Both the position numbers and the translations under genes were made by a program. Source: Aestuariispira insulae (lineage in GTDB: Bacteria; Pseudomonadota; Alphaproteobacteria; UBA8366; Aestuariispiraceae). From it: a stretch of 64,000 bases of DNA. Where the stretch lies: positions 62,001-126,000 of the forward strand of contig NZ_QRDW01000012.1 of the NCBI RefSeq assembly GCF_003385955.1, read 5' to 3'. Of this stretch, positions 1 through 64,000 are shown one piece after another; position 1 is the stretch's first letter, and each line of letters begins with the position of its first letter. The notes under the pieces are model-generated. The model did no database searches, was not told the origin of the DNA, and saw nothing but the letters and a program-made list of their open reading frames with translations.

Positions 1-948
1 GCGATGATGATCCTCGCCTATCTGCGCCGTTCCATTCTGCGCCGCCTTTCCTTATTGAAAAAGAGGATGCTCGATTTCATGCAGGCAACCTCGGATTCTC
101 CCGATAAATTGCTGAAAAAGGGGGATGAGATTACAGAAATCGGCCATGTTCTCGATCATTTATATCAGCAGATCCAATTACGAGAGGACAATCTGCGGGC
201 CGCGCGCGACCAGGCGGAAACCATGGCCAAGCGGGCGGACATGGCTAATCTGGCCAAATCTTCTTTCCTGGCCAATATGAGCCACGAACTGCGCACGCCG
301 CTTAATGCAATCATCGGCTTTTCCGAAGTGATCAAATCCGGAATCCGCCCCGGCATGGAACAAGAATATGCAAACGACATTTATCAGTCCGGTTCCCATC
401 TTCTCAGCCTGATCAATGGCATCCTTGAGCTCTCCAAAATCGAGGCCGGCCGACACGAGCTTGTACCGGAACAAATCAACTGCGAAACTCTCGCGATGGA
501 GGTTGAACGCTTTTTCTCGCTGCCGCTGCAAGACAAAAACCTCAAGCTTGTCATCGACTTCGATAACGATCCGGTCATTCTGGCCGATGAGATGGCGGTG
601 AAGCAGATCCTGGCCAACCTGATTTCCAACGCCGTCAAATTTTCCAATTCCGGCTGTGAAATCCGCGTTTCCGGTTCTCGCGATCAAACCGATTATCTGA
701 TCAAGGTCCGGGATGAGGGGATTGGCATCGCCGAAGAAGAGTTACTGTCCGTCCTGGAGCCATTCCATCAGGAAGAGCGCGGATATACGCGGGATTCCAG
801 CGGTACAGGCCTGGGTCTATCAATCGTGAAAGGTCTTACCGAACTGCATGGCGGCCAACTGACCTTATCCAGCCAGAAAGGGTCCGGTACAACAGTGACC
901 GTGCGCTTGCCGCTGCGCGACAGTTTCCCCGGCCCCGGCAATGACTAA
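1..948 (+). CDS. Sensor histidine kinase, 5' truncated by window edge
   Basis: This is the C-terminal part of a membrane histidine kinase. The frame is open to base 1, so the true start and sensor lie upstream. Residues are numbered from the ATG at base 4. A basic juxtamembrane or HAMP-like stretch (about 8-60) and a short coiled coil precede the HisKA domain, with H-box SHELRTPL and phospho-acceptor His94. The HATPase_c domain has its N-box near NLISNA (206-210), G1 box DEGIGI (238-242) and G2 box GTGLGLSI (267-274). No receiver domain follows, so it is a classical kinase that should act on a separate regulator. No response regulator is adjacent downstream; the partner may lie upstream of the window. 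Confidence 0.9.
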   Translation, partial: AMMILAYLRRSILRRLSLLKKRMLDFMQATSDSPDKLLKKGDEITEIGHVLDHLYQQIQLREDNLRAARDQAETMAKRADMANLAKSSFLANMSHELRTPLNAIIGFSEVIKSGIRPGMEQEYANDIYQSGSHLLSLINGILELSKIEAGRHELVPEQINCETLAMEVERFFSLPLQDKNLKLVIDFDNDPVILADEMAVKQILANLISNAVKFSNSGCEIRVSGSRDQTDYLIKVRDEGIGIAEEELLSVLEPFHQEERGYTRDSSGTGLGLSIVKGLTELHGGQLTLSSQKGSGTTVTVRLPLRDSFPGPGND

Positions 949-970
949 GCTCTAAGCCTGTGTCGGATCA

Positions 971-1846
971 TCAACGGGTTGGCCGCGGTTGATCCCCGGA
1001 ATAGTCATAAAATCCACGACCGGTTTTCACGCCCAGCCACCCGGCTTCAACATATTTCACCAATAGAGGGCAGGGGCGGTATTTTGCGTCCGCCAAATCC
1101 GTATGCAGCACATTCAAGATAGCCAGACAGGTATCCAGCCCGATGAAATCCGCCAGTTCTAGGGGACCAAGCGGATGCTTGGTGCCAAGCTTCATGGCGG
1201 TATCGATAGCCGTCACCGTGCCAACCCCTTCATAGAGGGTATAGATGGCTTCATTCACCATCGGCAACAAGATACGGTTTACGATAAAGCCTGGGAAATC
1301 CTCGGAAATGGCGACCGTTTTACCCAGCTGTTTTTCGGCAAAATCCCGGCATTTCTCAAAGGTGTCCTCGGATGTCGCCAGGCCTCGGATAATCTCAACC
1401 AGCCGCATCGCCGGCACCGGTTTCAGGAAATGCACACCGCAAAACCGGTCCGGCCGGTCCGTATTGGCGGCCAGCCTTGTCACGGAGATAGAAGACGTGT
1501 TGGTGGCAATGATCGCGTCATCGCGAAGATGGGGGATGAGGTCGCGAAAAATCTCGCGTTTCAGCTCTTCATTTTCCGTAGCTGATTCGACAACAAGATC
1601 ACAATCGGAGAACATCGCGTAATCGCTGCCGGTTTCAATCCGGGACAAGGCCGCGTCCTTGTCCTCAGGCGAGATGCTGTCCCGATCGACCTGGCGGTCC
1701 AGGTTTTGCGAGATGAGGTTAAGCGCTTCATCCAGCGGGGCTTTGTCCACATCCAGCATTTTTACCACCGCGCCGGATAATGCACAAATATGGGCAATGC
1801 CGTTGCCCATCTGACCCGCGCCGATCACCCCAATGGTTTTGAACAT
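971..1846 (-). CDS. hbd: 3-hydroxybutyryl-CoA dehydrogenase
   Basis: This NAD(P)-dependent enzyme interconverts 3-hydroxybutyryl-CoA and acetoacetyl-CoA (beta-oxidation, PHB or butanoate metabolism). At 291 residues it has the usual single-domain HBD/PaaH length. The Rossmann motif GAGQMG sits at residues 9-14, an NTSS loop near 116-119 contacts substrate, and the catalytic His139-Glu151 pair lies in HFLKPVPAMRLVE. The C-terminal helical dimerisation domain is complete. In many alphaproteobacteria hbd directly follows etfBA. Here about 5 kb of other genes separates it from etfA, although all are on the same strand. A second, divergent family member lies at 33240-34337. Confidence 0.93.
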   Translation of the reverse strand: MFKTIGVIGAGQMGNGIAHICALSGAVVKMLDVDKAPLDEALNLISQNLDRQVDRDSISPEDKDAALSRIETGSDYAMFSDCDLVVESATENEELKREIFRDLIPHLRDDAIIATNTSSISVTRLAANTDRPDRFCGVHFLKPVPAMRLVEIIRGLATSEDTFEKCRDFAEKQLGKTVAISEDFPGFIVNRILLPMVNEAIYTLYEGVGTVTAIDTAMKLGTKHPLGPLELADFIGLDTCLAILNVLHTDLADAKYRPCPLLVKYVEAGWLGVKTGRGFYDYSGDQPRPTR

Positions 1847-1996
1847 GCTTGTCCCCTGAAACCTAACCGTTTTTCAATTCTCTTATGCCCTTTGCCGGGA
1901 CGGAAAATCTGGCATCCACCGTCCGACGGCCTAGCCTAACGGCTTCACCATGATGCGTCCATGTCCGAATTGCCGCAGGCCAGCCTTTTCACTTGC

Positions 1997-2308
1997 CTAG
2001 GCCCGGCCTCGGGGCGGTGATTTATACTGGCTGATTTCTTGGTGTTCCGCGACCACCTGATCCAGGATCATCTGCATAAAACGATGAGCAAAATCCCGAT
2101 CCAGACCATATTCCATCGCCAATGCCGTCCGGTTTTCCATGATAGCGGCCTCCCGGGCCTCATCCAGGGCGGGCAGTCCGGTCTTGCGCTTGAATTCACC
2201 GATCAATCGGGAGATTTCAAACCGCTCCCCAAGCACTTCTATCAGCTGTTCATCAAGCTGGTTGATCTGGGCGCGCAGGTTTAGCAGTTGATCGGGGGGG
2301 GCAGACAT
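1997..2308 (-). CDS. Stand-alone AroQ-type chorismate mutase
   Basis: It converts chorismate to prephenate, the branch step to phenylalanine and tyrosine. The 103-residue all-helical protein matches the AroQ fold of the E. coli P-protein mutase domain. Arg12, Arg29, Lys40 and the D-x-x-R-E cluster at 49-53 align with the known active-site residues. The ATG at 2308 is preferred over an in-frame TTG at 2323. It is relevant to the prephenate dehydratase at 58640-59824, which has no mutase domain: the two steps are carried by separate proteins here. No aromatic pathway gene is adjacent. Confidence 0.88.
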   Translation of the reverse strand: MSAPPDQLLNLRAQINQLDEQLIEVLGERFEISRLIGEFKRKTGLPALDEAREAAIMENRTALAMEYGLDRDFAHRFMQMILDQVVAEHQEISQYKSPPRGRA

Positions 2309-2440
2309 GGGCACTCTCAACAAGGAAACGACAACAAAACAGTATTATGCCACTGATATACCAGATTTGTCAGCAATAGGGGTTGGTCGCGACAAGCTCA
2401 GCATGTTAGGAGAGAATGATTAAACATACCGGAGTACCCA

Positions 2441-3127
2441 ATGACCATTACCGATGCCCAGATCGAAGCGGGACAGGCTGTCTATTCCAGTCGCACACTC
2501 AAAATATACGACATCCTGGTTCTGGGACTTTCAAACCGGTTTATCTGGCAATGCTCCACATCAACCATTCTCGCCTTCTACAACCAATTCTACAGCACCA
2601 ATCATCTTGATGTCGGCGTAGGAACAGGTTGGTTCCCGGCGCATGCTAAATTGCCAGGCAGCGAACCTGTAGTCACATTGTTGGATCTTAACCAGGGCTG
2701 TCTTGATTTTGCCGCACAGCGCATCGCAGAGGCTAACCCGTCAATCAATCTGCAAAAAATCAAGGCGGATGTTTTCAAATCCCTTCCCAATGACGGCCCG
2801 TTCCAATCCATCTGCCTGGGCTATCTCCTCCATTGCCTGCCCGGCTCTTTGCCTGACAAGGCGATTGTCCTGGACAACGTGATGTCCCTGCTCGCGGAAG
2901 AAGGCACATTGTTCGGAGCAACCATCCTATCCGGCGGGGTGAAGCGCGGCTGGGCGGCCCGCCGCTTGATGGCATTTTACAATTCCAAGGGTATCTTTAC
3001 CAATGACCGGGACTCACTCAGCGACCTGAAAAAACTGTTAGAAGAGCGATTTTCGCATGTAGACATTCGGATTGAGGGCTGTGTCGCCCTGTTCCAGGCT
3101 TCCGGACAACGTCGCGAAACCGCCTAG
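2441..3127 (+). CDS. Class I SAM-dependent methyltransferase
   Basis: A 228-residue protein with a Rossmann methyltransferase core. Motif I LDVGVGTG is at residues 56-63 and the acidic end of beta-2 is at Asp82 (LLDLN), so SAM binding is well supported. The substrate is unknown. The N-terminal segment (YDILVLGLSNRFIW) resembles small-molecule or lipid-type methyltransferases rather than RNA enzymes. GGAG lies 7 bases before the ATG. The stop codon overlaps that of the convergent gene at 3124-3879 inside one CTAG palindrome, so the two genes are packed tail to tail. Confidence 0.8.
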   Translation: MTITDAQIEAGQAVYSSRTLKIYDILVLGLSNRFIWQCSTSTILAFYNQFYSTNHLDVGVGTGWFPAHAKLPGSEPVVTLLDLNQGCLDFAAQRIAEANPSINLQKIKADVFKSLPNDGPFQSICLGYLLHCLPGSLPDKAIVLDNVMSLLAEEGTLFGATILSGGVKRGWAARRLMAFYNSKGIFTNDRDSLSDLKKLLEERFSHVDIRIEGCVALFQASGQRRETA

Positions 3128-3879
3128 TCGATTGGACTGACAACGGGTAACTGAAATCGTTTCGCGATGTTTGAATAGGTGCCATTCTCCCGAATTCGCT
3201 GAAGACCCATGTTAAACGCCTGGATGATACCGGCTCCTTCCGGATGATCTTTTGCCACGATCAGATGCAAACGGTTTCGGCCCACGGGCGGCTCCAGCAC
3301 TCTGAAATCTGAGCGCTCCAATCCAATCTCATCAAGCGTGTTGAACATTGGCAGCTCAACGTCATAGATCATATCCACCCGGCCGAAAGCCAGCTTACGC
3401 AGGTTTGACACCCGGGTTGGGGCCGAACGGAAGTCCAGATCGGCTTCCAGAAACCCCAGAGGGGCCGCATTATCCTGGATCACGCCAATTGAGAATCCCT
3501 TCAATTCATCCCAGTATTCGTATCGAACCAATGGAAACTGTGCCTGGACCAGCAGAACCCCACGAACTTCCCAGAAACTATCCGAATAGAGATAAACCTC
3601 TTCTCGTTCCGGGGTCCGGAAGGCAGCCGCCACGCCATCTACCTTGTGCAAACGCGCAGATACCAAAGCCCGGCTCCATGGCAACAAACGGATTTCGGCC
3701 TCACGGCCCGACGCCTGAAATGCAGCAATCACCAGCATATTCGCCATGCCCTGACCCGGCTGGTCCGCATGGGAAAAAGGCGGCCATGCGTCATCATTGG
3801 CAATGACGATATCCGCTGCCCGGCCCACTGACATCATCATAAGGCCAACCAATACCACAGCGAACAAACGACAATACAT
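3124..3879 (-). CDS. Periplasmic SBP_bac_3-like binding protein
   Basis: A 251-residue secreted protein of the amino-acid-type extracellular binding fold (family 3). It has an N-terminal signal peptide ending near GRA-AD (about residue 22). The opening strand ANDDAWPPFS and the middle block with VIQDNAAPLGF are typical of these two-lobed proteins. No permease or ATPase is adjacent, so a transport role is not supported by context. Solitary members like this may feed ligand information to membrane sensors, and the neighbouring hybrid kinase at 3950-5956 is a possible partner by position only. Two further solitary members occur in the window. Confidence 0.78.
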   Translation of the reverse strand: MYCRLFAVVLVGLMMMSVGRAADIVIANDDAWPPFSHADQPGQGMANMLVIAAFQASGREAEIRLLPWSRALVSARLHKVDGVAAAFRTPEREEVYLYSDSFWEVRGVLLVQAQFPLVRYEYWDELKGFSIGVIQDNAAPLGFLEADLDFRSAPTRVSNLRKLAFGRVDMIYDVELPMFNTLDEIGLERSDFRVLEPPVGRNRLHLIVAKDHPEGAGIIQAFNMGLQRIRENGTYSNIAKRFQLPVVSPID

Positions 3880-3949
3880 AGAACCCCCCCCGTGCCAGAT
3901 TGGGTAGCGTTGATTCCGTCAACTTTAGCACATGACGGAAAATTCTGCC

Positions 3950-5956
3950 TCATTGTAGCTCATGCCGAATAAGATCGGTGAGTCTCACTACATCCAGCGG
4001 CTTGGTGAGATATGATTTGAACCCGGCATCATGTCCCAGTTGAATATCATCCTCCATGGCAGAAGCGCTGATTGCAACCACCGGGATAGCGCGTGTCTCC
4101 TCATCAGCCCATAATCGCGCTTTTGCCAGGAAACCGTTTTCACCGGGAAGGTTGATATCCATCAGGATCAGATCCGGCTTTATACTCTTTGCAAGCTCTA
4201 TCCCCATCTCCGCATCAGGTGCCGAAACCAGGGCTACATCCGGTATTTCAGCCAGAGCCATCTCAACCAGGGCAATATTCGCAGGATTATCCTCTATATA
4301 CAGGACCAAGCCACTGTTGGCTTCAATATGATGCTCCTCCTTGAATGAGTGTCCGTTATAGACCGGTTTTCCCAGCTTTGGCAGCAAGTCGTAAACAGGG
4401 AAGTCCATCCAAAAAGTCGTACCTTGACCCACCAAACTTTCACAACGGATCTCTCCCCCCATTTCTGTGACAAGCTTACGGACAATGGTCAAACCGATGC
4501 CCGTTCCCTCAATCGTTTCCCGATGATTAGGTAATCGGCTGAAAGGCTCGAAGATGGTCTGGATTTCATGCTCTTCAATGCCATACCCGGTATCGGAAAC
4601 AAAAAGACAGACTGTGCCAGTAGGTTCTTCAAGGCATCCAAACTCCACCCTTCCCCCCTGGCGGTTGTATTTTATGGCATTGCCAATCAGGTTCACCATG
4701 ACCTGTTTCAGGTGGTCCCGGTCCGCAAGAATCCTCTTGTCCGTGCGTCTTTTCCCCTCAAGGATAATCTCTTTTTCCTGCGCCACACTCCGCATCAGTT
4801 CTAGCACTTCCTTAAAAACCTCACTGGGCCAGATTGGTTCCATTTCCAGATCAATCTGACCCGCCTCGATTTTGGAAAGATCCAGCAAACCTGCAATCAA
4901 CCCAAGAAGATGCTCGCCACCAATTCGGATTTGGCGCACACATTTTTCTTGCCGTTCCGAAAGGGGCTCTTTTCTGCTGTTTTCAAGGATTTGGGCAAAA
5001 CCGATAATCGCGTTTAACGGCGTGCGCAATTCATGGCTCATCGCCGAGAGGAACTCCGTTTTTGCCTGGCTTGCTTTTTCCGCCCGATCGCGGGCCTTCT
5101 TTAAATCACGTTCAACCACATGCCTGCTGGCCAATTCCCTGGTCAGGTCATCATTCAGTTTTTCAAGCCCCTCATTGCGCTTGGCAAGTTCACCGGAAAG
5201 CAGCTTGTTCGTTGCCGCAAGATGGCCTTTGGCATCAAAAAGCCGCTTGAGCAAAATACGGCATTGCCGGGAAATGCTGCCTAACTCATCCGGGCGCGAC
5301 AGCATTTCATTCGAAAAAACAACTTCCTGCATGGCGATACTGTCAAGAAGGCCGGAGCGAAGCTCGGCGAGGGGCAACAGAAACAACCGTTGTGTAATGT
5401 GGAGAGAAGCAAAAGTCAGGAAAGCCGCCACAATGACAACCAAAAACAAGACCATCCCAATATAGTCCAGAAGTTGCCCAAAAACGGGGGTGCTATCCAG
5501 GCGCACGACTATTTTCATGCCTTCCGGCAACGTTGTTCCGGTGATACCGAATTCAATGAAACCATCTTGATCCAGGATATTCCCGTGATGATCAAACGCC
5601 GAAAAATCAAAATCGGATTGAACCCGATCGCCAATGCTGATCACCGGATCATGCTGTGACGGCATGATGGCAAGGCCGACAATGCCATTCAGACCCAAAA
5701 GGTCGGAAATCAACCGTTCGATACCGCTTGAGTCCACATTGGAATGATCCACAGCCAACTCGACCAGATGTCCCGCCTCATGGATCAGATCTTCGCGCAA
5801 TTGTTGGTAACGGAACACCGCGGAGGGAATAAGGATCATCACCTCAATGAAGATCAGGGACGCAAAAATATAGCCAGCATATCGCCAGGCCAGGCCGGAG
5901 GTTTTGGAAAACTGAAATGAGGTCATCACGTCGCCATGCGAGCCTGCACCCGTCAA
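3950..5956 (-). CDS. Hybrid sensor histidine kinase with receiver domain
   Basis: A membrane hybrid kinase of about 668 residues. In order: TM1 (about 28-48), a periplasmic sensor loop (50-163), TM2 (164-186), HAMP and coiled coil (187-300), HisKA with His308 in SHELRTPL, HATPase_c (about 405-520; G boxes DTGYGI and GTGIGL) and a C-terminal receiver with Asp600 in LILMDINLP. There is no Hpt domain. The start is uncertain: TTG at 5956 would overlap the upstream HD-GYP gene by TTGA, while ATG at 5926 gives a 658-residue protein. The overlap indicates co-transcription with the HD-GYP regulator and probably a shared pathway. Confidence 0.9.
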   Translation of the reverse strand: MTGAGSHGDVMTSFQFSKTSGLAWRYAGYIFASLIFIEVMILIPSAVFRYQQLREDLIHEAGHLVELAVDHSNVDSSGIERLISDLLGLNGIVGLAIMPSQHDPVISIGDRVQSDFDFSAFDHHGNILDQDGFIEFGITGTTLPEGMKIVVRLDSTPVFGQLLDYIGMVLFLVVIVAAFLTFASLHITQRLFLLPLAELRSGLLDSIAMQEVVFSNEMLSRPDELGSISRQCRILLKRLFDAKGHLAATNKLLSGELAKRNEGLEKLNDDLTRELASRHVVERDLKKARDRAEKASQAKTEFLSAMSHELRTPLNAIIGFAQILENSRKEPLSERQEKCVRQIRIGGEHLLGLIAGLLDLSKIEAGQIDLEMEPIWPSEVFKEVLELMRSVAQEKEIILEGKRRTDKRILADRDHLKQVMVNLIGNAIKYNRQGGRVEFGCLEEPTGTVCLFVSDTGYGIEEHEIQTIFEPFSRLPNHRETIEGTGIGLTIVRKLVTEMGGEIRCESLVGQGTTFWMDFPVYDLLPKLGKPVYNGHSFKEEHHIEANSGLVLYIEDNPANIALVEMALAEIPDVALVSAPDAEMGIELAKSIKPDLILMDINLPGENGFLAKARLWADEETRAIPVVAISASAMEDDIQLGHDAGFKSYLTKPLDVVRLTDLIRHELQ

Positions 5957-7035
5957 TCTGCGTAGTTTTCTTTGATGTTGACCATCTTATGGATCGAATC
6001 GCAGAAGATCTTTGCAAGCTTGGGATCAAAATGCCGCCCGGCCTGTTCCCCGATAAAGGCGAGGGTGTCCACAATTGACCAGGGTTCTTTGTAGGGGCGT
6101 TTGGAGGTCAAGGCATCAAACACATCACAAATAGCACACACCCGGCCAGCCAGGGGGATGGCATTGCTGGACAACCCATTGGGATACCCGCTGCCGTCCC
6201 ATTTTTCATGATGGGTCAGCGCAATTTCCGAGGCGGTTTTCAAAAGACTTGAGCTATGCCCCCGCAAGATCTCCGCACCAATTATTGTATGTGTACGCAT
6301 GATCTTCCATTCTTCATCATCCAATGGTCCAGGCTTCAGCAGGATGCTGTCCGGAATACCGATCTTGCCCACATCATGCATTGGGCTCGCCTGAAGAATA
6401 AGCTCGGCAAACTCCTCGCCGAGGTCGGCGTCCAGGGACAGTTGCCTGCACATCTCGCTCATCCGAACCACATGCATGCCTGTTTCACAATCCCGGTATT
6501 CCCCGGCGCGACCGAGCCGATTGATCACTTCAAGTTGGGTTTCCCGGATCTCGGTATAGGCTTCCTGAAGCTCTCGGGTCTTTTCATCCACCTGGCTGGC
6601 CAGATCATCCGCCTGCCGCTGTTTTCTATTATAGAGCGAACGGACCTCCAGCATATTTTCAATCCGGTTCAGGGCCTCAACCTGGTCAAACGGTTTGGTC
6701 AGAAAGTCCTTTGCCCCGCTTCGGAGCGCCTGCAGCTTGGTCTGCGAATCCTGCTGGGCGGTTAACACCAGGATGGGCAGATATTCGTCCACACAGCCAT
6801 CCGACAGGTTTGACATAACGTCAAAACCGTCCATGCCGGGCATACGAATATCCAGGATCAGCAAGTCAGGTTTAAATTCTTTGTAAATGGCGATCGCTTG
6901 GGCCGGATCAGTGGTCGAGATCACATTGAGGTAGCCTTCCTCATTCAGCATCATCTCGATCAGTTCAACATTGGCAGCAACATCATCGAGGACCAGAATC
7001 TTCGAGTTTTTGTATTTTGGCTCTTTGCTAGACAT
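5953..7035 (-). CDS. REC-HD-GYP response regulator, probable c-di-GMP phosphodiesterase
   Basis: An RpfG-type regulator of 360 residues. The N-terminal receiver has Asp62 in DLLILDIRMP. A coiled linker leads to an HD-GYP domain with intact HD (MHDVGKIG) and GYP (WDGSGYP) motifs, which in this family hydrolyses cyclic di-GMP. The ATG at 7035 is chosen because AGGAA precedes it; the frame stays open to 7116 but that extension has no receiver homology. It is translationally coupled to the downstream hybrid kinase at 3950-5956. The likely chain is kinase to receiver to c-di-GMP level. Confidence 0.92.
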   Translation of the reverse strand: MSSKEPKYKNSKILVLDDVAANVELIEMMLNEEGYLNVISTTDPAQAIAIYKEFKPDLLILDIRMPGMDGFDVMSNLSDGCVDEYLPILVLTAQQDSQTKLQALRSGAKDFLTKPFDQVEALNRIENMLEVRSLYNRKQRQADDLASQVDEKTRELQEAYTEIRETQLEVINRLGRAGEYRDCETGMHVVRMSEMCRQLSLDADLGEEFAELILQASPMHDVGKIGIPDSILLKPGPLDDEEWKIMRTHTIIGAEILRGHSSSLLKTASEIALTHHEKWDGSGYPNGLSSNAIPLAGRVCAICDVFDALTSKRPYKEPWSIVDTLAFIGEQAGRHFDPKLAKIFCDSIHKMVNIKENYAD

Positions 7036-7175
7036 GATTTCCTGTCCGCACTCCGCCTGGAATGGAATTACCGTCACGTCGCTCTCCCTTTGTCCCAAGC
7101 CAAAAGGAACCGACACTATATATTAGCAAGTCTTTAAAAAATGGTAACTGGGGCATAGCGCATGCCGCACAACGG

Positions 7176-7203
7176 AAAAGGGCCTCGGATCAAACCGAGG
7201 CCC
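7176..7203 (-). terminator. Rho-independent terminator of the etfBA operon
   Basis: A perfect 9-bp stem GGGCCTCGG/CCGAGGCCC with a 6-base loop is followed on the minus strand by TTTT. It sits 36 bases past the etfA stop and closes the minus-strand run that starts upstream. Confidence 0.88.
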
Positions 7204-7238
7204 TAAACCAATACAGATAGTCTTTGTCCGCCGAAAGC

Positions 7239-8171
7239 TTAGTCCAGCTCTGCTTCCAGGGCCGGGACCGCTTCGAACAGGTCCGCCACCAGGCCGTAAT
7301 CCGCGACCTGGAAGATCGGGGCTTCTTCGTCCTTGTTGATAGCGACGATGACTTTAGAGTCCTTCATACCGGCCAGATGCTGGATCGCGCCGGAAATACC
7401 GACAGCGATATAGAGTTCCGGTGCAACCACCTTACCGGTCTGACCGACCTGGTAGTCGTTCGGCACATAACCGGCATCAACGGCCGCGCGGGAGGCACCA
7501 ACAGCGGCACCCAGCTTGTCAGCCACTTTTTCCAGCATGGCGAAGTTATCGCCGGACTGCATGCCACGGCCACCGGAAACCACCACACGGGCAGAGGTCA
7601 GTTCCGGACGCTCAGATTCGGTCACAGCCGCGCTCACGAAAGAGGAGATGCCTGCGTCACCGGTACCGGCAACAGATTCAACAGCCGCGGAACCGCCTTC
7701 AGCCGCCGCCGGCTCGAACGAAGTGGTGCGGACGGTGATGATGTTGGTGCTCTCGGCGGATTGAACGGTCGCAATGGCGTTACCGGCATAGATCGGGCGC
7801 TCAAAAGTGTCCGCAGAGACAACAGCGGTGATCTCGGAGATCTGCTGCACATCCATCAGGGCCGCAACGCGCGGCATGGTGTTTTTCGCAGCCGTAGTCG
7901 CCGGGGCCCAAACATTTTTGTAGCCTTCAGCCAAGGCAACGATGACAGGTGCCACATTCTCCGCCAGCTGGTGGCCGTATTCCGCGCCATCCACGGTGAC
8001 AACCTTGGAGACACCAGCCACTTTCGCAGCCTGTTCGGCAACAGCGGAAACGCCTTCGCCGATAACGGCGATGGTGATGTCACCACCGGCAGCCTGGGCA
8101 GCGGTCACGGTGTGAAGGGTGGCAGCTTTCAGTTCAGAATTATCGTGTTCTGCGATGATCAGGTTGGTCAT
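7239..8171 (-). CDS. etfA: Electron transfer flavoprotein alpha subunit
   Basis: The FAD-binding subunit of ETF, which takes electrons from acyl-CoA and related dehydrogenases and passes them to ETF-quinone oxidoreductase. At 310 residues it has full family length. The C-terminal FAD domain is clear: [12 protein letters not shown] near 205, then [14 protein letters not shown] and the ISGAIQH loop. It follows etfB with a 14-base gap and a GGAGG-like ribosome binding site, so the two are co-translated. Confidence 0.97.
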
Positions 8172-8185
8172 TCGTCCCGCCTCCC

Positions 8186-8935
8186 TCAGATAACTTTTGC
8201 TTCGTTTTTGAGCTTTTCAACCAGCTCAGAAACGGAACCAACGATGATGCCTGCGGCACGTGCCGGCGGCTCGGAGACCTTCAGGGTCTTCAGACGCGGG
8301 GTCACGTCAACGCCGTAATCAGCAGCGGCTTTGGTATCCAGCGGCTTTTTCTTGGCTTTCATGATGTTCGGCAGGGACGCATAGCGCGGCTCGTTCAAAC
8401 GCAGATCAACGGAAACAACCGCCGGCATGTTCACCTTAATGGTCTCAAGACCGCCATCCACTTCACGGGTGGCTTCCATGGAGCCGTCACCCAGCTCGAT
8501 CTTAGAAACGAAGGTCGCCTGCGGCCAGCCGGTCAGAGCACCCAGCATCTGGGCGGTCTGATTGCTGTCGTCGTCGATCGCCTGTTTGCCCAGCAATACC
8601 AGGCCCGGCTCTTCCTCGGCGATGACGCCTTTCAGGATTTTGGCAACCGCCAGCGGCTCAACTTCGCCGTCAGCTTCAACCAGGATGGCGCGGTCAGCGC
8701 CCATGGCCAGTGCGTTGCGCAGAGTGTCCTGGGACTGGGCGGTGCCGATGGAAACAACCACAACTTCGGTCGCCTTGCCGGCCTCTTTCAGTCGGATGGC
8801 CTCTTCAACGGAAATCTCGTCGAAGGGGTTCATGGACATTTTCACATTGGCGGTTTCAACGCCACTTTCGTCGGCTTTAACGCGAACTTTGACGTTGTAA
8901 TCAACAACCCGCTTTACCGGAACGAGAACCTTCAT
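8186..8935 (-). CDS. etfB: Electron transfer flavoprotein beta subunit
   Basis: The AMP-binding partner of EtfA. At 249 residues it is the usual length, starts [19 protein letters not shown] and carries the ETF-beta signature region near residues 160-185, with the recognition-loop segment [12 protein letters not shown] at about 36-47. It is the first gene of the etfBA unit; transcription ends at the terminator at 7176-7203. ETF connects to the hydroxyacyl-CoA dehydrogenases in this window through fatty-acid or PHB oxidation. Confidence 0.97.
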
Positions 8936-9067
8936 TGGCCAGACCTCATTTCAGCTGGATATTTCAAAACAGTTAAACTCGGCAGGATTTGTAGGACCCT
9001 GTAGAAGCCCAAGTCAAGTGCGGAATCCCAAGTTTACGCGGATTCGCTCAATGATGACGCGGTGAGA

Positions 9068-9859
9068 TCAATCCGAGGCGTTCTCGGTATAATCCAGATA
9101 ACCCGCCACCAGATTTTCCCGCCAGACCGGTCCGTCCAATTCGCCCATCGGCGCCACCGCCCAGCGCCAGATCCTGTCCGGACCCGGCATTTCAATGCCA
9201 TAGAGCGGGTCACTTTGGGAAATCACCCGGCCAGTCGGATCTTTTTCCTCCCATCGGCGGTCGGTGATCAGGCAGCGAACCCCTTGGAAACCCTGGAGCC
9301 AATCCAGATGCGCCCGGATCAGATCATGACCGAATTGATCCAGCGCCTCATCCTCGGCCAGCCCCTCTTCCTGGAGCCAATCCAGGAAGGTCACCGGCAG
9401 CTGGCTGAGCAGATTGAGCGAAACCACCAGGTCGATATCGGGAAAAATATGATAAAGATCCGGCACCGGCACCGGGTCGGGCAGCGTTTTAAACGCGTAT
9501 AATTCCTCACCGACACCTGTGATGTCTGCGACAATTTGTAGCACATTAGGTAACTTAGATGACCTATTGGTAATTGGGTGAACGATATCAAGCAGGATTA
9601 CCCGATCGAATCGATCCGCCAGCTCTTTCAACGGCAGATCCAGGCACGCCCCCGATCCGGCCACCAGGGCGGTCCTTGTCTGTTCGCACCCCTCCACCGC
9701 CTGAAGGATGAATTTTTTGCATTCCTTCTGATGCGGTTCCCAGGCGGCGGCACAGCGTTTGGCCCGGGCATCAATGGCCACAGATTCCGCGACAAAGCCC
9801 ATCTTCTTGGCCCATTTCGGACAGGGCGTCAGGGTGGATTTGATCAGCTCGACTAACAT
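9068..9859 (-). CDS. Methyltransferase-like protein of unknown function
   Basis: A 263-residue soluble protein. A glycine loop LVAGSGACLDLPL (about residues 65-77) followed by VILLDIVHP and the strand DLVVSLNLLSQLP resembles a Rossmann methyltransferase core, so SAM binding is plausible but unproven. GGGAGAG lies before the ATG at 9859. It is on the same strand as, and between, the small membrane protein and etfB, so it may belong to the cobalamin/ETF transcription unit. The stretch coding SSKLPNVLQIVADIT (around 9510-9570) is more AT-rich than its surroundings. Confidence 0.6.
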   Translation of the reverse strand: MLVELIKSTLTPCPKWAKKMGFVAESVAIDARAKRCAAAWEPHQKECKKFILQAVEGCEQTRTALVAGSGACLDLPLKELADRFDRVILLDIVHPITNRSSKLPNVLQIVADITGVGEELYAFKTLPDPVPVPDLYHIFPDIDLVVSLNLLSQLPVTFLDWLQEEGLAEDEALDQFGHDLIRAHLDWLQGFQGVRCLITDRRWEEKDPTGRVISQSDPLYGIEMPGPDRIWRWAVAPMGELDGPVWRENLVAGYLDYTENASD

Positions 9860-9880
9860 GGGATCTCTCCCGACAGGTTT

Positions 9881-10153
9881 TTATGCGTTGCTGTTGGAAT
9901 AAAGAAGGGCAAAGGCCAGACTGACCAGCATCACCCCCACCGCCAGCTTTTTCTGAAGGCGGATATAGCGCATGCCCTCCGGGGTGAAGACCAGCTCTTT
10001 ATGCTTGAACATGCTGTCTTTATGCATGAATTTCATCGCGTCTTCGGTCCGGTGGCGCATGGCCAGCAGCTGGCAGACCAGCGCACCCAGCACGAACAGG
10101 GCAAACAGGCCGCCCAGCGCGATTTCAAGCATCATCGTGATTTCCGGGTCCAT
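9881..10153 (-). CDS. Small two-helix membrane protein
   Basis: Ninety residues with two predicted membrane helices (about 8-30 and 68-86) separated by a basic, methionine-rich loop (AMRHRTEDAMKFMHKDSMFKH). No enzymatic motif is visible. It lies 34 bases after the cobalamin adenosyltransferase gene and 21 bases before the methyltransferase-like gene, all on the minus strand, which suggests one operon. The function is not known to me. Confidence 0.65.
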   Translation of the reverse strand: MDPEITMMLEIALGGLFALFVLGALVCQLLAMRHRTEDAMKFMHKDSMFKHKELVFTPEGMRYIRLQKKLAVGVMLVSLAFALLYSNSNA

Positions 10154-10187
10154 GTCTCAACCTTTCCAAGAGATACTATTTGTGCCG

Positions 10188-10751
10188 TCACCGGTTGGCC
10201 CCCGGGATCCAGAGTACATCATCCCGGCCCTGATTATTACAATGGCGGCCCAGGACAAAGAAAAGATCGGACAGGCGGTTCAGATATTTAACCGCTTCCG
10301 CATTCACATCCTCCGCCGCCGCCAATGCAGTGACCAGCCGTTCGGCGCGTCGCGACACAGTGCGGACCAGATGCATCTGCGCACTGGCCCGCGAGCCGCC
10401 CGGCAGGATAAAACTGGTCAGTGGGGCAAGGGCTTCATTGTAATGATCGATCTTCTCTTCCAGCCAGGCCACCTGGGCCGCAACGATGCGCAGCGCGCCG
10501 TTTGACCGTTCGGTCCCTTCCGGCGTGCAAAGATCCGCGCCCAGATCAAAAAGATCATTCTGGATCCGGCTCAAGAGCGCATCCAGCTCCCCTTCGACCT
10601 CGAGCCGCGCCAGCCCGATCACCGCATTCACCTCATCCACCGTGCCATAGGCCTCGACCCTGAGGTCATGTTTGGGTCGGCGCTGGCCGTCGCCCAGCGA
10701 GGTTTCGCCCTTGTCACCGCCACGGGTATAGATCTTGGTAAGCTTGACCAT
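10188..10751 (-). CDS. PduO-type cob(I)alamin adenosyltransferase
   Basis: It transfers the adenosyl group of ATP to cob(I)alamin to make adenosylcobalamin. At 187 residues it matches the PduO family. The N-terminal ATP-binding segment KIYTRGGDKGETSLGDG, the central YGTVDEVNAVIG and the C-terminal CSRRAERL-type segment (TVSRRAERLV) with NRLSDLFFVLGR are all present. In many alphaproteobacteria this gene heads the etfBA-hbd cluster, and the same order is seen here. Confidence 0.93.
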   Translation of the reverse strand: MVKLTKIYTRGGDKGETSLGDGQRRPKHDLRVEAYGTVDEVNAVIGLARLEVEGELDALLSRIQNDLFDLGADLCTPEGTERSNGALRIVAAQVAWLEEKIDHYNEALAPLTSFILPGGSRASAQMHLVRTVSRRAERLVTALAAAEDVNAEAVKYLNRLSDLFFVLGRHCNNQGRDDVLWIPGANR

Positions 10752-10783
10752 CGGGGCCTCTCCAACCTGTCAGGAAAAAATGT

Positions 10784-11065
10784 TCACTCGCGGTGCGGTG
10801 TATGATCACCCGGCCGCTTGCCGCCGCGCAGCGATGGCGTACGGGACGCCCGGCTGCGCCGGTCAGCGAAACTCAAAACATTACTACGGTTCTCCGCCGC
10901 CGCCGGTTCAGCGGCCCGGGCCGCCTCCACTTGGCGCGCCAGCTCATCCAGCGCGATCTGGCCGACCACCGTATGCCCGTTCATCGGAAAGGAGGCATTG
11001 AAACCGCCATGTTTGTGCCGGGTCACCGAATTCGGCCGGCGTTTATAAACCCAGAGATCGGGCAT
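10784..11065 (-). CDS. Small basic protein of unknown function
   Basis: A 93-residue protein from the ATG at 11065, which has GGAG 8 bases upstream; the open frame runs back to 11179 but that part has no support. The N-terminal half (MPDLWVYKRRPNSVTRHKHGG) is aromatic and basic. The C-terminal half is alanine- and arginine-rich and probably disordered. No domain is recognised. It lies 32 bases upstream of the adenosyltransferase gene on the same strand. Confidence 0.45.
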   Translation of the reverse strand: MPDLWVYKRRPNSVTRHKHGGFNASFPMNGHTVVGQIALDELARQVEAARAAEPAAAENRSNVLSFADRRSRASRTPSLRGGKRPGDHTPHRE

Positions 11066-11201
11066 GATATTCTCCAAAGGCAGCGCACTTGTCAGTCTGC
11101 TCTTAAACCTGATCAAGATTTGGCAGATTACCAGGGCCCAGACAAGAAAAAGCGTTTGGCGGCCTGACGAGCAACCCAAATAGGATACCTAATCAGATAG
11201 T

Positions 11202-11963
11202 TTAAACCCATCCGCTCCGGCTGAACCCATCCCAGATCAGTTTCGCGCCCGCCACGAACAGAAGCACATAGCTCACCTGGTAAAACAGTTCCTGACTGAT
11301 CCGTTTGTGCAGCACTAGGCCCAGCCAGACGCCGAGCGGAACCAGAGGCGAGAGGATCAGGGAAGTGGTCAGGTTGGTGAAATCCAGCTGCCCCAGCCAG
11401 GCATAAGGGACCAGCTTGGTATAATTAACGATCAGGAAGAAAACCGCGTTGGTGCCGACAAAAAGGGTTTTATCCATCTTTTGCGGCAACAGGAAAAATT
11501 TCACCGGCGCGCCGCCCGCATGGGCGACAAAGCTGGTATAGCCCGCGGTCAGGCCGCAGAGCCGCCCGATCCAGCGTTTTGGCGCGACGCCTTCTGTGGC
11601 TTTTGCCGTGCGGAAACCGTTGAGCGAGAAAATCAGCGCGATTGTACCCAGCAGGATACGCAGGCTGTTTTCATCCACATAGCTGAAGGTCAGCGCGCCG
11701 ATGCCGATCCCAATGAGCGCGCCCGGCACCAGGGTCCAGAGGTTCCAGCGATCCCATTGATGTCGATAATTGTAGATCACAAACAGATCGATCGCACACA
11801 GGATCGGCAGCATAATGGCCGCCGCCTGAACCGGGGAGATGGACACCGCCAGCAGCGGCACCGCGATCATCCCCATGCCGCCAGAAAGGCCGCTTTTGGA
11901 AATACCAACAAGAAGAACGGCCGGAATGGCCAATAGATAGATGAGCGGGTCAAAAGCGATCAT
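11202..11963 (-). CDS. TauE/SafE family sulfite or anion permease
   Basis: A 253-residue inner-membrane protein with about eight hydrophobic helices. The glycine- and proline-rich repeats SKSGLSGGMGMIAVPLL (N-terminal half) and AGYTSFVAHAGGAPVKFFLLPQ (C-terminal half) are the paired signature of the TauE/SafE (DUF81) exporters. These are proposed to move sulfite, sulfoacetate or related organosulfur anions. No sulfur gene is adjacent, so the substrate cannot be set from context. Confidence 0.88.
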   Translation of the reverse strand: MIAFDPLIYLLAIPAVLLVGISKSGLSGGMGMIAVPLLAVSISPVQAAAIMLPILCAIDLFVIYNYRHQWDRWNLWTLVPGALIGIGIGALTFSYVDENSLRILLGTIALIFSLNGFRTAKATEGVAPKRWIGRLCGLTAGYTSFVAHAGGAPVKFFLLPQKMDKTLFVGTNAVFFLIVNYTKLVPYAWLGQLDFTNLTTSLILSPLVPLGVWLGLVLHKRISQELFYQVSYVLLFVAGAKLIWDGFSRSGWV

Positions 11964-12105
11964 GAATATCCTTGGGGCAGGATGGAGTGAAGGGGCACTA
12001 TGTCCCTGAAAAACCTGTTCAGTCCAGATAGTTGTTCACGCAACAGCCGTCACCCCAGACCCGATCAAGGGTCCAGGGCGACAAACCGACTTGCAGCGGC
12101 AAATG

Positions 12106-12321
12106 TTACAGCGGCGGCTGACGGCTCAGCAGGGCCGAACGATAATCAGCCAGATCCTCAATCGGTGTGGGGACATGCCCCATATGAACCTCGCCCGACG
12201 CCGCCCGGCGGCGCCAGAAGATTTCCCGCAGCCGCCATGAAAGGGGCAGCATGGCGGAAAGTTTGATACCGCCCTGCGGACAGCTTGGGCAAATTGGGGC
12301 CTGGAGGGTTCCTGTTGTCAT
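12106..12321 (-). CDS. Small protein with paired cysteines, unknown function
   Basis: A 71-residue protein starting at the ATG at 12321, where AGGAG is well placed. The segment ICPSCPQGGIKL near the N-terminus holds a CxxC pair that could bind metal or be redox-active; the pair is not repeated, so a zinc ribbon is not established. It is divergent from the LysR regulator at 12452 across about 130 bases and could be its target. Confidence 0.45.
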   Translation of the reverse strand: MTTGTLQAPICPSCPQGGIKLSAMLPLSWRLREIFWRRRAASGEVHMGHVPTPIEDLADYRSALLSRQPPL

Positions 12322-12391
12322 TTTTTGAACTCCTGCACTCAGTGGCAATCTCTGTGGCCTTCTTTATCGCGCAGCTTTAACCTCTTTAAAA

Positions 12392-12422
12392 TTGACTAAT
12401 TCCGTAAGTCAGTATTCATAAT
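12392..12422 (+). promoter_or_regulatory. Candidate promoter and LysR-type operator
   Basis: Seen directly: TGACT-N9-AGTCA (12393-12411), which fits the T-N11-A half-site pattern of LysR binding sites. It overlaps a TTGACT -35-like hexamer (12392-12397); CATAAT (12417-12422) could be the -10, at a long spacing of 19. The site lies between two divergent genes, the usual place for LysR autoregulation. Position and symmetry support it; no transcription start is known. Confidence 0.4.
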
Positions 12423-12451
12423 TGAATAACGGGATGATGCGGGGAACCCCC

Positions 12452-13330
12452 ATGGACTGGAACCATATCAAGATTTTTGCCGCCGTCGCCAACCAGGGCT
12501 CACTGTCCGGTGCGGCCCGTTTGCTGGGCATGAGCCAACCGACGGTCGGCCGCCATATCGAAGCTTTGGAAAAGGCCTTGAACGTGCGCCTGTTCGACCG
12601 TGAGGCCAAAGGCTATGTCCTCACCTGCGCCGGGGAACGCCTGCTGCCGCAGGTGAGCGCCATGGAACGTGCCGCCATCACCATCGACGATATCGCCACC
12701 GGCACCGCGGACCGGCTGGAAGGGGTGGTGCGCATCACCAGCCCGGAAATGGCCAGCCGGTTTTTTGGCCGCCGCCTGGTGGGCCTGCGCCAGCAATTGC
12801 CGGATATCCAGATCGAGTTCCTGACCTCTAACAAAGTCTTGAACCTGTCCCGGCGGGAAGCCGATATCGCGATCCGGCCGGTCATGCCGGATCATGGGGA
12901 TCTCAGGATCAAGCAGGCCTATATGGGCCAGCTGGCGGTATATGGCTGTTCAGACTATATCAAGGCCCATCCCCAGGCCCTGACCGAGGAACGGTATCAG
13001 GCCTGTGACTGGGTCACCATGAAACATGGCTTTGTCCTGAACCAGTTGGACCGGTGGCTGATGGAAACCAAGCGGATCCGGCATAACCCGATCCAGTGCA
13101 CTTCCGTGCACACCCTTGTGGAGGCGGTCTTGGGCGGGGCCGGCCTGGCCATGCTGTTCACCAAACATGCCGACGAGATACCAGGCCTGATGCAGGCCTC
13201 GCCGGTGATACGCGAAATGGACCAGCAATTTTGGCTGGTCGCCCATGCGGAAGTCCTGGCCCAACCCCGTGTGCGGGCGGTTTGGGACTGGCTGGACACC
13301 ATGCTGAGCGAGGAATTTGAGGATAGCTGA
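12452..13330 (+). CDS. LysR-family transcriptional regulator
   Basis: A 292-residue one-component regulator. The winged HTH occupies residues 1-60 (MDWNHIKIFAAVANQGSLSG, then AARLLGMSQPTVGRHIEALE as the recognition region), followed by a periplasmic-binding-like effector domain. The ATG at 12452 is chosen because family members begin a few residues before the first helix and a GGGG-type site precedes it; a TTG at 12422 is in frame. It is divergent from the small cysteine protein at 12106-12321. The effector is unknown. Confidence 0.9.
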   Translation: MDWNHIKIFAAVANQGSLSGAARLLGMSQPTVGRHIEALEKALNVRLFDREAKGYVLTCAGERLLPQVSAMERAAITIDDIATGTADRLEGVVRITSPEMASRFFGRRLVGLRQQLPDIQIEFLTSNKVLNLSRREADIAIRPVMPDHGDLRIKQAYMGQLAVYGCSDYIKAHPQALTEERYQACDWVTMKHGFVLNQLDRWLMETKRIRHNPIQCTSVHTLVEAVLGGAGLAMLFTKHADEIPGLMQASPVIREMDQQFWLVAHAEVLAQPRVRAVWDWLDTMLSEEFEDS

Positions 13331-13336
13331 CCCGGG

Positions 13337-14380
13337 TCAGCTGCCAAACTGGGTGACCGGACGATGCAGGTCCTCCTGGCCGGTATAGTTTTTGAAGGCC
13401 CCCACGGATTTCACCACCCGTTCCGCCACCTGCTGCGGGGTTTCATCAGGATGCAGGGCCATCAACACCTGGTTGGTATCCCGTTCCAGGGCCGATGCGG
13501 TTTCTTCCGCAATATCCTTAATATTATCAAGAATATCGGTCACATCCCCGCGCAGCTTGCCGCAGGTCTCCGAAAGTTCTCCATGGCCCGCCTCTTTCAA
13601 CATCACTGTCATTTCAACGGAAATATCGCGTATCCGCTCCAGGTTACGGATCAGGAATTTATCCACATTCCCTTCCACCAGCGGATCCCGGCTGAGCGCT
13701 ACCAAAAAAGCCATCTGGAAGGCATTGGCCTTTTGCCGCCGATTCTTCACCTGCGTCTGAACCTCGGCAATCTCACGGGCAAAGGAGACCGCATCCACCA
13801 CCGCACCGATCAGTTTATTTTCCAGCATGTTCGGCACTTTGAACAATTCGGCACTATTGGCATTATTGCGTTCTTTCTTGCGCCGGTCCGGCCCCAGATA
13901 ATCGCTGGTCACGACAAATTCCTTGCGGTCGAAGGCCACGGCATCAATCCGGTCAATCAGGGACTGGGTGGAAAAAGGTTTGACCAAAACCACATCGGGC
14001 CCGCTGTTAATCAGGTCGGTCACCTGGCGCTGGTCCGGGGTCCAGATGGTGGCGATGATCGGCACAAAGGGGTTGCGGCCCAGCTTTCCGTGCCGGATAT
14101 CCCGGATCAGCTTCGGCACCGTTCGGCTCTCCCAGGTCAGGGATGAATCCAGAATCAGGATATCCGGCATATTGTCACCCGAAACCACATCATAAACCTG
14201 ATCCAGGTTGCGCATGTCCCGGATCTGGCCATACCCCTGCCGGTGCAGGGCTGCACGCAGTTCCATAAGAAGCGGTGGCTGCGGTTCTGCAATAAGGAGG
14301 TCCACCCGGCTACGATTTTTACGATTTGATTTTTTCAATTGATTCTGGCCCCGACATGATACTGGTGTCACGCATGGCAA
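13337..14380 (-). CDS. Receiver-domain protein with helical C-terminus
   Basis: About 347 residues. The receiver domain spans about 26-148, with phospho-acceptor Asp78 in DILILDSSL and conserved Lys134 (VLVKPF). The usual N-terminal acidic pair is reduced to Glu32 (AEPQ). The linker carries SDYLGPDRRKKER, a GPDRR motif I recognise from alphaproteobacterial receiver proteins. The rest is a long helical region with no DNA-binding or enzymatic motif. The only long start is TTG at 14380; TTG at 14338 is an alternative. The stop lies 6 bases from that of the convergent LysR gene. It is probably an adaptor-type regulator. Confidence 0.78.
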   Translation of the reverse strand: MPCVTPVSCRGQNQLKKSNRKNRSRVDLLIAEPQPPLLMELRAALHRQGYGQIRDMRNLDQVYDVVSGDNMPDILILDSSLTWESRTVPKLIRDIRHGKLGRNPFVPIIATIWTPDQRQVTDLINSGPDVVLVKPFSTQSLIDRIDAVAFDRKEFVVTSDYLGPDRRKKERNNANSAELFKVPNMLENKLIGAVVDAVSFAREIAEVQTQVKNRRQKANAFQMAFLVALSRDPLVEGNVDKFLIRNLERIRDISVEMTVMLKEAGHGELSETCGKLRGDVTDILDNIKDIAEETASALERDTNQVLMALHPDETPQQVAERVVKSVGAFKNYTGQEDLHRPVTQFGS

Positions 14381-14532
14381 TCGATTTCATGATCCCCTGC
14401 TTGATACCAAACTAACGGTTAGCGCTTAAAAAATATTTAACCCAAACAACGCGCCACCCTCCCTTGATCCCCCAACAGGGCAAGCCTATCTTTGATTGCA
14501 GAAATCAATCATGCAAAAGGGTTTGCTTCCCT

Positions 14533-14580
14533 GGAGATTGGAATCTCCGGGGGTTGGATTCCCCGGGGAATTGGACTCCG
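14533..14580 (+). repeat. Three consecutive TTGGA-containing hairpin units
   Basis: Three short units follow each other with TTGGA cores at 14538, 14554 and 14571 (periods 16 and 17). The first is a perfect inverted repeat, GGAGATT-GG-AATCTCC. The second has GGGG/CCCC arms around a TTGGATT loop. The third is weaker. They lie 28-75 bases before the ATG of the hydrolase gene at 14608, so they would be in its leader RNA or be protein-binding sites. Confidence 0.55.
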
Positions 14581-14607
14581 AGGCATGATATTCGGGGGGA
14601 TGGCGCA

Positions 14608-15645
14608 ATGACCGGTTTGATCCGGACGGTTCTGGTCTTGATGACCGCGGTTGTTTTATTGGCTGGCGGCGCTTTGCTGCTGGTGTTTGAAAATTTTGAG
14701 ATCAGCGCCGCCCGGCAGGTGACCTTACCTTTCAAGCATGGCACAGACCGCTTGGAGGGGGACCTGTGGCTGCCAGAGGGCGAAGGCCCTCATCCGGTTG
14801 CCCTGCTGGTCCATGGCGACGGCCCCCAGGACCGGACTTCATCTGATGGCTATAATCCGTTGATCAACCATCTTTTGTCTCAGGGCATCGGCGTGTTCAG
14901 TTGGGATAAACCCGGCATTGGCCGATCCACTGGCAACTGGCTGACCCAATCGATGGCGGACCGGGCCGACGAAGCCCTGGCCGCGCTGGAGGTTGTTGCC
15001 ATGCAGCCCGAAGCCCGGAAAGGGGCCATCGGCTTGATCGGCTTCTCCCAAGGCGGGTGGGTATTGCCGGAAATCGCGCTGAAATCCGATGCCCCCGCTT
15101 TTCACGTCATCATCGGCGGCGCGGTCACTTGGGCGGATCAAAGCCTCTATCTGACCCGCAAAAGAATGGAGGCAGAGGGCGTATCCGCAGATGAGATCAC
15201 CCAGGCCATTGCGAAGGAACGCCAGGAAAACCAGCGCATTTTCGGTGACGCCCCCGCCGCCGACGGCCAGCTATCCGGCCGCGAAGGTTTTATTGCGCGC
15301 AATTTTCATGTGGATGCAAGGCCCGGCCTGGCCGCGCTGAGCCAGCCGTTCCTTGCCCTTCTGGGAAAAAAGGATCTGAATGTGGATACCCGGGAAAGCG
15401 CGCAGGTTTACCAGTCGATCCTGGCCCGGGCCGGTCATCCCGACTTCGAAATCCACCTGATCGATGGGGCGACCCACAGCCTGTTCCGAGCGGAAGACTA
15501 CAATTTCCAAACGCCGGGCGCCTGGACCAGCGAAGCCCAGCTGCGTTTCTTGCTGGAAGGGCGGGACGCCTATGTGCCGGGAAGTCTGGAGACCCTGTCC
15601 GGCTGGGTCCGGCGTGTGACTGGAAGCCAGCCCCCTCCCAGCTAG
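14608..15645 (+). CDS. Membrane-anchored alpha/beta hydrolase
   Basis: A 345-residue alpha/beta hydrolase with an N-terminal membrane anchor (residues 4-28). The oxyanion strand reads ALLVHGDGPQDRTSSDGYNP, and the nucleophile elbow is GFSQGG. The acid is probably the Asp in KKDLNVDT, and the catalytic His lies in DGATHSLF. It resembles peptidase S9/esterase-type hydrolases of the envelope. The ATG at 14608 begins the signal anchor; the open frame to 14464 runs through the hairpin repeats and is not coding. The substrate is unknown. Confidence 0.82.
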   Translation: MTGLIRTVLVLMTAVVLLAGGALLLVFENFEISAARQVTLPFKHGTDRLEGDLWLPEGEGPHPVALLVHGDGPQDRTSSDGYNPLINHLLSQGIGVFSWDKPGIGRSTGNWLTQSMADRADEALAALEVVAMQPEARKGAIGLIGFSQGGWVLPEIALKSDAPAFHVIIGGAVTWADQSLYLTRKRMEAEGVSADEITQAIAKERQENQRIFGDAPAADGQLSGREGFIARNFHVDARPGLAALSQPFLALLGKKDLNVDTRESAQVYQSILARAGHPDFEIHLIDGATHSLFRAEDYNFQTPGAWTSEAQLRFLLEGRDAYVPGSLETLSGWVRRVTGSQPPPS

Positions 15646-15767
15646 GGTAAAACCCCAGATATCCGACATTTTATGTGATTTTCCACCCGGATTCATGATT
15701 TCACCGATACGCGAAACTGCGTTTAACTAGTCGTTGAATGATTGAAATTTCCGTGGGGGAAGAAATC

Positions 15768-16379
15768 ATGTCATTGTTTAAACTGATCCGGTTTTGCGGC
15801 GTTATCCTGATCCTGGTTGGCGGCCTGGCCTATGTCACGTTGGATAACAAGGCCGATTCAAACATGGCCTGGAAAGCCTTCAAGACCGTTTGTGAACCCA
15901 ATGTCGGCAAGGGCTATAACGGTCAGCGCCGGATGAAAACGGCTGCCTTGCAGATGGAACCTGGTGACGAGGGTGATAACCCGTTTGTGAAGGACAAGGA
16001 AGATGGCAGCCGCTGGTGGCGCTACGATCATGACGGGACCAACTTCAAGGTGGAAGTGGGCAAGCGCGCAAAATACTGCATGGTTCATGTGGATGTCTCA
16101 CGCACGCTGTTGAAGGCAAAGATCCGCGAGGACGGCCATTATCGAAAGGCCGAGGGCTGCACCTTTGAAGGCGAGCGCATCAGCCGGCGAAAGCGCACCA
16201 AGGATATGTATGTGGAATTTTTCCGGCATAAGGAAGAACGTCGTCTTGTGCTGATCTCCATTTCCGGCAGCACCACGCCCGGCTGGTATCTCTACCGCGC
16301 GCCCTCCGCCGCGGCTGCCACCCGGGAGATCACCTCCGGCGGGCAATGTGACTGGCGGGATGAAGAAGGGGCTGCCTGA
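15768..16379 (+). CDS. Membrane-anchored protein of unknown function
   Basis: A 203-residue protein from the ATG at 15768 (GGGGAAGAA just upstream). An N-terminal anchor (about 5-26) precedes a charged periplasmic domain rich in Lys, Arg, Trp and Tyr, with four cysteines (TVCEP, KYCMV, EGCTF, GQCDW) that could form two disulfides. No known domain is recognised. It is transcribed alone between the hydrolase gene and a convergent aminotransferase. Its TGA stop is the loop of a terminator hairpin. Confidence 0.6.
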   Translation: MSLFKLIRFCGVILILVGGLAYVTLDNKADSNMAWKAFKTVCEPNVGKGYNGQRRMKTAALQMEPGDEGDNPFVKDKEDGSRWWRYDHDGTNFKVEVGKRAKYCMVHVDVSRTLLKAKIREDGHYRKAEGCTFEGERISRRKRTKDMYVEFFRHKEERRLVLISISGSTTPGWYLYRAPSAAAATREITSGGQCDWRDEEGAA

Positions 16380-16388
16380 GGCAGCCCC
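16368..16388. terminator. Hairpin between convergent genes
   Basis: A perfect 9-bp stem GGGGCTGCC/GGCAGCCCC with a TGA loop. The loop is the stop codon of the 15768-16379 gene, so the stem starts inside the coding region. The T-tract is poor on both strands, so it may act bidirectionally but weakly. Confidence 0.6.
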
Positions 16389-16404
16389 ATAACAATTTAG
16401 TTCA

Positions 16405-17538
16405 TTAGGATTCCTGCACCCGTGCCAGCACCGCTTTCAAGCTGGCCACCGAACGGTCCAGGTTATGCAGTTTGTCCAGACCGAACAGGCCCAGGCGGAA
16501 GGTTCGGAAATCGTCCCCTTCATCGCATTGCAGGGGCACACCGGCTGCGATCTGCATGCCCTGGGCTGCGAATTTCTTGCCCGTCTGGATCTCCGGATCA
16601 TCGGTATAAAAAACTGCGACACCCGGTGCGCCATACCCCGCCGCCGCCACCGATTTAAACCCATGATCCGCCATCAGGGCGCGCACCGCATCGCCCAGGG
16701 CCTGTTGTTCATCACGCACGCGGTCAAAACCATATGCCTCGGTCTCCAGCATGATGTCGCGGAATTTGATCAGGGCATCGGTCGGCATGGTCGCGTGATA
16801 GGCATGGCCGCCATTTTCATAGGCCTGCATGATCTGCAGCCATTTTTTCAAATCCACTGCGAAACTATTGGACTGAGAGGCCTCGACGCGGGCCTGCGCC
16901 GTCTGGTTCATCATCACCAGCCCGGCACAGGGTGAGGCACTCCATCCCTTTTGCGGTGCGCTGATCAGGATATCAACCCCGGTTTTTTCCATATCGACCC
17001 AAATCGTACCGGACGCAATGCAATCCAGCACAAAAAGCCCCCCCACCTCATGCACCGCATCGGCAACCGCGCCCATATACTCATCGGGCAGGATCATGCC
17101 CGACGAGGTTTCCACATGGGGCGCAAAGACCAGATCGGGCTTTTGATCCCGGATCGCCGCGACAACCTCTTCAATGGGGGCCGGGGCAAACGCGCCTTGC
17201 GATCCGTCTTCCACGCGCCTTGCCTTTAGGACCGAAGCACTTTCCGGTAATTCGGCGGCGTCCAGGATCTGGGTCCAGCGGTAGGAGAACCAGCCATTGC
17301 GGATCACCAGGCATTTCGCCCCGTCCGCTAGCTGGCGTGCGACGGCTTCCATGGCATAGGTGCCACCACCCGGCACCACAGCAACCGCATGCGCCTGATA
17401 GACTTTTTTCAGGGTTGCCGAAATATCGCGCATGGCCTTCTGAAAAGTCTGGGACATATGGTTAAGCGACCGGTCCGTAAAGACGACGGAATATTCCAGC
17501 AGTCCGTCAGGATCGATATCGGGCAGCAAGCCAGCCAT
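16405..17538 (-). CDS. Class V aminotransferase, alanine/serine-glyoxylate type
   Basis: A PLP enzyme of 377 residues. The PLP lysine is in SAPQKGWSASP, and the cofactor-binding aspartate is in VLDCIASGTIWVDMEKTGVDI. GGGTYAMEAVAR holds the glycine turn that binds the phosphate. Family members transfer amino groups between alanine, serine or aminophosphonates and glyoxylate, pyruvate or related acids. The exact substrate cannot be read from the sequence, and no glyoxylate or phosphonate gene is adjacent. Confidence 0.87.
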   Translation of the reverse strand: MAGLLPDIDPDGLLEYSVVFTDRSLNHMSQTFQKAMRDISATLKKVYQAHAVAVVPGGGTYAMEAVARQLADGAKCLVIRNGWFSYRWTQILDAAELPESASVLKARRVEDGSQGAFAPAPIEEVVAAIRDQKPDLVFAPHVETSSGMILPDEYMGAVADAVHEVGGLFVLDCIASGTIWVDMEKTGVDILISAPQKGWSASPCAGLVMMNQTAQARVEASQSNSFAVDLKKWLQIMQAYENGGHAYHATMPTDALIKFRDIMLETEAYGFDRVRDEQQALGDAVRALMADHGFKSVAAAGYGAPGVAVFYTDDPEIQTGKKFAAQGMQIAAGVPLQCDEGDDFRTFRLGLFGLDKLHNLDRSVASLKAVLARVQES

Positions 17539-17828
17539 TGTTTTTTTCTCCGTCTGTTCGATTGTTGTCTTAAATTTTTCCGCCTTCAGCAGTTACGGCC
17601 ATCTTGAACCGCCCCATCAAACTCATCAGATCCGCTTCCGGCTTTGTCATGTCTGGATGAGACCTGGAACAACGGTAATCAAGGGGAAAACAAACCCGTT
17701 GCCCCCCTGGCAAGCACCTTTGTCTGAATCTGGCCCTAAAAAACGACTGTCATTTATTGGGCTTTTAATGCCAGATTAATTCACCAGATAGAAATGAATT
17801 CATACTGTTAACGGGGGGAATAATTATC

Positions 17829-18812
17829 ATGCGGGAGATTTTCAGGTCCACCGCGCTTCTTTTAGCGACACTCATGTTGACGACAGTTGGGCATGCCAAG
17901 GATTACAACGCGGGATTGGCCAATATCGACATGACCGACCCGGAAACCCAAAAGCCGGTCCGCGCCCTTGTCTGGTACCCAACCCATGCCACCGGCCCTG
18001 CAGTGCAACGCGGCCCATTCAGGCTTGACGTGGTGGAAAATGCACCTGCGGCCTCTGGCCCGCATCCGCTGATCCTGCTCAGCCATGGCAATGCCGGCAG
18101 TCCGCTTGGCCACCGTGATACCGGCCAGGCACTGGCCGAGGCCGGTTTCATCGTCGCTGCGCCACTTCATGCAGGCGATAATTTTCAGGATCAAAGTTTG
18201 CTTGGCACCGATCTGCTACTGAAAAGCCGCCCCCGCAGCATCTCGGCCTTGATCGATAAAATAATCCATGATCGGCGGTTTCAGGCTGACGGGCAAAGGA
18301 TCGGTTTTATCGGTTTCTCCGCCGGAGGATTCACCGGCCTGGCCCTGCTGGGGGCAAGACCGTCCCTTGGACAGATGGGGCTGCATTGCAAACTGCATAC
18401 AGATGACGCCTTCTGCCAGTATGTGAAAGAAGATTTTGGTGCCCCTGACCCAATTGACGGCCTGGCGGATCCGCGCATCCGTGCCGCCGTGATCATGGCC
18501 CCCAATACCAGCCTGTTCAACGATGCGGATCTTCAGAAAATTGACAAACCGATGTTGTTGATGGCCGCGGAAAAAGACCAGATCCTGACCGCGCCATACC
18601 ATGCGATCCGTGTCTCGCAGCTATCTCCGGGGGTCCGGGAATTCTGGATCATGGAAAATGCCCAGCATTTTTCCTTCCTTGCGCCTTTTCCGGAAGCCAT
18701 GCGGGCGGAGCTGGGTGAGCTGGCGGAAGACCGCCCCGGTTTCGACCGTCAGGCAAGCCACCAGGAAATCAATCAGAAAACCACGGCTTTTCTTGAAGAG
18801 TTCCTTTACTGA
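17829..18812 (+). CDS. Secreted alpha/beta hydrolase, PAF-acetylhydrolase-like
   Basis: A 327-residue hydrolase with a signal peptide (cleavage near GHA-KD, about residue 23). The oxyanion strand is PLILLSHGNAGS, the nucleophile elbow GFSAGGF, the acid probably Asp in AAEKDQI, and the catalytic His in NAQHFSFLAP. The Ala-Leu-Val-Trp-Tyr-Pro strand (VRALVWYPT) is typical of dienelactone-hydrolase or platelet-activating-factor-acetylhydrolase-like proteins. It is a distant paralog of the gene at 42760-43806. The 290-base gap before it holds AATCTGGC/GCCAGATT inverted repeats (17727-17777), possibly regulatory. Confidence 0.83.
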   Translation: MREIFRSTALLLATLMLTTVGHAKDYNAGLANIDMTDPETQKPVRALVWYPTHATGPAVQRGPFRLDVVENAPAASGPHPLILLSHGNAGSPLGHRDTGQALAEAGFIVAAPLHAGDNFQDQSLLGTDLLLKSRPRSISALIDKIIHDRRFQADGQRIGFIGFSAGGFTGLALLGARPSLGQMGLHCKLHTDDAFCQYVKEDFGAPDPIDGLADPRIRAAVIMAPNTSLFNDADLQKIDKPMLLMAAEKDQILTAPYHAIRVSQLSPGVREFWIMENAQHFSFLAPFPEAMRAELGELAEDRPGFDRQASHQEINQKTTAFLEEFLY

Positions 18813-18937
18813 CAGAGCGCTGCGCTCAATGCGTTAAGATGGGAACAAGTGCTTTGACGCCCGTGCGGATTGTAACCTTCCTGTTTGCAGGATTAAGCTT
18901 TGCAACTGTCTTTCCCAGCGCGTGAGCCTGCCTGTCC

Positions 18938-19879
18938 ATGGAAATCGTTGTTGAAATCGTCCTGCCCGTCTTTGGTGTCGTGATCCTGGGCTTTCTGGCG
19001 TCACGCCTGGGCTGGTTCAAAGGCGAGGCGGAAAGCGGACTGGCCAGTTTTGTTTTTAACTTTGCTGTGCCTTTGATGTTGCTCCGCTCCCTGGCGACAG
19101 CCCAGCTTCCGGAAACCGTACCCTGGGGCTTCTTCGGCAGCTTTTACATCGCCGCCGCCGCCATCGCGCTAACCGGTTTCCTGCTGGCGCGTTATCTGTT
19201 CGGCCGCACCTGGGGCGGACAGGTGATCAGCGGCATGGGCTATGCTTTCGGCAATAATGTCCTGTTGGGCCTGCCGTTGATCATGACCACTTTCGGGGAC
19301 CAGGCGGCGCTGCCGTTTTTCATTCTTTTATCCATCCATGGCCTCTGCTTCTTCACCCTGACCACCCTGTTCCTGGAATTTGGCCAGAAACAGGCCGGAT
19401 CCAGCCGCGCCGAGCTTGTCCGGCAGATGACCAAATCGGTTTTCACCAACCCGCTTTTGCTGGGTATTTTTGCGGGCTTGGCCCTGAACCTGACCAATAT
19501 CAGCCTGCCGGTGCCGGTCGATGCCATTTGTTCCCTGATGCAGCAGGCGGTCACCCCCTGCGCGCTCTTCAGCCTGGGGGCCAGCCTGACCCGGTACGGC
19601 ATTGCCGGGCGGCTCGGTCAGTCGGCGGTGATGATCAGCGCAAAGACAATCGTCATGCCCTTGATCGTCTACATGCTGGCGACACGGATCTTTGACATTG
19701 AACCGCTTTGGATGATGGTCGCCGTGATGATGGCAGCCCAGCCGACGGGCGTGATGACCTATATCTTTGCCGAGAAATACAAAACCGGCCAGGCGATTGC
19801 CACAACCTCCATTTTCCTCTCCACCGGCCTGTCGATTGTTACTTTGTCGGTGATCTTGTTCCTGTTTGATGTCCGCTGA
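18938..19879 (+). CDS. AEC-family transporter (auxin efflux carrier type)
   Basis: A 313-residue inner-membrane carrier with about ten hydrophobic helices in two halves. The opening EIVVEIVLPVFGVVILGFLA and the conserved crossing region ALFSLGASLTRYG with the C-terminal AAQPTGVMTYIFAEKY are typical of AEC transporters, which move small organic anions such as malonate or other carboxylates. No regulator or catabolic gene is adjacent to reveal the substrate. Confidence 0.9.
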   Translation: MEIVVEIVLPVFGVVILGFLASRLGWFKGEAESGLASFVFNFAVPLMLLRSLATAQLPETVPWGFFGSFYIAAAAIALTGFLLARYLFGRTWGGQVISGMGYAFGNNVLLGLPLIMTTFGDQAALPFFILLSIHGLCFFTLTTLFLEFGQKQAGSSRAELVRQMTKSVFTNPLLLGIFAGLALNLTNISLPVPVDAICSLMQQAVTPCALFSLGASLTRYGIAGRLGQSAVMISAKTIVMPLIVYMLATRIFDIEPLWMMVAVMMAAQPTGVMTYIFAEKYKTGQAIATTSIFLSTGLSIVTLSVILFLFDVR

Positions 19880-19950
19880 TTAAAGGGTTGCCAGCAACAT
19901 TCCTGCCCGTTAACGTAATCGCCATGAAACACGCCTTCGCAATTCGGATT

Positions 19951-20008
19951 ATTGGTCGAATTAGCAACCCGGCTCCCCGTGGGGACCGGGCAAATTGCTT
20001 TGACCAAT
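19951..20008 (+). promoter_or_regulatory. Folded leader RNA or nested palindrome before the ACT-domain gene
   Basis: Seen directly are three nested pairings. ATTGGTC (19951-19957) pairs with GACCAAT (20002-20008). GCAA (19964-19967) pairs with TTGC (19995-19998). An inner hairpin, CCCGG-c-TCCCC with GGGGA-CCGGG (19968-19990), has a GT loop and one bulged C. The structure ends 27 bases before the GTG start at 20036. It may be a cis-regulatory RNA, an attenuator or a compound operator; there is no T-run right after it. Confidence 0.5.
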
Positions 20009-20035
20009 ATTATTCGGCTTGTGAAGGAAACGACC

Positions 20036-20347
20036 GTGACTGCTTCTAATACTTCTTTTTCATCTCATCCCGGCACTCCTCAGGGACTGCCCGCTCCTGT
20101 GGCCTGCTTTTCCGTGCATGCGAAAAGCGATCCCGGCAGCCTGCCGCGTGTGCTGGAACCCTTTGCCAAACGCGGCCTGGTTCCGGCCCAGGTCCATGTG
20201 ACCCGGGACCGGGACGATAACGGCCTGCTTCAGATCGATCTGCAAATGGCGGATATGGACCTGGACACCGCCACCACCATCGGACGCAGCCTGAACCAGA
20301 TTTTCGGCATCCAATCCGTCCTGGTCAGCGAAAAGGTAACCGGCTGA
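20036..20347 (+). CDS. Small ACT-domain protein, possible amino-acid sensor
   Basis: A 103-residue protein that is mostly one ACT-like fold: PVACFSVHAKSDPGSLPRVLEPFAKRGLVPAQVHV, then a beta hairpin and TATTIGRSLNQIFGIQSVLV. It resembles acetolactate synthase small subunits in the first strand-helix unit, but no large subunit is adjacent. The GTG at 20036 is preferred, with AAGGAA 7 bases before it; the frame is open to 19952 through the folded leader. It lies 6 bases before the Nudix gene, implying one transcript. Ligand and partner are unknown. Confidence 0.7.
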   Translation: MTASNTSFSSHPGTPQGLPAPVACFSVHAKSDPGSLPRVLEPFAKRGLVPAQVHVTRDRDDNGLLQIDLQMADMDLDTATTIGRSLNQIFGIQSVLVSEKVTG

Positions 20348-20353
20348 GCCCTC

Positions 20354-21217
20354 ATGAGTTTCCTTGATCACATCCGGCACGCGAACAATGCGGATCTATC
20401 CCGTTACCTACCCTATCGGGCGGAGCACCGGACGCTGGGATGGATCCGCAGGGACCGGCTGGATCTTCTTCAAGGCTGGCCGGATGCCTTTCTGATCAGG
20501 GAGAGTGAGGTCCAACTGCCGGATTGCGGCGGTTTTGAGGGCCGCTCGGCCGCTCTGGCACAGGCGACCGGCCAATTGGAGGCGATGGGTGAAATTCCCG
20601 GTTGGCGGGAAGAACTTTATCCCGTAACCGATCGGTTTTCCAACCCTGCACTGGCCGCAGTGGAACGGGCCGCCTGCCCGTTCCTCGGCATCCGGTCCTG
20701 GGGTGTGCACATGACCGGCTTTGTGAAACGTCCCGACGGCTTGTACCTATGGATCGCAAGGCGTTCCGCCAACAAGCCGAACTATCCCGGCATGCTGGAC
20801 AATATGGTAGCCGGTGGTCAGCCACTGGGGCTCAGCCCATTGGAAAATATGATCAAGGAATGTGAGGAAGAGGCCAGCATTCCCGATGACTTGGCCAAAC
20901 AAATCCGCCCGACAGGTCTGCTGGCTTATTGCCACGAAGTTGACACCGGCCTGAAACCGGATCAGATGTTCTGCTTTGACCTGGAGTTGCCCGAGGATTT
21001 CACACCGGTCAATATGGATGGCGAGGTTGCGGAATTCATGCTGATGCCGGCACCGGAAGTCATGTCCATCGTCCGGGAAAGTGCGGCATTCAAGTATAAC
21101 TGCAACCTCTGTTTGATCGATTTTTTCATCCGGCACGGATTGATCACACCGGAAACAGAACCGGACTATGCGGAAATCTGCCTTGGCTTGGCCGGCCTTG
21201 CCCACCAGATCGGGTGA
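20354..21217 (+). CDS. Nudix hydrolase with DUF4743 N-terminal domain
   Basis: A 287-residue protein. The N-terminal part (1-115) resembles the DUF4743 domain that precedes Nudix domains of the Tnr3 type. The Nudix fold follows, with the Nudix box region AGGQPLGLSPLENMIKECEE (about residues 152-171) keeping the E-x-x-EE metal ligands while the first glycine-glutamate spacing is altered. Tnr3-like enzymes act on oxidised thiamine diphosphates; that activity is a family-based suggestion here. It is co-transcribed with the ACT-domain gene. Confidence 0.85.
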   Translation: MSFLDHIRHANNADLSRYLPYRAEHRTLGWIRRDRLDLLQGWPDAFLIRESEVQLPDCGGFEGRSAALAQATGQLEAMGEIPGWREELYPVTDRFSNPALAAVERAACPFLGIRSWGVHMTGFVKRPDGLYLWIARRSANKPNYPGMLDNMVAGGQPLGLSPLENMIKECEEEASIPDDLAKQIRPTGLLAYCHEVDTGLKPDQMFCFDLELPEDFTPVNMDGEVAEFMLMPAPEVMSIVRESAAFKYNCNLCLIDFFIRHGLITPETEPDYAEICLGLAGLAHQIG

Positions 21218-21305
21218 CTAACAACCGGCATCATTAGTATTATATTTTGATTAACCGTTATCCTTTACTCTCAGCATGCCTGATACGCCAACCCCGCAGG
21301 TCAGA

Positions 21306-21965
21306 ATGAAAACCGAGATATTCAGGAAAAACAAAACCGCCTTGTTTCTGCTATGGGGCCTACTGTTGCTGTCATCAGTACCCAGCGCCTATGCGGACCA
21401 TATATTGCCTGCGGCGGAGGGTCCGGTGATCTTGACCGTGACCGGCAACCTGCAACAAACAACCGATGGCCATCAAGCCTTACTGGATCTTGCCTTGCTG
21501 GAATCGATCGGGCTCACCACCATTGTCACAACCACGCCCTGGCATCAGGGCCGTGTGAAGTTTGAAGGCGTGCTGGTCCGTGATCTCATGGCCCATCTCG
21601 GTGTGGCCGGGCGCATGGCAACCGTCGGGGCACTCAATCAATATCAGGCCGACACTCCCGTGGCGGACTTCCTGGACCACGACGTCATTCTGGCACTTAA
21701 GGCCAATGGCAATTATCTGTCCGTTCGGGACAAAGGACCTGTTTTCATCATCTATCCCTTTGATCGTGACGAAAACCTTCGGAACGAAACCTATTTTGCC
21801 CGTTCTGTATGGCAGGTTAACAGCATGCGGTTCTTTGGGGATGGTGCCATTCTCCATAACGAAAAACACTGGTGGAACATGGAAACCATCCTGCTCGCGG
21901 CTGTCGCGGCTGCAATTGTCCTTTTGGCTGTTTTCCTTTTCCTGTCCCGTGCCCGGAAATCCTGA
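21306..21965 (+). CDS. Exported membrane-anchored protein with SUOX-like fold
   Basis: A 219-residue protein. A signal peptide (ends near SAYA-DH), a periplasmic domain and a C-terminal membrane helix (about 190-212) are seen. The segments [35 protein letters not shown] and [12 protein letters not shown] resemble the oxidoreductase molybdopterin-binding (SUOX) fold, but the cysteine that ligates molybdenum is absent, so catalysis is unlikely. It ends 16 bases before the hybrid kinase gene. In this setting it probably acts as a periplasmic sensor part. The ATG at 21306 begins the signal peptide; ATG at 21276 is an alternative. Confidence 0.72.
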
Positions 21966-21981
21966 TACAGGCGATCAAAGC

Positions 21982-24588
21982 ATGGGGCATGACACAATTG
22001 TAAACTCAATAAAACGATTGATCCGGCCCTTACGCAGGCCCCTGGTCGGGTCAAGCATCACCATGCTGTTCACATTTGCATTGGGCATTCTGTTTCTGAG
22101 CGCCATTTGGATGGTGATTGTCCTAGAGCGAGATTCGAAGACACGGACATTCAGCGCCAGCGAAAGCACATTGTGGGCTTCGGTCCAACTGCAGACCGAA
22201 CTCTACCGATTCCGGATCAATTTGGACGATATCATGGATACAGGTGAATTGGGGACTGTCGGCATCCAACAGCCATTTGATGTTCTGATAAGCCGCATGC
22301 CGATCCTCACATCCGGAGAGATCGGCGCGGATATTCAAAAAATTGTCCGGGCCCGGGAACTGTTCCACCAGATCCAGACCCAGCTCAACGAGATTGAACC
22401 TCTGGTGCCGCAAGTTCAGGCCGGAAAGTTGGAAGTCGGCTTTGTTATTGAACGCAAACTGCAAAATCTCGATTCCCTGGTTAACCGGTTCGTGCTGGCC
22501 GTGAATCAGGGCCATATGGAACGCATGGTTGATGAAAGGCGGCTGTTGACGGAAGATTTTTCTTTCTTGAAAAAGCTGATTTTCGGCTCCCTGGGCGGGA
22601 TGAGCTTACTGCTTATCCAGCAGCTTTTTGTCCGGCGCAAACTGATACAGTCCAATAGCCTGGCGGAAAGATTGCGCCATCGTGCAGAAGAGGCCAACCA
22701 GGCCAAATCGGATTTTCTGGCGATCATGAGCCATGAGATCAGAACTCCCATGAATGGGGTGATCGGCATGGCCAGTCTGCTGCAGGATATGGACTTGGAC
22801 AGCCGCCAGCGTTATTTGGCTAAAACCATCACCCATTCCGCGGAAGCCTTGATGAATATCATCAACGATATACTGGATATCTCCAAGATCGAAGCGGGCA
22901 AGCTGACCTTGGCCCCGGTACCATTCAGTGTGCTTGAAACCATCGAAAGCACCTTGGAGCTGATGATCCCGAAAGCGGCGGAAAAGAAATTGGGCCTCGC
23001 TTATTATGTCGATCCAGGCATTCCCGCATTTTTAAAGGGCGATGCAGGACGCATTCGCCAGATCCTGCTCAACCTGGTGGGCAATGCCATTAAATTCACC
23101 AAATCCGGATCGGTAACCGTCATGGTCACCACCCTGCCGGAGTTGGCGGAAAATCCTGACAGGCTGCGTCTGCGCTTTGCGATTCATGATACAGGAATCG
23201 GCATCCGACCGGAAAACAGGCATAAACTGTTTCAGAAATTTTCCCAAATCGATGTTTCCGATAGCCGTGAATTCGGCGGAACCGGCCTTGGCCTGGCCAT
23301 CTCCAGGCGGCTTTGCAATCTGATGGATGGCCAGATCGGTGTGGACAGCCATTTGGGCAAAGGCAGTGAATTCTGGTTCACCCTGCCGCTGTCCGCCTGC
23401 GAGGTCGAAATCAGGCAACCGGATTCCTGGCCCGGACTGGGCAAGTCGATCCTGGTTCTGGATCAACAATTCATGGTCGCTGAATTGCTCGCACGCCAGC
23501 TGTCGGACATGGGCTGCCGGATCCATCCCATGCCGGTTCACTCTGCCGATTCGCTCAATGAGTTGCCCGATATGATACTGGTGGACAATGCCTCACTGGA
23601 ACAGCCGGAACTCCACCAAATGATTGTTTCTTGGCATGCCCAGGGGGTTAAGACCCTGGCTTCGCACTCCGTTCCGAGCTTTGAACAGGCCGATGACGTG
23701 ATTGACCGGGTCGTGCCACTGCCCTGCGGGCCGCTCACCCTTCGGCAGGCCGTTGCCGATCTGTATCTGGAAGGACCACAGTCTCAAAAAAAGGCTCCAG
23801 CAGCTGATCCGGTCAGCCTGCCAGAGATCAAACCCGCCAACCCCGAAGCCGACAAAGGCATTCATGTTCTTGTTGCCGAAGACAGTGTCAGCAATCAGGC
23901 TGTCGCCCGTCTGCTGCTGGAAAAGGCCGGCTATAAGGTAAGCTTGGCGGACAACGGGTTGGAAGCGTTGAAAGCCGTGCAAAGCCTACCCTTTGATCTG
24001 GTTTTGATGGATGCGCAAATGCCGGAAATGGACGGGTTGACTGCGACGAGACTGATCCGCGAGAGCGAAGCAACCGGACAACATATCCCTATCGTCGCAA
24101 TGACAGCCAATGTGATGGACAATTTCAAACCGAAATGCATCGACGCGGGCATGGATGATTTCCTGACCAAACCTGTAAAGCCGGCAGAGTTGCGCGCCAT
24201 GGTCCATCGCTGGACCAGTGGACGCAAAAACGGAACCGATGCAGACGAAACCGTAAACGATACAACCGCCCTTGAGGAACTGGTGGTGCAGCTGGGAGCT
24301 GACGAGGTCATGACCATGCTGCAAGATGTCCGGAATGATGCCTTGAAACAGTTGCAGGATATGGAAAAGAACCGCCGCCAGAAGAATTTCGGCGCGTTGG
24401 AGGCCAACGCCCATCGTCTGAAGTCCGCGGCGGCCTCTTTCGGTCTGGCCAGTTTGGCAGATCGGGCGCGGAAAATTGAGCTTTCCTGCCTGGAGAAGGA
24501 TCACCAGCAAGCCCTGGCGCTTTGCGAGGGGCTCGGCAGCCTCCTGTCCAGCGATTACGATCAGATCATCAATCAGTTAGGCCAATAA
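21982..24588 (+). CDS. Hybrid histidine kinase with two receivers and Hpt
   Basis: An 868-residue phosphorelay kinase. TM1 (about 28-48), a helical periplasmic sensor (50-195), TM2 (196-216), HisKA with His251 ([10 protein letters not shown]), HATPase_c (about 350-470; [14 protein letters not shown]), a degenerate receiver (488-600, with D535 but no acidic pair and no conserved Lys), a full receiver with Asp677 (VLMDAQMP) and Hpt with His811 ([12 protein letters not shown]) follow in order. The ATG at 21982 is in frame; the open frame to 21562 overlaps the preceding gene and is not used. The Hpt would pass phosphate to a separate receiver, probably the HD-GYP regulator next downstream. Confidence 0.93.
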
Positions 24589-24683
24589 GGCCAACCTGCT
24601 ATAACTGTTGGAGGAAAGGAGAACGGGTTACGATTCCTTAACACCTCTCCCTTACTATCCCAGATATGGATACAGAGGCTGGC

Positions 24684-26228
24684 ATGACTGACGACGATTT
24701 CCTATATTTCGCGGAGGATGAAGCGGATGAAATGCATCCGGTGTCGAAATCCGCGCAAAGCTGGAAAATCCTCGTGGTGGATGACGAACCGGAGGTGCAC
24801 CGGGTCACCAAACTCGCCCTCGACAGCTTTACTTTTGCGGGCCGCCCGCTACAGTTCTTCAATGCTGAAAGCGCCATCGAGGCCAAGGAGATCCTTAATC
24901 AGCACAAAGATCTGGCCATGGTGCTTCTTGATGTGGTCATGGAAACCGACCATGCCGGCCTGGAACTGGCGAAATGGATTCGGGAAGATTTGAAAAACCA
25001 TTTCATCCGGATCATTTTGCGCACCGGCCAACCGGGGCAGGCCCCGGAAACCGAAGTCATCGCCAATTACGATATCAACGATTACAAGGAAAAGACGGAG
25101 CTCACCTCCCGGAAGCTCTTCACATTGATGTATTCGACCCTGCGGTCCTACAGGGATATCATGGCAATTGACAGAAACCGCCAGGGGCTGGAAAAAATCA
25201 TTGATGCCTCGGCCACACTGTTTGAACTGCAGTCGCTGCAGAAATTCACAAGAGGCGCACTGGAGCAGCTATCGGCCCTGCTGCATCTGAACGAAGGCGC
25301 GGTCTACGGGATTGAGGATGGACTGGCCCTCTCCACCAGAGGCGATGAAATCATCATCCAAGCGGGAACCGGAAAATTTTCCGATTGTGTCGGCTGTAAG
25401 TTGCGCGAAGTGATGGAGCCGGACCAGGTTTCCATGCTGATCCACTATATGAAACAGGGTAAAAACGTCCTGACTGACAAATATTATGTCGGCATTTACC
25501 CGACCCATACCGGCGGTAAAAATCTGCTCTATCTCAGCGGCCTAGAAAATGTCGAGGAGGTGAATGAGCATTTGATTGAGGTTTTTGGTCGCAATATCGG
25601 TGTTGCTTTTGAAAACCTGTATCTGTTGCGCCAGATTGAAGAGAATGAGCGCACCATGGTGACCAGCCTTGGCACCATGATTGAAGGCCGCGCCTCAAAA
25701 TCCGGCGATATGTCGCGCATCGCCGACGTGGTACGTTTTCTCGCTAAAAAACTGGATCTGGGCGAACAAACCGTGGAGATCCTGGCACGGGCGGCCCCAC
25801 TGCATGATATCGGCATGCTGACCGTACCGGAGGAGATCATCAACAAACCGGGTGATCTGACGGAAGAAGAACGCATTGCGATCCGGAAACATCCAGAGGT
25901 CGGATACGGCATTTTGTCCCAATCGAAACAGGATACCTTGCGCGCTGCGGCACTGATTGCCCGTGACCACCACGAACGCTGGGACGGCCATGGCTATCCG
26001 GCGGGCAAACATGGGGACAATATCCATATCTATGCCCGCCTGACCGCGATTGCCGATGTATTTGACGCATTACTCTGTCCTAGGGTTTACAAGAAAAACT
26101 GGAATATCGACGAAATTAAAAACTATTTCCGGCAACAGCGCGGCAAACAATTTGATCCCGACCTCACGGATCTGCTGCTGGCCCACGCCGATGAACTGGC
26201 CGCTTTTTATCCGGATAGACCCGAATGA
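24684..26228 (+). CDS. REC-DUF3369-HD-GYP regulator, probable c-di-GMP phosphodiesterase
   Basis: A 514-residue regulator. The receiver is at about 25-150 with Asp83 in VLLDVVME. A DUF3369 sensor-like domain (about 165-315) follows, then an HD-GYP domain with HD at 374-375 (PLHDIGML) and GYP at 437-439 (WDGHGYP). HD-GYP enzymes hydrolyse cyclic di-GMP. GAGG 7 bases before the ATG at 24684 decides that start over ATG at 24666. It directly follows the hybrid kinase with Hpt at 21982-24588, so it is the natural end of that relay. Confidence 0.92.
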   Translation: MTDDDFLYFAEDEADEMHPVSKSAQSWKILVVDDEPEVHRVTKLALDSFTFAGRPLQFFNAESAIEAKEILNQHKDLAMVLLDVVMETDHAGLELAKWIREDLKNHFIRIILRTGQPGQAPETEVIANYDINDYKEKTELTSRKLFTLMYSTLRSYRDIMAIDRNRQGLEKIIDASATLFELQSLQKFTRGALEQLSALLHLNEGAVYGIEDGLALSTRGDEIIIQAGTGKFSDCVGCKLREVMEPDQVSMLIHYMKQGKNVLTDKYYVGIYPTHTGGKNLLYLSGLENVEEVNEHLIEVFGRNIGVAFENLYLLRQIEENERTMVTSLGTMIEGRASKSGDMSRIADVVRFLAKKLDLGEQTVEILARAAPLHDIGMLTVPEEIINKPGDLTEEERIAIRKHPEVGYGILSQSKQDTLRAAALIARDHHERWDGHGYPAGKHGDNIHIYARLTAIADVFDALLCPRVYKKNWNIDEIKNYFRQQRGKQFDPDLTDLLLAHADELAAFYPDRPE

Positions 26229-26468
26229 TCCTACTGCCTTAATCCGAACATGATTTCATGGTTTGGTCACATAGACTCTGTTGCCAAACACATGATTTAT
26301 CTGGCATTCTGTGGAGGATACAATTTTAGTAATCTACTCGAACAGGTGGATCTACTGGGTAAAGAGGGGCATGACGCCGCAGCTTGGGGATGCGATTGGG
26401 GGAGAAATCAACTGACCATCATCACAGCATCGGCTCCAATTCTAATTAATTAACGAGGAGTGGTTACC

Positions 26469-27329
26469 GTGACCGTTAAATTCAGCGTTCCCGCCATTAC
26501 ACTGACCGCCATGTTGCTTGCCGGTTGTGCCAATACTTTCGAAAGCGTCAAAGAAAACCCGCCCGCCGGTGATTCCTTTGCCCGCTCACTCCATGCCGGC
26601 TATATCGAGCTCGCCGAATGGGAACGGGCGGAATATGACTGGATGGACGGCAGCAACTTCACCGACCGTGCGGCCATGGCAACTGCTGGAAACATTCCGA
26701 ACCCGGAAGAGATTGCCGCACGCAACCTGCCGGGTGATAAAGTTGGTGAGTTGACCGATGCCCGCGCCCGCCTGATGGCAGCACTGGACGATGGCGCACG
26801 GACCAAAGCGCCGAAAACCGCCGCCCATGCACAGGTGATGTTCGACTGCTGGATGCAGGAACAGGAAGAAAACCGCCAGCCGGAAGATATCGATAACTGC
26901 CGTGGCGCCTTCCTGGCGGCCATGGACCGCCTGGACGAAATCATGGCACCGAAACCGATGGCAGAGCCGGCTCCGATGGAAGAGCCTGAAGAACTGCCGA
27001 CCGATATCACGGTCTTCTTTGCCTTCAACAGTTCCGAACTGATGGGTGCTTCCAACTACATCATTGCCGAAGCTGCTGACGTCTTCAAAAACATGGGCGT
27101 CTCCCGGATCGTTCTGTCCGGCCATGCCGACAAATCCGGCGCGGATGACTATAACGCCAAGCTGGCCGAACGCCGCCTGGCAGCTGTCAAGGCGGCCTTG
27201 GTTGCCAAAGGCGTACCGGCCAACAGCATCGACACCCGATCCTATGGCGAAAAACAACCTGCCGTAGCGACCGATGATGGTGTGAAGGAACCGCAGAACC
27301 GCCGCGTTGATTTCCTTTTCATCAAATAA
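26469..27329 (+). CDS. OmpA-family peptidoglycan-binding lipoprotein
   Basis: A 286-residue outer-membrane lipoprotein. The lipobox LLAGC places the lipidated Cys at about residue 20. After a helical, acidic middle region and a proline- and methionine-rich linker (APKPMAEPAPMEEPEE), the OmpA C-terminal domain spans about 180-286, with the peptidoglycan-binding segment GHADKSGADDYNAKLAERR and closing NRRVDFLF. GTG at 26469 is used, with GAGGAG 8 bases upstream. The 240-base gap before it is AT-rich promoter sequence with no supported gene. A strong terminator follows. Confidence 0.92.
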   Translation: MTVKFSVPAITLTAMLLAGCANTFESVKENPPAGDSFARSLHAGYIELAEWERAEYDWMDGSNFTDRAAMATAGNIPNPEEIAARNLPGDKVGELTDARARLMAALDDGARTKAPKTAAHAQVMFDCWMQEQEENRQPEDIDNCRGAFLAAMDRLDEIMAPKPMAEPAPMEEPEELPTDITVFFAFNSSELMGASNYIIAEAADVFKNMGVSRIVLSGHADKSGADDYNAKLAERRLAAVKAALVAKGVPANSIDTRSYGEKQPAVATDDGVKEPQNRRVDFLFIK

Positions 27330-27344
27330 GCAAAACTGCTAAAC

Positions 27345-27376
27345 AAAAAGGGGGGCTGGATACAGCTCCCCTTTTT
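27345..27376 (+). terminator. Rho-independent terminator of the OmpA-like gene
   Basis: A 13-bp stem starting AAAAAGGGG and ending CCCCTTTTT with one G-T wobble and a 6-base loop, 16 bases after the stop codon. Confidence 0.9.
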
Positions 27377-27402
27377 CGTTTCTGCAGCAATTCAGGTATC
27401 CC

Positions 27403-27681
27403 ATGTCCAACAGCGAATCCAACAACCGCAACGTCATCGGCACAGTCATCAAGCTTCTGGTCGCCTCGCTGGTTGTCGGCCTGCTCATCAATTGGCTGGA
27501 AATCACCCCTAAAGACGTGTTTGACAATTTTGGTGAAACCATTGCATCGATCTACCGTGCCGGCCAGAAAGCACTCAATTGGGCGTCCGATTACATAGTG
27601 ACCGGTGCATTGATTGTTCTGCCAATCTGGGGTTTGGTGGTTTTGGTCAATTTCATCCAGAACAAAACCCGCCGCAAATAA
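27403..27681 (+). CDS. Small membrane protein, DUF6460-like
   Basis: A 92-residue protein with two membrane helices (about 13-32 and 65-84) and a conserved-looking middle segment WLEITPKDVFDNFGETI. I recognise it as the small alphaproteobacterial membrane family DUF6460, with no known function. It begins 27 bases past the terminator and has its own upstream space; the next small membrane gene follows after 27 bases with AAAGGAG, so the two are likely co-transcribed. Confidence 0.7.
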   Translation: MSNSESNNRNVIGTVIKLLVASLVVGLLINWLEITPKDVFDNFGETIASIYRAGQKALNWASDYIVTGALIVLPIWGLVVLVNFIQNKTRRK

Positions 27682-27708
27682 AACCCGCGACTTCAAAGGA
27701 GCCAACCC

Positions 27709-27897
27709 ATGCGACTGATCCTCGCCCTTCTTCTTCCCTGGCTGCAATTCTTCACGATCGGCCGGCCCTTCTCGGGCATTATCTGCCTGATCCTGCAGTT
27801 GACCCTCATTGGCTGGATTCCGGCAGCGATCTGGTCTGTTTATGCCTTAAGCCAGTATGAAACAGACAAAAAGATCCGTCAGTCGCACGGAAACTGA
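27709..27897 (+). CDS. Small hydrophobic protein, Pmp3/YqaE-like
   Basis: Sixty-two residues with two membrane helices. The second half, GIICLILQLTLIGWIPAAIW, has the leucine-rich helix and G-x-x-P turn of the Pmp3/YqaE (UPF0057) membrane-stress proteins, with a short basic tail. The first helix (ALLLPWLQFFTIG) is less typical, so the assignment is tentative. AAGGAG lies 7 bases before the ATG. A long terminator follows. Confidence 0.65.
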   Translation: MRLILALLLPWLQFFTIGRPFSGIICLILQLTLIGWIPAAIWSVYALSQYETDKKIRQSHGN

Positions 27898-27905
27898 ATG
27901 ATGAC

Positions 27906-27938
27906 ATGCAGTTCCCGGATATAAACCGGGAACTGCAT
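27906..27938. terminator. Bidirectional hairpin terminator
   Basis: A perfect 13-bp stem, ATGCAGTTCCCGG/CCGGGAACTGCAT, with a 7-base AT loop. It lies between the plus-strand small membrane gene and the convergent ABC ATPase gene, so it can serve both; the T-tract is imperfect. Confidence 0.75.
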
Positions 27939-27971
27939 CATTCTTCAATTGGTCTATTTCCCGTGCTGGGA

Positions 27972-28751
27972 TCAGGCCTCTACCAGCATCTGGATCGGCC
28001 CTTCGGCCTCGCCTTCAACCATCTGCATCAACGCAGCATGATGGCTGTCGTCAATTTCCGTCGTTCGGCCCTGCCACTGAATCTTTTGATCATGCAACAG
28101 GGCAACCCGGCGATATCTGTCTCGGATATTGTTCATTTCACCGGTGATTGCGATTGCCGTCACCTGGTTTTGTGCCACCAGATTGTCAACCAAACGGTCA
28201 ATGGCATGGGCCAGGATCGGATCCAGACCGGCGGTCGGATCATCCAGGATCAAAATTTCCGGATTACCTGCGATGGCCCGGGCAAGCCCGACCCTCTTTT
28301 GCATACCGCCTGACAGATCAGCAGGAAACAGATCCGCAACCTCCGGCCCCATGCCGACCTGCGCCAGCAATTCCACCGCACGATCCTTTGCCGCCCTTCG
28401 CGTCAGCTGTTTTTCACTCAACAAGCGGAAACAGATATTCTCCCAAATCGGCATGGAATCAAACAGCGCGTTCTGCTGGAACAACACCCCGATCCGTTTC
28501 ATCATCTCATCCTGGTCGGCCCGCGAAAGCCGCGTCACATCCTGGCCGTCAATTTCAATGGAACCGCCGTCGGCGTGATACAGGCCCAGCAAACATTTCA
28601 GCAAGACCGTCTTGCCGCAGGCGGATGGCCCGATCAACGCCAGCGAAGAACCGCGCGGCACCTCCAGATCCACACCATCCAGCACCACATGGTCATGGAA
28701 ACGCTTCACCAGCCCTGTGACACGCACAGAAATTTCCCGATCAGCCGACAT
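27972..28751 (-). CDS. Mla-type ABC ATPase with altered catalytic residues
   Basis: A 259-residue ABC ATPase resembling MlaF/Ttg2A, the cytoplasmic motor of phospholipid-trafficking MCE systems. Walker A is GPSACGKTVLLK, the signature LSGGMQKRVGLARA and Walker B ILILDDPTAGLD. Two catalytic positions differ from the norm: the Walker B glutamate is Asp, and the H-loop histidine is Gly (AIAITGEMNNI instead of a T/S-H-D motif). ATP hydrolysis may be weak or absent. No permease or MCE gene is adjacent. ATG at 28751 has AAGGGG upstream; the longer frame to 28802 lacks support. It follows mnmC by 67 bases. Confidence 0.82.
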   Translation of the reverse strand: MSADREISVRVTGLVKRFHDHVVLDGVDLEVPRGSSLALIGPSACGKTVLLKCLLGLYHADGGSIEIDGQDVTRLSRADQDEMMKRIGVLFQQNALFDSMPIWENICFRLLSEKQLTRRAAKDRAVELLAQVGMGPEVADLFPADLSGGMQKRVGLARAIAGNPEILILDDPTAGLDPILAHAIDRLVDNLVAQNQVTAIAITGEMNNIRDRYRRVALLHDQKIQWQGRTTEIDDSHHAALMQMVEGEAEGPIQMLVEA

Positions 28752-28818
28752 TGAACCCCTTATCCTTCTCTCCAATCCTGGTCCGAGACTATCCTTATTC
28801 ACCGAGCCCGGAAAGTCC

Positions 28819-30822
28819 CTAACTATAGCGCCTTTTGCGCCGCTGCAACCGGCGTATCTGGAATCGCGCCGGATGAACCGCCTCCAGGAAATCCCGGGTC
28901 AGGCCACAGGGCCGGCCCACCATCAGGTCGACCAGCGCCGAGGCCAGGAACGGTGCCGTCTGCAAGCCCCGGCTGGCCAGGCCGGTCAGGCAATAGAGTC
29001 CCGGATGATATTGCGCCGCCGGATAGAGCCGCGCCGGTTTGCCGTGATGCAGATCACCGTAATTTTGGTCAAAGTAACCTTCATCCGGCAATGGCCCCAT
29101 AACCGGCATATGGTCGGGTATCGTCGCCCGTAGCCCCGCGCGGCCAGGCATGCCGGACAGCGGCTGCAAATCTCCCAAGTTGGGAACAATTTTCCCTAAC
29201 CCGTCCAGGTTCATCTGTTCATCTTCCGGATCGAGATCCCGCCAGCTCTCAGCTGCAGGGTCATCGCGCCAGTTGCCATAACTCGCCCCGGTGACATGGG
29301 CGACCTCGCCATCTATCTCCACCGGCGGACAGATATAGCCGCCGCAGGAAAGGCCGGTCTTCAACTGCGCGGAAAGTGTACTGGCCTTCACATGCGCGAC
29401 CTGTCCGCGATTGGCATGAAGCGGCATATCCGCCATCGGCCAGAGACCGCGCATGAAAGCACCGCAGGCAATCACCACGGCGTCGGCTTGCGCAATCATA
29501 TTTTCCGCCGCATCCAACAAATGCCAGTGCGTTCCTTCCCGCTGCAGCCGCTCGATCGTCCTGCCATAATGGACCGGACATCCCCCAATCAGGCCGGGCA
29601 CAAGCGCGCGCGGTTTCAGGGCTCCCGCCTTTGGGAAATAAAGCGCTTCCCTATCAATCGGGATGCCCGCTTTTTCAGAGGCCTGTTCCGGTGACAACAA
29701 CATCATTTGATCAACGGGCAGTCTTTTTTCCGCAATCAAACGGTTGAACCGATCCACATCCTCGCGCGCCCTGGCCAGTTGCATGACACCGCGCTGCGGC
29801 AGCCAAACCGGGTCGGTCCGGTCCAAACGGTCATAGTGGCGGATGGCAAACAGAAAGCTTGCTGCATTGAACCGGCCTTCCGGGCTGTTGGCCGCGGTAA
29901 GACGCGGCTGCACCAAACCGGTATGATTACCCGACCCGACGGTGGCAGCACGGTCCGCGCGCTCATAAATGGCACAGTCATAGCCGGCCTGTTGAAGGGC
30001 CTGAGCCACGGAAACGCCCGCAATCCCGGCACCAATCACCGCAACTGACGCGCCCTTTGGCAGGGGGATGGGCGGGGCAAACCAGGGACGACCATTCCAA
30101 TTTGCTGTTGGTTCGACGAGACGCCCACGCAAACATTCCCGCTTGCGGCCAAAACCCGGCATTTTTGCCATGCCAAAACCGGCATCCGCCAATCCCCGGC
30201 GCACATGACCAGCCGCCGTGAAGGTCGCCAATCCAGCCCCGGGTTTAGAAAGCCTGGCCAATTGCGCATAGACCGCCGGCTGCCACATATCAGGGTTCTT
30301 GGAGGGGGCAAAACCGTCCAGAAACCAGGCGTCAACCGGTCCGGACAGTTGGTCCAGCATGGCCACCACATCACCAAACAGCAATGTTAGAGATACCCGC
30401 CCGCCATCCAGCTCGATCCGGTGAAAACCCGGATGTAGGGGAGGATAGGCCTCAATCAGGTCCGCCGCTTCCAGTGCCAGTTCCGGCCAGACAGCCAAAG
30501 CCTTGGCCAGATCCGCCTTGGCAAGCGGGAACCCCTCCACAGAAACATAGTTCAAGCGCGCTCCTTGCCGCGCTGTTTCCCGCCACAGATGCCAGGTCGC
30601 CAGGAAATTCAGGCCTGTGCCGAACCCGGTTTCACCGATGGAAAAATCCATCGCTTCCTGCCAAACCGCCGGTGCGCCAATCCCTTCCAGGAACACATAG
30701 CGGGTCTCTCCCAGGCCGGCTTCCGGATTGAAATAGATATCCCCGAACGCATTTGACTCCGGCATATTACCGGGCCGCCAGGTCAGGCTGGCGGGCTGGA
30801 GATCCGTTTTATCCCGTATCAT
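28819..30822 (-). CDS. mnmC: Bifunctional tRNA wobble-uridine enzyme MnmC
   Basis: It completes 5-methylaminomethyl-2-thiouridine at the wobble base: the FAD domain removes the carboxymethyl group and the SAM domain methylates the amine. The full 667-residue fusion is present. The N-terminal methyltransferase has GETGFGTGLNFL (about 46-57) and DAWFLDGFAPSKNPDMW. The oxidoreductase has the FAD motif VAVIGAGIAGVSVA near 259. The ATG overlaps the stop of the upstream protease gene by ATGA, so the two are co-translated, an unusual pairing. Confidence 0.95.
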   Translation of the reverse strand: MIRDKTDLQPASLTWRPGNMPESNAFGDIYFNPEAGLGETRYVFLEGIGAPAVWQEAMDFSIGETGFGTGLNFLATWHLWRETARQGARLNYVSVEGFPLAKADLAKALAVWPELALEAADLIEAYPPLHPGFHRIELDGGRVSLTLLFGDVVAMLDQLSGPVDAWFLDGFAPSKNPDMWQPAVYAQLARLSKPGAGLATFTAAGHVRRGLADAGFGMAKMPGFGRKRECLRGRLVEPTANWNGRPWFAPPIPLPKGASVAVIGAGIAGVSVAQALQQAGYDCAIYERADRAATVGSGNHTGLVQPRLTAANSPEGRFNAASFLFAIRHYDRLDRTDPVWLPQRGVMQLARAREDVDRFNRLIAEKRLPVDQMMLLSPEQASEKAGIPIDREALYFPKAGALKPRALVPGLIGGCPVHYGRTIERLQREGTHWHLLDAAENMIAQADAVVIACGAFMRGLWPMADMPLHANRGQVAHVKASTLSAQLKTGLSCGGYICPPVEIDGEVAHVTGASYGNWRDDPAAESWRDLDPEDEQMNLDGLGKIVPNLGDLQPLSGMPGRAGLRATIPDHMPVMGPLPDEGYFDQNYGDLHHGKPARLYPAAQYHPGLYCLTGLASRGLQTAPFLASALVDLMVGRPCGLTRDFLEAVHPARFQIRRLQRRKRRYS

Positions 30823-31646
30823 TGTGTCGCGGTCTCATTCTGGGCGACCGGCTCTGTAGGTGCCTGCCCATCCGATCGTTTTCCCGTCAGGCCCAGTTCT
30901 TTCAGAGCCGCCTGAAAAGAAATCATGGGTACCGCCCGGCCGATTGCGCCACTCTTAATATTGCTGCTGTTCAGCCCGATCACCTTGAATGTCTCATCAC
31001 GGGTCAGCATCAGCGGTCCGCCGGAATCCCCATGGGTGGTGAAACAATTATGTTCGATCAGCTTTTGCTTCATCGCCGCACTGCACCCCTGGTCGATGGA
31101 GATCACATGGCTGCGGTCTTTCGGATAACCGGTCAGCATGATTTTCCACCCTTCCTGCAAATGGCGCGCAATTGCATTGCCATCAGCCACCTGCCAGCCC
31201 AGATACCCCACCTGACGGCCGATCGGCTTTTCCAACTCGATCAGCGCCCAGTCGGTTTCCAGATTTTGTCTCGTCAGCCCTTTTGTCAGATCAAATCCCG
31301 GATGTTTCAAATAACGTACCGCAACAGAATGGGCCAATGGCTCTCCTTTATGATAGCCAGCCACAAAATGCACCAAGCCCGGCCGGATCCATTTTTTTGT
31401 CCGCATGCTGAACAGGCAATGGGCTGCGGTCAGAACAATCCTTTCCCCGATCAGAGCCCCCGTGCAATGGGCCCTGTCGCGGATTCCCGCCCATTGAACC
31501 CGTCCGACCGCGCTAAAAGGGTAATGCCTGGCATCCACCACATCACGGCCCTTGGTCAGACCGTCCGCAGAATTGCCGGCCAACACAGAGGATGCCGGGA
31601 AAAAACCAAAGAGAAGGAAAAGAAATAAGCGCATAAGGGCCGTCAT
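30819..31646 (-). CDS. Secreted trypsin-like serine protease
   Basis: A 275-residue protein of the chymotrypsin fold (peptidase S1/V8 type). A signal peptide (residues 1-23, SSVLA-GN) leads to the catalytic domain. The triad is complete: His in LTAAHCLF, Asp in ETDWALIEL and Ser in HGDSGGPL. Cysteine pairs at CTGA/AHC and GCS/NCF fit the usual disulfides. The C-terminal tail is polar. It starts at ATG 31646 or, less likely, at the in-frame ATG 31634. It overlaps mnmC by 4 bases, which seems to be transcriptional convenience rather than shared function. Confidence 0.88.
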   Translation of the reverse strand: MTALMRLFLFLLFGFFPASSVLAGNSADGLTKGRDVVDARHYPFSAVGRVQWAGIRDRAHCTGALIGERIVLTAAHCLFSMRTKKWIRPGLVHFVAGYHKGEPLAHSVAVRYLKHPGFDLTKGLTRQNLETDWALIELEKPIGRQVGYLGWQVADGNAIARHLQEGWKIMLTGYPKDRSHVISIDQGCSAAMKQKLIEHNCFTTHGDSGGPLMLTRDETFKVIGLNSSNIKSGAIGRAVPMISFQAALKELGLTGKRSDGQAPTEPVAQNETATQ

Positions 31647-31742
31647 GGCTGATACCCGATCAAACTCGCAACAGGGTGAGCACCTTACCCGATGTAGCCT
31701 GGCCGGTCACGACCACAGAAGCGGAAACGCACGAATCCCTCT

Positions 31743-33056
31743 CTAAGAGACTTTCGCTGTCACTTCCAAAGTGGAGATATCGAAACTGGTGTCAAGTTGC
31801 CGGATTTCCACATTGATCCCTTTGGATTCAAAACCATCCTCGGCAAAACCACCATAAAAACGTGCGACTATGGTATTGGTGTCGGACACATAAAGATCCA
31901 CCACCGCCTCGTTCACCGTGCCATCGGGCAGGGTTTCATTCACGCGCAGCATAATCTTGCCCTGGTTGATCGCATCCAAAGCATCGGTGATGCCAAGGGA
32001 ATTGATCCCGCTGAATTCCAGCCGGACCTCCTCCACCGCACCGCCGGTTTCCGCCAGGAAGGTCAGGTCGATATATTCCTCCGAATAGCCGGTGAGATTG
32101 CCTCGATCGGTCTGGCGGTTTTCCTCTTCCCCGGTCGCAACAGCGATAGTTTGATAAGTGCCGCGCCCATCATAGGTGCCATCCCCGCCCGGGTCGGTCA
32201 GTTCAATGATCGAAATGTGATCCAGGCCCGCTTCCGATGAGGCTTTGTAATAATAAGTCGAAAGCTCGGCTGCGGTCAGCACCACCGTGTCTCCAACCTC
32301 GGTCATGGTATTGTCCAACAGCGATCCGTTGGAACTGTCACCCAGCGCAGATCGCACGGAAACCGCATAATGGGTCGCCGCACCGGTTGTGGATCTTTCA
32401 ATCAGATCAGAGAGCAGGATTTCCCGATCCGTCCGGATCCCAACTGAGCGCACAAACTGGCCGTTCAGGCTGGCATCAGTGGCCACCGATGAATAGGTGC
32501 TGCCAAAAACGGCTGTTTCCGAATCCCGTTTGGTAAAGTCCGATACCCGTGGGTCAACGTCATTTGCCGCTTCCTCAGCCTCTGCCGCGGCTTCTTCCGC
32601 CTCCGCCTGGGCCTGCAATTCCAGAAGCGCTTCCGCGGTCAGGGTGATCTGGACAGCGGTATTAAAAGGCGCAGACATCAAAATTCTTTCCGCATCATTC
32701 AGCAGGAAAGGTAGCCGGTCGATCGAGGCAAATTCCTGAAGCGTGAACATGGCGTTGCTAAACGCTGCATCCGGATCCCCAAAGCCACCATCCAAACCGG
32801 TATTCAGCTCGGCCAACAGCAGGAAATTCTGCAAACTCAGATTGTTGGGATGATAGAAAAGGGCGGGGGTATCAGCACTGAACCCGCGGCGTTCCACAGG
32901 CTGATTCAGCAGCCCCAGCGGTGCCATGGGGTCCAACGCGACCCGGAGCCCGCGCGCAATTGCTGATAGCCCGGATTGACGCAATCCGCTGCCGGCCAAT
33001 GTGGAAAACACATTGCCTTGCGAAAACAGCGTCAGACTGGATGTCTCGACGGCCAT
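31743..33056 (-). CDS. Unrecognised acidic cysteine-free protein
   Basis: A 437-residue protein I do not recognise. It has no signal peptide, no membrane helix and no cysteine, and it is acidic. An N-terminal part (1-140) is followed by an alanine/glutamate helix (about 142-165, LQAQAEAEEAAAEAEEAAND) and then a beta-rich region with many Thr, Gly and Asp (SDTNTIVARFYGG and GGDGTYDGRGTYQ). Composition and lack of Cys resemble secreted or surface proteins exported without a cleaved signal, for example by type I or flagellar routes; this is inference. It is transcribed alone; inverted repeats lie upstream (33121-33155). Confidence 0.6.
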   Translation of the reverse strand: MAVETSSLTLFSQGNVFSTLAGSGLRQSGLSAIARGLRVALDPMAPLGLLNQPVERRGFSADTPALFYHPNNLSLQNFLLLAELNTGLDGGFGDPDAAFSNAMFTLQEFASIDRLPFLLNDAERILMSAPFNTAVQITLTAEALLELQAQAEAEEAAAEAEEAANDVDPRVSDFTKRDSETAVFGSTYSSVATDASLNGQFVRSVGIRTDREILLSDLIERSTTGAATHYAVSVRSALGDSSNGSLLDNTMTEVGDTVVLTAAELSTYYYKASSEAGLDHISIIELTDPGGDGTYDGRGTYQTIAVATGEEENRQTDRGNLTGYSEEYIDLTFLAETGGAVEEVRLEFSGINSLGITDALDAINQGKIMLRVNETLPDGTVNEAVVDLYVSDTNTIVARFYGGFAEDGFESKGINVEIRQLDTSFDISTLEVTAKVS

Positions 33057-33165
33057 TTGACTTCTGCCTTTTTATCCGGCGTTTCTGCCGGTCTCTCCTC
33101 AAGGGGCGCTTCTGTCCCCGGACGTAATTCTTACGTCTGCTATCTACTATAGCAGTTGAAAGATC

Positions 33166-33204
33166 AAAAAGCGAATCGCCCACACGGGGTTCCGTGCGGG
33201 CGAT
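33166..33204 (-). terminator. Terminator of the 3-hydroxyacyl-CoA dehydrogenase gene
   Basis: A 13-position stem, ATCGCCCACACGG/CCGTGCGGGCGAT, with one A-C mismatch and a GGTT loop, followed on the minus strand by a TTTTT run. It lies 36 bases past the stop of the gene at 33240-34337. Confidence 0.8.
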
Positions 33205-33239
33205 CGGCAGAAATATTAGGATACTGTGCGTCAGCCAAA

Positions 33240-34337
33240 TCAGCTGCAGAGCGATCCGACTTTGGCCAGGCTGGCCGGCATGGCGTGGCCGTATTTTTCC
33301 GTCAACGGGCGCAAGATACGCTCCACCTCGGTCTGGCCCAACTCATCCATCAGGGCGCAGGGCGCCTTGCCAAAACGCAGTGCCAGGGACGCCCCCATAT
33401 CGATATCGGCAGCAGACGCCACATCCTCATCAATGGATTGCAGAACCGGGAAGAAAGTGGCGGCACGCAGACGATCGGCAATCACCGCATCATTCGCAGC
33501 ATTACCGGTCGCATCCTCTTCAATTTCAAACGTGTAATCGCTGTCGCCGCGCTCACTCAGCGTTTTGGAGATTCCATAAAATTCACCATGGGGCCCAAGA
33601 TTGCGCTGGGCATGGAACATAATCTTCGGTTTGACCAGGTTCATGACCACAAAGGGCCCGGCCGCCACATCCATGCATTCCTGGGCAACACGATCGATCT
33701 GAGCCGCCGTGCCCAAACCTTCGTCCAGCAGACGCACCGCCTCATTGCCATAAGGCACAAAGAAACGGTTGATGGCAAAACCGAAACTGTCCTTGCAGGC
33801 AATCGGCTTTTTCGCGGTGTTGCGGCAAAACTCCATGGCCTGGTCAAAGATGGCCGGATCGGTCTTATCACCACGCACAACCTCGACAATCGGGTTGATT
33901 GCCGCCGGATTGAAATAATGCAGCCCCAGGAACCGGCTCGGATTATCCACCGTTTCCGCCAAATCGGATACGCGCAGGGCGGATGTGTTGGTGGCAATCA
34001 CGGCATCTGCGGACACAACCGCGTTCAAGCGGCCAAAAAACTCCGCCTTCACGTCGAATTCCTCAAAGATCGCTTCTATGACCAGATCACAATCGGCAAC
34101 AGCCGCCAGATCCGTGCTGCCGGACAGGCGCGCGTTGGCGGCATCGGCATCCGCTTCGCTCATTTTCGCCTTTTCCACGGCGCGTGCGTAAAACTTCGAT
34201 GCCGCAGCCAGGCCACGATCAACGGATTCCTCGGTGGTATCCACCAGATATACTTCCACGCCCTGCTGAGCCAGACTGGTTGCAATGCCGGATCCCATGG
34301 TGCCGGCACCGACAATTCCTACCCGCTTGAATGTCAT
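33240..34337 (-). CDS. 3-hydroxyacyl-CoA dehydrogenase family protein
   Basis: A 365-residue NAD-dependent dehydrogenase. The Rossmann motif is GAGTMGSG (residues 10-17), followed by the NTSALRVSDL loop and the His-Glu dyad within HYFNPAAINPIVEVV. It is longer than the hbd at 971-1846 by a C-terminal extension, with two 3HCDH_C-like helical units, one holding SADIDMGASLALRF. It probably acts on a specific 3-hydroxyacyl-CoA. It is transcribed alone between a terminator and a large upstream palindrome (34384-34413). Confidence 0.88.
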   Translation of the reverse strand: MTFKRVGIVGAGTMGSGIATSLAQQGVEVYLVDTTEESVDRGLAAASKFYARAVEKAKMSEADADAANARLSGSTDLAAVADCDLVIEAIFEEFDVKAEFFGRLNAVVSADAVIATNTSALRVSDLAETVDNPSRFLGLHYFNPAAINPIVEVVRGDKTDPAIFDQAMEFCRNTAKKPIACKDSFGFAINRFFVPYGNEAVRLLDEGLGTAAQIDRVAQECMDVAAGPFVVMNLVKPKIMFHAQRNLGPHGEFYGISKTLSERGDSDYTFEIEEDATGNAANDAVIADRLRAATFFPVLQSIDEDVASAADIDMGASLALRFGKAPCALMDELGQTEVERILRPLTEKYGHAMPASLAKVGSLCS

Positions 34338-34383
34338 GATTTCTCCCTCTCACCCTCTGGCGGTTATTCGGTTCGCTGATATA

Positions 34384-34413
34384 TGCGACGCGGCATCTTA
34401 ATGCTGCGTCGCA
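34384..34413. promoter_or_regulatory. Long palindrome upstream of hydroxyacyl-CoA dehydrogenase
   Basis: Arms TGCGACGCGGCAT and ATGCTGCGTCGCA (13 bp each, one G-T mismatch) flank CTTA. It lies about 47 bases before the dehydrogenase start on the minus strand and 112 before the TPR gene on the plus strand. Possible operator for a dimeric regulator, or a hairpin in the leader; no T-run follows on either strand. Confidence 0.5.
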
Positions 34414-34525
34414 ACAGTGTCGAGGGAGAACAACGCTTGCAGGCACCGGACCCGCCGCTCGATGGAAGGCTGCCACACGCAATGTCGTTGATTGACAACC
34501 ATGATTAAGTGTATCCAGAGGCATC

Positions 34526-36055
34526 ATGAAAAAACCCGCCTCTCCTGTGAAGATCCTTAAAGACCGGGCCCAACTGCTCCATGCACGGGGACAGACGGGC
34601 GAGGCAGTAATGATCTGGCGCAATATCCTGCTGGCCCGACCGGATGATGTGGATGTTTTGCTGGCCATGGGACGCGCGCTTTTCGAGGCTGGCCGCATTG
34701 CCGAAGCGGAAGCAAGCCTGCGCGTCGCCGTCGAGCGCGCGCCCCAGCGGCCCGAAATCTGGATTGCACTGTCACAATGCCTGCAATCCTGGGGCAGTTG
34801 GCAGGAAGCAGAGGACTGCCTCCATAACGCCACCGCCCGTGCGCCAGACCGGTGGGAGGCTCACCAGGCCTTGGGCGCGTTGAAACTGGCCCAGGGCAGT
34901 ATAATGGAAGCGATGGCTGCGTTTCAGGCAGCGCTGGATCGGAACAGTGATTTCGCCCCCGCCCGGATCGGTCTTGGCCGGGGCTGGTGGCTGCGTGGTC
35001 AGGCGGAAGAAGCCATCCGCCATTTCAAGGAAGCTGCGGAAAGCGCCCCAAAAATGCCCGAAACACAATTGCAGCTGGGGCTGGCATTATTATCCCAGGG
35101 CAAAGGGGCGGAAGGCTGGCGTGCCTTGGAGGGCCGCATGAATGCGCAAACACAGCTGAATGATCCTCCCATTCAACTGGATCCAAAGATAAAAACCCTG
35201 CCCTTGTGGAACGGACAGCCACTGACACATGAAACCCTGTTGGTCACCCATGAGGGCGGCTTGTGTGAAGCTCTGCAATTCAGCCGCCTGTTGAACCGGA
35301 TTCCGGCGGAAAGGGTGATCTATCATTGCCCGGCATCTTTGAAGGCACTGCTCCAGGGATCGCACAGCAAAGCGGAATTTGTTTCCGATCATGAAACCGC
35401 CCCCGCCGCGGACCGGCGTGTGCCCCTGCTCAGCCTGCCCCATCTTCTCAATCTGGACCGACCGGACGACCAGAAACCCTATCTCCGGGCCGATCCCACC
35501 CTATTGTCCCCTTGGCGATCGCGGTTGGAAGGCGGGGTTAAGATCGGGATCGCCTGGAAAGGCGGCAGCCGGCCCTTTGACGCCGGTGAGCGTTATGTTC
35601 CGCTTGAGGCTTTCCGTCCGCTAAACGAATTGGAGGGGGTCTCCCTGGTATCGCTTCAAAAAGGCGATGGCCGCCAGGAAATGGACGCGGTTCCCTTCCC
35701 GGTCCATGATTTTGATTCCGAAATGGATGAAGAGCAGGACGCCTTCCTGGACAGCGCCGCCATGATCCAGGCCATGCCCCTGGTGATTGCCGTGGACGGT
35801 GCCATCGCCCATTTGGCGGGCGCGCTTGGCCGGCCGGTCTGGTGCCTGCTGCCACCGGATCTGCCCGAATGGCGTTGGCAGGCAGAAGGCCGCGACACCC
35901 CCTGGTATCCGACCATGGATTTGTTCCGCTGCCCCGACAGCGGCAACTGGGAAAACCTGATGCAGGAACTTGCCACCAGACTGCGCAGAATGATGGCGGG
36001 CGAAGATCCCGATACTCCCGCCCTTCCCCTTGATCTGCCGGAAAACGGGAAATAA
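34526..36055 (+). CDS. TPR protein with glycosyltransferase-9-like C-terminus
   Basis: A 509-residue protein. Residues 10-215 hold about five to six TPR units with the A8/G/A20 pattern (AMGRALFEAGRIAEAEASLR and LGLALLSQGKGAEGWRALEG). The C-terminal half (about 230-490) resembles heptosyltransferase or GT9-type domains: KIGIAWKGGSRPFDAGERYV, then VIAVDGAIAHLAGALGRPVW close to the nucleotide-sugar site. Such TPR-GT proteins are common in alphaproteobacteria, often in protein or flagellin glycosylation. It may use a sugar nucleotide, but the substrate is unknown. A hairpin terminator lies 90 bases downstream. Confidence 0.82.
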   Translation: MKKPASPVKILKDRAQLLHARGQTGEAVMIWRNILLARPDDVDVLLAMGRALFEAGRIAEAEASLRVAVERAPQRPEIWIALSQCLQSWGSWQEAEDCLHNATARAPDRWEAHQALGALKLAQGSIMEAMAAFQAALDRNSDFAPARIGLGRGWWLRGQAEEAIRHFKEAAESAPKMPETQLQLGLALLSQGKGAEGWRALEGRMNAQTQLNDPPIQLDPKIKTLPLWNGQPLTHETLLVTHEGGLCEALQFSRLLNRIPAERVIYHCPASLKALLQGSHSKAEFVSDHETAPAADRRVPLLSLPHLLNLDRPDDQKPYLRADPTLLSPWRSRLEGGVKIGIAWKGGSRPFDAGERYVPLEAFRPLNELEGVSLVSLQKGDGRQEMDAVPFPVHDFDSEMDEEQDAFLDSAAMIQAMPLVIAVDGAIAHLAGALGRPVWCLLPPDLPEWRWQAEGRDTPWYPTMDLFRCPDSGNWENLMQELATRLRRMMAGEDPDTPALPLDLPENGK

Positions 36056-36145
36056 ATTCGGCTTGTGAACCCGGTTTACGCAAAGGGCAAATTGGGTCAC
36101 AATCAGGCCACAAAACTCATTCATATAAATGTGTTAAGCAGTTGA

Positions 36146-36169
36146 GGACCGGCTCGCCGGTCCCTTTTT
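36146..36169 (+). terminator. Hairpin with T-run before the Gld-type ABC operon
   Basis: GGACCGGC/GCCGGTCC with a TC loop (in practice 7 bp and a tetraloop) followed by CTTTTT. It ends 20 bases before the ATG at 36190 and 114 after the TPR gene stop, so it may end the TPR transcript or act as an attenuator for the ABC genes. Confidence 0.65.
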
Positions 36170-36189
36170 CAGAACAGGTTTAGGGAAAG

Positions 36190-37146
36190 ATGATAGAACT
36201 CGATCACCTGACCAAGAAATTCGGCGATTTCACCGCTGTCGACGATATCTCGTTAAATGTGGAAAAAGGCGAGGTTCTAGGCTTTCTGGGCCCGAACGGC
36301 GCCGGAAAATCCACCACCATGAAGATGCTCACCGGCTATTTGGTGCCCAGCGCCGGCACGGCACGGGTCTGCGGCCATGACGTGCGTAAATCACCGGTCA
36401 AGGCCAAGTCCCATATCGGATATCTGCCCGAAGGAGCACCCGCCTGGGCGGACATGACACCCGACACATTTTTGAATTTCGCCGCACGCATCCGCGGACT
36501 GTCGGGTGGTGAGGCCGCCAGGGCCATTTCCGCAGCCATCGAGAATACCAGCCTGGACACCGTGTTAAACCAGCCGATTGAAACCCTGTCCAAAGGCTTC
36601 AAGCGCCGGGTTGGCCTGGCCCAGGCCCTGCTGCACAATCCGGATGTCCTGGTATTGGACGAGCCGACCGACGGCCTGGATCCGAACCAAAAACATGATG
36701 TGCGCGAATTGATCCGCGAAATATCCGCCAACAAGGCAATCATCGTGTCCACCCATATCCTGGAAGAGGTTGAGGCAGTCTGCAGCCGCGCTGTCATCAT
36801 CGATCAGGGCCGTGTGGTCGCCAACGAAAGCCCGGCAGAACTTGAAGCGCGATCAGAGCGCCATAATGGGGTATCCGTGACCGTCCGCCCGGCCGATCTG
36901 GAGCGGGCCAAGTCCGCCATCTCCGGTGTCACCGGCATCGCGGGCATGAAAAACGAGGGCGAAGGTCAACTGTTTATTACCGTTCAGGGCCGCAAGCCTG
37001 TCGCTGCCGAAGTGGCGGAGACCTTGAAGGCCCATGGTATCGCCCCGATCGAATTTCTGGTCGAACGCGGACGCCTGGAAGAGGTGTTCCGAACCCTGAC
37101 CCACAGCGACACCGCAGAGACTGCAAGCGCGGAGCAAAATTCATGA
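36190..37146 (+). CDS. ABC transporter ATPase, GldA-like
   Basis: A 318-residue ATPase. Walker A is GPNGAGKSTTMK (near 36-47), signature LSKGFKRRVGLAQA (Lys-Gly replaces the common Gly-Gly) and Walker B VLVLDEPTDGLDPNQ, with H-loop His in VSTHILEEV; all catalytic residues are intact. The C-terminal ~100 residues form the extra domain of DrrA/GldA-type exporters. It overlaps the permease gene by ATGA. With the next two genes it forms a GldA-GldF-GldG set, known in Bacteroidetes gliding but widespread in Proteobacteria with unknown substrate. Confidence 0.93.
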   Translation: MIELDHLTKKFGDFTAVDDISLNVEKGEVLGFLGPNGAGKSTTMKMLTGYLVPSAGTARVCGHDVRKSPVKAKSHIGYLPEGAPAWADMTPDTFLNFAARIRGLSGGEAARAISAAIENTSLDTVLNQPIETLSKGFKRRVGLAQALLHNPDVLVLDEPTDGLDPNQKHDVRELIREISANKAIIVSTHILEEVEAVCSRAVIIDQGRVVANESPAELEARSERHNGVSVTVRPADLERAKSAISGVTGIAGMKNEGEGQLFITVQGRKPVAAEVAETLKAHGIAPIEFLVERGRLEEVFRTLTHSDTAETASAEQNS

Positions 37147-37877
37147 GCAAGACACTCACCCTGTTCCGGCGGGAGATGAATGCCTATTTCGCGACCCCGC
37201 TGGCGTATGTTTTCATTGTTATTTTCCTGATCATGGCCAGCAGCCTGACCTTTTTCCTGGGTAACTTCCTGGAGCGCGACCAAGCCGATCTGATCCCGTT
37301 TTTCCAGTTTCATCCCTGGCTGTTCATCCTGCTGATCCCGGCAATTTCCATGCGGCTTTGGGCCGAGGAAATCCATTCCGGCACCATGGAACTGTTGCTG
37401 ACTTTGCCGGTCACCACCGCCCAGGCGGTGCTGGGCAAGTTTCTGGCGGCCTGGATTTTCATTGGTGTGGCTCTGATGCTCACCTTCCCGATCTGGGTCA
37501 CGGTCAATTATCTGGGTGAACCAGATAACGGCGTGATCCTGGCCAGTTATATCGGCTCTTTCTTCATGGCAGGCGGTTATCTGGCGATGGGTGCCTTCAT
37601 TTCCGCCATGACCAAGAACCAGGTCATCGCCTTTGTGGTCTCAGCCGCTTTCTGTTTCCTGTTTACCGCCAGCGGTTCCCCCATCGTGCTCAATCTATTT
37701 TCCGGTTGGGTCGGTGATTCCGCCACCCATTTCATCGCGGGTTTGAGCTTTCTGACCCATTTCCAGGATCTGATGAAGGGGGTCATCGATTTCCGCGATG
37801 TCCTTTATTTTGCAAGCCTTATTGTCTTTTTCCTGTATGCCAACACGGTCGCGGTCGACCGGGCAAGGGGGGCCTGA
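37143..37877 (+). CDS. ABC-2 type permease, GldF-like
   Basis: A 244-residue inner-membrane protein with six helices. The opening TLFRREMNAYFATPLAYVFI and the conserved loop MRLWAEEIHSGTMELLLTLP are signatures of ABC-2 permeases of the GldF/NosY type. It overlaps the ATPase gene by 4 bases and is followed after 3 bases by the GldG-like gene, so all three are translationally linked. Confidence 0.92.
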   Translation: MSKTLTLFRREMNAYFATPLAYVFIVIFLIMASSLTFFLGNFLERDQADLIPFFQFHPWLFILLIPAISMRLWAEEIHSGTMELLLTLPVTTAQAVLGKFLAAWIFIGVALMLTFPIWVTVNYLGEPDNGVILASYIGSFFMAGGYLAMGAFISAMTKNQVIAFVVSAAFCFLFTASGSPIVLNLFSGWVGDSATHFIAGLSFLTHFQDLMKGVIDFRDVLYFASLIVFFLYANTVAVDRARGA

Positions 37878-37880
37878 TCC

Positions 37881-39875
37881 ATGCCAGAGAATTTCAACAG
37901 CCGGCGGGTATTGCTGGCGATCCTCGCGGTCATTGCCTTCGTCGCGGTCAATGCCGGATTTTCCAATCTCGCCGGATGGCGGCTGGATCTGACAGAGAAC
38001 CGTCTTTTCACCCTGTCCGACGGGTCGAAAAACATCCTGACCCAGCTGGACCAGCCGGTGGAACTGACATTCTATTATTCCAGCAACCTGGGTCGGGAAG
38101 TTCCCGCCTACGGCAGCTATGCCGACCGGGTACGAGATATGCTGAGCGAGTTTTCCGCGGCCAGCGGCGGCAAGCTGCGCTATCGCGAAGTGGACCCGTT
38201 GCCTTTTTCCGAACAGGAAGACGAGGCCGTGGAAGCCGGTATGCAAGGTGTGCCGCTGGATGCGTCCGGCGAAAAGGTCTATCTGGGCCTGACCGGCAGG
38301 ATCGTCGGCGCGGAAGAGACGGATAGATCCGCTCCGGCCATCCCCTTCTTCCAGACCCAGCGTGAACGGTTCCTGGAATATGATCTTTCCAAGCTGGTTT
38401 ACAGTTTGAGCCATCCCGAACTGCCCGTGGTCGGTGTAGTCACCGGCGCACAGGTCTTTGGCGATTACGGCATGATGATGCAGGGCCGGGAACCCCAGCC
38501 CTGGGCCGCCATCGCGCAGGCACAGGAGTTTTTCACTGTCGAGCAGCTCTTCACCCCGGAAGATTTCCTAGAATATCAGCCGGAGATCCTGATGGTGATC
38601 CATCCGCGCGAATTGGGCGACGAGATGCTCTATGCCATCGACCAGTTCATGATGCGCGGCGGACGTGCGGTCATGTTCCTGGATCCCTGGTATGAAACCG
38701 CGGCCGGCGGCAGGCCCGGCATGGTCCCGGAAAATTCCGAGACCGCGCTGACCAAACTGTTCGACAAGTGGGGCATTTCGATCGAGGCCGGAAAATTCGC
38801 GGGCGACATCAAAATCGGCCGCGAAGTGAATGCCGGTGAGAACGGGCAGGTGATCCCCGCCCCTTATGCCGCCTGGCTGATGCCGAAGGATGAGAATTTC
38901 AATCGGGACGAAGCGGCCATCGCGGATTTGCAGCAGATGCTGATCCCCAGCGCCGGGATCATCCGGCAGGCGGAAAATTCCCCGCTGACCATGATCCCCC
39001 TGATCGTCACCAGCGATCAGGCCCGTGCCCTGGATGTTGCTGATCTGCGTCAGCCGAAGGTCTTGGATCTGCTCAAAAACTGGCGAGATACCCCGGAAGG
39101 CAGTGAACAATTCACTCTGGCTGCCCGCTTCTCCGGTCCTCTGGCAACCGCCTTCCCGGATGGCCCGCCGGAACCGGAAAAGGATGAAGCGGCAACCGAG
39201 GAAACCGGGGACGAAGGTGCAACCGAAGAAACCACCGAGAATGCTTCCGATGAAGATACAACGGCGGAAGAGGAAAAACCCAAATTCCTGCCCCACCTGG
39301 AGGTTACCGAAAAAACCGCCAATATCATCCTGGTGGCAGATGCGGATCTTCTGGTCGACCGTTTCTGGGTCCAGGTCAGCGAGTTTTTCGGACAACGCAT
39401 GATGATCCCGTTTGGTGACAATGGTTCCCTGCTGGTCAATGCGCTGGAAAATATGAGCGGCAGCACGGATCTGATCTCCCTGCGCAGCCGTGGCACCGGT
39501 CAGCGTCCCTTCACCATGATGGCCGATATCCGCCGGGCCGCGGAAGAACGCTATCGCGAGCAGGAACAGCAGCTGTCCAAACAATTGATCGAAACCGAAC
39601 AGAAGATCGCTGAATTGCAGGGCGGTGGGGCCGATGGCCAACAGGCGGTGATTGAATCCACCCCTGAAACCGAAGCCACCATCCAGCAATTCACCGAGGA
39701 TTTGCTGGCAACCCGCAAGGAATTGCGGGCCGTCAATCACAAGCTGAGACAGGATATCGAGCAACTGGAAGGGCGGGTGAAATTCGTCAATATCGCCGCC
39801 GTTCCCTTAATCGTAGCACTGGCTGCTTTTGCGCTCGGCTGGGCACGGCGGCAGCAAAGACGCCGGGTGCGTTAA
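37881..39875 (+). CDS. GldG-like membrane protein of the ABC complex
   Basis: A 664-residue protein. TM1 (about 9-30), a large periplasmic region with the GldG/ABC_transp_aux core (LTENRLFTLSDGSKNIL at 37-53, then VMFLDPWYE), an acidic low-complexity linker (about 430-468, mostly Glu, Thr, Asp), a coiled coil (about 550-630) and a C-terminal TM (about 638-658). The fold is related to the IFT52/GIFT domain. Family proteins pair with GldA/GldF-type transporters; the exported substrate is unknown. The acidic linker is an oddity. A terminator follows at 39906. Confidence 0.9.
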   Translation: MPENFNSRRVLLAILAVIAFVAVNAGFSNLAGWRLDLTENRLFTLSDGSKNILTQLDQPVELTFYYSSNLGREVPAYGSYADRVRDMLSEFSAASGGKLRYREVDPLPFSEQEDEAVEAGMQGVPLDASGEKVYLGLTGRIVGAEETDRSAPAIPFFQTQRERFLEYDLSKLVYSLSHPELPVVGVVTGAQVFGDYGMMMQGREPQPWAAIAQAQEFFTVEQLFTPEDFLEYQPEILMVIHPRELGDEMLYAIDQFMMRGGRAVMFLDPWYETAAGGRPGMVPENSETALTKLFDKWGISIEAGKFAGDIKIGREVNAGENGQVIPAPYAAWLMPKDENFNRDEAAIADLQQMLIPSAGIIRQAENSPLTMIPLIVTSDQARALDVADLRQPKVLDLLKNWRDTPEGSEQFTLAARFSGPLATAFPDGPPEPEKDEAATEETGDEGATEETTENASDEDTTAEEEKPKFLPHLEVTEKTANIILVADADLLVDRFWVQVSEFFGQRMMIPFGDNGSLLVNALENMSGSTDLISLRSRGTGQRPFTMMADIRRAAEERYREQEQQLSKQLIETEQKIAELQGGGADGQQAVIESTPETEATIQQFTEDLLATRKELRAVNHKLRQDIEQLEGRVKFVNIAAVPLIVALAAFALGWARRQQRRRVR

Positions 39876-39905
39876 TCCGCACCGTTCCCTTAAGCAAGAG
39901 ACAAC

Positions 39906-39934
39906 AAGGCCGCCGGTTATCCTGGCGGCCTTTT
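39906..39934 (+). terminator. Rho-independent terminator of the Gld-type operon
   Basis: A 9-bp stem, AAGGCCGCC/GGCGGCCTT, followed by TTTTCTTG; 30 bases after the GldG-like stop codon. Confidence 0.9.
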
Positions 39935-39972
39935 CTTGTTCGCGGGATGCCCGTTGTTTTAATCTTTCGGCA

Positions 39973-40359
39973 TCAATAGGCCGATCCATCCTCTCCCGCC
40001 AGATTATGCCGCTCCGTTCCTTTAAGGGGCGGATTGAAAATACTCACCAGAACCAGATCTTCGTCACGGCCGCCTCGCAGAAAATGTTTGTCGTGATTGT
40101 CCAGGACATAAATGTCCCCGGTCTTGATGGGGTGAATATTACCCCGCATATCCTCCACCTCGCCGCTGCCGCCAATGCAATAGCAGGCCTCCAGATGATT
40201 CCGGTATTCCAAAAGGGATTCGCTGCCCTTTGCCACAACCGTATGACAAACGGTGAATCCCATGCCGTCTGTTTCTGTCAGCAGCCGGTGGCTGGTGCCA
40301 TTCCCCCAATGCACAAACCGGTCGGTCTTTTCCACTTCTTCCAAATTGCGAACAAACAT
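39973..40359 (-). CDS. ectC: Orphan ectoine synthase-like cupin
   Basis: A 128-residue cupin of the EctC family, which cyclises N-gamma-acetyl-L-2,4-diaminobutyrate to the osmolyte ectoine. Family blocks are [38 protein letters not shown] and [11 protein letters not shown] with [11 protein letters not shown]. Glu57, Tyr84 and His92 align with the iron ligands described in EctC structures. No ectA, ectB or ectD is present in the window, so it may complement a distant cluster or act on a related amide. It is divergent from a LysR-type regulator. AGGAATGAGAG precedes the ATG. Confidence 0.88.
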
Positions 40360-40481
40360 CTCTCATTCCTGTAAATTATCTGAACATATTTTCCCAAACA
40401 CCCTTCCTAATCGTGGTATCACTTAGATTTGGAACCCGACAAATGATCAAAACTTTCTATATTTGTAAGTTTTTTTAACAT

Positions 40482-41360
40482 ATGAAACTTCCGCCTCTAA
40501 ACGCTCTGCGGGCTTTTGAATGCGCCGCACGCCACCTCAGCTTTTCCAAAGCCGGCGACGAACTATGCGTCACCCATGCTGCGATCAGCCATCAAATCAA
40601 ACTGTTGGAAAGCTGGTTCGCACGGCCTTTATTTGTGCGGGAAAATCGGCAGGTCCGGCTCAATCACGCCGGAACGGAACTCTATGAACATCTGGCTCAC
40701 GCCCTGCCCGAACTCGCCCGGCTGTGCCATCGTTTGAAACAAGGTCCTCACCCGGTAAAAGTCGGTTGTATTCCCTCCATTGCCAGCCGGTGGTTGATCC
40801 CCGGCCTTCCCGATTTCAACAAAAAACACCCGGAGATCCAGGTAAGCATTCTTTACGCCCGGGCTGAGGAAAAGCTAACTGACGGTGATTATGACCTTCT
40901 GGTGACCTTTCGCCGGGACCCAGACAACCACACCAACAGCATGCCGCTCTTTTCCCGCGCCAGCCGGCCCGTTTGCAGCCCGCATTATCTGGCAGGCCGC
41001 CCGAAACCCGAAACGGCCGATGCCATCTTACGATCCGACCTGCTGCATGATGAGAATGAGCGTGACTGGCGGGACTGGGCCAATGCTGCTGGCACCTCCG
41101 AACAAACTGTAGCCGATCACCATGGCCCCGTTTTCCAGGATTCCAATCTTATGATGACCGCGGTGATTGCCGGACACGGCATTGCCCTTTGTCCGGTCGA
41201 TATTTTCCGTACCGAGATTGACCGGGGAGACTTGGTGGTTTTATCCGATATCGCCACGCGACAGGATGAACACTATTATTTGATAGAGCATCAAGATTGC
41301 CGACAGGATGCAAAAACCGTATCACGTTGGTTCCTTGACTATATTCATCGGCAAATTTGA
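40482..41360 (+). CDS. LysR-family regulator, GcvA-like
   Basis: A 292-residue LysR protein. The HTH (residues 1-60) reads LNALRAFECAARHLSFSKAG and LCVTHAAISHQIKLLE, close to the GcvA/AmpR subgroup. The effector domain follows and is complete to residue 292. It is divergent from the ectC-like gene across 122 AT-rich bases, so control of ectC is the simplest prediction. ACAAAT/ATTTGT (40439-40466) in that gap is a weak candidate site. Confidence 0.9.
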   Translation: MKLPPLNALRAFECAARHLSFSKAGDELCVTHAAISHQIKLLESWFARPLFVRENRQVRLNHAGTELYEHLAHALPELARLCHRLKQGPHPVKVGCIPSIASRWLIPGLPDFNKKHPEIQVSILYARAEEKLTDGDYDLLVTFRRDPDNHTNSMPLFSRASRPVCSPHYLAGRPKPETADAILRSDLLHDENERDWRDWANAAGTSEQTVADHHGPVFQDSNLMMTAVIAGHGIALCPVDIFRTEIDRGDLVVLSDIATRQDEHYYLIEHQDCRQDAKTVSRWFLDYIHRQI

Positions 41361-41371
41361 ACCGGGCCGGT

Positions 41372-41656
41372 TCAACCGCCCAACAAACCGCGTATCTGCA
41401 AACAGTAGCTCTCAAACGCCTTCATGCCGCTGGGAGACAGATGATAAACCGTGTTGGAACGGCCCTTCAAAACAGTTTGGCTATGGAGAAATCCGGCGGC
41501 CGCGAATTTCTTCAAATGCGCATCCAGGTTGCCGTCGGTGACCCCCAGCCGATTTTTTAGATCAGTGAAACTGATTTCCTCGCGTGCAAGCAATACCGCG
41601 ATCCTTGTCCTGACCGGCTGATGAAACAGAGGATCAGGTGACGGCAGATCCACCAT
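41372..41656 (-). CDS. Winged-helix transcriptional regulator
   Basis: A 94-residue winged-helix protein: DPLFHQPVRTRIAVLLAREE, ISFTDLKNRLGVTDGNLDAH as the helix-turn-helix, then a wing with KGRSNTVYHLSPSG. This is the ArsR/MarR-like 'HTH_34' type, without metal-binding cysteines. The ATG at 41656 lies 2 bases after the stop of the DUF1835 gene, which indicates one transcript; a GTG at 41701 is possible. The tandem palindromes before the DUF1835 gene are good candidate operators for this protein. Confidence 0.85.
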   Translation of the reverse strand: MVDLPSPDPLFHQPVRTRIAVLLAREEISFTDLKNRLGVTDGNLDAHLKKFAAAGFLHSQTVLKGRSNTVYHLSPSGMKAFESYCLQIRGLLGG

Positions 41657-41658
41657 CT

Positions 41659-42669
41659 TCAGATTCCCGCCCGGATCAGCCGCTGCCCGTCCGGATCCCA
41701 CTGCCAGGCGGCTTCCGGGCCGGAGAGATGCACACCACCCATCCAGTCATCGCGTTTTATTCCGGCTCGTTTTTGCCCCGCCAAAACAGCCCGGCCATGA
41801 TCACTCAGCAAAAGGCGCTGGGCTCGAAAATCCTCCAGCTCAATCTCGTCCTTGGGCGGATAGCGGAAAGGGGTTGGCTGGCAAGTTAGCAAGGGAAATT
41901 CTGCCATGCAGAGCCGTTCCAGAATGACGAAACTTTGCCAGTCCCCCATGAAAAGATGGGTTTCAAAATCCATATTGCGCATAAACAACCGCGCCGGGTC
42001 TTCTGTTCCATCCGCCACCAGCTGCAGAAACTGCCGTTCTGATCGGGTCAGGCCATCACTGATCCAAGGGAATTCTTGCAGCTGCCGTTCCAGGCAGGGT
42101 TTGAGATAGGGCAGAGGGGAAAAATCCGCTTTCAACAGAAAATTCTGCAACGCCAATGGATCATCACCACAAAAAGCTGCCCAGGCGCTGCGTGCCAAAG
42201 CAATCTGGGATTCACTCACCGTCCGGCGCTGATCCATCAGGCCTGCCGCCTGTTCCAGGGTGAGCTGCCCCAGCCCCCGGAAAGGCTCGATACCCGGATA
42301 TTCCCCAATACAGATCAGACTAACGGTTGTCTCGTCCCTCAGGCCCAGCTTAGAAATCAAGTCCAGGATCTGGACCAGCTGCAGCTGGTCCAGCAGATCA
42401 TGTTCGAACCACAAGACCAGCTCGTCATAGCGCCCGGCACCTTGGAAATGCGCATCCCGGAGGGTGAAACCGACAATAACCTCCCGCCGGTCAAGTATTT
42501 CGCCCGCCAGATATCCCCCCCGGATCTCTGCCAGCGCCTCCAGGGATTTATCCGCCGGAAACGGTCCATGATGCATAACATCGCGCCAGGGCAACACATC
42601 GCCCGGCACCGTTGAATGCTTGATCAGATCCGACGCCCCATCGCCATTTGTCACATGCAGCCAATTCAC
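41659..42669 (-). CDS. DUF1835 domain protein
   Basis: A 336-residue soluble protein. The N-terminal domain (WLHVTNGDGASDLIKHSTVPGDVLPWRDVMHHGPF) is the DUF1835 signature. ELVLWFEHDLLDQLQLVQIL is the second conserved block. A C-terminal helical part carries SRTERQFLQL-like text (LTRSERQFLQLVADG). The biochemical role of DUF1835 is unknown. GTG at 42669 is chosen because family members begin with this strand and GGAG precedes it; GTG at 42696 overlaps the operator. It heads a two-gene unit with the winged-helix regulator. Confidence 0.85.
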   Translation of the reverse strand: MNWLHVTNGDGASDLIKHSTVPGDVLPWRDVMHHGPFPADKSLEALAEIRGGYLAGEILDRREVIVGFTLRDAHFQGAGRYDELVLWFEHDLLDQLQLVQILDLISKLGLRDETTVSLICIGEYPGIEPFRGLGQLTLEQAAGLMDQRRTVSESQIALARSAWAAFCGDDPLALQNFLLKADFSPLPYLKPCLERQLQEFPWISDGLTRSERQFLQLVADGTEDPARLFMRNMDFETHLFMGDWQSFVILERLCMAEFPLLTCQPTPFRYPPKDEIELEDFRAQRLLLSDHGRAVLAGQKRAGIKRDDWMGGVHLSGPEAAWQWDPDGQRLIRAGI

Positions 42670-42694
42670 GTTTTCTCGCTCCGATAACACCAAC

Positions 42695-42729
42695 ACTCTG
42701 CATTACAGAGTATCTCTGTTTTGCAGAGT
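42695..42729. promoter_or_regulatory. Tandem CTCTG-N5-CAGAG operators
   Basis: Two palindromes: ACTCTG-CATTA-CAGAGT at 42695-42711 and CTCTG-TTTTG-CAGAG at 42714-42728. They are 18 bases apart start to start, on nearly the same face of the helix. They lie just upstream of the DUF1835/winged-helix pair and are likely binding sites of that regulator for autorepression. Confidence 0.65.
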
Positions 42730-42759
42730 GTCAATCCTTTCATCATCACCGGACCTGCA

Positions 42760-43806
42760 TCACCCCGCCGGCTGAGGGGACAGAAAATTTCGGATTAATC
42801 GCAGGATTTTCCGATGCACCTCTGCCCTGTTGCCGCCCGGCGGCTCGTCACAGATCGGGTCCTCGCCTTCTTCCCGCAGGATCCTTGCCCCCTCATGCTT
42901 ACATAGCGCCAGGAAGGAAAAATGGTTGGCCGCCGGAACCACATGATACCGCATATCCGGCACAAGCTCCGAAAGGCGGTTGCCATCCGGCCCTGAATTG
43001 GCGGCGAACAACCGATTGGTTCCTGTGCCAAGGTTAATCACCAGCGAAGGCAATTTGATCGACCGAATGCTGTCTTCCGCCATGCCAAAAATCAATCCGG
43101 GATCAATCCCGATCAGGCGCTTGATCCGGCGATCGGCCAATTCCTGCTCAAACTCCGCCTGAGGCAAAGTGGCCAGATCAACCCCGCCCCTGACAAAATG
43201 CAGGCAATCCTCCGCCCTGTTCCGGTTGGTCCGGCAATAGTCCAGATAGCGGGCCAGATCCATCCGCCCGCCCCCCAGTGAAAAGATGCTGGCACCACCG
43301 AGAGAAAAACCAAGTCCCGAGATGTCATCCCGGTCTATGCGCCCCGACAATTCACGATCCGCCAGGATGTAATCCAACGCAGCGCTGAGATCCTTGGGTC
43401 GGGTCCAATGCCGAACGGCTCTTTTGGGATCGGCATTGCCTGTGGTACTGCCGGGATGATTGACCGCCAGAACCATGCCGCCGTCACGGACCAGGGCCGA
43501 AGCCAGCCAATTCATATTTTCTGCACTACCGCCCGATCCATGGGACATCAGCACAAGCGGAAAGCGGCCTTGCGCCATTTCCGCATCCCTTTGCACCGGT
43601 CCGCCGGAAAAAACGGCATTGTCCCCCACAAGCGCCTCCCGCCCGTTGGAACTGGTGGGATACCAGAGGGAGGCCCGGATTAATTGTTCCCGATGCTCTG
43701 CCGGTATCTGCAATTCGCGATACCCAATGGTTGGATCTGATAAGGCCGATGAGATGGTCAGGCAGAATAAACCAACAGATGCTATTGGCAGTGTACGCAT
43801 ACGCAT
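42760..43806 (-). CDS. Secreted alpha/beta hydrolase, PAF-acetylhydrolase-like
   Basis: A 348-residue hydrolase with a signal peptide (SSALS-DP). The oxyanion strand is PLVLMSHGSGGS, nucleophile elbow GFSLGGA and catalytic His in AANHFSFLAL; strand LIRASLWYPT matches the paralog at 17829-18812. ATG at 43806 has AGGAG 8 bases upstream; the open frame to 43926 crosses the operator and is excluded. It is divergent from the AraC regulator, its probable controller. The substrate is probably a short-chain ester or lactone, by family only. Confidence 0.85.
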   Translation of the reverse strand: MRMRTLPIASVGLFCLTISSALSDPTIGYRELQIPAEHREQLIRASLWYPTSSNGREALVGDNAVFSGGPVQRDAEMAQGRFPLVLMSHGSGGSAENMNWLASALVRDGGMVLAVNHPGSTTGNADPKRAVRHWTRPKDLSAALDYILADRELSGRIDRDDISGLGFSLGGASIFSLGGGRMDLARYLDYCRTNRNRAEDCLHFVRGGVDLATLPQAEFEQELADRRIKRLIGIDPGLIFGMAEDSIRSIKLPSLVINLGTGTNRLFAANSGPDGNRLSELVPDMRYHVVPAANHFSFLALCKHEGARILREEGEDPICDEPPGGNRAEVHRKILRLIRNFLSPQPAG

Positions 43807-43862
43807 GATGATCTCCTGTTTCATGTAAAACCGGGACCAGATAAGCGGCAATTGATCGGTTC

Positions 43863-43906
43863 GGCGACCTTGAACCGGTTTTAGGTCGCCCGGAACCGGT
43901 TTAGGG
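43863..43906. promoter_or_regulatory. Large palindrome with repeated AACCGGTT
   Basis: GGCGACCT (43863) and AGGTCGCC (43883-43890) flank AACCGGTT, giving a 28-bp palindrome with 24 matching positions. A second GAACCGGTT-TAGGG starts 21 bases later, forming a direct repeat with the first (GAACCGGTTTTAGG). It lies in the 144-base gap between the hydrolase and AraC genes and is the likely operator for both. Confidence 0.65.
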
Positions 43907-43950
43907 TCTAGAAGAAGGGAAAGCACGCCACTGTCAAAGATCTGATCTTC

Positions 43951-44958
43951 ATGCCTGTCCTGCCATTATCTCTGTTTGTAGCGCTGATCCTGCTCTATTT
44001 GCTGGCTCGAGCCCATATTCGAGGCGAAATCCCGCCTTTGATGCGGGCCGGTATCGGGCTTTGTGCCCTGCAGGCGATCATCATTGCAGGCAACCAGCAT
44101 TATCACCTCACCTGGCTTGGGGCGGTTCAACCGGTTACAGCCGGTGCCATACCCGCCCTGCTCTTCACCGGCTTCCTGTCGGCGGCCCGTCGCAGGCTGA
44201 GTTGGGGCCGGGATAGTTGGCATTTTGCCGGTCCCGCACTTACTTTCTTCACCGCGGTCTTTGCCACCCCGGCCCTGGATATTGTCATTCCCTTCCTCTT
44301 CCTGAGCTACGGCAGCGCCATCCTGATCATCTTGAAAGACGGTCCCGATGCCGCCCTTCAAGAACGCTTGGAAGAAGTCGGCATATCCATCCGGGTCTGG
44401 CGGTTGCTCGGAACTTTTCTGATCCTATCTGCCTTTGGTGACATGCTGATCGCGCTCGATTACCTTTACGGGCAGGGTCATTATGCCCCCTTGATCCACG
44501 CATTTTCCAACAGCCTGACCCTTCTGGCGCTTGGACTGGCCGGTTTAAGCGCCAGTACCAGGCCAGTTCTGGAAACATCGGCTCTAACCACGCCAGCAGG
44601 CGATGAGCGCCACGGCACGGACGAGGAAATCATCACGCGCCTGGAAAAACTGATGGAAAGCGGACAGGTCTATCAGAACCCGGACCTGACATTGGCACAG
44701 TTAGCCCGCAAGCTCACCCTGCCGGTAAAAGCTTTGTCCGGGGCGATCAACCGCCAAACCGGCATGAATGTCTCACAATTTGTCAACGGATATAGGATCA
44801 AGGCAGCCTGCCGACTGCTCGAACAGCCCGAAACCAATGTTACGGAAGCCATGCTGGCCTCAGGTTTCCAGACAAAATCCAACTTCAACCGGGAATTCAA
44901 GCGCGTCACCGGGAAAAGCCCCAGCGCTTGGCGCGCTGTGTCGAACACAATATCTTAG
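43951..44958 (+). CDS. Membrane-anchored AraC-family regulator
   Basis: A 335-residue protein. About six or seven hydrophobic helices span residues 1-205, with no soluble cupin domain. The AraC DNA-binding domain is at about 235-330: LTLAQLARKLTLPVKALSGA as the first HTH and TEAMLASGFQTKSNFNREF as the second. Membrane AraC proteins of this architecture may sense membrane or periplasmic signals. It is divergent from the secreted hydrolase gene. Its stop overlaps that of the convergent gene at 44955. Confidence 0.88.
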   Translation: MPVLPLSLFVALILLYLLARAHIRGEIPPLMRAGIGLCALQAIIIAGNQHYHLTWLGAVQPVTAGAIPALLFTGFLSAARRRLSWGRDSWHFAGPALTFFTAVFATPALDIVIPFLFLSYGSAILIILKDGPDAALQERLEEVGISIRVWRLLGTFLILSAFGDMLIALDYLYGQGHYAPLIHAFSNSLTLLALGLAGLSASTRPVLETSALTTPAGDERHGTDEEIITRLEKLMESGQVYQNPDLTLAQLARKLTLPVKALSGAINRQTGMNVSQFVNGYRIKAACRLLEQPETNVTEAMLASGFQTKSNFNREFKRVTGKSPSAWRAVSNTIS

Positions 44959-45695
44959 TTGGTCAGATACTCCGCCTCAATCGTCTGCAATGTGCCGTCA
45001 ACACGCATCGCGTCCAGCTCCGCCTGCCAAGCAGCAACAATCTCGGGCGCGGTACCATTGGAAAAGGCAATGTAATGATCAGATTGCTCCAGTTTCAAAA
45101 CTGGTTTGATCAGATCCAGCGACAGGCCCTGGTGGCGCATTTGATGGGCCACCGTCAGGTCGTTGAGCAGCAGCAACGTCCCGCGACCGGAAAGCAACAT
45201 CTGAAGATGTTTGTCCACATTGCTGTAGGGCAGCAGATTGGTGAAACCTTCGGACGACAACAGCTGGAAATGCGCGCCGCCATCCTGAACCAGGATACCT
45301 CGAACCGCCTTGGCCTGTTCCCGCGTGATGGCATCCTGCTCGTACAAACTGCTGGTATAAAAATATTCCCTGACCGACAGAATGGGCCCGACCCACTGGA
45401 AACTGCCTTCACGCTCGGCGGTCCGCACCATGGAGAACAACACCATATTCGGCTCATTTAAGGTCAGATCATAGGCATGTTTCCACCCCATTACCTTGAT
45501 CGGCCGCTCCGCCTCCAGCCGCTGCATCAAGGTTCGGACCACTTCGGGGCCCATCCCCTTCAGACTGTTGCCTTCGACATAATTGAAAGGCGGAAAATCT
45601 TCGGTCATGATCGTAAGATCATCCGACGCGCGCAAGCCCGACCAGGGCAAGGCAATCAAGATCACCCCTGCAAAAAACCTAACCAGTGACAGCAC
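44955..45695 (-). CDS. Periplasmic SBP_bac_3-like binding protein
   Basis: A 246-residue secreted protein of the family-3 binding fold. The signal peptide ends near GLRA-SD, followed by LTIMTEDFPPFNYVEGNSLKG, the usual ligand-strand opening; the middle has VRGILVQDGGAHFQLL. GTG at 45695 has GGGGAG 7 bases before it; TTG at 45710 is an alternative. No transport gene is adjacent. Similar to the 3124-3879 and 62712-63452 genes in layout but not close in sequence. Confidence 0.76.
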   Translation of the reverse strand: MLSLVRFFAGVILIALPWSGLRASDDLTIMTEDFPPFNYVEGNSLKGMGPEVVRTLMQRLEAERPIKVMGWKHAYDLTLNEPNMVLFSMVRTAEREGSFQWVGPILSVREYFYTSSLYEQDAITREQAKAVRGILVQDGGAHFQLLSSEGFTNLLPYSNVDKHLQMLLSGRGTLLLLNDLTVAHQMRHQGLSLDLIKPVLKLEQSDHYIAFSNGTAPEIVAAWQAELDAMRVDGTLQTIEAEYLTN

Positions 45696-45790
45696 AGACA
45701 ATCTCCCCAAGGATCACTCAACCCAATAATCTATATCACGGTTTTCCAAACTATGGAGCGTTACCTGAAAGCAAACCGTGACCGAAAGAA

Positions 45791-46717
45791 TTAATAGGGC
45801 AGATGGGTGCCACGGCTGATCGCACGGCCACGTTGAAAATCTTCCACATCCATCGGCTTCTTGCCCGGTCGCTGCAGACATTTGATTTTCAACGCGCCTC
45901 GCCCACAGCCCACCGTCAGTTCTTCATCCATGACAAAGCCCGGCGTGCAGCAGCAGGGAATGGCTTCTGCTTTGATGACTTTCAACCGTTCGCCGTCAGC
46001 CTCGAACCAGGCTCCCGGCCAGGGGGTAAAGGCGCGCACTTTCCGGGCCAGTTCTTCCGCGGTCACATTCCAGCAGAGCCTGGCCTCCGCCTTATCCAGT
46101 TTTTCCGCATATGTGACGCCTTCCTCCGGCTGCGGCACGGCTACCGCGCTGCCGTCGGCAAGACTGTCCAGCGCAGGGCAGATCATCGCGGCCCCAAGGG
46201 TAGACAATTCATCATGCAGGCATTGCGCCGTCATGTCCGGTGAGATCCTGACCACTTCACTGGCTAGCATGTCACCGGTATCAAGCCCTTCATCCATGGC
46301 CATGATGGTCACACCCGTTTCTTCGTCGCCCGCCAAAATCGCACGCTGGATCGGTGCCGCCCCGCGCCAACGCGGCAGCAGGGAGGCATGCACATTCACG
46401 CAGCCCAGTTTCGGCGCGTTCAAGATCATTTTCGGCAAAATCAGGCCATAGGCGACCACCACGGCGGCATCCAGATTGAGATCCGCAAAAGCCTGCTGAT
46501 CGGCGGGATCACGGAAATTGACCGGGCATCGCACCTCAATGCCATGCTGTTCCGCCAGTTCATGCACGGGGCTCGGCCGTAGCTTTTTGCCCCGGCCTGC
46601 GGGGCGGGGCGGCTGGGAATAGACACAAACCACATCATGCCCGGCATCCATAATCGCTTGCAGGACCGGTACGGAAAAATCCGGGGTTCCCATGAATGCC
46701 AGGCGAAGTTTCGTCAT
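45791..46717 (-). CDS. fmt: Methionyl-tRNA formyltransferase
   Basis: It formylates initiator Met-tRNA using 10-formyltetrahydrofolate. At 308 residues it is full length. The active-site Asn-His pair is in [19 protein letters not shown] and the catalytic Asp in [11 protein letters not shown]. The C-terminal OB-like tRNA-binding domain is present ([18 protein letters not shown]). It lies 36 bases after def on the same strand, the common def-fmt operon. Confidence 0.97.
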
Positions 46718-46753
46718 TTGGTTCCCATCTGCTGCTGCGTCCTTGAAACCGGC

Positions 46754-47269
46754 TCAGGCCGCTTTGGTTTTCATCAATTTCTTGAGCTTGCGCATGATCA
46801 TCGATCTCTTCACCGTGGAGAGGTGATCCACGAACACCACCCCATCGAGATGGTCGATCTCATGCTGAACACAAGTTGCCAGCAATTCATCCGCCTCAAT
46901 CTCACACGCCTCGTTCTTCTCATTGAGGTAGCGGACCTTGACCTTGGCCGGGCGGATCACTTCAGCATATTGATCCGGGAAAGACAGGCAGCCCTCTTCA
47001 TAGGGCGCGGTCTCATCGGATTCCCAGATGATTTCCGGATTCGCCATGCGGATCGGTTCCGGGGCATCGCCTTCGCGCGCGATATCCATCACCAGAACAC
47101 GTTTGGAGACACCCACCTGGGGCGCTGCCAGTCCAATGCCCGGCGCGTCATACATGGTGTCCAGCATATCATCCATCAGCTTGACGATCTCCGCATCAAC
47201 TTCGGCCACCGGCTCCGCCTTTTTCTTCAAAACGGGATGCGGGGCGACAAGGATCGGCAAAATGGCCAT
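46754..47269 (-). CDS. def: Peptide deformylase
   Basis: It removes the N-terminal formyl group from nascent proteins. The 171-residue metalloenzyme has all three motifs: GIGLAAPQVG, EGCLSFP (metal Cys) and QHEIDHLDG (two His ligands and the catalytic Glu). ATG at 47269 is used; the TTG at 47287 would add six unsupported residues. It is the first gene of def-fmt and divergent from rmuC. Confidence 0.97.
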   Translation of the reverse strand: MAILPILVAPHPVLKKKAEPVAEVDAEIVKLMDDMLDTMYDAPGIGLAAPQVGVSKRVLVMDIAREGDAPEPIRMANPEIIWESDETAPYEEGCLSFPDQYAEVIRPAKVKVRYLNEKNEACEIEADELLATCVQHEIDHLDGVVFVDHLSTVKRSMIMRKLKKLMKTKAA

Positions 47270-47464
47270 GGCAATTCTTCTTTCCAACTGTCATAAGAAG
47301 CCTTAGCAATACGGCTTCCCATGGGCGCAATTTCTTTTCCGGTTTCCGCACGAAAAACCGGCTCTTCTGTTTAGGTAGGGTTTCAACCCCCATACGTCAA
47401 GCAGCTTGGGTCAATCGTGCGAATCGCCTTATCCTAGGGATAATAACAGTTTTGGGGTTAATTC

Positions 47465-48877
47465 ATGAGTATTGAATGGATCATCATCGCAGCCCTTGGC
47501 GGGATCTCGCTCTTGAGCTTGGTGGGCCTGATCCTGCAGGTCCGCCGCACACCGGCCACCGTAACCGATCCTGAAACCCTGCGCGATCTTGTGGAAACCC
47601 AAACACGTCTTGAACATCTGGAAGGCCAGCTGGAGGAAGCCCATGGCCAGCTCCGCCTATTGGATCAAAGCCGCGACCAGCTGCGCCAGCAGGTGAGCGA
47701 GCTGCAAACGGCGCTCGCGCTCTCCCGCCAGGAAGTGGCCGAGGCGGCAAAGCGCCTGTCCGATTGGGATGAGTTTAAAAAGCAGGCCCAGAACACCGCC
47801 CAGGCCGCCACGATCGAGGCCGCCAACAAGCTGAGCAGCAAGCTGTTGGAAGACCATAAGCGGGAAAATGAAGAGGCCAAGAAAGAGGCGGAAAAACGGG
47901 TTGCCGAAACCACCAAAACCCTGACCGAACAATTGAGCAATGTGGTGAAATCCGTGGCGGCACTGGATTCCCAGGTCAAGGTGACCGACCAGACCATGAA
48001 TGTCCTGCACCGGGCACTTTCCGCACCGTCAACGGCTGGCTTGGCGGCGGAAACCGTTCTGGAAAACACATTGAAAGCCTTTGGCCTGACCGAGGGGCGT
48101 GATTTCTCGCTCCAGCATACGGTGGATGACGGTGACGGAAAAAGAAAACGGCCCGATGCCCTGGTCTTCCTGCCCGGTGACAGCCTGCTGGTGATTGATG
48201 CCAAAGCTTCGAAACATCTGCTGGATCTGGCCGAGGCAGAGGAAAAAGGCGAGGACACCGCCCGGATCCACGCAGATTTCAAATCCACCATGGGCAAGCA
48301 TTTGCGCGATCTCACCACCCGTGACTATGCCCAGGCGATCCGCAACCAGTTCAAGGATATGGACACAAACCGAGATATCCGCCAAGTGACCACCTTCATG
48401 TTCCTGCCCAATGACGGCGCGGTCGAAAAGCTGATCGACATTGATCCTGAAATCGCCCAAAAAGCCGCGGCCAGCGATATCATCCTGGGCGGCCCCAGCA
48501 GCCTGTGGGCCGCGGTCGGCGTGGCCAGCATGCGGTTGAAATTCGCCAAGTCCCAGGAAAACCAGCAGAAAATTGTCGACGAGGTGGAAAAACTGGTCGC
48601 GGCGATCGCAACCATGGCCGAACATGGCACCCGCCTGGGCAATGGGCTGAAAACCGCCCTTTCGGCCTTTGACAAGATGGCCGGATCGGTCAATCGCAAC
48701 ATCCTGCCCAAGGCCAGCCGCATGGTGCAGATGGGCGTTTCCGCCCCGGCAAAAGGCCTGGATTCAAAATTTCCCAGGCTTTCCGTCCAGACCGACGCGA
48801 TTGATGCCGATGTCAGCCCGGCAGAAGAACGGATCAACGGCGGCGAACTGCCCCTGCTGAAGGCGGGCGACGACTGA
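47465..48877 (+). CDS. rmuC: DNA recombination protein RmuC
   Basis: A 470-residue inner-membrane-anchored protein that limits inversions at short inverted repeats. An N-terminal TM (about 4-26) is followed by a coiled coil (40-150) and the conserved RmuC domain with nuclease-like features (about 190-400: RPDALVFLPGDSLLVIDAKAS contains the PD-D..K-type core; then FMFLPNDGAVEKLIDIDPEI). A flexible tail ends the protein. Transcribed alone. Confidence 0.94.
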   Translation: MSIEWIIIAALGGISLLSLVGLILQVRRTPATVTDPETLRDLVETQTRLEHLEGQLEEAHGQLRLLDQSRDQLRQQVSELQTALALSRQEVAEAAKRLSDWDEFKKQAQNTAQAATIEAANKLSSKLLEDHKRENEEAKKEAEKRVAETTKTLTEQLSNVVKSVAALDSQVKVTDQTMNVLHRALSAPSTAGLAAETVLENTLKAFGLTEGRDFSLQHTVDDGDGKRKRPDALVFLPGDSLLVIDAKASKHLLDLAEAEEKGEDTARIHADFKSTMGKHLRDLTTRDYAQAIRNQFKDMDTNRDIRQVTTFMFLPNDGAVEKLIDIDPEIAQKAAASDIILGGPSSLWAAVGVASMRLKFAKSQENQQKIVDEVEKLVAAIATMAEHGTRLGNGLKTALSAFDKMAGSVNRNILPKASRMVQMGVSAPAKGLDSKFPRLSVQTDAIDADVSPAEERINGGELPLLKAGDD

Positions 48878-48916
48878 CTATCAGCGTCACCCTGCCACTA
48901 TCCGACTTTGTAAGGA

Positions 48917-50335
48917 TCAGGGATTTTCAACCCGAACCTTATAGCGCAGCACCGTTTCGCCCTTTGCCGGAACAGCAACCGACCAGACCGCCCGGTAGGC
49001 GTCCTTTTTCGCATGGCGCGCGCTTTCTTCCAGGATTCTCCATTCGCCGTTGAACCCTTCGATCACGTCGACCACGACCCCGGCCGGGCGGGCATTACGC
49101 AAGGTGATTTCATAAGTGGTTTCATAATTGTTGCTGCGGCTGCCAGCGCCAAGCTTTTCAAAATCCACCTGTTTCCGGTCGGCGGAGATATCAAAGGCCT
49201 GGCCATATTCAACCTCGCCACGCTCGCCTTCCGCCAAGGCCTTCAAGCAGTTTTCACCCAGAAACTGGTTGCCGTTTTGGGCATAGATCCGAAACAGGCC
49301 TTCCGGCAATGGGCGGCCAAGGCCGCTTTCTGCGTCATTTTTCAGCTCCAGCCGCAGGGCCGGACGCAAATCCGCCTGGACCGGGCCCCGATACCAATGG
49401 CCGTAATCCCGATTTTCCAACACATAGCGTTTTTTCACCCGGAGATCACGGGCACTGGCAAAGGGGATCTTGATGCTGCCGCCATCCGCCAGATCCATCG
49501 GATAAGGCACGGTATAACTCCAATAGTCATGGGACGAGACACCGGAGATATCCGCTTCATCTGCCAACATCGGCGCCGCATTAAGCTCCATCCGGCCCAT
49601 GGCAGCCTGGGGTACCGGTCTGGCGGCACTCTGCCGGTTGACCGACCCGGCAATCACCTGGACCCTGGCACCCTCATAGGCACGGCCACTGCGGTTCTCC
49701 AGCATGATCTCACCGGACAGCCTTAACCGGCTCTCATCATCGGAGAGGGTCGCATTATAAACCGCCTGCCAACCCAGCCCGTCGGCCAGATAGCGGACAC
49801 GGGCAGGCGTTTCCCCCTTGCCCCTTGTCTGCAGGGTCACCTGCGGCAGGCGGCTGCCCAGTGATTGAAACTGATCCTTGCTCAGGATCGGGCGGCCCGG
49901 CGGGTTCATTTCAACCCGGTCGCCAAACTGGATGACCGGCCCGTTTTCCATGGACAGTAGGATACCGTCACGCCGGTCATCCTTGCCCGTGGCCGGGTTC
50001 CGGTCCGCCCAGGTGATGGCCTGGCCGACAAAACGGGTCAAAATGTCATGCATGCCAAGGCCGTCCGGCAGGGTCAGCGCATTGACCACCGCCACATCCT
50101 CGGTCTGTGGGGAAACCGACAAGCTGTCCGCGATCAGGCCGCGGCCCAGCCCCGGCAAGGCAATGCGGTTGGTGCCGCTGTCATGCACCAGCACACGTTC
50201 TTCATCCACCAGGCCCAGACCATTTTGGTAGGCGGTCACTTCCAACTTTTCCAATGCCCAGGCCGGCAACGCGGACGCTACCAGCACCAAAGCGGTCATG
50301 CCTGTGAAAATTTGTTTTCCCTTACCCCAAGCCAT
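48917..50335 (-). CDS. DUF4139 domain envelope protein
   Basis: A 472-residue exported protein. The signal peptide ends near PAWA-LE (about 27). The rest is beta-rich and matches DUF4139: VRYLADGLGWQAVYNATLSD in the middle and ADRKQVDFEKLGAGSRSNNY plus YEITLRNARPAGVVVDVIEG near the C-terminus. Function is unknown; the domain is found in periplasmic and mucoid-related proteins. Transcribed singly; AGGGGGAT precedes the ATG. Confidence 0.85.
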   Translation of the reverse strand: MAWGKGKQIFTGMTALVLVASALPAWALEKLEVTAYQNGLGLVDEERVLVHDSGTNRIALPGLGRGLIADSLSVSPQTEDVAVVNALTLPDGLGMHDILTRFVGQAITWADRNPATGKDDRRDGILLSMENGPVIQFGDRVEMNPPGRPILSKDQFQSLGSRLPQVTLQTRGKGETPARVRYLADGLGWQAVYNATLSDDESRLRLSGEIMLENRSGRAYEGARVQVIAGSVNRQSAARPVPQAAMGRMELNAAPMLADEADISGVSSHDYWSYTVPYPMDLADGGSIKIPFASARDLRVKKRYVLENRDYGHWYRGPVQADLRPALRLELKNDAESGLGRPLPEGLFRIYAQNGNQFLGENCLKALAEGERGEVEYGQAFDISADRKQVDFEKLGAGSRSNNYETTYEITLRNARPAGVVVDVIEGFNGEWRILEESARHAKKDAYRAVWSVAVPAKGETVLRYKVRVENP

Positions 50336-50361
50336 ACTGCATCCCCCTAACAGGTTTCTGT

Positions 50362-51087
50362 CTAGATCAGGCCGGACCCTTTCAGGAAATTGCGCAACAT
50401 CTTCGGCGCGTCCGGCAGTTCATGATAATTCGCTACATATTCCGGATGATTGTCGGACCAGGCCCCGGCAAACACCTGGCAATCCGCCTCCGGATGAAAC
50501 TGTACTGACAGCCGATGGTGGCCATAATCCAGCGCCATTGCGGCCATTTCAGGGCGGGTCGCCAGAACAACGGCATCATCGACCGGAGCCGCCACCTGTT
50601 CATAATTGCCAAAGTGGAATTCCGGTGCAGCGCCCAACCCGTCAAACAGGTAATGATCGCGCCCCGCATCGGTTATATCGACCGGCAGACTGGCCGCCAT
50701 GGGCCCGCCTTCCACGGGGATCACGTCACCGCCCCTTGACACCGCCATCAACTGATGGCCGCCGCAAATGCCCATCAAAGGCTTGCCGCTGTCCCACCAG
50801 TTATCGAGCCAGTCCAGCAACGACAGTTGGAACGGGCGTTTTTCATGGACCGAATGATAACTGCCCCCCAGGATAACACCATCCGCATCCTCCGGCCCGG
50901 GCAATCCGTCACCACGGCAGGCATGCAGGCCGTCATAATCGATATGATTCAGCACCCCCGCTTCATCCAGCTTCAGCGACACCCAATGAACCTCGTTATC
51001 GCCGCCGGGCGCATCCGCATAGCGATGATCCGGATAGCGGCCGGGCTCGGCAATCTGGGAAATGAAGAGGATGCGGTTTTTTGCCAT
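50362..51087 (-). CDS. Class I glutamine amidotransferase-like protein
   Basis: A 241-residue protein of the triad amidotransferase fold. The nucleophile Cys is in LMGICGGHQLM (about residue 108), and the His-Glu pair in SVQFHPEAD near 199. The GGSYHSVHE loop resembles GMP-synthase-like glutaminases. It is a stand-alone domain, so it may deamidate glutamine for an unknown partner or hydrolyse gamma-glutamyl compounds. It follows recR by 3 bases, the last gene of the dnaX operon. Confidence 0.85.
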   Translation of the reverse strand: MAKNRILFISQIAEPGRYPDHRYADAPGGDNEVHWVSLKLDEAGVLNHIDYDGLHACRGDGLPGPEDADGVILGGSYHSVHEKRPFQLSLLDWLDNWWDSGKPLMGICGGHQLMAVSRGGDVIPVEGGPMAASLPVDITDAGRDHYLFDGLGAAPEFHFGNYEQVAAPVDDAVVLATRPEMAAMALDYGHHRLSVQFHPEADCQVFAGAWSDNHPEYVANYHELPDAPKMLRNFLKGSGLI

Positions 51088-51090
51088 GAT

Positions 51091-51687
51091 TCAGGATTCC
51101 AGCGCATGACGCGCTTTCAGGGCCGCGCTCAGGGTTCCGTCATCCAGATAGTCCAGCTCACCGCCCACCGGCACCCCATGGGCCAGCCGTGTGACCGAGA
51201 CACCGCTGGCCGCCAGCCGCTCGGTCAGGTAATGCGCGGTTGTCTGGCCATCTACCGTCAGGTTGGTGGCCAGGATCACCTCTTTTACCGGCTGGTCCGG
51301 GCCGACACGGCTCAACAGGCTTTCGATATTGAGATCCTCCGGCCCGATGCCATCCAACGCGGACAGGACACCGCCCAGGATATGAAACCGCCCCCGGAAA
51401 GCCCCGGTGCGTTCCAGCGCCCAGAGGTCACCCACCTGTTCCACCACACAGATCTGCGTGTCATCCCGTTTGGGATCGGTGCAGACTGAACAGGGATCAT
51501 GGGTGTCGATATTGCCACAGGTGGCACAGATCCGGATGTTTTCCACCGCCCGGTCCAGGGCGTCAGCAAGTGGCCGCATCAGGCCCTCGCGCTTTTGGAT
51601 CATATGCAATGCCGCCCGTCGGGCCGACCGGGGCCCCAGCCCCGGCAAGCGGGACAGCAACTGTATCACCTGCTCAATCTCATTCAT
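51091..51687 (-). CDS. recR: Recombination mediator RecR
   Basis: A 198-residue protein that works with RecO/RecF to load RecA at gaps. The N-terminal helix-hairpin-helix is [20 protein letters not shown]. The zinc finger is [16 protein letters not shown]. The Toprim domain (about 79-175) begins with [13 protein letters not shown]. It follows ybaB by 21 bases; the dnaX-ybaB-recR order is widely conserved. Confidence 0.97.
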
Positions 51688-51708
51688 GGAAGATCAGGCC
51701 TTCGCTGC

Positions 51709-52044
51709 TCAGAAAGGCAGCTTCATGCCGTCGGGAAGCTTCATGCCACCCATCATTTCCTGGGTTTTTTCCTGAACATAGGCCTCAACCTTCACCTTGG
51801 CGTCGTTATGCGCCGCCGTGATCAGATCTTCCAGGATTTCCTTTTCATCCGCTTTCAACATGCTGGGGTCGATGGAGACCCCTTTCATCTCGCCCCGGCC
51901 ATTCAATGTGACACTGACCATGCCGGCCCCGGACACGCCCATATGGGTAACATCCATCAGCTCTTCCTGCATGGCCTGCATCTTGTTTTGCATCTCCTGG
52001 GCTTGCTTCATCATTTTCCCAAGATTGCCGAGATCCTTGAACAT
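51709..52044 (-). CDS. YbaB/EbfC nucleoid-associated protein
   Basis: A 111-residue DNA-binding protein that forms tweezer-like dimers. Characteristic blocks are LGKMMKQAQEMQNKMQAMQE, VTLNGRGEMKGVSIDPSML and LEDLITAAHNDA. It sits 3 bases after dnaX and before recR, which supports the call. Full length. Confidence 0.95.
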   Translation of the reverse strand: MFKDLGNLGKMMKQAQEMQNKMQAMQEELMDVTHMGVSGAGMVSVTLNGRGEMKGVSIDPSMLKADEKEILEDLITAAHNDAKVKVEAYVQEKTQEMMGGMKLPDGMKLPF

Positions 52045-52047
52045 AAC

Positions 52048-53889
52048 TTACTCCTCCGGCAGCTGGTCCGCCGCCTCGTCATCATAATCGATCAAACCGG
52101 CCTCAATGACCGGCTTCAATTCCTTAACCCGCTTGATACGGGCGCTGGGAAATGCCTTTTTGACCGCCCGGACCAGGGGATCAGACTCCGCCTCGTCCTG
52201 AGCTTGTTTTTGCGCATCCGCATTCTGGGTGGCAATGGTCGGCTCTCCTGGCTCGTTAGATAGGGAGACCATCCAGCGCATTCCAGTCCATTTGGACAAA
52301 AGCTGGGCAACCTTGCCGTGGAAATCCTTGGGCGCATCCGCGGTCGGGCGGATTTCGATCCTGCCCGGTTCGAACCGCACCAGATGCACATGCCCCTCCA
52401 GATGGGTGACCAGGATGCCTTCACGATTTTCGCGGAAAAGCTCCACTACCTGACGGAAAGATTTCGGCCGCGGCAGTTTAACTTCGCGCCTGGCTTCGGC
52501 GGCCGGTATCGGGTTTGGAACAAAATCCGGCTGGGGTGCTGCACGCATCGCTGCGGCCCCGCCATTGATCGCGCGCAGATGCGCGCTCGGCCCCGGCGGG
52601 CCCATATCCGGCCCGGGCGGCATCGCCCCCTGCGACATGGCATTGGTCATGCCGCCATTGCCGCCACCGGCGGGCGCACCACCGGCACCAACTGCCCCCG
52701 GCACACCCTGACCGGATTGCAGCTGTTTTATAATCTCACCCGGGGTCGGCATATTACTGGCATGAATCAGGCGGATCAGGACCATTTCAGCCGCCTGAAT
52801 CGGGCTTGGTGCCTGCTGGGTTTCAGACAGGCCCTTCAACAGCATCTGCCAGGCCCTAGTCAGCACCGGCTGGGACAGTTTCCCGGCCATTTCCTTGCCC
52901 TTGCTCCGTTCAATCTCGGGCGTAGAGGGCTGGTCGGCCAGATCCGGCGACAGCTTGAACCGGGTCAGCCAGTAGCAGACATCCAGCAGATCCTGGATCA
53001 CCACCACCGGGTCTGCACCTTCGTCATACATGCCGCGCAGTATATCAAGCGCCTGGGTCGCTTCGCCCTGCATGACCGCATCAAAAAGTTCGAACACCCG
53101 GCCACGATCGGCCAAACCCAGCATGTCACGCACCTGTTCGGCGGTAACCGCCTCCCCGGAAAGAGCGATCGCCTGGTCCAGGATGGAAAGCCCATCGCGG
53201 GCGGAACCGTCGGCCGCGCGCGCCACCATGGCCAGCGCGTCATCATCAATGGTGATGCCTTCTTTTTCGGCGACCCGGCCAAAATGAGCCGTCAGCTTCT
53301 CTACCGAGATGCGACGCAGATCAAATCGCTGACAGCGGCTGAGCACCGTCACCGGCACCTTGCGGATTTCCGTGGTGGCAAAGATGAATTTCACATGTTC
53401 CGGCGGCTCTTCCAGAGTTTTCAACAGTGCGTTGAAGGCACTGTTGGAAAGCATGTGGACCTCATCGAGGATATAGATCTTATAGCGGGCCGCGACCGGT
53501 TTATAGCGCACCCCCTCGATCAATTCGCGAATGTCGTTGACCCCGGTGCGGCTGGCGGCATCCATTTCCTGGACATCCACATGGCGGTCTTCGGCAATGG
53601 CCCGGCAATTGTCGCATTCGCCACAGGGGCTGACCGTTGGGCCGCCATTACCATCAGGACCGGTACAATTCAGCGCCTTGGCGACAATGCGCGCGGTTGT
53701 GGTCTTGCCCACGCCACGCACCCCGGTCAGCACAAAGGCCTGCGCGATGCGGCCACTATCGATCGCATTTGACAAGGTCCGGACCAAGGCTTCCTGGCCC
53801 ACCAATTCTTCGAAATTCGTCGGCCGGTATTTGCGTGCGAGAACGCGATAGGCCGTATCCTGCTGTGTGTCACTCATGGGCCCGATCAT
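52048..53889 (-). CDS. dnaX: DNA polymerase III tau/gamma subunit
   Basis: The clamp-loader motor and organiser of the replisome. At 613 residues it is the full tau form. Walker A is GVRGVGKTTTAR (57-67), the zinc module has Cys75, 89, 92 and 95, Walker B DEVHMLS and sensor-1 region TVLSRCQRFDL. The C-terminal part after about 390 includes a Gly/Pro/Met-rich linker (GAVGAGGAPAGGGNGG) and the tau tail that contacts polymerase and helicase. ATG at 53889 has GGGGAG upstream; ATG at 53877 is also possible. No clear slippery site was found. Confidence 0.96.
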   Translation of the reverse strand: MIGPMSDTQQDTAYRVLARKYRPTNFEELVGQEALVRTLSNAIDSGRIAQAFVLTGVRGVGKTTTARIVAKALNCTGPDGNGGPTVSPCGECDNCRAIAEDRHVDVQEMDAASRTGVNDIRELIEGVRYKPVAARYKIYILDEVHMLSNSAFNALLKTLEEPPEHVKFIFATTEIRKVPVTVLSRCQRFDLRRISVEKLTAHFGRVAEKEGITIDDDALAMVARAADGSARDGLSILDQAIALSGEAVTAEQVRDMLGLADRGRVFELFDAVMQGEATQALDILRGMYDEGADPVVVIQDLLDVCYWLTRFKLSPDLADQPSTPEIERSKGKEMAGKLSQPVLTRAWQMLLKGLSETQQAPSPIQAAEMVLIRLIHASNMPTPGEIIKQLQSGQGVPGAVGAGGAPAGGGNGGMTNAMSQGAMPPGPDMGPPGPSAHLRAINGGAAAMRAAPQPDFVPNPIPAAEARREVKLPRPKSFRQVVELFRENREGILVTHLEGHVHLVRFEPGRIEIRPTADAPKDFHGKVAQLLSKWTGMRWMVSLSNEPGEPTIATQNADAQKQAQDEAESDPLVRAVKKAFPSARIKRVKELKPVIEAGLIDYDDEAADQLPEE

Positions 53890-54029
53890 ATACAGCTCTC
53901 CCCGCCCTGTCTCCCCTTCTGAACGGGATTGGCAACAAAAAATATGCGCGATGATTTGGATGCGGAAAATCGCGTTGGCAATAGCATGCCAACAGTCATT
54001 TATATCATTTTTTCAGGAGGTTAAGTGGA

Positions 54030-54123
54030 AGATCGACAATGCGACCCAAACGAAAACTCGTTACGGCTGCTTCCTTCCGGACCTGACCGGGTTGGCGAGG
54101 ACGTTCGTCCGCCGCCGACCTTC
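54030..54123 (-). ncRNA. ffs: Signal recognition particle RNA (4.5S/small SRP RNA)
   Basis: The minus strand carries GGTCAGGTCCGGAAGGAAGC, the invariant SRP apical loop and Ffh-binding core, preceded by CCTCGCCAACCC and followed by CAGCCGTAACGAG...GTTTGGG, as in alphaproteobacterial SRP RNAs. The ends pair: GGTCG at the 5' side with CGATC at the 3' side, giving about 94 bases. Ends are approximate. It lies 140 bases upstream of dnaX on the same strand. The rest of the 348-base gap (53890-54237) holds only the dnaX leader and the nudC promoter. Confidence 0.93.
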
Positions 54124-54237
54124 CGGGGCGTTATATGCCAATTTGTACCTGGTTTCGCAAGCGGGAATTATGTGCTACGTATTTCGCAGCACCCCGGAAG
54201 GTGATGTTCAGTAACAAATGGTATAGATGGGATTGGC

Positions 54238-55137
54238 ATGAATTACCGACGGAACTTTTATGAAAACAGCACCCTCGACCGGGCTGCACATCTCCGGGAG
54301 GATGAAGATTGGTACCGCCAAACCATTGTTTCCATTGAAACCCGCATCCTGCCGGTCTGGCGCTCCCAAAGTTTTGTCAGCGGGGTGGAAGGACCCGATC
54401 TGGCCCATCTAACAGGAGAAGATTTGGGCCAGCTGGATCATGAGGCCGCCTTTTTGGGACTGGTGGACGACACCCCATATTTTGCCATGGATTTTTCCCG
54501 GCATGAGGATCCGGGCCTTTCCGCTCATGGAGAGTTTCATGACCTGCGCGCGGTAGGGCCCCAGATGACAGCAAACCAGGGCGCCCTTGCCGCCTATGCC
54601 CGTGGAATCCTGCATTGGCATCGGCGACATCAATTCTGCGGGCGATGCGGCTGGCCAACGGTCAGTGTCTGGGCCGGACACAAGCGCAACTGTTCCAACC
54701 CGGATTGCAATCTGGACCATTTCCCACGCACAGACCCGGCTGTCATCATGTTGATCCATGATGATCAGAACCGGGTATTGATGGCCCGCCACCCCAATTG
54801 GGCCGAGGGCCTTCATTCCGTGCTGGCCGGTTTTGTCGAACCCTGCGAAAGCCTGGAACAGGCGGTCGCCCGCGAGGTTTATGAGGAAGCGGGCATCCGG
54901 ATCACTGATATCCGCTATCATTCCTCCCAACCCTGGCCATTCCCGTCCAATATCATGCTGGGTTTCACCGCCCGCGCTCTGAAAACAGACTTAACACTGG
55001 ACCCGAATGAGCTGGCCGAGGCCTGCTGGATGACGCCGGAAGAGTTGCGCAATTCTCCGGAAAACGAAACCTTTAGCCTGCCCCGACCGGATTCAATTTC
55101 CCGGGTTTTAATTGAAGACTGGATCCACCGGCATTAA
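54238..55137 (+). CDS. nudC: NAD(+) diphosphatase
   Basis: It hydrolyses NADH and NAD+ to NMN and AMP and can remove NAD caps from RNA. The 299-residue protein has a zinc ribbon CGRCGWPTVSVWAGHKRNCS with a further NPDC (about 138-160), the Nudix box GFVEPCESLEQAVAREVYEE (about 197-216) and the NudC-specific SQPWPFPSNIM motif right after it. All ligands are present. It is transcribed alone. Confidence 0.96.
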   Translation: MNYRRNFYENSTLDRAAHLREDEDWYRQTIVSIETRILPVWRSQSFVSGVEGPDLAHLTGEDLGQLDHEAAFLGLVDDTPYFAMDFSRHEDPGLSAHGEFHDLRAVGPQMTANQGALAAYARGILHWHRRHQFCGRCGWPTVSVWAGHKRNCSNPDCNLDHFPRTDPAVIMLIHDDQNRVLMARHPNWAEGLHSVLAGFVEPCESLEQAVAREVYEEAGIRITDIRYHSSQPWPFPSNIMLGFTARALKTDLTLDPNELAEACWMTPEELRNSPENETFSLPRPDSISRVLIEDWIHRH

Positions 55138-55259
55138 CTCCGTTGAAGCCTCGTCGCTATGCCCCTGATTGTGCAGAGGAAATACATCTCTGAACAAGGC
55201 ACAGTCATGACAGAAATTAATCAAAAATTAAGCGCGATCGTAGACATTGAGACATCTGG

Positions 55260-57470
55260 TTGCAAACGAGGCCTTCGTTGGAAACATTCATTGAGTCACT
55301 TGCCCGCGGCTATGTCGCGCTGATTGCCAATATCGGTCTTTTGGCAATCCTGGCTTGGTGCGTCTCTCTATTCGGCCGCCATCTGTTTGTTGAGGATTAT
55401 CGACCCAACCTGACGGTTGCCACCGTTCTGGGGCTGACATTCGGCTCCGCTGCGGCCCTGCTGATGAATTTACCGGTAGAGTTCCAGCCGGGCATTTTCG
55501 GAGACGCCCGCGGCGCACCCTTGATGATGTCCGGCCTGGTTGGCGGCCCGGTTGCCATGGTCATCACTGCCTTAATGGCCGCGGCCACCAGGCTCTGGTT
55601 GGGTGGAACCGGCGCTGATGCGGGCGTCGTGGCAATTTTCATCTATGCCCTGGCCGGCTATGCCTGGCGTCGGATGGCCAATCGCATTGGCAGCACCGGC
55701 ATATCAACCTTCGAACTGGTGGGTGTCAGCTTCTTCACCACCGCCCTGACCAGTCCGGTGGTTTTATTCATGCCGTCCAATGTCCAGCTGGCGGTGCTCA
55801 CCAGCCTCTGGCCAAAACTGTGGGCTGCCAACATCTTAGGCACCCTGATCCTTGGCAGCCTGATCCACCGGGAGATCCAACGGCAGCAGGCCGAGCATGA
55901 GTTAATGATCCAGCGCGTGCTGTCCGAACGGGCGACCGTGGCAAAATCCAAATTCCTGGCCGCCATGAGCCACGAAATCCGCACGCCCTTGAACGGCATC
56001 CTGGGCATCATCCAACTGCTGATGAACAGGGATTTGGAAAAGCCGATCCGGGATGATCTGAAAATTGCCCAGGATTCAGGGTTTTATCTGCTCTCCCTGC
56101 TCAATCAGGTGCTTGATTTCGCCAGGATCGAATCCGGCCAAAGCTCGATAGAACGCCGCCAGTTCAAGGTCGCCTCCATCATTGACAGCCTACATTCCAT
56201 ATTCGCCCGCCAGGCCGAGGCAAAGGGGCTTGAGCTTGAGGTCACCCAGACCGGGCCATGCGACCAGGATGTCGAAGGGGATTTCAACCATATCCGGCAG
56301 ATCCTGTTCAACCTGATGGGCAATGCGCTGAAATTCACCGAAAAGGGCAAAATCACGCTGACGGTCCGGCAGGAGCAGGAGGAGGATCAATACCGGGTGC
56401 AATTTGAAGTGACCGATACCGGCCCCGGTATCCCGGAAAAGGATCTAGGCCTGATATTTGAAGAATTTCAGCAAAGTGAAACCGGCCGCGCCATGCCGGG
56501 CGGCAGCGGCCTCGGCCTTAGCATCGCCCTGCAATTGGCAACCGCCATGGGGGCCTCACTCTCTGTCCGCAGCACCCTGGGAGAAGGGACCGCTTTTTCC
56601 CTGATGGTTATGGTCGATAAGGCCGCCCCTCGCGCCAACCCACTGCCATCACCGGAAAGCGCCTCTCATGACCTACCGCTCAACATTCTTCTGACCGAAG
56701 ATAATGAAATAAACCAACGTATCGCCAAAGCCATGCTGGAAGAGATGAATTGCAAAGTCACCATCGCAGAGAACGGACGCGAAGCCCTGCAATGCATGAC
56801 ACAGCAACCAGACCGGTTCGATTTGATTTTCATGGATATCCAGATGCCCATCATGGATGGCATCGAGGCAACCAAACGGATCAAGGCCCTGCCGCTGCCT
56901 GCAGGGGCGGTTCCAATTGTCGCGCTGACCGCCAATGCCTTTGACGAGCAGCGTGCCGAATATTTGGAGAGCGGTATGGAGGATGTTCTCACCAAACCGC
57001 TGCATCAGGGAGAACTGGATCAGTTTCTCACCTACTTCCGATCCGATCAGGATATCTCCGACCGCCCCCAGCCCAGCAAGCAAAAACCTGAACTAGACCA
57101 CGGCGAGATGGTGAATGGGGAAATCGTCAAACAGGTAATCACCACCCTAACACCCAGCGGTGCCCGGAGTTTTTATGACGATGCGCAAAGCCGCAGCCAC
57201 AGCCTGATCGAACGACTGAAGGCAAACAGGAATGAAGGCCGGGATACACAAACCGTTTCCCACGAATTGCGCAGCCTGCTGTCCAGCATTGGGTTCCAGG
57301 CCGCGGTGGAAATCACCCGCCAAATCGAATTCCCGGAACCCGATCAGACGGACCCGGAACAACTGATTGAGGCCTTGGAATCCTGTCTGGATGCATCTGT
57401 TATCATTGCCAAGAAGCATCTGGAGGGAATTGAGGACACCATCATTGCGAACAAGGAGCCTGAATCTTGA
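55260..57470 (+). CDS. Hybrid histidine kinase with LytS-type 5TM domain
   Basis: A 736-residue kinase. Residues 15-205 form a five- or six-helix membrane domain of the 5TMR_LYT type (PLMMSGLVGGPVAMVITALM then a GG-x-GA turn). HisKA has His238 (SHEIRTPLNG), then HATPase_c (DTGPGI, GSGLGLSI), a receiver with Asp in LIFMDIQMP, and a weak C-terminal Hpt-like bundle (VSHELRSLLSSIG). Starts are non-ATG: TTG at 55260, or TTG at 55278 with GAGG 6 bases upstream. A 38-codon ATG frame at 55208 overlaps the start and could be a leader. There is no periplasmic sensor domain; the next gene supplies one. Confidence 0.9.
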   Translation: MQTRPSLETFIESLARGYVALIANIGLLAILAWCVSLFGRHLFVEDYRPNLTVATVLGLTFGSAAALLMNLPVEFQPGIFGDARGAPLMMSGLVGGPVAMVITALMAAATRLWLGGTGADAGVVAIFIYALAGYAWRRMANRIGSTGISTFELVGVSFFTTALTSPVVLFMPSNVQLAVLTSLWPKLWAANILGTLILGSLIHREIQRQQAEHELMIQRVLSERATVAKSKFLAAMSHEIRTPLNGILGIIQLLMNRDLEKPIRDDLKIAQDSGFYLLSLLNQVLDFARIESGQSSIERRQFKVASIIDSLHSIFARQAEAKGLELEVTQTGPCDQDVEGDFNHIRQILFNLMGNALKFTEKGKITLTVRQEQEEDQYRVQFEVTDTGPGIPEKDLGLIFEEFQQSETGRAMPGGSGLGLSIALQLATAMGASLSVRSTLGEGTAFSLMVMVDKAAPRANPLPSPESASHDLPLNILLTEDNEINQRIAKAMLEEMNCKVTIAENGREALQCMTQQPDRFDLIFMDIQMPIMDGIEATKRIKALPLPAGAVPIVALTANAFDEQRAEYLESGMEDVLTKPLHQGELDQFLTYFRSDQDISDRPQPSKQKPELDHGEMVNGEIVKQVITTLTPSGARSFYDDAQSRSHSLIERLKANRNEGRDTQTVSHELRSLLSSIGFQAAVEITRQIEFPEPDQTDPEQLIEALESCLDASVIIAKKHLEGIEDTIIANKEPES

Positions 57471-58186
57471 CGGTCAATAAACGGTTAGTCCTGCCGCTCG
57501 TGCTGATCACCCTGTCGGCTGCCTTTTACGGCGGCATGGTTTTCTATACCGAGCAAACCACCACCAATGCCCGCGCCGAGGCGGAAATGGTTTATCAAAG
57601 CCTGCGGGATAGTGTCGCCAGCCAGGTCAGGCAATCCGAACGACACCTGCGCGAACTGGCCGAAGACCCGGGTGTGCTGACTGCTGACCCGAGAAAATGT
57701 GGCAAACCCCTCGCCGAGATGCTGGAACGTCATCGCAAAATCCATGATGTCTTCCTGCGGGTCCGTGCTGATGGGATCCTGGATTGCACCCCCAAAGGCG
57801 GCAGCGAAGGGATCGATTTCTCCGAGCGCCTTTATTACCGGAAGGCTGTAGAGACCAAAGAGTTCGTCATTGGGGAGTTTCTGATTGGTAAGGTTTCAAA
57901 AGAACCGGTTTTGGCCGTTTCTTTACCGGTTCTGGATGCCAACGGCGAGGTTGCCATGGTCCTGGCCGCCGGATTGAAAACCGACTGGTTGCAGGACATC
58001 ATCGAACAGCATACGCCGTCGCGGAACCTGGTGGTGGAGATCGAGGATTCCCGCGGCACGTTGATGTCATATTTCATTCACGGACAATCGGTGGAACCCG
58101 GCAGCGACGCCAAATTGGAATTGATCCGGCTGCCCCTGTTTCCTGGCCAATCCGATGCCCAGGTGGTGATTTACGAGCAAACCTGA
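57467..58186 (+). CDS. Separate membrane Cache/PDC-type sensor protein
   Basis: A 239-residue protein with one N-terminal TM (about 8-28) and a periplasmic PDC/Cache-like domain: SERHLRELAEDPGVLTADPR, then FLRVRADGILDCTPKG, FSERLYYRKAVETKEFVIGE and VLAVSLPVLDANGEVAMVLA. These blocks are those of the sensor loops of kinases and cyclases, but no output domain follows. It starts at TTG 57467 with AAGGAG upstream and overlaps the kinase stop by TTGA. It probably works as a detached sensor subunit of that kinase. Confidence 0.78.
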   Translation: MTVNKRLVLPLVLITLSAAFYGGMVFYTEQTTTNARAEAEMVYQSLRDSVASQVRQSERHLRELAEDPGVLTADPRKCGKPLAEMLERHRKIHDVFLRVRADGILDCTPKGGSEGIDFSERLYYRKAVETKEFVIGEFLIGKVSKEPVLAVSLPVLDANGEVAMVLAAGLKTDWLQDIIEQHTPSRNLVVEIEDSRGTLMSYFIHGQSVEPGSDAKLELIRLPLFPGQSDAQVVIYEQT

Positions 58187-58209
58187 AATACTGCTTACGC
58201 CAACGCCAA

Positions 58210-58635
58210 TCAATCGTCCGGTTTATGCAGGATCTTGCCCATGGAGATCCTGGGCTCCACTTGATAGCCGTTCTTTTCATAAACCGCGACCACAGCTTCG
58301 TTGCCTTCGCGCACCTGAAGATTGATCTTCACACAGCCAAGCGACGCCAGCTTTGCCTCGGCCATCTCCAGCAGGCGCGACGCAATCCCCCGTCCGCGCT
58401 GGGCGGGATCGGTTGCGACCGAATAGATCCAGCCGCGATGACCGTCATACCCCGCCATCACAGTGCCCAGCATCTGCGCGCCCTGCATGGCAACGAACAT
58501 CAATTCCGGCTGAAAGGCCACCTTCAAATCCAGCGACAAGGCCGGGTCTTTCCAAGGGGGATCATCCGGAAAGACCCGTTTCATCAGCGCTATATAGGCT
58601 TCCCTGTCCTGCGGCTGATAAAGGCGGCATTCCAT
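58210..58635 (-). CDS. GNAT-family acetyltransferase
   Basis: A 141-residue N-acetyltransferase. Acetyl-CoA binding motif A is YSVATDPAQRGRGIASRLLE (R/Q-x-x-G-x-G/A present), and the C-terminal NLQVREGNEAVVAVYEKNGY is typical of RimI/YpeA-type proteins. The ATG at 58635 overlaps the 3' end of the prephenate dehydratase gene, so the two are co-translated; the longer frame to 58680 is inside that gene and unlikely. The substrate is unknown. Confidence 0.87.
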   Translation of the reverse strand: MECRLYQPQDREAYIALMKRVFPDDPPWKDPALSLDLKVAFQPELMFVAMQGAQMLGTVMAGYDGHRGWIYSVATDPAQRGRGIASRLLEMAEAKLASLGCVKINLQVREGNEAVVAVYEKNGYQVEPRISMGKILHKPDD

Positions 58636-58639
58636 GGGA

Positions 58640-59824
58640 TCAGTCCCGAGTCCGGAACGGGCTGATGGGATAGGTGCCAAGCACCTTTACCTTGGTGGTG
58701 AAATACTGCAGCTCCTCAAAAGCCTGATCAACCGAACGCTCCGCCGGATGGCCTTCGATTTCCGCATAGAAACGCGCTGAACTGTCGTCACCGACGGAAA
58801 TATAGCTCTCCAGCTTGATAAAATTGACCCCGTTGGTCGCAAAACCCCCCATGGATTTGTACAAGGCAGCCGGCACGGAACGCAGTGCGAAAACCAGGCT
58901 GGTGATGCAGCGCCCGGCCCGCGGATCCGGTTCAATCCTGGTACGCGACATGACAATGAAGCGGGTCACATTGCCGATTTTATCCTCGATACGCGCACGC
59001 AGGGTTTTCAAACCATAGGTTTCGCCCGCCAGGCTGGAGGCGACCGCCGCCACGGTCGGATCATTCAATTCCGCCACCAGCTTTGCCGCCCCTGCGGTAT
59101 CCGCCTCTTTCACCGGGGTAATACCCAATTCACGCAGCGTGCTGCGGCATTGCGCCAGAGCCTGGGTATGGCTTCGCGCCTCTTTCACCGTCTCAAAGCT
59201 CGCCCCCTGGGGCGCCAGCAGATGGTGATGCACCGGCTGAAAATGCTCCCCGACGATATAGAGATTTGATTCCGGCAGCAGATGATGAATATCCGCCACC
59301 CGGCCACCCAGCGAATTTTCGATCGGGATCATAGCGAGACCCGCACGCCCATCTTCCACGGCGGCAAAAGCATCTTCGAAACTGGGGCAGGAAAGCGGCT
59401 CCATATGGGGAAATGCTTCGCGGCAGGCCAAATGCGAATAGGCACCAGGCACCCCCTGATAGGCGATTACGGGATTGTCTTCTGCAGGATTGGTGATCAT
59501 CGCCGTTTCTCCGGAAGTGGCATATTGCTGCTGGATGGAAGGGGGATAGGTATCCCGCCTGTCACTGGAAAGAAGGAAAGAAGAGGCCGTCGCCCTGGAC
59601 CGCTGCATGGGTCCCGCAGGCTCAACCTGGCTGCCCAGCATGAGCCAGTCCAGGTTCACACCGGTGGCTTCCGCCAATCGCAGGCATGTTTCACGGTTGG
59701 GCTCGCGATGGCCCGCCTCCCACCGGTTGACGGTGGAATGCGATACATCGAGCTTTTCGGCCAATCCGGCCTGGGTCAACCCGGCGGCCCGGCGGGCCTG
59801 TATAATTCTTTGCGCTACAGTCAT
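58640..59824 (-). CDS. pheA: XRE HTH-prephenate dehydratase fusion
   Basis: One continuous 394-residue frame joins two functions. Residues 1-62 are an XRE/Cro-type helix-turn-helix (GLTQAGLAEKLDVSHSTVNR, then WEAG and LRLAEATGV). A polar linker (63-115) leads to prephenate dehydratase (117-295; IAYQGVPGAYSHLACREAFP and the catalytic TRF at 287-289) and an ACT regulatory domain (306-385; KLESY near 338-341 and FYAEIEGHP). The enzyme makes phenylpyruvate from prephenate, and the ACT domain normally binds Phe. No stop or frameshift separates the parts. An internal ATG at 59500 with GGAG 8 bases before it could yield the enzyme alone. Palindromes upstream suggest autoregulation. Confidence 0.9.
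   Translation of the reverse strand: MTVAQRIIQARRAAGLTQAGLAEKLDVSHSTVNRWEAGHREPNRETCLRLAEATGVNLDWLMLGSQVEPAGPMQRSRATASSFLLSSDRRDTYPPSIQQQYATSGETAMITNPAEDNPVIAYQGVPGAYSHLACREAFPHMEPLSCPSFEDAFAAVEDGRAGLAMIPIENSLGGRVADIHHLLPESNLYIVGEHFQPVHHHLLAPQGASFETVKEARSHTQALAQCRSTLRELGITPVKEADTAGAAKLVAELNDPTVAAVASSLAGETYGLKTLRARIEDKIGNVTRFIVMSRTRIEPDPRAGRCITSLVFALRSVPAALYKSMGGFATNGVNFIKLESYISVGDDSSARFYAEIEGHPAERSVDQAFEELQYFTTKVKVLGTYPISPFRTRD
59498..59513 (-). promoter_or_regulatory. Internal ribosome binding site and start in pheA
   Basis: GGAG (59509-59512 on the minus strand) lies 8 bases before ATG at 59500, the codon for Met109 of the fusion and 9 residues before the dehydratase fold. Translation from here would give a 286-residue prephenate dehydratase of ordinary length. 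Confidence 0.6.
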
Positions 59825-59862
59825 GATCCTGCTGTAGCGGGCCCGTCACCAACTGTCAACCC

Positions 59863-59917
59863 TTGTGCAATTTTTGCACAACCGGCAATCTCGTGTTCTT
59901 TAGTGCAAAATTTGCAC
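59863..59917. promoter_or_regulatory. Two GTGCAA-N3-TTGCAC palindromes before pheA
   Basis: TTGTGCAA-TTT-TTGCACAA at 59863-59881 (8-bp arms) and GTGCAA-AAT-TTGCAC at 59903-59917 (6-bp arms) have their centres 38 bases apart. They lie 39-93 bases upstream of the fusion start. Their symmetry and size fit a dimeric XRE protein, probably the fusion itself. Confidence 0.7.
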
Positions 59918-59921
59918 AGAA

Positions 59922-60689
59922 TTATTGATTTTTGCGTAAAAAGGCAATGGCATCATTCAGTTGTGCCATCCGCTCGTGATTGCCGATATCACTGTCGGGA
60001 TGATGAATGGTGGCCAACATCCGGAAACGCGCCTTGATTGTCTGCATATCCGGATAAGTGCCGGGCGCGATCCCCAACACATAGAGAGCCTCCTCCCGGG
60101 TGCGGATTCCATTGCTGAGAATTTCGGAAGAAAGCGCACTGATCACAGAGCGCAAGCGACCGATTTCCTCCGCCTGATCCGCCAGACGCTCCCTGGCGCT
60201 GGGTTTTGCGGCATCCTCCAGGGTAACCTTCAAGGCATCCCGGTCCAGTTTGAGCGCCAGCGCAAGTGCCTTGCGAATGGTCACAACTTCCAATCCGGCC
60301 GGCATGCGCACCTGCAGCCGCGGCTTGCGCCGCCAGGGCTTGCCCGCGCTGGGGCCGGATTTCAAAATCACCGTCTCGCGGTCATCGGCATCAGGCTCGC
60401 CGGGGTCTTCCATAGCCTGAACGGTGGATTCCGGCATGGTCAACATCACGGACCGGGCAATATCGCCCACATTCACCTTGCGGCTTTCCGCCAACAGCGT
60501 GACAGCATCCCGGAAGGCACTGGCACAGGGAATAGCATAGGAGACTTTACGCTGGGTCGGGCTTTTGGTCGCTTCCCGGATTGCATCAAGCAACCGGCCG
60601 TCCTCTGTCTTCTTCACTCGCGACACGGCTTCGGCCGCTGCAGCCCCTCTCATCGTTTTTCTCACCCCGGAAAAAATGATTGTTTCCAT
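59922..60689 (-). CDS. J-domain-containing protein of unknown function
   Basis: A 255-residue protein. The last 60 residues are a J-like domain (ALYVLGIAPGTYPDMQTIKA, then RMLATIHHPDSD with the HPD motif intact), which in DnaJ stimulates DnaK. The N-terminal part (1-175) has no domain I recognise; it is basic near 115-135 and has a helix with LADQAEEIGRLRSVISAL before the J-domain. Alphaproteobacterial proteins with a C-terminal J-domain and unknown N-terminus are common. It lies upstream of the pheA operators, same strand, and probably has its own promoter in the 60690-61103 gap. Confidence 0.75.
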   Translation of the reverse strand: METIIFSGVRKTMRGAAAAEAVSRVKKTEDGRLLDAIREATKSPTQRKVSYAIPCASAFRDAVTLLAESRKVNVGDIARSVMLTMPESTVQAMEDPGEPDADDRETVILKSGPSAGKPWRRKPRLQVRMPAGLEVVTIRKALALALKLDRDALKVTLEDAAKPSARERLADQAEEIGRLRSVISALSSEILSNGIRTREEALYVLGIAPGTYPDMQTIKARFRMLATIHHPDSDIGNHERMAQLNDAIAFLRKNQ

Positions 60690-61103
60690 CGCTACCGGCC
60701 TCTCCGGTAACTACATACGATATCAAAATTCCCTGATTCGTTAAAATGCACAAGCAAATACTGGGTTATTTATTATCCATTAATGATTGTATGGCATGAA
60801 TAGGTTTATACCTATGACAAAGGCGGGGTAATTCCATCTATACCCTGAAAAATAGATTTAAAGCTATTTTTTCACTTTTGCCGTTTCGCAAATTAGGAAA
60901 ATGCGATATAAAGGTATAGGGGAAAGTGCTGTTATACACTACACTTTTGGTAGTGTATTTGCATTGGACGGACCGGTTCACAACCCGGCCTCCGGGGCGC
61001 GCAGATCCGGCCTGATGGAAAGGCCGGTCGCAATTTCTAAAAAATCGACTGTATTCGTCTGGCGATGCTGCTTGCCAGACACATAGTTAGGAGACTAGGA
61101 ATT
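60690..61103. other. AT-rich intergenic region with palindromes
   Basis: A 414-base gap between the divergent J-domain and XRE genes. No coding frame is supported. ATAGGT-TTAT-ACCTAT lies at 60800-60815, and a perfect ATACACTAC/GTAGTGTAT inverted repeat with a 7-base spacer at 60934-60958. TATACACT within the latter is -10-like. The part before 60950 is clearly more AT-rich than the rest of the window, as expected for promoters. The longer palindrome is a likely operator of the XRE regulator. Confidence 0.6.
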
Positions 61104-61448
61104 ATGCCGCACCCGACAGACATCCATGTTGGACGCAAGGTTCGTGAAGCCAGGGCAGCGAAAGGAATGAGCCAGGAACAGCTCGGCAAGCTGCTGGGCG
61201 TCAGCTTCCAGCAGGTCCAGAAATATGAAAAAGGCACCAACCGCATCGGCAGCAGCCGCCTGTGGGATATTGCCCAGGCCCTGGAAACGCCGATCACCTA
61301 TTTCTTTGACGGCATCGAAGATGCTGGCGCGCTGGACCAGAAAGCCCTGCCCAGGCGGACCATCGAACTGGCCAAGCAGATCGATTCAATTCCCGATGAC
61401 AATGTCCGCAATCAGGTTTTGAACCTGATAAAAGCCTGCGCCACGTAA
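61104..61448 (+). CDS. XRE-family transcriptional regulator
   Basis: A 114-residue DNA-binding protein. The HTH spans about 10-65: VREARAAKGMSQEQLGKLLG, VSFQQVQKYEKGTNRIGSSR and LWDIAQALETPITYFFDG. The short C-terminal helix (RRTIELAKQIDSIPDDNVRN) is seen in a common alphaproteobacterial subfamily. ATG at 61104 has TAGGAGACTAGGA upstream; earlier frame to 61065 is unlikely. The palindrome at 60934-60958, 146 bases before the start, is a candidate site. Targets are unknown. Confidence 0.92.
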   Translation: MPHPTDIHVGRKVREARAAKGMSQEQLGKLLGVSFQQVQKYEKGTNRIGSSRLWDIAQALETPITYFFDGIEDAGALDQKALPRRTIELAKQIDSIPDDNVRNQVLNLIKACAT

Positions 61449-61477
61449 AACCGGCGATCACGTGCTGAGGAACAGGT

Positions 61478-61522
61478 CCGGCCCCGGATGACATAAGCCG
61501 TTGATCATCCGGGAGAGGCCGG
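61478..61522 (+). terminator. Terminator-like hairpin after the XRE gene
   Basis: CCCGGATGA/TCATCCGGG (9 bp, 13-base loop) is extended by CCGGC/GCCGG after a small bulge. TTTTAATTTTT follows some 15 bases later. It is 30 bases past the XRE stop. The spacing to the T-run makes it weak or factor-assisted. Confidence 0.4.
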
Positions 61523-61695
61523 CCCCGTCCCCCCATTTTAATTTTTCATACACAAAACCCGATTTCGGGCTATAGTTTCGCCGAGGGGGCTTTCCTGCCG
61601 ACTGTACCCATATCAGGGAACAGTCGGGATGCTGATCGGTGCCGATATCCAGCGCGCATGGTAATCGGTGCCTACAGAATGTGGGGGAACTGGCG

Positions 61696-62670
61696 ATGAC
61701 ACATTCAGGCATTGCATATCTGGGCGAACTGCCTTGCAGGCCGCAAACCCAACCTGAAACCCAATGGTGGATTGATGATAGCGGCAGATGGCTGCCCTGC
61801 GGCCGCCGGAACAGCCGCCCGAACAGCCAGGGGATCAAAGATCAAGATCCGTTTTCCGATCCCGCCACGAGACGCTTGGCCTATCACCGTCTGGGCATGG
61901 TTCATCTTTCCCATGACGGTGCCCTGACCACCTTGAGCTGGGACCTGAGGGAAGCCGCGCCGCAGAGCCTGAATGCCGCCCTGGATTATCTGATTAACCT
62001 TCCGCCGAACCAGACCATCCGCCTCTGTTTTTTTTACAGCGGCTGGTGTTTCGAGACCTTTCGGGACCGGCATGAGGCCCTGCGCCGAATTTGCTGCATC
62101 CGGGCCTGCCATGACCAGGAACCGGCCGCACGGCTCATCACCCGGGAGATTGACATCTCCCTGATGCGCCGGGCCAAACCCCTGATCCGGGATTGTTACC
62201 AGCGCTGGCTTCATGAACCCAGCCTGCACCGTCGGAACCCCAATGGCCTGCAAGCCATGCACCGGCAGCTCCAGATTTTCAGCCTGCATACCAAGGAACG
62301 GCGTATCACCATTGATCATATCGGCGACCAAACCCCGCTGATGCGCTATCTGGGGCCTGACTTTTGCCGGAAAGCCGTGGGCAGTTCACCCGCCAGCTAT
62401 GAGGATCCGGAACAGGAATCCGCGCTTTCCGGCCCGTATTGGCGAGCCCTGGAAAAAGGCCGCGCCTATTACGACCACGTGCGCTCCCTGATCCTGCCCA
62501 AGGCGGACGATCCCGTTTGGTTCACCTATCAGCGGCTCATCATGCCCCTACCGGACAAGCGACCATCCATTCGCCGCCTCGCGGTGGCCGTGCGCATGAC
62601 ACGACAGCTGGAGATCCCCTTCCTGGTGCCGGGGACCAAAGGCCGGCTGGAACGGATCAGCGTCGCCTGA
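61696..62670 (+). CDS. Unknown protein, possible PAS-like C-terminus
   Basis: A 324-residue soluble protein from the ATG at 61696 (GTGGGGGAA upstream). It does not match a family I can name. The last 110 residues (ITIDHIGDQTPLMRYLGPDF, then YWRALEKGRAYYDHVRSLIL and YQRLIMPLP) resemble degenerate alphaproteobacterial PAS domains of the PAS_5 type. The middle (LNAALDYLINLPPNQTIRLC) is another folded unit. Many Trp, Arg and Cys residues are present. No partner gene is adjacent. Confidence 0.6.
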   Translation: MTHSGIAYLGELPCRPQTQPETQWWIDDSGRWLPCGRRNSRPNSQGIKDQDPFSDPATRRLAYHRLGMVHLSHDGALTTLSWDLREAAPQSLNAALDYLINLPPNQTIRLCFFYSGWCFETFRDRHEALRRICCIRACHDQEPAARLITREIDISLMRRAKPLIRDCYQRWLHEPSLHRRNPNGLQAMHRQLQIFSLHTKERRITIDHIGDQTPLMRYLGPDFCRKAVGSSPASYEDPEQESALSGPYWRALEKGRAYYDHVRSLILPKADDPVWFTYQRLIMPLPDKRPSIRRLAVAVRMTRQLEIPFLVPGTKGRLERISVA

Positions 62671-62711
62671 CGGCAACAGAATGGCCCCAGATGAAAGATG
62701 CCGGATGATTG

Positions 62712-63452
62712 TCAGTTCAGGCCGAAAGAATTCTTCAAAACCGCTATTTTCTGGCGGTTCTCTTCCAACCAGCGGCTGAAATCCTCCAAAGCCTCAGGTC
62801 TGATCGCACTGGAGAGATGATAATAATCCCGCACCAGCGGTCGGGTATCGTCAAAAACCAGCTTACCGGGCCTTCCCATCATATGGCGCAAGTAATATTG
62901 CACCACATGCCGTTCGCCATAAATCGCATCGGTCCGGCCTAACAGGACAAAACGCAGGGCCGCACGCAGGCTGTTATGTTCTGAAAGCTCGAGATCGCCC
63001 CGGTCAATGCGGTCCAGGTAAGGCACAGGGGTAAATCCCCGGATGATGGCCAGCGACCCCAGCGCGCTGCCATAAAGCTCCGGCGGCACATTGGCCCCTT
63101 CCACATATTCAAAGACCGGCGCACTGAAATGCAATTTGGAGACATCCCGGCCCCGCCAGGCGGGATTATCCGGATATTTGAAATCGATGCGACCCTCCAT
63201 CAATTCGATATTCAACCGCTTGATCGGCAACGGCTTATAGCGGAAATGATGGCCCCGGTCCCGGGCGTAGGTATCCAGCAATTCACGGGCAAAGCCGGCA
63301 TATTCTTCACCCACCACGCTGAAATGGGGCATATATTCGATATTCTCCACCCCGACCAGAAAAGTGTCAGCACGGCCATATGGAAAATCCAAGGCCAGCA
63401 TCCCCAGAGATAAAGCCATGATCTTTTTATAGAAATTACGGCCGACCTGCAT
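62712..63452 (-). CDS. Periplasmic SBP_bac_3-like binding protein
   Basis: A 246-residue exported protein. The signal peptide ends near YGRA-DT. The binding-fold opening VGVENIEYMPHFSVVGEEYA, then PIKRLNIELMEGRIDFKYPD and the second lobe LLGRTDAIYGERHVVQYYL, are typical of solitary family-3 proteins. GAGGAA lies 9 bases before the ATG. No transporter is adjacent. The gene at 63619 is divergent and encodes a membrane sensor, a possible partner by position only. Confidence 0.74.
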   Translation of the reverse strand: MQVGRNFYKKIMALSLGMLALDFPYGRADTFLVGVENIEYMPHFSVVGEEYAGFARELLDTYARDRGHHFRYKPLPIKRLNIELMEGRIDFKYPDNPAWRGRDVSKLHFSAPVFEYVEGANVPPELYGSALGSLAIIRGFTPVPYLDRIDRGDLELSEHNSLRAALRFVLLGRTDAIYGERHVVQYYLRHMMGRPGKLVFDDTRPLVRDYYHLSSAIRPEALEDFSRWLEENRQKIAVLKNSFGLN

Positions 63453-63618
63453 GAATCACATTCCTCGCCTTTGGGTGATCCCGCCAGTATAGAAGCCCGC
63501 GCTTTTGAAAGGATTAACAGAGCGCTCAATCACTCTTTTTCAACCGGTGGCAAAAGATTATGATACTAGCGTGTTTTCACGGGGCCAGATGGCGGCCCCA
63601 GTTTCGTTCGAGGTAGCC

Positions 63619-64000
63619 ATGGCCTTTCGTCTTCAGCGTTATTTTGCCCTGGCAGGCGGTGCGGCGCTATTGGTCATCGCCACAACAATCGTATTCCTGT
63701 ACGAACGTTCCCAGCGCCAGCAAATTGTCACCTCCATTGAGCGGCAGAATATCCTGCTGGCCACCATGGCCGCCAATCATCTGGGCACTCAGATCCCCGC
63801 CGGCGACCCCCGCTTGGACGCCTTTGCCGGGGTCGCCAGCCATATGCCAGGCAGCCCTTTCCACAGCCTGGTCCGAGACCAGCTCATGCGGAACCTCAAG
63901 GGCCTCCCCGTGCTTAAAGTGATGATCTTCCGGGGCAATGACACGATTTTCTCGACCGATCCCAATCAGATCGGTGCCAAGAAGGCGGATGCCGAGATCG
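63619..64000 (+). CDS. Membrane sensor protein, 3' truncated by window edge
   Basis: The frame is open from ATG 63619 (GAGG 6 bases upstream) to the window end, 127 codons. One TM (about 9-29) is followed by a periplasmic helix (SIERQNILLATMAANHLGTQ) and the strand LKVMIFRGNDTIFSTDPNQI, the usual start of sensor loops of diguanylate cyclases and histidine kinases. The output domain lies beyond the window, so its class is unknown. Confidence 0.75.
   Translation, partial: MAFRLQRYFALAGGAALLVIATTIVFLYERSQRQQIVTSIERQNILLATMAANHLGTQIPAGDPRLDAFAGVASHMPGSPFHSLVRDQLMRNLKGLPVLKVMIFRGNDTIFSTDPNQIGAKKADAEI

Follow-up and report, generated by a model that had tools for sequence, protein, structure and literature searches.

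In well-known bacteria, inhibition of the enzymes of phenylalanine (Phe) synthesis through an ACT domain is separate from control of the genes, which is exerted by attenuation or by TyrR. The monofunctional prephenate dehydratases (PDTs) of alphaproteobacteria (PRK11899; Brucella 6vh5 and GqqA, 7alz/7am0) resemble the protein analyzed here and aligned with its residues 118-393, with identities of 53% (6vh5) and 48-49% (GqqA) in structure matches. No HTH was matched in them; in our protein, the enzyme part follows an XRE domain and a linker. Chorismate mutase-PDT (PheA P-protein, PRK10622) is also a PDT-ACT enzyme with an N-terminal fusion partner, but this partner is an enzyme, and our protein scored 143.8 against the PRK10622 cut-off of 577, matching in the PDT part only. 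BzdR (PMC3602430) is a regulator that likewise consists of an XRE domain, a linker, and an enzyme fold of aromatic metabolism; its shikimate-kinase-like domain is inactive and the protein controls benzoate degradation genes. Unlike BzdR, the present protein is the sole PDT of the cell and its apparent target is its own gene; its C-terminal part is PDT-ACT, and no shikimate-kinase-like domain of the BzdR type was found there.

The DNA-binding folds of PutA and BirA differ from the XRE HTH. According to PMC6978683, each of them is a single protein acting both as a metabolic enzyme and as the repressor of a related operon. Here such a dual role is predicted, with another enzyme and another ligand, and the sequence evidence is consistent with an enzyme-repressor (trigger enzyme) of the PutA/BirA type. 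A first-pass annotation of the locus knew of no described HTH-PDT fusion; in agreement with this, no such fusion was reported among the open-licence PMC papers listed, screened by titles and abstract openings. As far as searched, the HTH-PDT domain combination is new; the enzyme-repressor principle is already known.

Architecture and conservation of the fusion protein

The window, i.e., the whole analyzed stretch of 64,000 nucleotides from Aestuariispira insulae, harbors at 58640-59824 (minus strand) a single unbroken ATG-to-TGA frame of 394 amino acids plus stop. The first-pass annotation had read it as an XRE HTH, a linker, and a PDT with ACT domain in one frame, which was confirmed by ORF reading, Pfam, NCBIfam, and AlphaFold2. 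The XRE (Cro/CI-type) HTH domain comprises residues 1-62 (59639-59824, minus strand): HTH_3 (PF01381) matched residues 7-61 with an E-value of 1.9e-17 and 63.5 bits against a gathering score of 23, and the sequence also matched the ICEBs1 Xre-family regulator 7t8i (E 2.1e-7). After a linker of residues 63-117 (59474-59638, minus strand), which is poorly conserved among the 14 family sequences, the PDT catalytic domain covers residues 120-295 (58940-59467, minus strand; PF00800, E 2.6e-56, 190.7 bits against 25.2). Its residues T287-R288-F289, which we take to be the catalytic TRF motif of PDT, were invariant in the 14 family sequences and in a 40-sequence alignment. The NCBIfam prephenate dehydratase equivalog PRK11899 reached 407 bits (cut-off 359) over residues 118-392, including the ACT region. 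No chorismate mutase domain was detected by Pfam at E 0.001.

The ACT region, approximately residues 306-388 (58661-58909, minus strand), gave no match to the Pfam ACT model PF01842 at E 0.001; it was recognized by alignment to the solved PDTs 6vh5 and GqqA and by its predicted fold. The nearest solved structure, 6vh5, was deposited as 'in complex with phenylalanine', and the ACT region aligned with this Phe-bound Brucella PDT end to end. The AlphaFold2 model, computed from a 40-row alignment, reached a mean pLDDT of 84.5 and a pTM of 0.67. The HTH was modeled as five confident helices with block means of 91-97, residues 68-111 of the linker were predicted to be disordered (pLDDT <50), and PDT-ACT was mostly above 90. 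Foldseek returned PDTs as the best solved matches, namely 6vh5 (53% identity) and GqqA (7am0).

The fusion is real. A frameshift or stop within the linker, which the first-pass annotation had named as evidence against it, was not found: the frame is open from end to end in all 14 family genomes. The same open frame in 14 genomes is due neither to chance nor to a sequencing error, and a frameshift or misassembly joining two genes is thereby ruled out. Furthermore, PF00800 has a single match in the A. insulae genome (4.82 Mb, 99.4% complete), the fusion itself; an HTH attached to a degenerate PDT was ruled out by this sole occurrence and by the conserved core.

The HTH was intact, with invariant core residues, in 14/14 family fusions. 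Nei-Gojobori dN/dS values for its codons in seven species pairs were 0, 0.024, 0.26, 0.038, 0.51, 0.20, and 0.15, those for the PDT part were 0.016-0.14, and dS was near or above 1 in several of these pairs. The most relaxed HTH was found in the pair L014/L015 (0.51). The HTH is constrained, though less than the enzyme part.

Distribution, neighborhood and origin

Full-length fusions were present in all 14 genomes of the family Aestuariispiraceae, A. insulae included, representing seven genera; the proteins of the 13 relatives were 64-78% identical to that of A. insulae. Pfam matched both HTH_3 and PDT in all 14 proteins. Each family genome had one PDT match, the remaining matches being XRE-only. 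Among the 14 are Curvivirga aplysinae (L050, the same as G005) and Hwanghaeella sp. (L051, the same as G008), both genera being assigned to Aestuariispiraceae in the NCBI taxonomy. Of 29 other genomes of the order, 23 contained a PDT match; none of these was fused and none started before residue 93.

A class-wide search gave matches at E <= 1e-90 in at least 265 of 385 genomes. Matches from the first two positions occurred in at least nine genomes of the class, five belonging to the own family and four designated G225, G106, G119, and G234. Pfam identified HTH_3 and PDT in G225 and G106 (family f68) and in G119 and G234 (family f81); distant fusion copies thus exist in two further alphaproteobacterial families. 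In the phylum (E <= 1e-75), 124 of 299 genomes matched, from position 1 in A. insulae only; two other early starts were at position 47, with a stop inside, and at position 58. The best 80 loci of a collection of named genomes, inspected for N-terminal extensions among the 30 longest, included at least three fusions: L050, L051, and L052 (the same as G225). All these counts refer to homologous fusions, as a PDT joined to an unrelated HTH would be missed by homology searches. The long frames of G188 and G054 and the partial N-terminal matches of L066 and L093 were discarded as further fusions after no XRE domain was seen by eye.

Directly upstream of the fusion gene, frame 59922-60689 (minus strand) resembles DnaJ weakly at its C-terminus (E 2e-4, below the Pfam cut-off). 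Of six family neighborhoods, four (L164, L166, L167, and L168) have a frame preceding the fusion whose end resembles that of this gene; in the other two, the contig ends (L165) or the stretch is hidden by a longer frame (L169). The frame upstream of the fusion in G225 and G106 presumably ends like KdsB. On the other side, a GNAT acetyltransferase (PRK03624) is encoded at 58213-58635 (minus strand); its ATG lies 4 nt past the fusion stop, and it is perhaps co-transcribed. No GNAT gene was found at this place among the neighborhoods of relatives listed (frames of at least 120 amino acids). A second, stand-alone XRE regulator of 127 amino acids is encoded at 61065-61445 (plus strand), at a distance of about 1.2 kb.

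A careful tree was computed from 49 chosen PDT domains, comprising 15 of the 18 fusions and 34 unfused proteins; for a set of 130 rows, a quick tree only was made. In the 49-row tree, the family fusions, f81, and G106 fall together on the same side of a branch (98/94), G225 groups with unfused f86 (87/86), and f81 forms a long branch. This tree requires a minimum of two state changes, so that the fusions may have arisen either twice or once with a later loss. An adjacent stand-alone XRE gene was rejected as the direct precursor: no XRE-like frame was revealed when the DNA upstream of 20 unfused PDTs of the same clade (1.4 kb at most, less at contig ends) was scanned with a short motif pattern.

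Two observations concern individual members of the tree. In L159 and L160 (family f81; small genomes of 1.8 and 1.3 Mb), the HTH-PDT fusion is fast-evolving, its linker is longer and devoid of Met, and its tree position is unsure. L060 and L061 are PDTs of the alphaproteobacterial type inside the fusion-bearing PDT clade, located on contigs that had been assigned to MAGs of Actinomycetes and Acidimicrobiales, which points to a binning error or to gene transfer.

Promoter repeats and two possible starts

The gap upstream of the fusion gene is 97 bp long and contains two perfect inverted repeats of the form GTGCA(W5)TGCAC. Both lie in the fragment 59863-59917, which the first-pass annotation had singled out as possible binding DNA. 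The first putative operator, TTGTGCAA-TTT-TTGCACAA (59863-59881), ends 3 bp upstream of a putative -35 box TTGACA (59854-59859, minus strand) beginning 35 nt before the ATG; the second, GTGCAAA-A-TTTGCAC, is located at 59903-59917. A putative -10 box TACAGC (59831-59836, minus strand) is found 6 nt before the ATG. TTGAC starts at -35 or -37 relative to the first ATG in nine of the 14 orthologues and is missing from these positions in the other five.

In the 4.82 Mb genome of A. insulae, GTGCAANNNTTGCAC occurred at two places, both in the fusion promoter, and its reversed control at none. The pattern GTGCAWWWWWTGCAC was counted in eight family genomes: two sites were found in G000, one in G001, and one in G005 (Curvivirga), each in the fusion-gene promoter, and none in G002, G003, G006, G009, and G010, with zero control sites in all eight; the patterns were derived from the same promoters in which they were counted, so that the informative part is their absence elsewhere and their recurrence in three genera. 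The G001 promoter contains a second, slightly different repeat. These three motif-bearing genera have the recognition helix SHST(V/L)NRW in common, and the other family fusions carry TQSTVNRW, TQST(I/V)ALW, or AQSTLARW.

A wider regulon was considered and rejected. With up to three mismatches allowed, the 19-bp motif was found at seven places in the A. insulae genome, against two for the reversed control; the promoter holds one site with 0 and one with 2 mismatches, and the remaining five places all have 3. As palindromes alone, the repeats were modest, with p-values of 0.02 (window), 0.065 (G001), and 0.24 (G005) in 200 dinucleotide shuffles each. No operator common to all was found in the other 11 family genomes, in which the best palindromes (p 0.01 to 0.87) differ by genus. 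The four distant fusions showed no shared operator either (best palindromes p 0.42 to 0.995). We infer that the fused HTH binds its own promoter directly, from a motif located there, conserved in three genera, and present nowhere else in those genomes. The fusion appears to target no gene but its own.

With the arrangement TTGACA-17-TACAGC-6-ATG, transcription would begin at the ATG itself, and we infer a leaderless message for the long form. A weak Shine-Dalgarno sequence at the first ATG, with an energy of -3.5 or weaker in 12/14 orthologues (exceptions: L012, -5.6, and L013, -7.3), fits such a message. Within the linker, an internal ATG at residue 109 is preceded at 8 nt by a Shine-Dalgarno-like GGAG (59509-59512, minus strand; -6.6 kcal/mol); initiation there would yield a plain PDT-ACT of 286 amino acids (58640-59500, minus strand), an ordinary PDT size.

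An in-frame ATG between HTH and PDT was found in 11 of the 14 orthologues, with best energies of -6.6, -9.3, -6.6, -4.0, -4.0, -5.4, -7.2, -6.5, -6.5, -10.3, and -8.1. Eight of these 11 reach -6 or stronger. The corresponding share was 6.8% among 662 control ATGs, situated in frame elsewhere in long frames, and 6% among 82 Mets inside the PDT parts; -4 was attained by 21.5% and 27%, respectively. Where a genome had several linker Mets (up to three), the strongest was scored, which favors this result, and relatedness is ignored. The linker ATGs of L005 and L007 reached -4.0 only, a level also attained by 21.5% of the control ATGs. No Met occurs in the linkers of L006, L008, and L013, the last of which is the one with a strong Shine-Dalgarno energy at its first ATG. 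The differing places of the junction ATG across genera indicate upkeep of a start and not of one residue. Two products may thus be made, the full-length protein and a plain PDT from the internal ATG; the internal start looks like a widely kept source of a second product beside the long form and not of a short form alone.

Proposed autoregulation and its alternatives

It is likely that the sole PDT of the cell, fused to an XRE domain, regulates its own gene through HTH binding to the repeats of its own promoter. The fusion would probably act as a repressor, with Phe modulating it via the ACT region. According to PMC8192741, the solved relative GqqA forms a dimer that holds Phe at its ACT interface; a Phe-governed change between open and closed states is also described there for PDTs. 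If the PDT-ACT part dimerizes like this relative, two HTH domains would be paired on flexible tethers and could bind the GTGCA(W5)TGCAC inverted repeats just upstream of their own -35 box. At plentiful Phe, the amino acid would occupy the ACT dimer interface, inhibit the enzyme, and change DNA binding, so that enzyme activity and enzyme synthesis would fall together. Phe sensing via the ACT region is plausible since this region aligns end to end with that of the Phe-bound Brucella PDT. One message would give both the full-length enzyme-regulator, from its leaderless first ATG, and the plain PDT, from the internal ATG led by a Shine-Dalgarno sequence.

A site upstream of a -35 box also suits activators, and both repeats of the window lie there; the fused HTH might thus activate its own promoter, or might answer to substrate or the state of the enzyme rather than to Phe. 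We give this version a minor chance. In Curvivirga, the repeat is closer to the start (-49 to -29 relative to the ATG), a position suiting repression, and end-product repression is the common logic of biosynthetic genes; we consider repression likelier than activation. Another XRE protein could also occupy the repeats while the fused HTH has a different role: the genome encodes further XRE proteins, two of which match the fused HTH at 33% identity, and the stand-alone regulator at 61065-61445 lies within the window. This appears quite improbable, since the motif is confined to the fusion gene and to genera whose fusions share one recognition helix, a pattern that a dedicated autoregulator would produce.

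An improbable reading takes the HTH for a passive tail, derived from an XRE gene captured upstream of PDT in an ancestor, with the short form as the working enzyme. The unconserved linker, the dN/dS of 0.51 in L014/L015, and the internal ATG that could supply plain PDT in 11/14 agree with it; it conflicts with the intact HTH and invariant core residues in 14/14, with HTH dN/dS values ranging from 0 up to 0.26 in the remaining six pairs, with conserved and genome-exclusive promoter repeats, and with the missing linker Met in 3/14. The same layout of XRE domain, linker, and enzyme fold in BzdR (PMC3602430) could suggest that the protein is solely a regulator and that its enzyme domain is dead. 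This is very improbable for the only PDT of the genome, found once per genome throughout the family, with TRF and core invariant and a dN/dS of 0.016-0.14.

Autoregulation by the fused protein could be extended to a one-gene end-product feedback loop, a tentative proposal. In this loop, a leaderless message would yield an HTH-PDT-ACT protein serving as enzyme, Phe sensor, and repressor together with plain enzyme; mixed oligomers would set HTH pairing; Phe would control enzyme activity and the sole operator-bearing gene; and recognition helix and operator would have changed together by genus.

Inhibition and gene control of Phe synthesis thus seem to be joined on one chain in these bacteria, the own promoter being the only evident target. 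This bears on how enzymes become regulators, since, unlike in BzdR, the enzyme appears to be still needed; related bacteria have kept the unfused enzyme, which makes a comparison possible.
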